A stretch of 32,838 nucleotides of DNA from Verrucomicrobiales bacterium (GTDB lineage: Bacteria > Verrucomicrobiota > Verrucomicrobiia > Verrucomicrobiales > DEV007): the NCBI GenBank assembly GCA_022361255.1, contig JAKSBG010000012.1, forward strand, positions 1 to 32,838. The letters are read 5' to 3'. The position numbers and the translations under genes are program-made. Below, one piece after another: positions 1 through 32,838 of the stretch (the first letter of the stretch is position 1; every line of letters starts with the position of its first letter). Under the pieces are notes generated by a model, which had not been told where the DNA came from, ran no database searches, and saw only the letters and a list, made by a program, of their open reading frames with translations.

Positions 1-1
1 C

Positions 2-1705
2 GCCGACACGGCCGCCGGCATCAACGTCGCGCTTCTTGCGTTTCCGCAAGGGATGGCCTACGCCGTTATTGCGGATCTGCCAATCCAGTTCGGCATTGTC
101 TCGGGTGCAGTCGCCGCGATTATCGCCCCGCTTTTCGCCGGTTCCCGTCACACCATTCTCGGTCCGACCAATGCTACTGCTTTTATGCTTTTCGCGAGCT
201 TTGCCAGTTTCAGTGCTCCCGACCGGCTCTTTTATCTCCCGCTACTTGTCCTGATGGTGGGCCTCCTTTTGACCCTCGGAGCGTTGTTCCGGGTCGCGGA
301 ACTGGTTCAGTATGTGAGTCGGTCGGTTGTGGTAGGTTACATTACCGGCGCGGCGGTTCTTATCATTGCAAACCAACTGCGCCACGTTCTCGGCGTCGAG
401 CTTCCAGAGGACTCGATCAGCAACCAGGGCCCCAAGACATTTTTCACGATTCTACAGGGTACTCTGGCGGAACTTCCGAAAACACAATGGCAACCAGCCG
501 TGCTTTCGGTCGCTACCTTTCTGGTGTGGTTTGTTCTCAACCGGAAACTGGGAAAGCTACCTGTCTTTGCGCTGACCCTTCTCCTTTTCTCGACTGCGTA
601 CTATTTTCTTCACCGCCATGCCGGCTGGGAACTCAAAACTTTCGAAGCTTTCGCCATCTCCGATCTGAAACCCCGACTCCCTGAAATCAGTTCGCGGGGA
701 TTTTTCTGGGATATCAGCCATCTCATCGCCATAGCCTTCTCCATTGCGTTTCTTTCTGCGCTGGAAAACTCGGTGATGTCCAAAACGCTCGCGAGCCGTG
801 TCGGGGACCGTCCTGATGTCAATCAGGATATGCTCAGCGTCGGCGTCGCCAACCTCGCCGCATCAGTGACCGGCGGGATGCCTGCATCGGGATCACTGAC
901 CCGCTCAGCCCTGAATTTTTCGAGCGGTGCGGTGTCGCGTCTCTCCAGCATTATCAGCGGCATTCTCTGCATCGCCGGTTTGCTTCTTCTCGGCAACTAC
1001 ATGGTCCATGTCCCCAAAGCGGTTCTCGCGACACTTGTCGTCTGCATTGCTGCGTCGGTCGTCAATCGTCACCAGATTCGGATCTCGCTTTACTCAACTC
1101 CTTCTGATGCGGCAGTCCTCATTACCACTTTCATCGCAGCCCTGCTGATGCCCCTGAACGTTGCGATTTTCCTCGGAGTCGGAATTTCGATCATGCTCTA
1201 TCTCAGGGCTGCGAGCCGCCCCTACCTCACGGAATACGAATTTTCGGAAGAGGGTGAACTCCGGGAAGCCGGCGAGAAACGACAGCGCCCCCTGCCCGCC
1301 ATCTCGATTGTTCACGTCGAAGGCGATCTCTTTTTCGGAGCCGCCGAACTGTTCCGCACACAGATTCAAAAAACATCCCTCGATCCGGATCTCAAGATCA
1401 TCATTCTGCGGATGAAAAACGCCCGGCACCTTGACGCCACCAGCGTTGTCGCATTGGAGGAACTCGTTCAGTTCCTGAACGCACACGACCGTCATGTCAT
1501 CATCAGTGGAGCAAGTAAAGATGTCTACCGGGTTCTGAAAAATGCCGGAACGGTGGAAGTTGTGAAACGGGATAACATTTTCCTGAACAACCCCCGCAAC
1601 CCGAACCTGTCCACGCGAAACGCACTGAAGCGCGCGCAGGAACTGCTCGGCACGAAAGAAGCTGACATCCGCATTTTTTACGATCCTAACAAGGACAAAA
1701 AATGA
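2..1705 (+). CDS. SulP-family anion permease with C-terminal STAS domain (5' partial)
   Basis: This is a secondary transporter for sulfate or a related anion (bicarbonate, other oxyanions) in the inner membrane. The open frame runs off the left edge of the window, and the bases before the first in-frame ATG (position 53) still encode the SulP signature around AFPQGMAYA, so the true start lies upstream. About ten hydrophobic segments follow, including the GGMPASGSLTRSALN stretch that matches the conserved SulP substrate-site region. The last 140 or so residues form a STAS domain (AISIVHVEGDLFFGAAELF through the LDATSVVALEEL motif). The stop overlaps the ATG of the following thioredoxin-like gene by 4 bases, so the two are translationally coupled. 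The exact substrate cannot be read from sequence; family assignment is secure. Confidence 0.93.
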   Translation, partial: ADTAAGINVALLAFPQGMAYAVIADLPIQFGIVSGAVAAIIAPLFAGSRHTILGPTNATAFMLFASFASFSAPDRLFYLPLLVLMVGLLLTLGALFRVAELVQYVSRSVVVGYITGAAVLIIANQLRHVLGVELPEDSISNQGPKTFFTILQGTLAELPKTQWQPAVLSVATFLVWFVLNRKLGKLPVFALTLLLFSTAYYFLHRHAGWELKTFEAFAISDLKPRLPEISSRGFFWDISHLIAIAFSIAFLSALENSVMSKTLASRVGDRPDVNQDMLSVGVANLAASVTGGMPASGSLTRSALNFSSGAVSRLSSIISGILCIAGLLLLGNYMVHVPKAVLATLVVCIAASVVNRHQIRISLYSTPSDAAVLITTFIAALLMPLNVAIFLGVGISIMLYLRAASRPYLTEYEFSEEGELREAGEKRQRPLPAISIVHVEGDLFFGAAELFRTQIQKTSLDPDLKIIILRMKNARHLDATSVVALEELVQFLNAHDRHVIISGASKDVYRVLKNAGTVEVVKRDNIFLNNPRNPNLSTRNALKRAQELLGTKEADIRIFYDPNKDKK

Positions 1706-2241
1706 ACAATTTCCTGAAAGGCAATACTCCCCTCCCTCTTCTCGTCCTCCTCGTCATTCAGCTTTCGCTGGGGCCGGCTTCACTTGCACAGGATTCTGAG
1801 TTCCAGAGCAGAATCAACAAAACGAAATTTCACCGTCACGACGGAAAAAAATATCGCAGGGCAAAGCTCGAAAAATCCCCGCAATATTATTTGCTCTACT
1901 ATTCCGCCTCCTGGTGCGGGCCCTGCCGGGCAACCGCTCCGCAACTCGTGGAAAAATACCGGACGGAAATCGCGGATGATCCCGATACCGCCCTCATCCA
2001 TGTTTCAAGAGACAGCCGTGAGGGAGATGCCTCCAAGTGGGCCAAAGACGCCGGACTTCCCTGGCTTACGGTTTTGCCCGTCAACGTCGGACGAAGCAAA
2101 CTGATGGAATACCGGGCAGTAGACGCCACTCCGTTCTACGCCTTAATCGATAAAGACGGCAACACTCTGGCCACCGGCGCTGATGCCGTTTTTCAAAAAC
2201 TCACTGAAATGGACTCAAGCGCGGACTCTGCGCAGGAGTAA
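1702..2241 (+). CDS. Secreted thioredoxin-like protein (CGPC)
   Basis: This is a 179-residue exported thiol-disulfide protein. An N-terminal signal peptide (hydrophobic LPLLVLLVIQLSLGPASLA, cleavage near residue 30) is followed by a thioredoxin fold with the active site SASWCGPCRATAPQL and a cis-proline loop in VDATPFYALID. The pattern resembles periplasmic tryparedoxin/TlpA-like proteins more than cytoplasmic thioredoxin. It starts inside the stop codon of the SulP gene (ATGA overlap), so both are probably made together. The gene ends two bases before the convergent RRM gene, with no obvious hairpin between them. Whether it serves the transporter or general envelope thiol chemistry is unknown. 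Confidence 0.88.
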   Translation: MNNFLKGNTPLPLLVLLVIQLSLGPASLAQDSEFQSRINKTKFHRHDGKKYRRAKLEKSPQYYLLYYSASWCGPCRATAPQLVEKYRTEIADDPDTALIHVSRDSREGDASKWAKDAGLPWLTVLPVNVGRSKLMEYRAVDATPFYALIDKDGNTLATGADAVFQKLTEMDSSADSAQE

Positions 2242-2243
2242 AA

Positions 2244-2612
2244 TCAGATCGATTTGTAAGTGACCTTTTTACCGTCGCGTCCCACCGGACGGTCGTCGAC
2301 GCGGTCTGCATTGCCTTCGGTAATGTCATCCGCCTCGGAATTGAATCGACGCGGAGCGGCGGGACGATGCCCACGGTCTTCCGCCTCGTTCACACGAAGC
2401 TGGCGTCCACCGAGAGACTTGCCATCAAGCTCGTCGATCGCTTCGCTGCCTTTTTCCTCATCAGCGAGGGTAATGAAAGCAAACCCTCTCGGCTTTCCTG
2501 TCTCACGATCAATCGGACGCACGAATTCAAGAATTGGTTCGAAAGGTTCGAATAGCTCTCTCAGTTCAGGTTCGGTTGTGTCGTAGGATAGGTTGCCGAT
2601 AAACAATTTCAT
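2244..2612 (-). CDS. Single-RRM RNA-binding protein
   Basis: This is a small RNA-binding protein of 122 residues with one RRM domain. RNP2 is LFIGNL right after the start and RNP1 is RGFAFITL near residue 45; the fold ends at LGGRQLRVNEAEDR. A charged disordered tail (RRFNSEADDITEGNAD and onward) follows. The start used is the ATG directly before KLFIGNL, because RRM proteins of this bacterial type begin there; the open frame extends 15 codons further upstream to position 2657 without conserved sequence. Such proteins are known in Cyanobacteria and some other phyla, often linked to cold response or mRNA localisation. It is transcribed alone, convergent with the thioredoxin-like gene. Confidence 0.9.
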   Translation of the reverse strand: MKLFIGNLSYDTTEPELRELFEPFEPILEFVRPIDRETGKPRGFAFITLADEEKGSEAIDELDGKSLGGRQLRVNEAEDRGHRPAAPRRFNSEADDITEGNADRVDDRPVGRDGKKVTYKSI

Positions 2613-2719
2613 ATTTGCAGTATTTCCGGAGATAGTTCTAGGCCGTAGAGCGAGCATTGCGCTTCAGCCAGTGCAAACCAGATTCGATTTCCGGAAAATA
2701 TTACTAACAAACGTCCAAC

Positions 2720-2742
2720 GCCCGGCACGGGCTTTCTTATTT
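2720..2742. terminator. Short GC hairpin next to T-rich tract
   Basis: GCCCG at 2720-2724 pairs with CGGGC at 2728-2732 over a 3-base loop, and a T-rich tract follows on the plus strand (2733-2742). It lies between the end of the cysteine hydrolase gene and the start of the RRM gene. It could end the long minus-strand operon or stop antisense transcription, but the stem is only 5 bp. Confidence 0.4.
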
Positions 2743-2804
2743 TATCTACAGTTACGTTTGATCCTAGCGCAGACTGGAAATTTTTCCAAGAGGTTTTCGA
2801 AGTT

Positions 2805-3542
2805 CTATCGGAAATAGCGGGGATTCTTTTGCCTTCTTCCGTATTCTTCGATGTCGTCGATTGCTTCACCCACCGATACGATCCTCGCGTAGCGGTTTCT
2901 CAATGTCTTGACGCTCGCATCTTGAAGTTCCGGAGTTTGTGTCGCGCAGCAATCCTCGACCATCGTCACGAGATACCCCAGATCACAAGCGGCACGCACA
3001 GTCGTTTCCACACACTCATTCGTGTACACCCCAACGACGTAGACGGATGTAATGCCGAGGTTTCCGAGGACGTAGTGGAGGTTGGTCGAGGAAAAAACTC
3101 CACTCGCTGTTTTGTTGATTATGATTTCGTCGCCGACCGGAGCAACCTCTTCGAGAAAGCAGGCATCCCCGGATCCGGGAGCCGCGTGCAGCTCGAGTCG
3201 CTTGTGCCCCTTGGACCGGTCACGCCCGTCCCGAGTCAGCGATTGAATCCTCACATGAATCACTTCGAGCCCGTGGGCACGGAAGCAGTTTTGCAGATTG
3301 TGAACATTGGGCAATACGGTTTCGCGAAGCCTGCTGAAATAATAATTCATCTCCTCCATCGAAATGGGAGATGACTCATAGTCCCGGAAAAGACCATACC
3401 CTTCCGCAGCATCAAGATACTGCATGTCGATGCAAAGCAGTGCCGTATCCCGGGTCCCCAGGTCTTCCTGGTGTTCGGGAGTCTCGATGAAGGACTCACG
3501 ATATATCTGCTTGAGGGGATCTTCTTTCGGAATTTCAGACAT
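2805..3542 (-). CDS. Isochorismatase-fold cysteine hydrolase (putative amidase/ureide hydrolase)
   Basis: This is a cytoplasmic hydrolase of 245 residues in the isochorismatase-like superfamily, which includes nicotinamidase, ureidoacrylate amidohydrolase (RutB) and biuret hydrolase. The catalytic triad is visible: Asp39 in LLCIDMQY, Lys144 in IINKTASGVF and nucleophile Cys177 in GVYTNECVETTVRAACDLGY. The intact Cys argues for amide or carbamoyl hydrolysis rather than isochorismate cleavage. A ribosome site AAGGG sits about 10 bases before the ATG. It is the last gene of a minus-strand run, 15 bases after the M20 hydrolase. With a carbamoylase-type enzyme and a carbamoyltransferase paralogue upstream, hydrolysis of a ureide or an amide intermediate is the favoured role; the substrate is unproven. 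Confidence 0.88.
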   Translation of the reverse strand: MSEIPKEDPLKQIYRESFIETPEHQEDLGTRDTALLCIDMQYLDAAEGYGLFRDYESSPISMEEMNYYFSRLRETVLPNVHNLQNCFRAHGLEVIHVRIQSLTRDGRDRSKGHKRLELHAAPGSGDACFLEEVAPVGDEIIINKTASGVFSSTNLHYVLGNLGITSVYVVGVYTNECVETTVRAACDLGYLVTMVEDCCATQTPELQDASVKTLRNRYARIVSVGEAIDDIEEYGRRQKNPRYFR

Positions 3543-3557
3543 GATAAAACGACCCTT

Positions 3558-4793
3558 CTATTTCGCCAATTCACTGAGAGTCGCAAGCATCAAATTTGCT
3601 CCGGCCTCGATGTCCTCCCATGAGGTCCACTCATCCGGAGAGTGACTGAGCCCTCCCCGGCTCGGCACAAAAATCATTGCCATGGGAGCAATGCGCCCTA
3701 CGAGCTGGGCATCGTGGGCAGCACCACTGAGCATCTTCAATCCTCGCAACTCGAGTTCCCCCATTTTCTGTTCGAGGATTCCGGTGATCCTTTCGTCCGA
3801 CTTCACGGGAAGAATCTCCCCTTGCACATGAAATTCGAACCGGAGACCACGGCGGCGCGAAATCGCAGCGAGTGCTTTCTGAAAAGCGAGTGACAAATCC
3901 TCAAGTATCGATGTATCAGGATCACGAAAGTCGAGTGAGAACTCAACGGCACCCGGAACGGAGTTGGGAGCACCGGGGAGAATTTCCGCGTTTCCGATCG
4001 TGGCCCGGCTGTTCTCCCCTCCGTTCTCATCGAGAATTCGCGGAAGCTCGTGAGCAAAATCAGCCAACCCCATGAAGGCATCTTTCCGGTAACTCATCGG
4101 AGTCGTTCCGGCATGGTTAGCCTCCCCGTCAAAGCGCAGTGACCACGATTGCAGCCCCGTGATACTCTCAACGATTCCTACTTGAAGTTGCTGCTCATCA
4201 AGAACCGGCCCCTGCTCGATGTGGAGCTCCAGATAAGCCTCAATCTCGTCGGGCAGACGACGTGCATCGAGCGCTTTCATTGGATCCAGCCCCTGGGCCA
4301 GCATGGCGTCCTGCAATGGAACGCCGTCAAGGTCAGCTCCACTGCGCACCTTCTCGGGGGTGAGCAGGCCGGTGAACGCCTCCGATCCGAAGGTTCCGCC
4401 GAAACGTCCTTCTTCATCACTGAATGCGATCAGCTCGATTGTGCGAGCCTGCTCTGTGCCACTCTCGCTAAGTATACGAAGGCATTCCAATCCGACAACG
4501 ACACCAAGCGTGCCGTCCAGCATGCCGGCGCAGGGGACCGTATCAATGTGCGAACCAACATAAAGCCTTGGTGAATCCTCCCTGCCTCTAAGAATCCCCG
4601 AAATATTGGCTGCTCCGTCCGAGGCCGCTTCGAGACCTGCTTCTTCAATTCGGTTCAGAAGCCAACGCTTCCCCTCCATGTCCTCCTCAGTGAAGGCCAT
4701 TCGATAGATTCCACGATCCTGTTCGTGGAAACCTATCTTCGCCAGTTCGAGAATATCCGCTTTGATTCTTTCGATGTCGACTTGCAGCGGCAT
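3558..4793 (-). CDS. M20 family N-carbamoyl-L-amino-acid hydrolase / allantoate amidohydrolase
   Basis: This metal-dependent amidohydrolase has 411 residues from the chosen ATG, the usual length for AllC/HyuC. The two-metal site is visible in GSHIDTVPCAGMLDGTLGV (His and bridging Asp), SDEEGRF (catalytic and ligand Glu), ELHIEQGP (His) and SGAAHDAQ (His). The HAGTTPM-RKDA segment typifies the carbamoylase/allantoate subgroup. These enzymes release ammonia and carbon dioxide from N-carbamoyl amino acids or allantoate. The start at 4793 lies four bases after the asparagine-synthetase stop; a TTG five codons earlier would overlap that gene. Which ureide it takes (allantoate, carbamoyl-amino acid, ureidopropionate) cannot be settled by reading. 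Confidence 0.9.
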   Translation of the reverse strand: MPLQVDIERIKADILELAKIGFHEQDRGIYRMAFTEEDMEGKRWLLNRIEEAGLEAASDGAANISGILRGREDSPRLYVGSHIDTVPCAGMLDGTLGVVVGLECLRILSESGTEQARTIELIAFSDEEGRFGGTFGSEAFTGLLTPEKVRSGADLDGVPLQDAMLAQGLDPMKALDARRLPDEIEAYLELHIEQGPVLDEQQLQVGIVESITGLQSWSLRFDGEANHAGTTPMSYRKDAFMGLADFAHELPRILDENGGENSRATIGNAEILPGAPNSVPGAVEFSLDFRDPDTSILEDLSLAFQKALAAISRRRGLRFEFHVQGEILPVKSDERITGILEQKMGELELRGLKMLSGAAHDAQLVGRIAPMAMIFVPSRGGLSHSPDEWTSWEDIEAGANLMLATLSELAK

Positions 4794-4797
4794 ATGA

Positions 4798-6756
4798 TCA
4801 GGAAGCAATAAACTGTTTGTGCAGGATATGGAGAGTGAGCAGGTGATTTAACAGCGTGTCCTTCCGCACCAGAGACGTCGAGTCCGTATCTGCCCGGTAG
4901 TCATCGAGAAACGATTGAACTCTTTCAGGCGAACAAACACCAGCCTCTTCCACCGTCCCCGGAGAAAGAAATTCTCCAATCAGCTCCTCCACTTTGGCCT
5001 GTTTCGCTTTGTCCGTGTGCGCCGGCGGTGCCATGAATGCGAATTTCTCCCGTTTGTAGAGAACTTCAGGAAGCACCCCTTTGACCGCTTCACGCAAAAT
5101 GTATTTCTCAATATTTCCTTTGATCCGTAGGCTGGGAGGCACATCCACAGCAACTGCCGCAAGATGGTGATCCAGAAAAGCGGGACGAGACTCCATTGAG
5201 TTCGCCATATCGACCCTGTCCCCTCCCCAGTTCAAAATCTGGCCCTCGAGCTGACATTTGCTCCAGGTATACTGAGCGATATCGAGCGGGTGGCGTCCTT
5301 CCACCATTGATCCATCAATCCGGCTGGCTATTTCCTCGATCGGATCATAACCGTTCAATTCCTTCTGCAATTCATCAGACAAAAGCGGACGTGCAAGATC
5401 AAGTGTGTCCATCCAGGGCTGCAGCCATGAGGGTGTGAAACCACAGAGCGAATCCCAGGCCGGATGTGTCCGCTGCTTCTCCGCAAGAATCGCCCCCTTG
5501 AAAAGTTGGTTCGTTTTCTCCAGTGCTGCCTGATATTCCGCCCGGGTGCTTTCCGGCTCGTGCTCAAGTCCGTGAAGGAACATATCGCGTTTCAAGGCAG
5601 GATACCCAGCAAACAGTTCGTCCGCACCTTCCCCGGTAATCACGCAACGATAACCGGAATCCCAGACCCGTTTCGACATCAGGTTCTTGGCGACCCCGAG
5701 AGTGTTGTAAAACGTTCGCTCGGCATGCCAGACCGTCTTGATGTAGTTCTCCCCGTAGAGATCCGCTGCCTTCAGATGAATTACCTCCTGATCCGCATTC
5801 ATCGACTCCGCCATTTCCCTGGCGATGGGCGCTTCATCGTAGGAATCATCATCAAACGAAATCGTGTACGCCTTCGTAGGGGACTGCATCGCCCCCGTCG
5901 CCAGTCCAAGGATGCAACAGGAGTCAATTCCCCCTGACAGATAACAACCCACCGGGACATCAGCTTCCAGTCGAAGAACAATGGAGCGGATCAAAGTGTC
6001 CCGAACTCTCTCGATGTATTCCTGTTCATCGAAATCGCGGCTGCGTGACTCCTCGACAGGAAAATCGAAATCCCAGTAGCGCACCTGCTGAATGTCGAGC
6101 CTGCCCGACCTCTTGCGAATACGAAGAAAATGTCCCGGATCCAGAGATGTGACACCTTCGAAGGCACTCATACCGGGAGCAATCGTCTGCATCAATTGGT
6201 GCAACGCTGCTTTCCCGTCGAGCTTTGCCGGAACATCCGGATGTGCCAAAACCGATTTTGCCTCCGAGCCGTAAACGATTGTCGTTTTGTCAGGAGAAAC
6301 CCGGTAAAAAAGAGGACGAACCCCGAACCGGTCGCGAACGAGGATGAGTTCGTCTTCCTGCCGGTCATACAACGCAAACGCAAACTCTCCGCGAAGGTGC
6401 TCGGTAAATTCGAGACCGAATTTACGGTAGAGACCGATTGCGATTTCCGAATCCGACTTCGTGGTAAAGCGGTCGCCTTCCGCCATCAGGGTCGAACGCA
6501 ATTGCTTGAAATCATAGAACTCACCGTTTGTAGTGAGGACGAAACGATCATCGACCGCATGAAGCGGCTGGTGCCCCCCCTCCAGATCGTTGATCGCGAG
6601 TCGGGTGTGACCAAGCGCGACGCCTTTTTCCCGCAGCACGAACGCTCCGTTTCCGTCCGGCCCGCGGTGGACCAGTGTTTTCAGTTGTGCCTCAAGATTT
6701 TCAGAGGCGTTTTCAGGGAGAGGTTGGGCAGAAAAATGCCCGGCAATTCCACACAT
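4798..6756 (-). CDS. asnB: Glutamine-dependent asparagine synthetase (AsnB type)
   Basis: This is a two-domain amidotransferase of 652 residues. The class II glutaminase domain begins with Cys2 (MCGIAGHFS), followed by RGPDGNG and NGEFYDF; the synthetase domain carries the pyrophosphatase loop SGGIDS at 274-279 and ITGEGADELFAGYP about 100 residues later. It would make asparagine from aspartate, ATP and glutamine, or amidate another carboxylate. It starts 20 bases after the carbamoyltransferase paralogue and is followed four bases later by the M20 amidohydrolase. Being buried among ureide-type enzymes is unusual for a housekeeping asnB, so a dedicated substrate, or assimilation of released nitrogen, should be considered. 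Confidence 0.9.
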   Translation of the reverse strand: MCGIAGHFSAQPLPENASENLEAQLKTLVHRGPDGNGAFVLREKGVALGHTRLAINDLEGGHQPLHAVDDRFVLTTNGEFYDFKQLRSTLMAEGDRFTTKSDSEIAIGLYRKFGLEFTEHLRGEFAFALYDRQEDELILVRDRFGVRPLFYRVSPDKTTIVYGSEAKSVLAHPDVPAKLDGKAALHQLMQTIAPGMSAFEGVTSLDPGHFLRIRKRSGRLDIQQVRYWDFDFPVEESRSRDFDEQEYIERVRDTLIRSIVLRLEADVPVGCYLSGGIDSCCILGLATGAMQSPTKAYTISFDDDSYDEAPIAREMAESMNADQEVIHLKAADLYGENYIKTVWHAERTFYNTLGVAKNLMSKRVWDSGYRCVITGEGADELFAGYPALKRDMFLHGLEHEPESTRAEYQAALEKTNQLFKGAILAEKQRTHPAWDSLCGFTPSWLQPWMDTLDLARPLLSDELQKELNGYDPIEEIASRIDGSMVEGRHPLDIAQYTWSKCQLEGQILNWGGDRVDMANSMESRPAFLDHHLAAVAVDVPPSLRIKGNIEKYILREAVKGVLPEVLYKREKFAFMAPPAHTDKAKQAKVEELIGEFLSPGTVEEAGVCSPERVQSFLDDYRADTDSTSLVRKDTLLNHLLTLHILHKQFIAS

Positions 6757-6775
6757 AAGATTTAAAGTTCAGGTA

Positions 6776-7891
6776 TCAGTCGGAAGGGTTTTGATTAAGG
6801 TCCATCATTTGCGGCAGCGCATTCAAACGTCCTAACACAGACATAAGAAGAGCCTGGCGGATAAAGACCGCACCGTGTGCCTGCGAGAAATAGAGATTGT
6901 GAGGAGTCTTATCCAGCGAGGTATCGAGTTCGTCGAGACGTGCCAGAGGATGAAGAATCACGGCACTCTCTTTGATCGGACTGCTCGAATCCAGCTTAAA
7001 GCGGGAGTCCATGTTTTTGTATGAATCCCCCAGAAAGGCGATGGAATTCATGTAAATGATATCGAGCTCCGGCAAGTGCTCGCGCACATCATTCGATACT
7101 TCGTAGTCAATACCGCCTTTCCTCAATTCTTCAGTTACCTCCTCACCAAAGGGGTCGGCCATCTCTGAAATCACCGTAACCTTGTCGATGTGCTCATGAA
7201 AAAGCAGGGCCATCAGCAAAAAGGATTTCACCGCCCGCATGGATCCGGGAGTTCCCAGAATCCCCAGATTGAGCTTATTGGATTTATCGACGGGGGGAAG
7301 CGCAAGTTCCGGTTTCCATTTCAGGAGAGCAAACCAGTCAGCGAGAGCCTGCGTAGGATGCTCTCCCGATCCGTTCCCTGCATTGATTAACGGAATGCGA
7401 AGGTTTTGCAGAATCTGATCTGTCGAATCCGTATCGGTATGCCGCATAATCACACAGTCCGCATAGCCGTTGAACATTTCGCCGATGTCAGCAAGAGACT
7501 CCCCTTTCGCCTGCCCCGTCGTTCTCCCGTCAGCGATGGAGATGACTTTTCCGTCGAGGCGTAGGATGGCGCTCTCGAAGCTGGTCCGGGTTCTTGTTGA
7601 AGCCTCAAAAAAGGCGGTCACGAAAATCTTTCCATCGAGAGGGTGATAGGGCCAGATTTCGAGTTTCTCCAGCATTGCCGCAAGTTTGCAAAGTTCACAA
7701 ACCTGCTCAAAACTGAATTGCCCGGCTACGAGAATATTTTCCCCCTCAAGTTCCCGAAGGACATTCAGATCGACCGCATTCCTTTCGAAGAGATCCCCGG
7801 GTTCCGGTCGAATCGCCTTCGAATCCTCCGGAGGTTCGATGCTGGCACGTTCCGCCTCTTCCGGCGGTGGCAATGGTGTTTCCTCATTCAT
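6776..7891 (-). CDS. Aspartate-carbamoyltransferase-like protein with altered second-substrate site
   Basis: This 371-residue transcarbamylase-fold protein has a proline- and acid-rich N-terminal extension of about 40 residues. Carbamoyl-phosphate residues known from E. coli PyrB are kept: STRTR at 98-102, Lys129 (PyrB Lys84), Arg150 in VIMRH (Arg105), His178 in HPTQ (His134) and Arg219 (Arg167). The aspartate-binding loop is not: PyrB MTRVQ is MNSIA here (281-285), so the equivalents of Arg229 and Gln231 are gone, Lys164 is Gly, and HPLPR is HPLAR. It therefore probably moves or removes a carbamoyl group on a substrate other than aspartate. It sits between a symporter and asnB with no pyrimidine genes nearby. 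Family is certain; the reaction is inferred. Confidence 0.85.
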   Translation of the reverse strand: MNEETPLPPPEEAERASIEPPEDSKAIRPEPGDLFERNAVDLNVLRELEGENILVAGQFSFEQVCELCKLAAMLEKLEIWPYHPLDGKIFVTAFFEASTRTRTSFESAILRLDGKVISIADGRTTGQAKGESLADIGEMFNGYADCVIMRHTDTDSTDQILQNLRIPLINAGNGSGEHPTQALADWFALLKWKPELALPPVDKSNKLNLGILGTPGSMRAVKSFLLMALLFHEHIDKVTVISEMADPFGEEVTEELRKGGIDYEVSNDVREHLPELDIIYMNSIAFLGDSYKNMDSRFKLDSSSPIKESAVILHPLARLDELDTSLDKTPHNLYFSQAHGAVFIRQALLMSVLGRLNALPQMMDLNQNPSD

Positions 7892-7958
7892 GATAAATTC
7901 TATGGAGTGGATGCAAACAAATTGTGTTTGTGCGCAGGAATAGTGCCGAACGGATTGA

Positions 7959-8078
7959 CTACCAGAGGTTTCCTTTCATCCAGTCTCTCAACAGCAAAGC
8001 GAGAAGGACCACTACGCCCGACGCAGTCCAGACCAGTGCGAGAACAACAAGAACGTTTAGAAAAGATTCAGAAAACAT
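7959..8078 (-). CDS. 39-residue single-pass membrane microprotein
   Basis: This short reading frame lies between the symporter and the carbamoyltransferase-like gene. It starts with ATG seven bases after the symporter stop and ends in TAG. The product begins MFSESFLNVLVV, has one hydrophobic helix from about residue 7 to 30 broken only by TASG, and ends with the charged tail LRDWMKGNLW. Size, position and topology resemble small accessory subunits encoded next to sodium symporters (MetS beside NSS transporters is a known precedent). No strong ribosome site is seen, so translational coupling to the symporter is likely. The alternative is a chance frame, but membrane composition in exactly this gap argues against that. 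Confidence 0.6.
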   Translation of the reverse strand: MFSESFLNVLVVLALVWTASGVVVLLALLLRDWMKGNLW

Positions 8079-8085
8079 GGGGAGA

Positions 8086-9522
8086 TCAGGTAATACGAAA
8101 TCTGCTCGCAAGCGCGGAGTCCGGATTGACCAGGCGTGCGGCGATGGTGAACAACATCGAAACTCCCGCGCCCATCAGTGTTGCAACATACCAGGCGACC
8201 ATGTAATAGGCTGTCACTCCAATTACGGAACCGAGGACGACACCGGCAAGGACCAGTTTTACATTCACCCTGCGCCAGAACAGCCCCGCAATAACCGGCC
8301 ATATGAGGCTTCCGACCAGTGGCCCTGACAAAAACAGAACCTGCACGATCGGCCAGTGGGGAAGAGCCAGCAGCCAGGCCAGAAGCCCCACTGAAATGAT
8401 AACCAGAGATGCCTGACGCCGGAAATTTTTGTCGTTCAGCTTTTTACCGAACACTTTCTCCTGCACATCCCGAATGAGGAGATCAGACGTCGCGGCAAGC
8501 AAGGAATCGATCGAGGACGCCATCGAGCAGAACAGAACAATCAAAATCACGACGCCCGCGACCGAGCCCAGCCCTGCATTCTCCATAATTGCGGCCGCAA
8601 CGGTGGGACCGGTCTGATTCTCATCGGCAATGTTGATGCCGAGAGGTCCTGCCGTAAGAGCAATGCAGCCGGCCGCGATCGGGATCGGGAACCATAGAAA
8701 TCCGGACAAGGCGAAAGCTTTCCGGGCAACGCTTTTCTTCATCGCAAAAGCCCGCGACCACCAGACATTGTTGTGAAACACTTCCCCGAAGCCGAAAAGC
8801 ATATTGTTGAACACGGCAAGCAACGCAGCAGGCATCGCGATGTCCAGTAGGGCCGGCTGATGGACACGGACATGCTCATACACCTCGCTGACACTGACTT
8901 GTTGAAATGCAAGAGATCCGATCAACACAATTCCAACCAGTATGATGATGCTCTGAATGAAATCTGTACCAATCACGGCATAGAGGCCACCGAACAAGGT
9001 GTACAAAACACAAACCAGTAGAATGAGAGACATTCCCTCAAGGTAGGGAATTCCGGCAAGCGCATACAGAAGGTCGCCTCCGGCTATCGCCATACTCACC
9101 AACCAGGAAAGCGAATAGAGCATCGTGATGACAAGAAAGATCCCCCACCCTGCCTGTCCGTATCTCATACGGAAGAAATCACCCGCAGTTACCCCCTCCG
9201 GCATCAGGGTTCGAATCCTCCCCGCGAGAACAGCAAACAGGAGCAGTCCGAAACTGGCAGTCGAATAAGCAACCATCCCCCAAACCCCGAGAGTCAGCGC
9301 AAAAACCGGCGCAAGCATCGTTGTATTCGAGGTTACCCACGTTGCCATCGCCGTCGCCGATCCCAGCGACAGCCCGACGTTTCGTCCCGCGAGCATGAAT
9401 CCTTCGGAGTTTTTTGCCTTTTTCCCCCACAGAACTCCGAGTCCAACCCAGATCACTCCCAGCAAACATACCACGATCCAACCGGTCTCCCGCGACACGG
9501 TTGATGCCGATAGAATACTCAT
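8086..9522 (-). CDS. SSS-family sodium:solute symporter, DUR3-like features
   Basis: This inner-membrane sodium-coupled importer of 478 residues has about 13 hydrophobic segments. The early motif GFMLAGRNVGLSLGSATAMATW is the usual SSS entry region, and SSIDSLLAATSDLLIRDV matches the SSS helix around the sodium-binding serines. The pattern with AGRIRTLMPEGVTAGDFFRMRYG, then VWWSRAFAMKK and LSGFLWFPIP, recalls the urea/ureide DUR3 branch more than proline or pantothenate carriers; this is by eye only. Its ATG overlaps the stop of the upstream FN3-like gene by 4 bases, and a 39-residue membrane protein follows it. With the downstream enzymes, urea, allantoate or another ureide is the likely cargo. 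Confidence 0.88.
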   Translation of the reverse strand: MSILSASTVSRETGWIVVCLLGVIWVGLGVLWGKKAKNSEGFMLAGRNVGLSLGSATAMATWVTSNTTMLAPVFALTLGVWGMVAYSTASFGLLLFAVLAGRIRTLMPEGVTAGDFFRMRYGQAGWGIFLVITMLYSLSWLVSMAIAGGDLLYALAGIPYLEGMSLILLVCVLYTLFGGLYAVIGTDFIQSIIILVGIVLIGSLAFQQVSVSEVYEHVRVHQPALLDIAMPAALLAVFNNMLFGFGEVFHNNVWWSRAFAMKKSVARKAFALSGFLWFPIPIAAGCIALTAGPLGINIADENQTGPTVAAAIMENAGLGSVAGVVILIVLFCSMASSIDSLLAATSDLLIRDVQEKVFGKKLNDKNFRRQASLVIISVGLLAWLLALPHWPIVQVLFLSGPLVGSLIWPVIAGLFWRRVNVKLVLAGVVLGSVIGVTAYYMVAWYVATLMGAGVSMLFTIAARLVNPDSALASRFRIT

Positions 9523-9908
9523 GCTTCGCCCTCCTTTTCAGAGAGGGACAATGCCCCCCTCACAATTGTTCCTATCGTCGCAATTACAACGATTCCCCCC
9601 AAAATCAGTAAGCTGTAGAGTTGACGCGGGGATACAAATTTCACCTCAATTGGAACGGGTTCCGACCACGCTCCCGCTTTCGACTCGCGAATGCGAAAGG
9701 AATAGCGCCCCTCTCTCAGGCCCGTGACGACAGTAGCGGCGTCTTTTCCGGAATACAGGATCTTACTGCCGTTCGTTCCCGACCTGACCTGCTCAACCTC
9801 AACACCTTCGCCCGCTACGGCGTCCCATTGCAGCGTAACCACCCCGTTGTCGGAAACGGTGTTCTCCAAAGCATCCCGGTTGCTGAAATCGATCCCAAAA
9901 CTCCCCAC
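9519..9908 (-). CDS. FN3-like periplasmic domain with C-terminal membrane anchor (start uncertain)
   Basis: This is a small protein with one fibronectin-III-like domain (GVVTLQWDAVAGEGVEVEQV to GRYSFRIRESKAGAWSEPVPIEV) and one C-terminal membrane helix (LYSLLILGGIVVIATIGTIV). The first standard start in frame is GTG at 9908, giving 129 residues and no signal peptide. However, the 21 codons upstream, back to about 9971, encode a good signal peptide (basic RLSKSHQ, then SILAVAVFFCGVPVG) with no ATG, GTG or TTG before the stop at 9993-9995. The real start may be an unusual codon such as ATC at 9969-9971, or there is a base error. Its stop overlaps the symporter start, suggesting a partner that displays a binding domain outside. 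Confidence 0.65.
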   Translation of the reverse strand: MGSFGIDFSNRDALENTVSDNGVVTLQWDAVAGEGVEVEQVRSGTNGSKILYSGKDAATVVTGLREGRYSFRIRESKAGAWSEPVPIEVKFVSPRQLYSLLILGGIVVIATIGTIVRGALSLSEKEGEA

Positions 9909-10099
9909 TGGTACCCCGCAAAAGAAAACCGCGACAGCAAGGATAGATTGATGACTCTTTGATAAACGGATCGGCCCCGGGTCGTTCCTGGTTCACATTT
10001 TGGTGACAACGACAGCCAAACACATCGTCAATCTCTCGCAAGTGATACTTGGAAAAAATCCCGAAACAGCTCCTCAGAGAAGATACGGAACCGCCTTTC

Positions 10100-10125
10100 C
10101 CCGACACAGATTCTGCCATGTCGGG
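10100..10125. promoter_or_regulatory. Perfect 7-bp inverted repeat in divergent intergenic region
   Basis: CCCGACA at 10100-10106 is mirrored by TGTCGGG at 10119-10125 around a 12-base centre that itself contains CAG/CTG. It lies between the minus-strand ureide run and the plus-strand DUF1080 gene, so it may be an operator or a hairpin in the DUF1080 leader. No firm promoter was recognised beside it. Confidence 0.35.
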
Positions 10126-10170
10126 CAAATACAAACCGCCTTTCATTTCGTTTACTATGAGAGAAACCCT

Positions 10171-13100
10171 ATGAAATCCCTGCTTACCTTTGCTTTGCTC
10201 GCAACGCTTTCTTTCGCATCTGCGAAAGAGGGCTACCGCTCCCTCTTTAATGGAAAAGACCTTTCCGGATGGGACGGAAACCCCGAACTCTGGTCTGTTG
10301 AAGACGGAGAAATCGTTGGAAAAACGAACGGTCCCGATCACCTCGAATACAATCAGTTCCTGATTTGGCGCGACGGAACTCTGAAAAATTTCGAGCTGAA
10401 GGTGAAACTGAAAATCACCGGTCAGAACAACTCCGGGATTCAATACCGCTCCAAAGAAATGCCGGAAGTCGGGAAGTGGGTTGTGGGAGGATACCAGTGC
10501 GACGCGCACTCAAACCCTCCCTACAATGCAATGATTTATCACGAGCGTGGACGCGGCATCGTCGTTCAGAACGGCCAGAGTGTAGTGATGGACCCCGATG
10601 CCCGTAAATGGCTCGTCGCCGAACGCGATCCGGTCGCTGTTGACGTTTCGCAGTGGCATGAATACACGATCATTGCCAAAGGGAATCACATCAACCACAA
10701 GCTCGACGACAAGCTCACGATCGAGTTGCACGACTACGATGAAGCCGGCCGCTCACTCGAGGGGCTCCTCGCTTTTCAGGTTCACCGCGGACCTGCCATG
10801 GAGGTCAGAATCAAAGACGTGCGCTTGAAAGAACTCCCCGACGGCGGAGTAACTCCCTTCTCCAAAGCAGACCTCCCCAGCGATGCCCAGGAAATCATCA
10901 AGCCAAAACCGGGAGGCAAGGGCAAAGGAAAAGCCAAAGCGGCTATGAAAGGAAAAGCAGCCCCCAAGGGGAAGGCGAAAGCAAAAGCCCGTCCGAAACG
11001 CCCACAGGAAGTCGGGCCCGCCATCGGACAAAACAAAGCGACTCCGGTAGACCGCATCAAAGCCCTGGACGGATTTGACGTCGAGCTTCTCTATTCCGTT
11101 CCCGGTGGTGAGCAGGGTTCATGGGTTGCCCTGGCCCCGGACGACAAAGGCAACATCTATGCCAGCGATCAGTATGGCGACCTCTACCGCTTCCCGGTTC
11201 CCGCACCCGGCCAACCGCTTCAGCAGAAAGACGTGGTCAAAGTGCCGGTCAACATTCGAGCTATCAACGGAATGATCTTCGCCGACGGCTACCTCTATGC
11301 CGGGGTGAATGACTACGAGCGCAAAACGACGAGCGGGTTTTATCGCATAGCCGATTCGGACAACGATGGCGAGCTCGATAAAGTGGAATTGCTCCGCGCT
11401 TTCGATTCCAAAAGCGATCACGGTGTCCACGCTGTCGTTCCGACCCCGGACGGAAAGCACTTTTATCTCATCACCGGAAACAATGCGATCATCGACAAAG
11501 GCCCTTACGACGGCACCTCCGACTCCTCTCCTGTCGCGAAAATCTGGGGCGACGACCACCTTCTCCCCCGCATGCCGGACGGTCGCGGACACAACCGCCA
11601 CGTCCTCGCCCCCGGCGGAATTGTTTACCGCATTTCGAGGGACGGCAAAGACTTTGAAATATTCGCCTCCGGATTCCGGAATATTTACGGCGGATCGCTC
11701 AACAAGGACGGCGAACTTTTCACCTACGACGCCGACATGGAGTACGACTTCAATACTCCCTGGTATCGCCCGACCCGGGTCAATCACGTCGTCAGTGGCG
11801 GCGAATACGGATGGAGAAACGGAGCCGGAAAATACCCTGAGTTTTATCCTGACAATCTCCCGTCGAACCTGAACATCGGCCCCGGATCCCCTACCGGGAC
11901 ACGCTTTGGATACGGAGCAAAGTTCCCCGCAAAATATCAGAATGCGTTCTACGTGCTCGACTGGAGCTGGGGGAAAATCTACGCCGTTCATCTGGAGGAG
12001 GACGGTGCGTCCTACAAAGGGACAAAAGAGGAATTCATCACCGGTGCCCCCCTGCCCGTGACCGACGCGATCATCCACCCCGGGGACGGCGCCATGTATT
12101 TCGCGATTGGCGGACGCCGCGTTCAATCCGGTCTCTACCGTGTGACCTACAGCGGAGACAAGTCCACCGAAGCGGTCGATTTGACTGTGACGGAGACACC
12201 TTCCCGCAAACTCCGCCACGAGCTGGAAGCCTTTCACGGGAAAGAGGACGCCGCCGCAGTCGGGACGGCTTGGCCCCATCTCGACAGCAAAGACCGCTGG
12301 ATCGCCTGGGCTGCCCGCGTCGTGCTCGAACATCAACCGGCCGATTCCTGGGCAGAGAAAGCCCTCACCGAAGAAAGCGCGGGTACGCGTCTTCCCGCCC
12401 TTCTAGCCCTGGCACGGCTCACCGGTGTTGCCCCGAGTCAGCGCCCGGAAAGCGGGCACACCGTCGACACCGCGATGCGTGACAAAATTCTCGCTTCACT
12501 TCTCGAACTCGACTTCGCCGGGTTAAGCAAATGGGAAAAGCTCACTCACCTGCGAACACTCCAAGTCACTCTGAACCGGTTCGGAGATCCTGACAAAGCC
12601 ACGATCGATAAAATCATTGCGCAGATCGACCCTTCCTACCCTGCCGGCGGGTTCGAGCTCAACTGGATGCTTACGGAAACGCTCGCCCATCTTCAGGCTC
12701 CCAACACAGCCAAAAAAGCGATGGCGCTGATAGCAAAGGCGGAGAGCCAGGAACCACAGATGGAATTCGCCCGCAGCATTCGCCACCTCAAGACCGGATG
12801 GACTCCTGAACTTCGCGAGCAGCAACTCAACTGGTTTCTCAAAGCGGCCAATTACCGCGGTGGAGCCAGCTTCACCAAATTCATTGAATTCATCAAGAAC
12901 GACAGCCTCGCCACCTTCACCGACGCCGAAAAGGAAACCCACGCCGCACTCATTGCGAAGAAGCCCGAGGTGAAATCCGCAATTGAAAACGTGGGAGCCA
13001 TCTTTGCCGGTCGAACCCCCAAGATGTGGACGCTCGACGAGCTCAGCAAAGCTGCTGAGACCGGAATGACGGGCCGCGATTTCGAAAACGGTCGCAAGAT

Positions 13101-13518
13101 GTTTTCCGCTGCCGCCTGCTACGCCTGTCACCGTTTCGGCAACGCCGGTGGGATGACCGGTCCCGACCTTACGGGAGCGGGAGGACGCTACAGTCCGCAT
13201 GACCTGCTGGACCAGATCATCAATCCAAGCAAGGAGATCAACGAACAGTTCGCCCCCATCGTGGTGACGAAAAACGACGGAAGCACTGTTTCCGGAGTGG
13301 TCGTGAACCTCAGCGGCGACAATGTCACCATCAACACCGACCTCACCGATCCGAATCAGCGCGAGAACATCGACCGCAAAACCGTCGAGAGCATCGAAGT
13401 TTCAAAAGTCTCCCCGATGCCGCCGATGCTTCTCAACATGCTCACAAAAGAGGAAGTCCTTGATCTGCTCGCCTACACGCTCAGCGGTGGAGACGCAGAC
13501 AATTCAATGTTCAAATGA
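10171..13518 (+). CDS. Secreted DUF1080 / beta-propeller / cytochrome-c heme-binding fusion protein
   Basis: This is an exported multidomain protein of 1115 residues. A signal peptide (MKSLLTFALLATLSFASA) precedes a DUF1080 concanavalin-like domain at about 22-230, the family now linked to 3-keto-disaccharide hydrolysis. A lysine/alanine/glycine-rich linker spans about 243-279. A PVC-type beta-propeller follows (HLLPRMPDGRGHNRH; FASGFRNIYG), then a helical HEAT-like region, and finally a cytochrome c module with CYACH (Cys983) and the Planctomycete/Verrucomicrobia heme-domain ending GPDLTGAGGRYSPHDLLDQI. The frame is open back to 10000, but the ATG at 10171 is chosen because it starts the signal peptide. 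It probably acts in periplasmic carbohydrate oxidation or cleavage with electron transfer. It is monocistronic. Confidence 0.92.
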   Translation: MKSLLTFALLATLSFASAKEGYRSLFNGKDLSGWDGNPELWSVEDGEIVGKTNGPDHLEYNQFLIWRDGTLKNFELKVKLKITGQNNSGIQYRSKEMPEVGKWVVGGYQCDAHSNPPYNAMIYHERGRGIVVQNGQSVVMDPDARKWLVAERDPVAVDVSQWHEYTIIAKGNHINHKLDDKLTIELHDYDEAGRSLEGLLAFQVHRGPAMEVRIKDVRLKELPDGGVTPFSKADLPSDAQEIIKPKPGGKGKGKAKAAMKGKAAPKGKAKAKARPKRPQEVGPAIGQNKATPVDRIKALDGFDVELLYSVPGGEQGSWVALAPDDKGNIYASDQYGDLYRFPVPAPGQPLQQKDVVKVPVNIRAINGMIFADGYLYAGVNDYERKTTSGFYRIADSDNDGELDKVELLRAFDSKSDHGVHAVVPTPDGKHFYLITGNNAIIDKGPYDGTSDSSPVAKIWGDDHLLPRMPDGRGHNRHVLAPGGIVYRISRDGKDFEIFASGFRNIYGGSLNKDGELFTYDADMEYDFNTPWYRPTRVNHVVSGGEYGWRNGAGKYPEFYPDNLPSNLNIGPGSPTGTRFGYGAKFPAKYQNAFYVLDWSWGKIYAVHLEEDGASYKGTKEEFITGAPLPVTDAIIHPGDGAMYFAIGGRRVQSGLYRVTYSGDKSTEAVDLTVTETPSRKLRHELEAFHGKEDAAAVGTAWPHLDSKDRWIAWAARVVLEHQPADSWAEKALTEESAGTRLPALLALARLTGVAPSQRPESGHTVDTAMRDKILASLLELDFAGLSKWEKLTHLRTLQVTLNRFGDPDKATIDKIIAQIDPSYPAGGFELNWMLTETLAHLQAPNTAKKAMALIAKAESQEPQMEFARSIRHLKTGWTPELREQQLNWFLKAANYRGGASFTKFIEFIKNDSLATFTDAEKETHAALIAKKPEVKSAIENVGAIFAGRTPKMWTLDELSKAAETGMTGRDFENGRKMFSAAACYACHRFGNAGGMTGPDLTGAGGRYSPHDLLDQIINPSKEINEQFAPIVVTKNDGSTVSGVVVNLSGDNVTINTDLTDPNQRENIDRKTVESIEVSKVSPMPPMLLNMLTKEEVLDLLAYTLSGGDADNSMFK

Positions 13519-13538
13519 CAGCAGGCGAACTTGTGGAA

Positions 13539-13568
13539 AAGCGGGTCGGCGGAAAAACCGGCCCGTTT
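13539..13568 (+). terminator. Rho-independent-type terminator after the DUF1080 fusion gene
   Basis: An 11-bp stem pairs 13539-13549 (AAGCGGGTCGG) with 13558-13568 (CCGGCCCGTTT), including two G-T wobbles, over an 8-base A-rich loop. It begins 20 bases after the stop codon. The T tract is short (TTT, then C), so termination may be partial. Confidence 0.6.
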
Positions 13569-13639
13569 CAATCTGCTCCCGTGACCTCCAAAAATCTCTG
13601 CTCCGATCGGTACGGGTCAAATCCAAGGGAGGCATTCAA

Positions 13640-13670
13640 AACAGGGTTGGATCAACGATCTCACCCTGTT
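13640..13670. repeat. AACAGGGT/ACCCTGTT inverted repeat (copy 1)
   Basis: AACAGGGT at 13640-13647 is the perfect inverse of ACCCTGTT at 13663-13670 around a 15-base loop. It sits between the convergent DUF1080 fusion and 3D-lipoprotein genes. The same eight bases, with matching TTGAGCC flank, recur after hpf near 23550-23605, suggesting a small dispersed intergenic repeat family. Confidence 0.5.
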
Positions 13671-13711
13671 GAGCCGTCGAGCAGAGAGGGTTGACTGAGC
13701 TTCCCAAACAC

Positions 13712-14146
13712 CTACCTCACCACCTCAACCGTCAACGTTTTCCGCCCCCATTCGAGGGCTTGCTGGTGAGTGCGGAAGAACAGGTCAATTTTTCCTCCTT
13801 TGATCGCTCCGCCCCGATCTTCGACAACACCCCAGCCATAACCGGGGATTTTCATTTTTGTCCCGAAGGGAAAAACATTCGTATCGGCAGCAATGGTACG
13901 CCCCGGCTTGGCCTTTGTCCCTGATGCGGTCTCACCGATTTTCTTTTTCTGTCCCTTTTGCGGCCCGTAGGCATAGACGGGTTGCATGAGGAGATTGCGC
14001 TTCCATCCACAACACTTCTGGCACTTGCAATACCCCGTTGTCTCCAGGGTAATGAATTCACTTTTCGAAAAAGGCTTCCGGGTCGCGCATCCGTATAAGG
14101 ACAGCGCGACGAAAGCGAGACCAATCACACTCACTACAATTCGCAT
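13712..14146 (-). CDS. 3D-domain lipoprotein (putative peptidoglycan-acting)
   Basis: This 144-residue lipoprotein has a signal sequence ending in lipobox LYGC (Cys20). A cysteine cluster CKCQKCCGW at 40-47 is followed by the 3D domain, a double-psi barrel named for three aspartates: Asp88 in TIAADTN, Asp110 in GVVEDRGG and Asp121 in GKIDLFF. The same fold occurs in MltA and in the stationary-phase muralytic YuiC, which suggests glycan cleavage or binding. The C-terminal HQQALEWGRKTLTVEVV closes the domain. It is transcribed toward the DUF1080 fusion gene, and the ClpX-like gene ends upstream of it on the same strand about 70 bases away. Catalytic activity is not proven for this cysteine-rich subgroup. 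Confidence 0.85.
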   Translation of the reverse strand: MRIVVSVIGLAFVALSLYGCATRKPFSKSEFITLETTGYCKCQKCCGWKRNLLMQPVYAYGPQKGQKKKIGETASGTKAKPGRTIAADTNVFPFGTKMKIPGYGWGVVEDRGGAIKGGKIDLFFRTHQQALEWGRKTLTVEVVR

Positions 14147-14214
14147 GTAGTAAGGTAGTTGGAAAAATCAGGGGTGCCAAATTGTTTCGGGAACCGGGGA
14201 GCGGTGCCTTCCCT

Positions 14215-15888
14215 TTACGACTCCAGCTCGAAGTCGGTATTCTCCGGCTTACTGCTGTCTTCAGGTCCCTCGCTGTCCTCCCCTTCCGTCCGGTAACTCG
14301 CAACAACGAGGCCGCTCAAATATTTGTCCGGCTCCGAAAGCGCCTCTGCCGGAACGGCGAAAGTATCCCGCCCCGTGTTTCGCTGAATCAGCTTGAGACC
14401 GAACTGGTAGTCGTGGAATAAATCCTCACAAAGCCGCAAAACGCTCTGACCTCTCTCGTCGGCCATCTCACCGAGTTTGACGACCGCATCATTTTCAAAG
14501 GTCAGCCTGACGCTGTGTTCCTGTTCAAACTTCCGCCGGAAAGCAGCCACTTCCCCGAGAACGCGCGAATCGCCCACAGGGCCGGCTTTCTCAAGAATCG
14601 CAGCGAGAGTTTCGTCAGGGTTTTCCACCAGCTCGCCACTGATATCCAGCTCGGCAAGCGTGGTGCCGGGAAGTTCAAATTTAAAATTCCGGAGCAGCCG
14701 CTCGCACACGGTCATGAGTCCACGTGCACCTGTTTTTTCCTTCTCCGCCTCTTCGGCGATCCGTTGCAGTGCTTCGTCCTGAAATTCAGCACGGATCCCG
14801 TAGGCGGAAAACTCCCGCTCATATTGGCGGATCAGGCTGCCCTCGGAGTGCTTCATGATATCAAAGAGATCTTTCGCCTCGAGATGATCACAAACAACGC
14901 GGACGGGAAGACGACCGATAAATTCTGCCTCGAACCCGAAGTCGATAAAGTCCTGCGTCGTAACCAATTCGCCAAGTGCGGTTTCATTTTCCGCAATAGT
15001 CTGGTCAGCTCCAAAACCGATAGCCCCCTGGCGGATCCGCTTCTCGACAATCTTCTCGAGTCCCGAGAAAGCACCGCTGACAATAAAAAGAATGTGCCGC
15101 GTGTTGATCGTATCTCGAGTGGGACCTCCGCCCTTACTCATTTCAAACATCGCCTGCATCTGCGACTGAATATCCTGTGGATTGCGGACGGCCACTTCGG
15201 TGTCCTCCATCAGTTTGAGAAGAGTGGTCTGCACGCCGCGCCCACTGACATCACGTCCCCCGATGTTGGAAGCGGTCGCGATCTTGTCGATTTCATCGAT
15301 GTAGACAATCCCGTATTCTGCCAACTCCACATCGCCGTCGGCTTTGCGAACCAGTTCCCTGACAAGGTCATCAACGTCGGCACCCACATATCCGGTTTCG
15401 GAAAACTTGGTCGCATCCGCTTTCACAAAGGGCACACCGATCAGCTCTGCGATGTGTTTTACCAGATAGGTTTTCCCAACCCCGGTCGGACCGACCACGA
15501 TCACATTCTGCTTGGCATACTCAAGATCGTTGTCCCCCGAAGGATTTTCCTCATGGAGACGGTGCTGGTGTTTTACGTGATTGTAGTGGTCGCAAACAGC
15601 AATCGAGAGCGCCTTTTTCGCTTCATCCTGACGGATCACATACCGGTCGAGGTGCTCTTTGATTTGTCGCGGTATCAAATCGAACTCGAGAACATCTCCC
15701 ACCGGGTCCCGCAGGTCATGATCTTCGCCGCCGGTTTCTTCATCCATTGTGGCGAAGGGGTTCATCCCCTCCGTAACGGTCGAAAAGGATACCTGATCCC
15801 CGAAATTCGATTTCAGAAAATCGGAAAGCTTCCGTGTGATTTCCTGCGGATCAGGGAGGTTTGGCGGGTCGTCGTCTTTGTCTGACAT
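14215..15888 (-). CDS. ClpX-like AAA+ unfoldase without zinc domain, with duplicated small domain
   Basis: This ATP-dependent unfoldase-like protein has 557 residues. ClpX hallmarks are Walker A GPTGVGKT (133-140), pore loop GYVG (166-169), Walker B IVYIDEIDK (194-202), the IGF loop for ClpP docking (290-292), arginine finger EFIGRLP (322-328) and sensor-2 TGARGL (386-391). The zinc-binding adaptor domain of ClpX is replaced by an acidic region of about 65 residues, and the RKH loop is absent. After the normal small domain (about 352-406), a second diverged copy appears at 450-500 (FEQEHSVRLTFENDAVVKLG matching YEREF, then AEFQDEALQRIA), then an acidic tail. It could be a second Clp unfoldase with its own substrates. 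Standard clpX is expected elsewhere in the genome. Confidence 0.9.
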   Translation of the reverse strand: MSDKDDDPPNLPDPQEITRKLSDFLKSNFGDQVSFSTVTEGMNPFATMDEETGGEDHDLRDPVGDVLEFDLIPRQIKEHLDRYVIRQDEAKKALSIAVCDHYNHVKHQHRLHEENPSGDNDLEYAKQNVIVVGPTGVGKTYLVKHIAELIGVPFVKADATKFSETGYVGADVDDLVRELVRKADGDVELAEYGIVYIDEIDKIATASNIGGRDVSGRGVQTTLLKLMEDTEVAVRNPQDIQSQMQAMFEMSKGGGPTRDTINTRHILFIVSGAFSGLEKIVEKRIRQGAIGFGADQTIAENETALGELVTTQDFIDFGFEAEFIGRLPVRVVCDHLEAKDLFDIMKHSEGSLIRQYEREFSAYGIRAEFQDEALQRIAEEAEKEKTGARGLMTVCERLLRNFKFELPGTTLAELDISGELVENPDETLAAILEKAGPVGDSRVLGEVAAFRRKFEQEHSVRLTFENDAVVKLGEMADERGQSVLRLCEDLFHDYQFGLKLIQRNTGRDTFAVPAEALSEPDKYLSGLVVASYRTEGEDSEGPEDSSKPENTDFELES

Positions 15889-16016
15889 AGGAAGGCAATG
15901 TTGTTTTCGCCGGAAATGTGATCCGGCCTCATAGAATTAATACGAATGAAAACGGGAGTTCCGACTACAAGTTCACCCCGGTTTTGTAGCGCGACAAGGG
16001 GCGATCTCAAATCTGA

Positions 16017-16031
16017 CGCCCGGGCCGGGCG
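16017..16031 (-). terminator. Possible GC hairpin downstream of the kinase gene
   Basis: CGCCC at 16017-16021 pairs with GGGCG at 16027-16031 over a 5-base loop, five bases past the kinase stop. No T tract follows on the minus strand, so it is only a weak terminator candidate. Confidence 0.25.
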
Positions 16032-16036
16032 AAAAC

Positions 16037-18478
16037 TTACTCCGGCTTTTCACGAAGAACCATGAGCCTTTCCCAGCGGGCATCGAAGTCGGCATCGATC
16101 GTGGAGATTTTCTCCGCAATTTTCATTGCCTCTGCGGTCTGGCCGGTTGCGATGGCGAAGAACACAAGCGATTCCCATTCCCCGATAGAAGCTGCAGACG
16201 GCTCCGGAAAGGTCTCGAGAGCCACTTCAAGAAGCCAGTCGAGAGCGAAAGCACCGACCTCCACTTCATTCGGACCGAATCCCAGGTCGACGATAAATAC
16301 GGAAGGGTCAGCCCGGGTAATTTTGGCATCGAGGGGAACTCCTTCGCGACGACGGACGATGCCCTCATAGGAGGCTGCATTCAGGTTCCCGGCGAGATTC
16401 TCAAGAAACAGATCCGCTTTCTCAAAGCCATAAACGAGGTCATCGCGCCATGCCTCTCCTGCCGGGGTTTTCGCTTCATAAGCCTGGATCTTTGCTTTTG
16501 CACCCGAAAAGAGCAGCGTTTCCGAAACATCGGACAACCCGGAGAGCAATTCCGTAATCAAGATCTGCTCTTCCAATTCCACAGGGCTCAAGGTCTCGAG
16601 TGAGGGGCTGAAATTTTCATCGGCAACTTTGGCCTCAGCCTTTGTCATTGCCACCATTGCAGCCCGTTCTTCAGCCTCCGCTTTTTCCTGTGCGATTATA
16701 AACTGAATTTGTTCAATGCGGGAAATACGGTTGGAAATGAGTTTTGGAAAGGCCCCTTTCGTTTTTGCCGAGTCCAGGACGGATTGCAACGCTTCCCTCT
16801 GAGCAATCATCGCACCGGCATTTGTCCGCGAAGGGTTGGGTGCCTCCTGCAGAGCTTCCCAATCAGCAAAAAACCGGGGAATCTCCTGTTGCAAACCACC
16901 GAGCCACTCAAAGCCGGCCGGTGGAGTGCCTCCCGCAAATTTCTCAAGCAACCGGATACCGGATTCAAAATGGCCCGACTGCCAGTTTTTCAGCCCTACG
17001 GCCAGCAATCCCGCCAGGCCAATCGAATCCGCGTTGAAGCTGGCACGTTCTTCAACCACCGGCAGGGGTTGCACCATCAATTCAGATAACTCGAGAAGAA
17101 CCGAGGTCGCAGGGTCGGCACCATCCACCTCATCCTCCCCCGGAGCTACCGCCTGAATACTACCAAATAAATCACGGGCTTCCCTTTCTTTTCCAAGAAA
17201 GAGTTTTGACAGTCCCCCGAAATAGTGGGTCCACATCCTTGTAGTCGGAGCAGGCGAAGTTTCTTTTACAAGTTCTTCAAAGATAGATTCGGCTTTCGAG
17301 AACTTTCCTGCGGCAATGAGGCTCCGACCTTCAAGGAAACGTTCTGTGTTTGAATTATCGCCGGCGCTGATTACCCTTTCGCCGGTTCCGATTCCCAGAT
17401 CCCCGGGCTGCTGAACCGGTTCATCGTTCTTCAACTGGATATAAATTCCCGTAACCACTGCAGTAAGCGCGCTGAAGATGCCCACGACCATGATTGTGAA
17501 GCCTTTGCCGTCTTTGCGACTCCCCCGCTTCCGCCGTATGCCGAACTGTTTTCGTTCGATATCCTCGATCTGATGAAGAATTTCGTCGTAAGACTGGGGA
17601 CGGTCCTGCGCCGAGTAGGCCATCATGGATTCGATCAGCTTCAAGGTCGCCTTCGAAGTATCCGGTGCCTCCGACTTCAGATCCACCTGTTCCTTCTTGA
17701 TGACCTTTAACTCGTCCAATGAGGAAGTATTGGCCTCAAAAGGAGGCTTCCCGGCGAGAGCATGATACAAGGTAGCTCCCAGACTGTAGATATCGCCGAG
17801 AGAAGTATCCATTTCTCCGTCCAGCTTCTCCGGGGGCACATAAAAAGGAGTCGCCCACAAATCTTCCGACTCATCTTCTCCGCCCTGTTGTACTGCGAGG
17901 CCAAAATCTACAAGCTTCGAGGTGCCGTCGGGTGTCACCAGCATGTTACCGGGTTTGATGTCCCGGTGAATCAGATCTTCTTCGTGGGCGGCTTTCAGCC
18001 CCTTGGTTACGTCGTGTGCAATCTGGAGAACTTTGGTTTCATCAAGCGCCCCCTCTTTTGCAATTATCCCCTCAAGGCTCGTCGCGTCGACAAGCTCCAT
18101 CGCGATGAAAAAATACCCTTGATCCTGGCCGACAGTGTATACTTTGACTACATTGGGATGGAGAATAGAAGCAGTGAGCTTTGCCTCGCGCTCAAACATC
18201 GCCGTCAGGGCACTGTCACGGCTCAGACTCTGGTGGAGAATTTTCAGGGCGACCTCCCGCTGAAGATGCATGTCCAGCGCCCGGAAAACCTGGCTCATGC
18301 CTCCGGCTCCAAGTTCGCCCGTGATCTGGTATTTCCCCATGATGGTGCGAACCCGTACACTCGAACCACAGGCCGGACAGACGATCTTAGAGTACGGCGT
18401 AAGCGCCGTGACCTCGATTGACTGTGAGCAATCGGGGCACTGGTTAATAATTGGGGTCTGTGGCGTCGACTCGTCCAT
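16037..18478 (-). CDS. Zinc-ribbon Ser/Thr protein kinase with extracytoplasmic helical region
   Basis: This is a membrane-bound Hanks-type kinase of 813 residues. An N-terminal zinc ribbon (Cys14, Cys17, Cys34, Cys37) is followed by the kinase domain: glycine loop GAGGMSQVF, Lys80 in VALKIL, catalytic HRDIKPGN (Asp174) and DFG (Asp192), so it should be active. One membrane helix lies at about 329-352 (FTIMVVGIFSALTAVVTGIY). The remaining 450 or so residues form an alanine- and glutamate-rich helical, TPR-like region outside the membrane, which may sense or bind a partner. Zinc-ribbon kinases of this layout are common in PVC bacteria. It is transcribed alone, divergent from kdsA, so control of envelope functions is possible but not shown. 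Confidence 0.93.
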   Translation of the reverse strand: MDESTPQTPIINQCPDCSQSIEVTALTPYSKIVCPACGSSVRVRTIMGKYQITGELGAGGMSQVFRALDMHLQREVALKILHQSLSRDSALTAMFEREAKLTASILHPNVVKVYTVGQDQGYFFIAMELVDATSLEGIIAKEGALDETKVLQIAHDVTKGLKAAHEEDLIHRDIKPGNMLVTPDGTSKLVDFGLAVQQGGEDESEDLWATPFYVPPEKLDGEMDTSLGDIYSLGATLYHALAGKPPFEANTSSLDELKVIKKEQVDLKSEAPDTSKATLKLIESMMAYSAQDRPQSYDEILHQIEDIERKQFGIRRKRGSRKDGKGFTIMVVGIFSALTAVVTGIYIQLKNDEPVQQPGDLGIGTGERVISAGDNSNTERFLEGRSLIAAGKFSKAESIFEELVKETSPAPTTRMWTHYFGGLSKLFLGKEREARDLFGSIQAVAPGEDEVDGADPATSVLLELSELMVQPLPVVEERASFNADSIGLAGLLAVGLKNWQSGHFESGIRLLEKFAGGTPPAGFEWLGGLQQEIPRFFADWEALQEAPNPSRTNAGAMIAQREALQSVLDSAKTKGAFPKLISNRISRIEQIQFIIAQEKAEAEERAAMVAMTKAEAKVADENFSPSLETLSPVELEEQILITELLSGLSDVSETLLFSGAKAKIQAYEAKTPAGEAWRDDLVYGFEKADLFLENLAGNLNAASYEGIVRRREGVPLDAKITRADPSVFIVDLGFGPNEVEVGAFALDWLLEVALETFPEPSAASIGEWESLVFFAIATGQTAEAMKIAEKISTIDADFDARWERLMVLREKPE

Positions 18479-18610
18479 TCGATTTCGGGGGAGAATTTCG
18501 TACAGTTCCCCTGATTTCTAAATCGCGTCAGTGTATCGGGAGTCATGAAGAGGTCCAGCCTTTTCCGGCTTGAAATTCTATCAGCCCATCCCGCTTGCCC
18601 GAAACGCTAC

Positions 18611-18624
18611 GGAGGGTTATGATG
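18611..18624 (+). promoter_or_regulatory. Strong ribosome binding site deciding the kdsA start
   Basis: GGAGGG at 18611-18616 is followed by two adjacent ATG codons at 18619 and 18622. The spacing of 5 bases favours the second. A TTG at 18595 opens the frame earlier but has no such site. Confidence 0.7.
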
Positions 18625-19479
18625 TCACTCCCTCACATGCCAAAATCCACCGCACCCACAGTTCCCGTCGGCGACTTCACGCTCGGCGGCGAGCGTCCGC
18701 TTTTCATTCTCGGCCCCTGTGTGATCGAATCTGAGGAATTTCTCCGCGATCTCGCGCCACAAATCAGAAAAATCGCCGATGAAGCGGGCGTCGATATGGT
18801 CTTAAAGGCCAGCTACGACAAGGCCAACCGCAGCGCCGTGAGCTCTTTTCGTGGACCCGGGTGTAAACCGGGCTGCCGGCTTTTATACGAAATCGGGCAG
18901 GAACTCGGCGTTCCCGTGACAACCGACATTCACACCGCTGAAGAAGCCCGAATTGCCGGAGAGTTTATTGATGTCATTCAAATCCCCGCCTTTCTTTGTC
19001 GTCAAACTGATCTTCTCGAAGCCGCCGCCCGGACGGGCCGTGTCGTGAATGTGAAAAAAGGCCAATTTCTCGCTCCCTGGGACGTTTCAAATATATCCGA
19101 CAAGCTCAAAGCCTTCGGATGCAGGAACTACTTTATGACGGAACGCGGAAGCAGCTTTGGCTACAACACACTTGTCGCAGATATGAGGTCGATTCCCTGG
19201 ATGCAGGAAACAGGGGTGCGCGTCGTTTTTGACGCGACACACTCCGTCCAACGTCCCGGCGGAGAGGGCACTTCCAGCGGAGGAGACGGCTACCTTGCTC
19301 CTGTTCTTGCCCGGGCCGCTGTCGCAACCGGTTGCGACGGGGTTTTCATGGAGACTCACCCCAATCCTTCAGAAGCCCTCAGCGACGGGCCCAATCAGGT
19401 TCCGCTCAACAAGCTGGGAGCCGTCCTTTCGCAGTTGAAAGACATCTACCGCCTGATCAGGGCCACTCCCGTTTCATGA
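18622..19479 (+). CDS. kdsA: 3-deoxy-8-phosphooctulonate synthase, metal-dependent class
   Basis: This enzyme condenses phosphoenolpyruvate with arabinose 5-phosphate to give KDO 8-phosphate for LPS. The product has 285 residues, close to the 284 of E. coli. Family motifs are KASYDKANRSAVSSFRGPG, DVIQIPAFLCRQTDLLEAAA, VNVKKGQFLAPWD and the C-terminal SDGPNQVPL. Where E. coli has Asn26, this protein has Cys33 (LGPCVIES); with the His of FDATHSVQ, the Glu of METHPNP and the later Asp, that makes the metal site of class II enzymes such as Aquifex KdsA. It heads the kdsA-lptC-lptA-lptB run and overlaps the next start by 4 bases. Confidence 0.96.
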   Translation: MSLPHMPKSTAPTVPVGDFTLGGERPLFILGPCVIESEEFLRDLAPQIRKIADEAGVDMVLKASYDKANRSAVSSFRGPGCKPGCRLLYEIGQELGVPVTTDIHTAEEARIAGEFIDVIQIPAFLCRQTDLLEAAARTGRVVNVKKGQFLAPWDVSNISDKLKAFGCRNYFMTERGSSFGYNTLVADMRSIPWMQETGVRVVFDATHSVQRPGGEGTSSGGDGYLAPVLARAAVATGCDGVFMETHPNPSEALSDGPNQVPLNKLGAVLSQLKDIYRLIRATPVS

Positions 19480-20066
19480 TTTCAATTTCCGTACGTGCCT
19501 CGTTTTTTGCTCTCATAATCGCCACAGCAGCGATGACACAGGGGAGTCTGCCAGCGCAGGAAAAAGACAAGACGACGAAATCCGCTGTGGCAGACGAAGC
19601 TACTGAAAAGCGGCGGAAAGAACGGAAAAAGTCCCGTAAATCCATGACCGGAGCGCTTCCCAAAGACATAACTTCCGCGTTTCCAATCGGAAGAGAATTT
19701 CTAAACGTTTCGATCCCATCCTACGAAAAAGAAGTTCTCAAGTCCGTGATGAAAGCCGACTCAATCACCCGGGTCGACGAACGCTTTCTCGACCTCATCA
19801 ACCTGATCATTTCGGTTTATAATTCCGAAGGCGAAGCCGAAACCACAATCCACATGGATGAAGCAGCCTACGATTTAACCACTCAGACACTAAAGAGCAA
19901 AACACCGGCAAAAATACAACAACCACAATTTACGATGTCCGGCAACAGCCTGTCCTTTGATACCAAAACCCGTTTCAGCCGTCTCGAAGGCAACGTTAAA
20001 GTCGTAATCCCCGACGTCGGCAAAGCATTCCCCTTTCCGGGAAGTTCATTCGGGGGCGAAAATTAG
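19476..20066 (+). CDS. LptC-like periplasmic LPS-export protein
   Basis: This is a protein of 196 residues with an N-terminal hydrophobic segment (SVRASFFALIIATAAM) that is a membrane anchor or signal peptide. A very basic stretch (EKRRKERKKSRKS) follows, then a beta-rich domain ending QFTMSGNSLSFDTKTRFSRLEGNVKVVI, which resembles the LptC/OstA jellyroll. The ATG overlaps the kdsA stop (ATGA) and sets the start; the open frame extends further upstream inside kdsA. Position between kdsA and lptA supports LptC, the single-pass protein handing LPS from the ABC transporter to LptA. Sequence similarity alone is modest, and it is less certain than its neighbours. Confidence 0.65.
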   Translation: MISISVRASFFALIIATAAMTQGSLPAQEKDKTTKSAVADEATEKRRKERKKSRKSMTGALPKDITSAFPIGREFLNVSIPSYEKEVLKSVMKADSITRVDERFLDLINLIISVYNSEGEAETTIHMDEAAYDLTTQTLKSKTPAKIQQPQFTMSGNSLSFDTKTRFSRLEGNVKVVIPDVGKAFPFPGSSFGGEN

Positions 20067-20099
20067 CCCCTTCCTCCCCTCTCCCCAACACAGCCCATC

Positions 20100-21242
20100 A
20101 TGAAAAAATCGATTCTGATTTCCGCTTTGCTTTTCGGAGGCATCTCCGGACCACTCTCCGGCCAGGACAACACAGCCGAAGAGTTGGAGAAAAAGGCGCG
20201 TAACGTGATCAACAACCCCGAGATGCAGAACCTGTTTCGCCGCGCGAAAAAGGATCCCGAAGCAGCAGCAGAAAGCGTCAAGGAGAACCACGGCGACCTG
20301 ATCGGGGAAGCCCAACGAATTTTTCAGGAGAAGAAATCCGAGGTCGACATGTCCGGAATCGACACACCGGAGAATCGCAAAAAAATCGAAGTTCTAAAAG
20401 GCGCAGCCATGTCGAAACTCGGGGAAGCGACCGGCGTAACTGACAGCGAAACCAAACCTCCTGCAACCCGCTCAGCAGCCGGAGCAACGCGCTTCGTCAC
20501 CCCGATAGCAATGCCGGTCGGGGAAACACCCACCCCGATTGCAGAGGGCTCGGCACCAGACAAAATCGCTCAGGAAGAATCCGTTGAACCGATCGCCGGA
20601 GCATCGCCGACCCCGTTATCCATTCCTGACTCGCCCCTTCTCGCAAGCGCAGACGTTCCCGCCCCTCAGCCATTGACCCCCCGCTACAATACCAGGGCGG
20701 GCGGAGGCTATCAGGGTGCCGACAAAGATCACATGGAAATCAAATCACGGGAGTCGACGATGGATGATGCAAAAGGCCTCCTCACTTTCCGCGGGAATGT
20801 CGTCGTCGATCACCCCGAATTTGAGATGAAATGCGAAACACTCGAGATCTATCTCACCAAAGGTGCGGCCTCCGGGGGCGCCAACAGTTCAGAAGAAACT
20901 TTTAAGCGCGCGATAGCTTCCGGCGGACTCGTGGAAATTCGAAAGAGGGCGCCAAACGGGAAGACCCAGATTGCGATGGCGAGACGAGCGGACTACAATG
21001 CCGTTTCCAAAGACATCATACTCTCCGGTGGCCCGCCCTACATTCAGGACGGTGACAGCTTCATCGAAACCAGTTCCGCAGATGCCAAAATCATCATGCG
21101 GGGTTCCGGAAAATTCGAAATCACCGGTTCAGATGCCGGCCCCCAGGGACGCCAACGAATCGTTATCCCAATCAAAGGCGGGGACAAAACCAAAGGCATC
21201 GGCATTGAGGGGCTTGGCGGAGGCATTGACCGACTGCGTTGA
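20100..21242 (+). CDS. lptA: LptA/OstA-family periplasmic LPS transport protein, extended N-terminus
   Basis: This is a secreted protein of 380 residues, about twice the length of E. coli LptA. A signal peptide (MKKSILISALLFGGISGPLSG) precedes an acidic helical region with the EKKARNVINNPEMQNLFRRA motif, then a proline-rich linker. The OstA beta-jellyroll occupies roughly 215-350, recognisable by LLTFRGNVVVDHPEFEMKCETLEIYL and ARRADYNAVSKDIILSGGPPYIQ. LptA polymerises across the periplasm to carry LPS. The extra N-terminal domain is unexplained and may bind envelope partners. The gene lies 33 bases after the lptC-like gene and before lptB. Confidence 0.85.
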   Translation: MKKSILISALLFGGISGPLSGQDNTAEELEKKARNVINNPEMQNLFRRAKKDPEAAAESVKENHGDLIGEAQRIFQEKKSEVDMSGIDTPENRKKIEVLKGAAMSKLGEATGVTDSETKPPATRSAAGATRFVTPIAMPVGETPTPIAEGSAPDKIAQEESVEPIAGASPTPLSIPDSPLLASADVPAPQPLTPRYNTRAGGGYQGADKDHMEIKSRESTMDDAKGLLTFRGNVVVDHPEFEMKCETLEIYLTKGAASGGANSSEETFKRAIASGGLVEIRKRAPNGKTQIAMARRADYNAVSKDIILSGGPPYIQDGDSFIETSSADAKIIMRGSGKFEITGSDAGPQGRQRIVIPIKGGDKTKGIGIEGLGGGIDRLR

Positions 21243-21269
21243 TTCCCTTACCTTCCCGGAGGATTGAGT

Positions 21270-21297
21270 AGTGACTTCCCGAACGGGAAACGTCACT
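21270..21297 (+). promoter_or_regulatory. Strong hairpin just upstream of the lptB start
   Basis: AGTGAC (21270-21275) pairs with GTCACT (21292-21297), and TTCCCG with CGGGAA inside it, with a 2-base bulge at 21290-21291. It lies between lptA and the likely lptB ATG codons (21303, 21312) and could set the lptA/lptB protein ratio by processing or by hindering initiation. Confidence 0.5.
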
Positions 21298-21311
21298 CCG
21301 GAATGCATAGC

Positions 21312-22871
21312 ATGAGCTACACTGACGATCGCGACGAAATCGCCGAAATGTTCGGCATCGAGCCGAAAGAAAAAAAACGGCAGAAAACCCGGCAGAAAGC
21401 AAGGGGCGGCTACTCCGAAGAAACATCGGAACAGCCGTCGGCATCTGAAACGAAGCAATCCCAGCCCCGGCAACAAACTCCACTTCCGCCGAAACGCACT
21501 TCGCCGGAGATTCAACAAGGAAGAAGTCAGCCGGCACCTCAATCCCTTCCTCAGCAAACCGCTCCAAGCAGATCTAAACCAATTCCGACTCCCCGGCAAG
21601 ACACTGCGACACCGGAGGAGAAACCGGCACCACCAACTCAGCAGAAGCCGGTCACCCCGAAAAAGCCTGTAAAACTTACTCCCCCCTCCCATGTAGAGCC
21701 GCATCCTCTCGATGCCCCGAAAACTCCAGCACCCGCAAGCACTCAACAACCGGAAATTAAGGATGAAGAACTGAACATATACGGCGATTCAGAATTGCCT
21801 GATTTCACAGAGAGCGACTTCATCTCCTTCGACGAAGATCCGCCTCGTAAGAAAAAGACTTCTCTATCTTCGAAGACCAAACGGCCAACGCAGAAGAACG
21901 CCCCCCAAAAACAGTTACCGCAAACGTCCTCTCCTCCAGGCGAAGAGCCCTCTCACCCGCCTGCTGCTTCGCCGGAGCCCCCGCAAAAAACCGTAACCCC
22001 GCCCGCCCTCCCGGAAACGGCCCTCCCGGCGCCCGACACGAATTCCGCAGCGGCTTTCACAGCCGCATCCTTAACCGGGGACAGGCAATCTTCCGCCACT
22101 GTCACATCTGAACCCGCCCCGCAAAAGAGCCCTCCTCCCGCCGAAGGAAACATGCTCATGCAGACGCATGGCATCGTGAAAATCTACGATGGACGCACCG
22201 TCGTGAAAGGGGTCGACATCAATGTTCGTCCCGGAGAAATTGTCGGTCTGCTGGGACCCAACGGAGCGGGCAAGACGACAAGCTTTTACATGATCGTCGG
22301 CCTCGTCCCCCCGAACGACGGTCAGGTCCTCTTCAACGGGAACGATGTTACGCACATGCCGATGTACAAACGCGCCCGCCTCGGAATGGGATACCTTCCC
22401 CAGGAGGAATCGATTTTCCGCAAACTCACCGTCGAGGAGAACATCATGGCCGTGATGGAGACACTCAAGATTCCGAAGAAAGAGAAAATCGAACGCTGCA
22501 ACGAGCTGCTCGAACGTTTCTCGATCACCCACATTCGCAACAATGTCGCATTGACCTGCTCCGGTGGGGAAAAACGACGACTCACCATCGCAAGATCGCT
22601 TGTTACCGAGCCAAGCCTTATTATGCTCGATGAGCCCTTCTCCGGCGTTGACCCGATTGCGGTGAATGAGATCCAGTCCATCGTGTCCGACCTGCGGGAC
22701 TCCGGTCTTGCCATTCTCATCACCGACCACAACGCCCGCCAGACCCTCGAACTCGTCGACCGCGCCTACCTTATCTACGAAGGAAGCGTCCTCCGCGAAG
22801 GCTCCCGCGACTTCCTCATCAACGATCCGGTAAGTCGCGAGCTCTACCTCGGTGACCGCTTCACGATGTAG
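21312..22871 (+). CDS. lptB: LPS export ABC ATPase LptB with long disordered N-terminal extension
   Basis: This is the ATPase of the LptBFG extractor. The C-terminal 237 residues are a normal LptB: LLGPNGAGKTTSFYMIVGL (Walker A), Q-loop YLPQEESIFRKLTVEENI, signature CSGGEKRR, Walker B LIMLDEPFSGVDPIA and switch His in ITDHN. In front lie about 280 residues rich in Pro, Gln, Lys and Thr, apparently disordered, with one acidic patch (DEELNIYGDSELPDF, near 151-165) and a short conserved-looking head DDRDEIAEMFGIEP. ATG 21312 is preferred for its GGA about 9 bases upstream; ATG 21303 and TTG 21264 also fit. An internal start at 22158 could also yield standard-length LptB. Confidence 0.93.
   Translation: MSYTDDRDEIAEMFGIEPKEKKRQKTRQKARGGYSEETSEQPSASETKQSQPRQQTPLPPKRTSPEIQQGRSQPAPQSLPQQTAPSRSKPIPTPRQDTATPEEKPAPPTQQKPVTPKKPVKLTPPSHVEPHPLDAPKTPAPASTQQPEIKDEELNIYGDSELPDFTESDFISFDEDPPRKKKTSLSSKTKRPTQKNAPQKQLPQTSSPPGEEPSHPPAASPEPPQKTVTPPALPETALPAPDTNSAAAFTAASLTGDRQSSATVTSEPAPQKSPPPAEGNMLMQTHGIVKIYDGRTVVKGVDINVRPGEIVGLLGPNGAGKTTSFYMIVGLVPPNDGQVLFNGNDVTHMPMYKRARLGMGYLPQEESIFRKLTVEENIMAVMETLKIPKKEKIERCNELLERFSITHIRNNVALTCSGGEKRRLTIARSLVTEPSLIMLDEPFSGVDPIAVNEIQSIVSDLRDSGLAILITDHNARQTLELVDRAYLIYEGSVLREGSRDFLINDPVSRELYLGDRFTM
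22144..22160 (+). promoter_or_regulatory. Internal ribosome site and start within lptB
   Basis: AAGGA at 22144-22148 is followed 9 bases later by an in-frame ATG at 22158 (another at 22152), exactly where the ABC domain begins. Initiation here would give a 237-residue product, the usual LptB size. Confidence 0.5.
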
Positions 22872-22888
22872 GCACGAAAATTGCGGGC

Positions 22889-22918
22889 TTGCCACTCCCA
22901 TACGAAGCAATTTATACT
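22889..22918 (+). promoter_or_regulatory. Sigma70-like promoter for hpf
   Basis: TTGCCA at 22889-22894 and TATACT at 22913-22918 are separated by 18 bases, in the gap between lptB and hpf. This would let hpf be expressed apart from the lpt genes, as expected for a stationary-phase factor. Confidence 0.6.
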
Positions 22919-22960
22919 AACAACAACAAAGGAAACCGCACCTAACAAATAACAAACACC

Positions 22961-23554
22961 ATGCAAGTTAAGAACGTCAATCTGCCCATCGTAGTAACCG
23001 GCCGCCACGTATCCGTCACCGACGCAATGCGGGAACACGCTGAGAAAAAAGTGGCCGGATTGCATCTTGATTACCCCAAGATCATTGAAGCCAAGGTAAT
23101 CCTGAACGTCGAGAACGACCGTCATATCGCGGAAATCATCCTTTTCTGTGCCAATCACATCGTGATCGAAGCCGACACCATGACGAGCGATATGTATGCC
23201 TCGATCGACGAGACTATTTCGAAAATCGCCCGTCGCATGCGCAAGCACAAGACACGCATGCTCAAATCACACCGGCCGAAGAAGCACAAAGACATTCGTC
23301 ACCTGCCCTACTCTATCTTTCCCGGCGATATTCCGGAAATCCCGGAAGAAACCGAGGAAGATCTCGAACCGGTCATCGTCCATCAGGAGAAATACAAGGT
23401 GAAGCATCTCTACCGTGACGAAGCGATTATGGACATGGAGATGAATGAAAAACCCTTCATCCTCTACCACGACGCCAAGAACGACTGTCTCGCCATTCTC
23501 TACCGTCGCGACGACGGCGACTACGCGATGGTCGCGCCTGTTCAGGATGCCTGA
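22961..23554 (+). CDS. hpf: Long-form ribosome hibernation promoting factor
   Basis: This is a ribosome-associated protein of 197 residues. The N-terminal HPF/RaiA domain is clear (VVTGRHVSVTDAMREHAEKKVAGL, then ILNVENDRHIAEIIL and ISKIARRMRKHKTRMLKSHRP). An acidic linker (IPEIPEETEEDLEPVI) leads to the C-terminal domain (YKVKHLYRDEAIMDMEMNEKPFILYHDAKNDCLAILYRRDDGDYAMVAP) found in long forms that dimerise 70S ribosomes into 100S particles. In proteobacteria hpf follows lptB and rpoN; here it follows lptB directly. It has its own promoter-like sequence, and a strong hairpin lies beyond its stop. Confidence 0.95.
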   Translation: MQVKNVNLPIVVTGRHVSVTDAMREHAEKKVAGLHLDYPKIIEAKVILNVENDRHIAEIILFCANHIVIEADTMTSDMYASIDETISKIARRMRKHKTRMLKSHRPKKHKDIRHLPYSIFPGDIPEIPEETEEDLEPVIVHQEKYKVKHLYRDEAIMDMEMNEKPFILYHDAKNDCLAILYRRDDGDYAMVAPVQDA

Positions 23555-23574
23555 CCCTGTTTCGTCACTGGCTC

Positions 23575-23605
23575 AACCCTGTTAGGTCACCGGCCTGACA
23601 GGGTT
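23575..23605 (+). terminator. 12-bp hairpin after hpf; repeat copy 2
   Basis: AACCCTGTTAGG (23575-23586) pairs with CCTGACAGGGTT (23594-23605) through one wobble over a 7-base loop. It begins 20 bases after the hpf stop and lacks a T tract. An extra ACCCTGTT half-site precedes it at about 23554-23561. The same core occurs at 13640-13670. Confidence 0.55.
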
Positions 23606-23647
23606 ACCTGTTCCCCGGTAGAGCGATTTTCAGATCGCGGCACAGCA

Positions 23648-24532
23648 ATGCAACTCCCCCGCCCTGTCACAGAAGGATCGCGGATCGGTGTCATTGCACC
23701 GGCAGGGCCGTTCGACCATGAGGCGTTCAAACGAGGGATCGCCTGGCTCGAAGAGCGATACGAGGTCAGTCACGATCCTGACATCTACACCAGCGAAGGT
23801 TATTTCGCCGGCAGCGACACGCGACGCAGTGATGAAATCATCCGGGCTGTCATCGATCCTGACATTGACGCAATCGTCTGCGCTCGCGGCGGCTACGGTT
23901 GCACCAGGATTCTCCCCGGAATCAGCATTGAATCCCTTCGCGATGCAAACAAGCTCATCATTGGCTTCAGTGATGTGACAGCTTTCCACGCTCTTTGGAA
24001 CAGTGCCGGGGTCCGCTCCGTTCACGCCCCGATGGTGGCTGCGTTAGGCTCAGCTCCGGATCCAATTCGGGAAAAATGGATAAGCGCCGTTGAGCAGCCG
24101 GAATCCGGAAGAAACTGGGATCTTACCCGCATCGACAACAACTGCAAATCGACAGCCCGGGGCGAATTCATCGGCGGCAACCTCGCCGTCCTCGGAGCAC
24201 TGAACGGAACCCCTTATGCTCCCGACCTAAACGGGAAAATCCTTTTCATCGAAGATGTCGGGGAACGTCCCTACCGCGTGGACCGCATGCTGACTACCCT
24301 CTCTCAGTCCGGTTGGTTTGACCGCATCTCCGGACTCGTTATTGGAGCGTTCACTGAGGGCGCTCCCGGAAAGGACGGTATCTCCATCGAAGACGTTTTT
24401 GCATCCCGGTTCGCAGCCGCAAATTTCCCGGTCGTAACTGGATTACGTGCCGGCCATATCACCGATAACGAGCCGCTTCCCTTCGGAGGCACAGCCGAAA
24501 TTGCAGGCGGGACTCTGACACTGGGCGGGTGA
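23648..24532 (+). CDS. LD-carboxypeptidase, peptidase family S66
   Basis: This cytoplasmic serine peptidase of 294 residues removes the terminal D-Ala from murein tetrapeptides during peptidoglycan recycling (LdcA), or cleaves related microcin-like substrates. The N-terminal half carries GVIAPAGPFD, the ICARGGYGCTRILP motif and nucleophile Ser108 in GFSDVTAFHAL. The C-terminal half has the catalytic Glu in LFIEDVGERPYRVDRML and His in GHITDNEPLPFGG. No signal peptide is present, consistent with LdcA. It follows hpf after a hairpin and may have its own promoter; it converges with the SHD1-like gene, with only five bases between the stops. Confidence 0.92.
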   Translation: MQLPRPVTEGSRIGVIAPAGPFDHEAFKRGIAWLEERYEVSHDPDIYTSEGYFAGSDTRRSDEIIRAVIDPDIDAIVCARGGYGCTRILPGISIESLRDANKLIIGFSDVTAFHALWNSAGVRSVHAPMVAALGSAPDPIREKWISAVEQPESGRNWDLTRIDNNCKSTARGEFIGGNLAVLGALNGTPYAPDLNGKILFIEDVGERPYRVDRMLTTLSQSGWFDRISGLVIGAFTEGAPGKDGISIEDVFASRFAAANFPVVTGLRAGHITDNEPLPFGGTAEIAGGTLTLGG

Positions 24533-24537
24533 CAGAT

Positions 24538-25269
24538 CTACCGTTTTTCCAGATTCTTCTCCACGATGCTTTCCTGACTCAAGTTCAGGAGTTTCTTCGC
24601 GAGCGCAGAATCACCCTCCACATCTTTTTTCAAATTTCCTATCGAGGTAACAACCTCTTTGATTTCCTTGTTGCTGTCTTCGAGAATAAAGAGATAGCCG
24701 TAGTATTCCCAACCTCCCACATTGGTTGAATCCCGGTCAGAATCATAGCTGGTTACTACAGGTTTCGCCTCATACTTCGTTTCCTCGTCCGCCTTTGTTG
24801 TGATGCGGAAGACCTGTTTACTTAGCACTTTACCATAGTCCGCGCCATCCTCGGCATAGCGTCGCGTCTGTCTTGCAATGAGAAACAGAGTCCCATTTCC
24901 GTCTGTGAAATCGATATCTCTCGAGTCGTTCTCTACCGTAACAGTGGCTGTGATCGTTTGATCTTTCATATAACTGCTGTCCCCCTGCCTCTTCCTTCGC
25001 TTGCCAACTGATACGCTCACCTCAAGTTCAGCCTGCGGCTCCGGAGCATTCGCTACGATACTCTTTTGCGATTCGGCATCGAACAGATTGATATTTACGT
25101 TAAACACCTGCCCGTCCGTTCTTTTGATTTTTGTCATGCCGGTATTGGGAATATGTGAAATCACTTCAACGTCCATGGAGCGGCCTTTCGTATCAGTCAC
25201 TCGAATCGTCCCGGCATATCCAATTTCGCAGAGGCAAACTATCCCGAAGAGAGAAAATATCAGCTTCAT
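24538..25269 (-). CDS. Secreted SHD1-like domain protein
   Basis: This exported protein of 243 residues has no assignable reaction. A signal peptide (MKLIFSLFGIVCLCEIGYAG) is followed by a short beta domain (IRVTDTKGRSMDVEVISHI, then KRTDGQVFNVNINLFDAESQ) that matches the Sla1-homology-1-like repeat common in secreted PVC proteins. The next 160 residues look beta-rich (DQTITATVTVENDSRDIDF, WEYYGYLFILEDSNKEIKEVV) and may be an Ig-like domain. A charged C-terminus ends ESIVEKNLEKR. It stands alone between LD-carboxypeptidase and the catabolic locus. The family is widespread but its function is unknown. Confidence 0.75.
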   Translation of the reverse strand: MKLIFSLFGIVCLCEIGYAGTIRVTDTKGRSMDVEVISHIPNTGMTKIKRTDGQVFNVNINLFDAESQKSIVANAPEPQAELEVSVSVGKRRKRQGDSSYMKDQTITATVTVENDSRDIDFTDGNGTLFLIARQTRRYAEDGADYGKVLSKQVFRITTKADEETKYEAKPVVTSYDSDRDSTNVGGWEYYGYLFILEDSNKEIKEVVTSIGNLKKDVEGDSALAKKLLNLSQESIVEKNLEKR

Positions 25270-25320
25270 AACGCAAACTTGTCAGATACCAGTTCAACCC
25301 GGCAACCTGATTCTGCCCCT

Positions 25321-26346
25321 TTATCCGCCATCCAATTCCACCAAATCAGTCTTCGCCACTTCGTTGAGCAAGGCACGACCGCTGACATATCGACTCACGT
25401 TCCCGGCGAAAATTTCCCACACTCTCGCCAGAAAATGCGGGCTGCCACTGGAACCGGAAATGTGGGGAGTCATGATCACATTCTGCATTCTCCATAAGGG
25501 ATGTTCCGGCGGCATGGGATAATGATAGTGTGTGTCGAGAGCGGCGCCTGCAATTCGTTTTTCGTTCAATGCATTGATCAACGCCTCCTCCACGATTATG
25601 GGACCACGGGCGGGGTTCAGAACAAAGGCGGAGGAAGGAAGCATGCCCAGCTCGCGTTCCCCGATCAGCCCTTCGGTTGCAGGAGAAAGTGGTAAAGCCA
25701 AGAGGAGAAAATCGAGTCCGGACAGGAATTCTCTTTCTTCTCCGGAACAGAAAATCCGGTCAGGAAGAATGCCCTCCGCGTCACCGGTTCCTTCCACAAC
25801 AAACGTTTCGTCACGCGGCGAAATGCCTCTCCTCGTCATAACAAAAACCTTCAAACCCATTGCTTTGGCGAGGCGCGCCGTCTCTCTGGCGATTCCCCCG
25901 TATCCCCAGATCCCGAGGGTGGAGCCTCGAAGCTCCCTTTGAAAACGCGGCGACCGATCCCACTTCCCTTGCTCCTGATTGCGATACATCTCCCGCCCGC
26001 TCCGCAGCAACTGGATCATCATGGCAATGTTCCACTCGGCGATGGGCACATCAAAGACACCCCTGGCATTGGTTACCTGAATGCCGCGTTCTGCCAGCCC
26101 CAGCCCCTGCAGCATGTTGAATCCCACTGATCCGATCTGAATCCAGCGCAGGGAGGTCATCTCGTCGATATTCTGCGGCGGATAGTCGCAGAAAAGGATT
26201 TCCACATCCGAAATCCGTTCCCTCGGGAAAACACGCCCCGGTCCGGGCATGTGATCATCAACAATATCAAGCGCCACATCCCCCGGAAAATCCGACTGTG
26301 CGACACCCCCATGCGGCGTAGGAAAATGAACCAGTGCTTTTTTCAT
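25321..26346 (-). CDS. D-2-hydroxyacid dehydrogenase-like protein, catalytic Glu replaced
   Basis: This NAD(P)-dependent oxidoreductase family member has 341 residues. The nucleotide fold is marked by LGIWGYGGIARETARLAKAMG, and substrate Arg247 lies in NPARGP; the catalytic His295 lies in NVIMTPHISGS. The Glu that completes the Arg-Glu-His triad (29 residues after the Arg, as in SerA Arg240 to Glu269) is Tyr276 here, in DTHYHYPMPP. Reduced or altered activity, or a specialised substrate, is therefore likely. Its ATG overlaps the stop of the enolase-superfamily gene by 4 bases, making it the third gene of the minus-strand arm. It may oxidise or reduce the keto acid made by that dehydratase. 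Confidence 0.87.
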   Translation of the reverse strand: MKKALVHFPTPHGGVAQSDFPGDVALDIVDDHMPGPGRVFPRERISDVEILFCDYPPQNIDEMTSLRWIQIGSVGFNMLQGLGLAERGIQVTNARGVFDVPIAEWNIAMMIQLLRSGREMYRNQEQGKWDRSPRFQRELRGSTLGIWGYGGIARETARLAKAMGLKVFVMTRRGISPRDETFVVEGTGDAEGILPDRIFCSGEEREFLSGLDFLLLALPLSPATEGLIGERELGMLPSSAFVLNPARGPIIVEEALINALNEKRIAGAALDTHYHYPMPPEHPLWRMQNVIMTPHISGSSGSPHFLARVWEIFAGNVSRYVSGRALLNEVAKTDLVELDGG

Positions 26347-27578
26347 GAAGCTTCGCGCTCGATAAGTTCAGGCATTCTTTTACCCGGAACGCTGTTGTAT
26401 TCTCCGCTACCTCGCTGGAAGGGAAATCGATTCTTCGTTTCTTCACTCAGGGAAATGCCTAGACCGGGTTTTGTCGGGGCGACGGCTCGCCCTTCTTTCA
26501 TTTGAAACGAGTCCCCTATCACTTCCGAATGAAGCGGCCCCCAGGCCGGGGGCACTTCGAGTATTTCGGTGTTAGGACTGGCAAAGCCACAATGCAAATT
26601 CTGCATAAAGACCCCACCGGCACCCCAGGCGTGAGTGGCAATTTTCCGGTCACGTTCTGCCAGTCTTCCCGCGACTTTCATGAACTCACCAAGCCCTCCC
26701 ATGAACCCGGCGTCGGGTTGACCGATATCAAAGCAGTCGCGCTCGATAAACACCTGCCACTCATATTCTGCGGTGAGACATTCTCCTCCCGCAATCGGCA
26801 CACTGGTTGCCCTACACAGCTCTGCGTAGCCCCACGGGTCGGTATAGTGAAGAGGCTCTTCAAAGAAAAACAGATCGTATGGCTCACAGGCCTTCGCTAC
26901 CGCTGTCGCCGTTTTCACATTCCACGTGTGGGAAGAGCTGTTTCCCATGTGACCGTCGAACATCAGCATGAATTCGTTTCCGAATTGCTCCCTGACAAAC
27001 TCCAGTTTCGAAGCTTCAAATTCGGCGGCTTCATTCGGGTCGTTTGAGAGTCTCGTTCCTTCCTCAAGGGAAAAACTTCCTACCCCCAGTTTCGCTGCTG
27101 TGAAGCCGAGCGAGCGATAAAACTCCAGCTTTTCCCCCAACTTCCCGGTGGGGTAATTCGAAGGACCACCAGTCGCATAGCATAGCAGTGATTCATGGGC
27201 TCTACCACCTAACAACTCCACAACCGGCTTGTTCTCCATCTTTCCCTTCAAGTCCCACAGGGCCGCTTCAATGCCGTTAAGAATGGAGGCCCCCACTCCG
27301 ACACGACACCAGAAATTGCCGCAGTGATACATCCTCTCCCAAAGTTCCCCGATCTCCCCGACACCTTGCCCTACCAGGATCGGACGGAAAAACTCCACGA
27401 TTTCAGGGACGACTTCCGGGCAGAAATATCCCGCATAGGTTTCTCCCAATCCCACGATCCCTTCGTCAGTGTAGACTTCGATAAAGGCAGCACTGCGACA
27501 TTTCCGAAGCTCGGACAGATAGGGATCTTCCGTGCAGGGACCAGTCAGGAGAACGGTTCGAACATCCGTGATTTTCAT
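26343..27578 (-). CDS. Enolase-superfamily sugar-acid dehydratase/racemase (mandelate-racemase type)
   Basis: This enzyme of 411 residues abstracts a proton next to a carboxylate, usually dehydrating an aldonate or racemising a hydroxy acid. The N-terminal capping domain is followed by the barrel with metal ligands Asp208 (FDGHMG), Glu240 (FFEEPL) and Glu266 (AGGECL). The His-Asp dyad is Asp289 (QPDAGFMGG) and His316 (ATHAWG), the MR-subgroup arrangement; Lys163 in AAKLG lies where the second base is found. It overlaps the PhyH gene upstream and the dehydrogenase downstream by 4 bases each, so the three are one translation unit. A 2-keto-3-deoxy acid product handed to the dehydrogenase is a reasonable guess. 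Confidence 0.92.
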   Translation of the reverse strand: MKITDVRTVLLTGPCTEDPYLSELRKCRSAAFIEVYTDEGIVGLGETYAGYFCPEVVPEIVEFFRPILVGQGVGEIGELWERMYHCGNFWCRVGVGASILNGIEAALWDLKGKMENKPVVELLGGRAHESLLCYATGGPSNYPTGKLGEKLEFYRSLGFTAAKLGVGSFSLEEGTRLSNDPNEAAEFEASKLEFVREQFGNEFMLMFDGHMGNSSSHTWNVKTATAVAKACEPYDLFFFEEPLHYTDPWGYAELCRATSVPIAGGECLTAEYEWQVFIERDCFDIGQPDAGFMGGLGEFMKVAGRLAERDRKIATHAWGAGGVFMQNLHCGFASPNTEILEVPPAWGPLHSEVIGDSFQMKEGRAVAPTKPGLGISLSEETKNRFPFQRGSGEYNSVPGKRMPELIEREAS

Positions 27579-28297
27579 GAGTTAGCGTTTTGATAGGCCT
27601 CCCGGAGGACTGGATCGACTTCTGTGTGAGTGCCCCGATAGACCAGGAGAAGCCCGAGCCGTGACTGATCGCTCCGGTTTGGCTCAGAACGATGGAGGGT
27701 CTCGCAATGGTGGATCAAAGCATCTCCGGGATTCAGCAAGCCCTTGAATTGCTCTTCAACCGGCACTGCAGGGAGATCCCGCAGCCCCATCGAGTTTCCG
27801 GCCACTCCGGATGGGACGGTCGCCTGCATCCCCTCGCGATGCGATCCTTTGATGTAAAATACCGGGCCGTTCATTTCCGTAACCGGATCGAGCGCGATCC
27901 AGACCGTCAGCATATCAGCAGGTCTCCGGCAAAAGTAGGCGTTGTCCTGATGCCAGGGAACCGCCGAGCCCACGCGCGCCGCCTTGTTGAAAGTCTCCAC
28001 TGCAGCCAGCTGCGGAGTCCCGTTGACCAGCTTTCCCACCAGCCCCACGAGATCGTCCCGCAAAACCGACTGCGCAAACTCAGGATGGTGCACCTCCAGT
28101 CGCCACAGATTTCGCACGGTTGTCCCGTCCTCCTCATAGGTGCACGCGTCTGCCGGCAGACCCGGCAGATCCTCGCGGATGAATCGCTCCAGCTCCCTTC
28201 GAAACGCCTCTACTTCGCTCGTTTCAAAAAGCCCGCGAACTCTGATAACTCCATCCTCCCGGTACTTTTCCCATAACCTTTCCCTGCTTTCTTTCAT
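27575..28297 (-). CDS. Phytanoyl-CoA dioxygenase (PhyH) family iron/2-oxoglutarate oxygenase
   Basis: This non-heme iron oxygenase of 240 residues would hydroxylate a small organic substrate using 2-oxoglutarate and oxygen. The facial triad is His116 and Asp118 in PWHQDNAYF with His202 in CETLHRSEPN; Arg213, ten residues on, fits the 2-oxoglutarate carboxylate site. A GSH motif in YIKGSHREG is typical of the family. PhyH proteins in such loci usually act on sugars, amino acids or compatible solutes rather than phytanoyl-CoA. It is the first gene of the minus arm, about 29 bases from the predicted transcription start, and its start codon lies inside the 11-base inverted repeat described separately. 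Confidence 0.9.
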   Translation of the reverse strand: MKESRERLWEKYREDGVIRVRGLFETSEVEAFRRELERFIREDLPGLPADACTYEEDGTTVRNLWRLEVHHPEFAQSVLRDDLVGLVGKLVNGTPQLAAVETFNKAARVGSAVPWHQDNAYFCRRPADMLTVWIALDPVTEMNGPVFYIKGSHREGMQATVPSGVAGNSMGLRDLPAVPVEEQFKGLLNPGDALIHHCETLHRSEPNRSDQSRLGLLLVYRGTHTEVDPVLREAYQNANS

Positions 28298-28308
28298 ATC
28301 TTGAGATA
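28295..28308. promoter_or_regulatory. Palindromic site over the PhyH start; left arm of 11-bp inverted repeat
   Basis: CATATCTTGAG at 28295-28305 is the exact inverse of CTCAAGATATG at 28425-28435, which covers the GntR-family start. The left site extends to a 12-base palindrome, TATCT-TG-AGATA, at 28297-28308. It is a likely operator for the GntR-family regulator encoded beside it. Confidence 0.55.
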
Positions 28309-28332
28309 ATTCGATTTTGATTCGGAGCGGTT

Positions 28333-28362
28333 TTAATACACTTTATTTGAGTTCTACGTCAA
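28333..28362 (-). promoter_or_regulatory. Sigma70-like promoter for the PhyH-dehydratase-dehydrogenase operon
   Basis: Read on the minus strand, TTGACG (28362-28357) and TATTAA (28338-28333) are 18 bases apart, about 36 bases before the PhyH start codon. The first copy of the direct repeat fills the spacer, so a bound repressor would block polymerase. Confidence 0.65.
28335..28358. repeat. Direct repeat copy 1 in divergent control region
   Basis: This 24-base element shares 20 of 24 positions with 28387-28410; the common core is CTTTATTTGA. The copies are 52 bases apart, five helical turns. This copy overlaps the minus-strand promoter spacer and -10 box. Confidence 0.6.
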
Positions 28363-28386
28363 CATCGGGCCGCAAACGCGGCATAA

Positions 28387-28410
28387 AATACTCTTTATTT
28401 GAATTCTCTG
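28387..28410. repeat. Direct repeat copy 2 in divergent control region
   Basis: This is the second copy, with core CTTTATTTGA followed by ATTCT. It lies about 25 bases before the regulator's start codon. Read on minus it also offers a weak -10 (TATTTT) but no good -35. Confidence 0.6.
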
Positions 28411-28424
28411 CAGTTTAGCCTCAC

Positions 28425-28435
28425 CTCAAGATATG
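28425..28435. promoter_or_regulatory. Right arm of 11-bp inverted repeat over the regulator start
   Basis: CTCAAGATATG covers the ATG of the GntR-family gene and mirrors 28295-28305 exactly. Binding here could give autoregulation. Confidence 0.5.
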
Positions 28436-29143
28436 GTGACGACCCCGGAAGAATCCAGCAGCACCCTTTCCCGGCAACTATCCGATCGTTTGCGCAAACG
28501 TATCCAGGACAGTTCGATGAAGGAGGGCGACCTCTTCATGACCGAGCAGGAGCTTGCAGAAGAATACCAGGTATCACGAGGGGTCGTTCGCGAGGCGGTT
28601 GGCCGGCTCAAAGCGCTCGGAATTCTGGAAGGGAGAAAGAGAAAAGGGCTCGTCATCTCCAAACCGGACCCCTTCGGCTTGCTTAGTGAGACCCTTCCCT
28701 CCCTTATCAATTCCCACCAGGATATCAAAGAGCTATCGATGCTTCGATACGCTGTCGAAATTGGCTCCATCGAACTGGCGGTCCGAAATGCCTCCGATTC
28801 ACAGATTGAAGAACTGGGAACAATTGTATCCGAAATGGGCGAAGTCTGCCGTGCCACCGAAATCACAGAAAGACTGATCGAACTCGACCTCGCCTTTCAC
28901 ACCCTTCTCCTCGAAATGACGGGATCAACTCTGATCAGCGGAATGCGCCGACTGCTTGTCGCATTCTTTCGTCGCCCCTGGAATTTCAAAGGCGACCGGG
29001 AATCCCTCACCCGCACTCACTGGGTTCATGACGAACTCTATCGCGCGATTCGAGACCGGGATACCGAGCGCGCCCGCAACATGATTCGCCTGCAATTCGC
29101 GAACGGCGACTCCGATATTCACGAAAACAGCGATCCCTCATGA
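28433..29143 (+). CDS. GntR-family (FadR/FCD subfamily) transcriptional regulator
   Basis: This DNA-binding regulator has 236 residues. The N-terminal winged helix (LFMTEQELAEEYQVSRGVVREAVGRLKALGILEGRKRKG) is typical GntR, and the C-terminal helical FCD ligand domain follows. FCD metal ligands Asp152 and His156 (LDLAFH) and His199 (WVHDELYRAI) are present, but the last His near the C-terminus is Gln221 (MIRLQF), so metal or effector binding may differ. It lies between the two arms of the catabolic locus, with operator-like repeats upstream, and its stop overlaps the next start (ATGA). It probably represses both arms until a sugar-acid-type ligand is bound. Confidence 0.93.
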   Translation: MVTTPEESSSTLSRQLSDRLRKRIQDSSMKEGDLFMTEQELAEEYQVSRGVVREAVGRLKALGILEGRKRKGLVISKPDPFGLLSETLPSLINSHQDIKELSMLRYAVEIGSIELAVRNASDSQIEELGTIVSEMGEVCRATEITERLIELDLAFHTLLLEMTGSTLISGMRRLLVAFFRRPWNFKGDRESLTRTHWVHDELYRAIRDRDTERARNMIRLQFANGDSDIHENSDPS

Positions 29144-30735
29144 CCCGCTTCTTTCTCCCCTTACTTTTTCTGGCAAGCTCCCTCCCCACAGTCGCCGCAG
29201 CCGGGCTTTTCGATGAAACCCGCAATACTACCACCTTCTTTTCGTTCGACGAAGTATCGATTCCCTTCACCCAGAACCTCCGGCTTGAAATGCGGAAGCC
29301 GGAAAAACACTCTTCCAATCCGGTCGTCGCACGCGGTCCCGATGGATCGGTCGACGATTGGGCGGTGCAGTTTTACGGGTCGATCATTCGCGATCCCGAT
29401 TCCGGAAAATACAAAGCGTGGTACTGCGCTGTCTCGAAAGAGGAACGTGCAAACAAAAACGCTATCGGTCCCTCTGCGATCTGGCGTGTCGCCTATGCGG
29501 AAAGCGATGATGGTATCAGCTGGACGAAACCAAATCTCGGGCTCGTGGAATCGCAGGGCAGCAGGGAAAACAACCTCTGTCAGATGGATCCTCACCTGGG
29601 CATTCTTAACCTAAAGGTTCTCTACGAACCCGACGATCCCAACCCGGAGCACCGTTACAAGATGGGTGCCCACGTCTGGACCCCGAAGAGCGCCACCCGC
29701 CGCAACGGAACGCTTGCCCCTTTTGTGAGTGCGGACGGAAAAAGCTGGAAACTGCTCGTCGAAGCCGCGGAACCGGTCGAAGGGGAACTGGCGGAAAAAG
29801 ACACGGTGATTCCCCCGCTGCACTTTGAGCCGGTCGGCGGCCTCTACAAATGGGACGGGCTTTATCACCTTTCCGGCCAGAACGCGATCATGACAGCGCG
29901 CCCGTATCATGGACGCGTATCCCGAACTTTTGTCTCACCTGATTTTCTCCACTGGAGCGAAGAAAGTGCGATCCAGGCGGTGCGCACCCACCAGCATGTT
30001 CTCCTCGGGCCGGGGAAAAGCCGGGAGGGCGAACAAACTCACGAAGGCATTTCGGTGTGGAACCGCGGCAACGTGCTCGTCGGAATCTCCGGGATGTGGC
30101 ACGGCACTCCCGAATGGAAAGATCTCACCATCGACCTGGGATTCGTCGTCAGCAATGACGGGATACGCTTTCGGGAACCAATGGAGGAATGGACCTTTCT
30201 CCATCGTGGTAATGACGGGGACTGGGACCAGGGAGGCCTTCTCCAGGGGCAGGGCTTCGAAAACATCGGAGAAAAAACCTTTGTTTACTATGGGGCCTGG
30301 GATCCCCGCAACTGGGAGCAGTCGCCGCCGCGTGGCGGTATAGGAATCGCGCAACTCCCCCGTGACCGGTTTGGCGATCTGATACCTGACGAAACCACCA
30401 AAGGTCCCGGCGATTACCAAATGGAAGAAACCGTGTGCAGCTTCATGACGAAGTCATTTGAAACCGCCGGAAACGGCGAAACACTCTTCTTGAATGCAAG
30501 TGGTCTCAGCAATGACGCGAGGATTCGAATCGAAGTCCTCGACCACCGAATGAATCCGGTTCCGGGCTTTTCGGGTAAATCAGCTGCAGTAATCACGAAA
30601 CCCGGTTTTCAAACACCCGTCATTTTCGGTGAACAATCCGCGCTCAATGCCCTGCCGGAGCGAGTGCGTCTCCGCGTCACATTCCGGGGTGCAGAGCGGA
30701 CCGGCGCCCGGTTTCACGCCCTCTATCTTCGTTGA
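29140..30735 (+). CDS. Secreted five-bladed-propeller glycosidase-like protein (GH43/GH32 clan)
   Basis: This is an exported protein of 531 residues with signal peptide MTRFFLPLLFLASSLPTVAAA. Repeated blade motifs of the type S-x-D-G-x-x-W (ESDDGISWTKP, SADGKSWK, SPDFLHWSE, SNDGIRF) and DPDSGKYKAWYC mark the beta-propeller shared by GH32, GH43 and GH68 enzymes. A small C-terminal beta domain (ARIRIEVLDHRMNPVPGFSG) follows, as often seen in verrucomicrobial and planctomycetal members. The family number cannot be fixed by reading, and catalytic acids were not assigned. It is translated from a 4-base overlap with the regulator gene, so it is a target gene of the locus and may release the sugar used by the enzymes on the other arm. 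Confidence 0.8.
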   Translation: MTRFFLPLLFLASSLPTVAAAGLFDETRNTTTFFSFDEVSIPFTQNLRLEMRKPEKHSSNPVVARGPDGSVDDWAVQFYGSIIRDPDSGKYKAWYCAVSKEERANKNAIGPSAIWRVAYAESDDGISWTKPNLGLVESQGSRENNLCQMDPHLGILNLKVLYEPDDPNPEHRYKMGAHVWTPKSATRRNGTLAPFVSADGKSWKLLVEAAEPVEGELAEKDTVIPPLHFEPVGGLYKWDGLYHLSGQNAIMTARPYHGRVSRTFVSPDFLHWSEESAIQAVRTHQHVLLGPGKSREGEQTHEGISVWNRGNVLVGISGMWHGTPEWKDLTIDLGFVVSNDGIRFREPMEEWTFLHRGNDGDWDQGGLLQGQGFENIGEKTFVYYGAWDPRNWEQSPPRGGIGIAQLPRDRFGDLIPDETTKGPGDYQMEETVCSFMTKSFETAGNGETLFLNASGLSNDARIRIEVLDHRMNPVPGFSGKSAAVITKPGFQTPVIFGEQSALNALPERVRLRVTFRGAERTGARFHALYLR

Positions 30736-30757
30736 AGCATCCCGTTCCTTTCCGACC

Positions 30758-32197
30758 ATGAACAGCCTCAAAGTAGCAGCCCGTGAATTTGAAATCACCC
30801 CTGCGGTGGACGGCATAACCGATGTTCGGCACGGGGGGAAAGCTGCCGAGGTTGCGGGCGGCCTGAAGACGACGGTTTTTCTTTTTCAGGACGGTGACGA
30901 ATTGCTTTGTCTCGTGACTACTCATTTCGGTCCGTCTTTTCCGCTCAACCTGAGTGACTTTGTCCGGACGGAACTCGCTGCCGAAGTCGGGATTCCGGTT
31001 TCGCGCGTGCTTCTTTTTACCTCACATAACCACACCAGCGTAGCGCTCGCCTCGAACGGAGTCCTCACCTACAACGCCTACGAATTCCCTGCACCGGAAG
31101 TAAAACTTCTACCGGTCGGAGTCGAATGGCTGAACGAGCTGCGCTCGGCGCTTCGCCTTCTCCCCGAGGAGCTCGAATCAGTGACGATCTCGTATTCCTG
31201 CGGAAACGAAGACCGGATCACCTACAACAGGAAAGGCCGCCACCCTGACGGAACAACCTATCTGATGCGCGAGGAGGATCGCCGGAAGCTCGGAGACGAC
31301 TTTCAGGGCGACATTGATACCGAGGCTCCTCTCGTTCTTTTTCGAAATCATAGCGGCAGAACCGTGGCCGCACTGGCCCAGTTTACGGGACATCCGGTAA
31401 CGGCGTTTCATCCGGAGAATACCGTAGTTTTCGGGGAATGGTCACAAGTTGCCTGCGACATCCTGAGTAAAGAACTCAACGCCCCCGTTGGTTTTCTCCA
31501 GGGATGTGCCGGAGACATCAACTCGAAGGAAATGTTCACCGGCGGCACAAACCGCTCGCAACAGTTTGGGGAAATGTTAGGATCGAGCTTTCTCGCCGCA
31601 TTACCGGATGCAGTATCGTCGACAACAAACGGTCTCGACGTCTCCGTCTTTCCAGTGGCAATTCCACTATCCCAACTTCCCCCGGTGACGGAACTCGAAT
31701 CCGAGCTGAAAGAGATTGAGGACTTTATCTCGCGCGCCGAATCCGGGGACGAAGACACCATGCTGTGTGTCGGGCAGAACTTCTCCACCGGTTTGTCTCC
31801 CGCATATCGCGGGTGGCTCGCCAGCCTGATTCGCCCCTGGAACGAGTGGGCTCTCGCGAAACACGCATCGGGAGAACTCGTCGCCACCTCCCAGGAACTC
31901 GAAATCGCCGTCCTGCGGTTCGGCGACGTCGGCATCGTCGGACTGCCCTGTGAACCCTTTCAGAACATCGGACGTCACATCCGCTCCGGTTCCGCGTTCC
32001 CTCTCACCATTCCCTGCGGTTATATGAATCTCAATCACGGATACGTTCCCGACTCGGAAAATGTAGGGGACAACGAATACATGAGCGCCCATCACCGCTA
32101 CACGAAATTCCGTGCGCCTTTCCGTCGGCCCGCCGGCGATGCTCTCGCCGATGCCGGCATTGCCAAACTCAACGAATTTGCGAAACGCCATGCCTGA
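30758..32197 (+). CDS. Neutral/alkaline ceramidase-like protein (PF04734 type)
   Basis: This is a hydrolase-fold protein of 479 residues similar to the N-terminal domain of neutral ceramidases. It begins with the AAREFEITPAVDG signature, then has the zinc-binding TSHNHTS motif (His90, His92), FTGHPVTAFHPEN and GFLQGCAGDINSKE, all landmarks of the family. There is no signal peptide, so it is cytoplasmic, and ceramide itself is an unlikely substrate; bacterial members in sugar loci probably hydrolyse another amide or ester. ATG 30758 is used because it starts the conserved region; the frame is open to 30629 inside the previous gene. Its stop overlaps the next start by 8 bases. Confidence 0.87.
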   Translation: MNSLKVAAREFEITPAVDGITDVRHGGKAAEVAGGLKTTVFLFQDGDELLCLVTTHFGPSFPLNLSDFVRTELAAEVGIPVSRVLLFTSHNHTSVALASNGVLTYNAYEFPAPEVKLLPVGVEWLNELRSALRLLPEELESVTISYSCGNEDRITYNRKGRHPDGTTYLMREEDRRKLGDDFQGDIDTEAPLVLFRNHSGRTVAALAQFTGHPVTAFHPENTVVFGEWSQVACDILSKELNAPVGFLQGCAGDINSKEMFTGGTNRSQQFGEMLGSSFLAALPDAVSSTTNGLDVSVFPVAIPLSQLPPVTELESELKEIEDFISRAESGDEDTMLCVGQNFSTGLSPAYRGWLASLIRPWNEWALAKHASGELVATSQELEIAVLRFGDVGIVGLPCEPFQNIGRHIRSGSAFPLTIPCGYMNLNHGYVPDSENVGDNEYMSAHHRYTKFRAPFRRPAGDALADAGIAKLNEFAKRHA

Positions 32198-32838
32198 CAA
32201 AGACTCCTTTTTCTCAATCGGCCAAAACAGCGAAGTCGATCCCGGCGTGATCCTCGGCTACCGCTGGCCCGGTACCAAAGACCCGTTGCGGATCGGCGAC
32301 CATGCCATCATTCGAAACGGAACAACGATCTACACCGACACGACAATCGGGGACCGGTTTCAATGCGGACACCACTGCGTTATCCGGGCTGAGGTAAAGA
32401 TCGGACACCGCTGCGTCGTGCATCATCAGTCCACACTCGAGGGCAGACTCACCATCGGTAACGGCGTCAAAATCATGGCTCACGTCTATCTGCCCAGCAC
32501 TACGGAAATCGGAGACATGGTGTTCATCGGCCCCGGCACAACCTTTCTCAATGACCGCTACCCGATGCGACGCGCCGCTCCGGTGGATGGCCCAAAAATC
32601 GAAGACCACGTCGCCATCGGCGGAGGGGTAACGATATGTCCCGGTGTTCGCATCGGTCGAAACTCCGTGATTGGTGCGGGCTCAGTCGTCACAAAAGACA
32701 TCCCGACCGATACACTCGCCTACGGAAACCCGGCCCGGCACTATCCCCTCCCACTCTCTATCAAAGACGGCAACCACCCTGGCCTGCTCCTTCCACAAAC
32801 CGATCTTTTCGGCGCGCAGTCCGACGACTCGTGGAAAA
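32190..32838 (+). CDS. Left-handed beta-helix (hexapeptide) acyltransferase, 3' partial
   Basis: The frame is open from ATG 32190 to the window edge, giving 216 residues with no stop. Hexapeptide repeats run throughout (IGDHAIIRNGTTIYTDTTIGD, VKIGHRCVVHHQSTLEGRLTIGNGVKI, IGGGVTICPGVRIGRNSVIGAGSVV), with an inserted loop FLNDRYPMRRAAP and ending AYGNPARHY, as in WbpD/QdtC-type sugar N-acetyltransferases. A nucleotide-sugar or polysaccharide acetyltransferase is the likely class. It overlaps the ceramidase-like gene by 8 bases and so belongs to the plus arm of the catabolic locus. This gene is missed by searches needing both ends. Confidence 0.88.
   Translation, partial: MPDKDSFFSIGQNSEVDPGVILGYRWPGTKDPLRIGDHAIIRNGTTIYTDTTIGDRFQCGHHCVIRAEVKIGHRCVVHHQSTLEGRLTIGNGVKIMAHVYLPSTTEIGDMVFIGPGTTFLNDRYPMRRAAPVDGPKIEDHVAIGGGVTICPGVRIGRNSVIGAGSVVTKDIPTDTLAYGNPARHYPLPLSIKDGNHPGLLLPQTDLFGAQSDDSWK

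Follow-up and report, generated by a model that had tools for sequence, protein, structure and literature searches.

The window, that is, the whole stretch of 32,838 nucleotides analysed here from a Verrucomicrobiales bacterium, contains an intact gene for a ClpX-like AAA+ protein that carries two small domains (Table 1). The start Met of this 557-aa protein is conserved among its relatives. The likeness to ClpX that had been noticed in the original prediction was borne out, as the top PDB match is ClpX (E 5e-74) and the ClpX match spans residues 72-427. The protein is of the ClpX type in the broad sense, with intact AAA+ motifs, a GYVG pore and a sensor-2 small domain, and it misses the ClpX equivalog thresholds of both PRK05342 (NCBIfam; 349 bits vs a cutoff of 359) and TIGR00382 (316.7 vs 370.75 bits). 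The upstream neighbour is a kinase of the PknB type with weak TPR matches. On the forward strand of the window, at 10168-13518, lies a gene for a large protein with a 3-keto-disaccharide hydrolase domain and a C-terminal cytochrome c domain.

Table 1. Coordinates in the window of the ClpX-like gene, its domains and motifs, and its two adjacent genes.
Feature	Position	Strand	Remarks
ClpX-like AAA+ protein, two small domains	14215..15888	-	557 aa; intact ORF
N-terminal region, aa 1-70	15679..15888	-	Short helix motif (P.PEEI..KL..F...FGD.V.F) where the zinc-binding domain would be
Large AAA+ domain, aa 71-335	14884..15678	-	Pfam AAA_2; Foldseek to ClpX, ~360 columns
Walker A GPTGVGKT, aa 133-140	15469..15492	-	(Nearly) invariant across the family
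Pore-1 loop ETGYVG, aa 164-169	15382..15399	-	Exact in 84/87 family rows
Loop in place of the RKH loop, aa 236-262	15103..15183	-	Longer; D239 and Q243 conserved
IGF ClpP-docking motif, aa 290-292	15013..15021	-	IGF in 115/131, IGF-type in 130/131 members
First small AAA+ domain, aa 336-435	14584..14883	-	AF2 elements H352-362 to H424-435; ClpB_D2-small match
Sensor-2 TGAR, aa 386-389	14722..14733	-	Family-invariant
Second small AAA+ domain, aa 441-538	14275..14568	-	Sensor-2 GAR deleted; hhalign, AF2 alone, PDB matches, genome-wide profile search
Ser/Thr kinase with N-terminal zinc ribbon, upstream gene	16037..18478	-	148 bases from the clpX-like gene
Small protein with 3D domain, downstream gene	13712..14146	-	Not conserved as neighbour

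Genome context and conserved motifs

The genome of the 557-aa protein has one clpP, gives no PF00227 match for HslV, and carries on another contig (G000:C120) the canonical clpX that the original prediction had advised looking for, with both the zinc domain and RKH. More widely, clpP was present in all 25 genomes tested, as a single match in 23 of them, and canonical ClpX was also seen in 14 of the 15 family-carrying genomes reached through loci; the paralog without a visible canonical ClpX was that of a Planctomycetota MAG (G072). A few draft genomes of close relatives (G001, G029) likewise have the paralog as their only visible ClpX.

Unlike canonical clpX, the family gene lies outside the clpP-clpX operon. 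None of the loci inspected has clpP directly adjoining it, and the nearest linkage was found in Candidatus Tritonobacter (L075), at about 2 kb to a few kb upstream of a clpP-clpX pair. The kinase gene adjoins the family gene in 19 loci, mostly from the same genus, and in other groups the neighbours differ (FtsH, a chloride channel, an EamA transporter, LpxD and others). Considering that the kinase is conserved mainly within the genus and that neighbours elsewhere are varied, we rejected the assignment of a functional partner through gene order, and no partner gene conserved across phyla was found in the loci inspected.

The Walker A/B motifs, the arginine-finger region, the pore-1 loop and the sensor-2 of the first small domain are retained in the family. 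Together with canonical ClpX (TIGR00382 / PRK05342), the family has the AAA+ core, Walker A/B, the GYVG pore-1 loop, the RDVSG pore-2 region, the IGF loop and the sensor-2 small domain. The IGF ClpP loop, which had been predicted to remain, is indeed in place, and although the divergence of the family reaches about 40% identity, an IGF-type motif is still found in all members but one, the divergent L217. In E. coli ClpX, the IGF residues and loops are critical to ClpP binding (PMC7112951), and the RKH loops help substrate recognition and change specificity (PMC7112951; PMC9035409).

The family differs from canonical ClpX in having neither the zinc-binding domain nor the RKH motif, and in having a longer conserved loop in place of the latter. 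The zinc domain of ClpX is a dimerisation domain and is used for the docking of adaptors and substrates. Its motif was found in 44 of 45 canonical ClpX sequences, whereas no CxxC occurs in the N-terminal 75 residues of any of the 131 family members, so the absence of the zinc adaptor domain that had been read from the single protein extends to all of them. The place of this domain is taken by about 65 residues that include a short, conserved helix motif; in the AF2 model of the 557-aa protein, they form a helix at 14-29, with low confidence in the remainder.

The RKH loop of ClpX touches the ssrA degron. The canonical motif (GGRKHPQQ) is present in 41 of the 45 canonical sequences, and it was not found at the aligned loop of the family members, where D239 (130 of 131) and Q243 (127 of 131) are conserved. 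Three RKH strings do occur among family members, but two of these sit elsewhere in the protein and the third (L102) is due to chance, the composition of the loop being different. In four Myxococcota ClpX proteins with zinc domains (L184, L190, L199, L202), the RKH loop reads GNKRLPNQE and not GGRKHPQQE.

A second, degenerate small domain

The 557-aa protein has an extra C-terminal small domain that canonical ClpX does not have. Our analysis confirmed that the protein's own small AAA+ domain at ~336-435 (copy 1) is repeated, in degenerate form, at residues ~441-538 (copy 2). When residues 336-432 and 441-538 were aligned as single sequences, the score was 72, against 27.4 +/- 5.2 for shuffles, of which 0 in 1000 reached 72; the same comparison in 121 two-copy relatives gave a median z of 7.7. 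With hhalign, the family profiles of the two copies matched at a probability of 97 (E 1e-10), and with six regions elsewhere in the protein the probability was only 0.1 to 2.1. In a larger sequence set, the match between the copies rose to a probability of 98.7 (E 2.9e-16). The copy 2 profile matched canonical ClpX small domains at E 1e-6, and because copy 2 is thus nearer to its own copy 1, the profiles favour an internal duplication as its probable origin; a copy taken from canonical ClpX is less likely. A frame artefact or chance fusion was ruled out because the same architecture is shared by >100 genomes.

The original prediction had placed the repeat at residues 352-406 and 450-500, with a degenerate sensor-2 in the second copy. 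The repeat itself stood and its limits were slightly narrow, the unit being about 95 residues, and the profile alignment shows a deletion in copy 2 where copy 1 has its sensor-2 GAR (386-389). A few core positions of copy 2 are nearly invariant, and the mean identity to the 557-aa protein is 42% for copy 2 vs 69% for the motor.

The AF2 model of the 557-aa protein was built on 78 relatives. In this model, copy 1 consists of H352-362, E366-369, H371-384, H389-405, E413-416, H418-422 and H424-435, and copy 2 of H441-458, E461-464, H466-479, H483-490 plus H494-505, E509-512, H514-518 and H520-538, so that the order of the elements is identical, with a pLDDT of about 89-96 in copy 2. Folded alone, copy 2 reached a mean pLDDT of 86.7. 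In Foldseek, ClpX chains ranked first for copy 2 alone, with a probability of 1.00 but an E of only 0.037. In VIA-align, copy 2 alone aligned to ClpX 317-408 over 83 residues at 2.4 A (Z 8.8), and the 50 entries listed were all ClpX or HslU chains. A Z near 8 is by itself modest evidence for the fold of copy 2, but it is in line with the profile comparison above. Searched against the PDB, a profile of copy 2 built from sequence alone found nothing significant (DnaK 0.011, ClpX 0.18). The tail, residues 450-500 included, is thus related to the AAA+ small domain by hhalign, by AF2 of copy 2 alone and by VIA-align, and the second C-terminal small domain holds as predicted.

When 37 related genomes were searched in six frames, the copy-2 profile recovered copy 2 and then copy 1 in nearly every carrier, with copy 1 at E 2e-8 in the genome of the 557-aa protein. 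The sole other match was marginal (G015, E 0.007), and the use of copy 2 elsewhere as a mobile domain is unsupported by this search.

Distribution of the family and loss of the second copy

The family is ancient and forms the sister clade of canonical ClpX. In the core tree, with HslU as the outgroup, it is monophyletic (UFB 99) and separate from canonical ClpX, which is also monophyletic (100). Identity to E. coli ClpX is 36.3-43.5% within the family (about 41% for the 557-aa protein) and 51% or more in the canonical set. The 557-aa protein resembles HslU (ClpY) in its ClpX/HslU-type AAA+ core and in a related small domain. However, HslU has no IGF loop, and it has an I-domain and partners with HslV, which is missing from this genome.

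Counted at E 1e-120, the family is found in 75 of 288 Verrucomicrobiota genomes, or about a quarter, in 56 of 152 genera, and it also occurs in Planctomycetota (6/199), Bdellovibrionota (7/144) and Myxococcota (2/188), as well as in records of Omnitrophota, Spirochaetota and Poribacteria; many members come from metagenome assemblies. The scores in Myxococcota are bimodal, as the two family members reach E 4e-167 or better and the rest about 1e-107 or worse. A long insertion separates the two small domains of one Myxococcota member (L145). The full two-copy gene is retained in two 0.9-Mb single-contig verrucomicrobial genomes (G290, G311) despite genome reduction, and it is missing in several complete genomes (G043, G047, G055) from a single genus of the order to which the window belongs. 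From its distribution, the family is both old and dispensable.

Nine sampled members stop directly past the first small domain (L101-L103, L213-L218). They occupy about six tree positions and are nested within the two-copy members, and for this reason a one-copy ancestral state is not favoured. We also rejected the view that they are recently broken two-copy genes, as no remnant of copy 2 was found in the ~450 bases downstream of their stops (best E 0.3; controls 1e-29 or better). On the basis of this nesting and the lack of downstream remnants, the ancestor of the family most likely already had copy 2, and about six clean losses followed, with the motor retained. The IGF-like motif is kept in eight of the nine one-copy members and is lost in the divergent L217. 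One verrucomicrobial genome (G378) holds two family genes (L217 and L221), one two-copy and one divergent one-copy.

The closest characterised protein that we found, by description, is ClpX3 of Myxococcus xanthus (MXAN_2743), which has neither the N-terminal domain nor RKH, is encoded by an isolated gene, shows 43.5% identity to E. coli ClpX and causes heat sensitivity when deleted (PMC11423568). The likeness is drawn from the published description; the identity value falls at the limit of the family range and below the canonical range of at least 51%, and only 2 of the 188 sampled Myxococcota carry the family. Our search of open-licence papers turned up neither a ClpX with a duplicated small domain nor the family itself.

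A putative ClpP-docking unfoldase

We consider, with a probability of roughly 60%, that the 557-aa protein is an alternative unfoldase that docks on ClpP and chooses its own substrates, with copy 2 as an accessory module for docking or regulation. The protein would most likely form a hexameric AAA+ ring that draws substrates through its GYVG pore, and its IGF loops would dock the ring on the same ClpP as canonical ClpX. Since the protein has lost the zinc domain and carries a longer, conserved loop where RKH would stand, the ring would be expected to select substrates other than those of canonical ClpX. The second small domain, presumably formed from the first by internal duplication, has lost its sensor-2 and so probably completes no nucleotide site, and on this ground we expect it most likely at the ring rim, as the accessory docking or regulatory module. 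A stronger form of this reading is tentative: besides ClpX and ClpA/ClpC, ClpP could have a further, ancient and distinct class of partner unfoldase that reads its own degron code, and the duplicated, catalytically dead small domain would serve there as an adaptor dock mounted on the rim. If so, small-domain duplication would be a way for AAA+ motors to gain recruitment modules.

Small domains of ClpX normally pack against the large domain of the adjoining subunit, and copy 2 might rather be an assembly element that packs between adjacent subunits at the rim, stabilises the ring and replaces the dimerising zinc domain. This would fit such packing, the absence of the zinc domain from all members and the few nearly invariant core positions that copy 2 retains, but it is unlikely, as the nine members at about six tree positions have kept the motor without copy 2, and nearly all of them the IGF-like motif as well. 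The clean losses indicate that copy 2 is unnecessary for the core motor; they lower the likelihood that ring assembly depends on it and raise that of a modular accessory role. Accordingly, where the original prediction held that the extra domain could change assembly or recruit substrates, a required part in ring assembly fares poorly, and recruitment or regulation would be the more likely role. The replaced RKH loop and the wide spread and age of the paralog had escaped that prediction.

Mitochondrial ClpX remodels ALAS without ClpP (PMC7077987), and the 557-aa protein could likewise be a ClpP-independent remodelling chaperone with the IGF loop as a relic. The gene is unlinked to clpP in the inspected loci and L217 has no IGF, as would be expected of such a chaperone; however, a relic would hardly keep its IGF-type form in 130 of 131 members across divergent phyla, and we consider this improbable, more so than the assembly role. 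The occurrence of both proteins in nearly all sampled carriers would also suit mixed rings with canonical ClpX, in which the paralog tunes the substrate choice of the canonical enzyme, but with an identity of only about 41% to E. coli ClpX and with clade-specific loops, this seems very unlikely.

Automatic annotation would probably label the 557-aa protein as an ordinary second clpX. Our study describes a deep paralog clade that kept the protease dock and dropped both known ClpX substrate-selection elements, in genomes with mostly a single ClpP. Because members with one copy and members with two occur in nature, the contribution of the extra domain can be tested directly, and if ClpX3 belongs to the family, the heat sensitivity of its deletion would be a useful lead. 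These paralogs are predicted to form a branch of regulated proteolysis that has so far gone unrecognised, in Verrucomicrobiota as well as in some Planctomycetota, Bdellovibrionota, Spirochaetota, Omnitrophota and Myxococcota.
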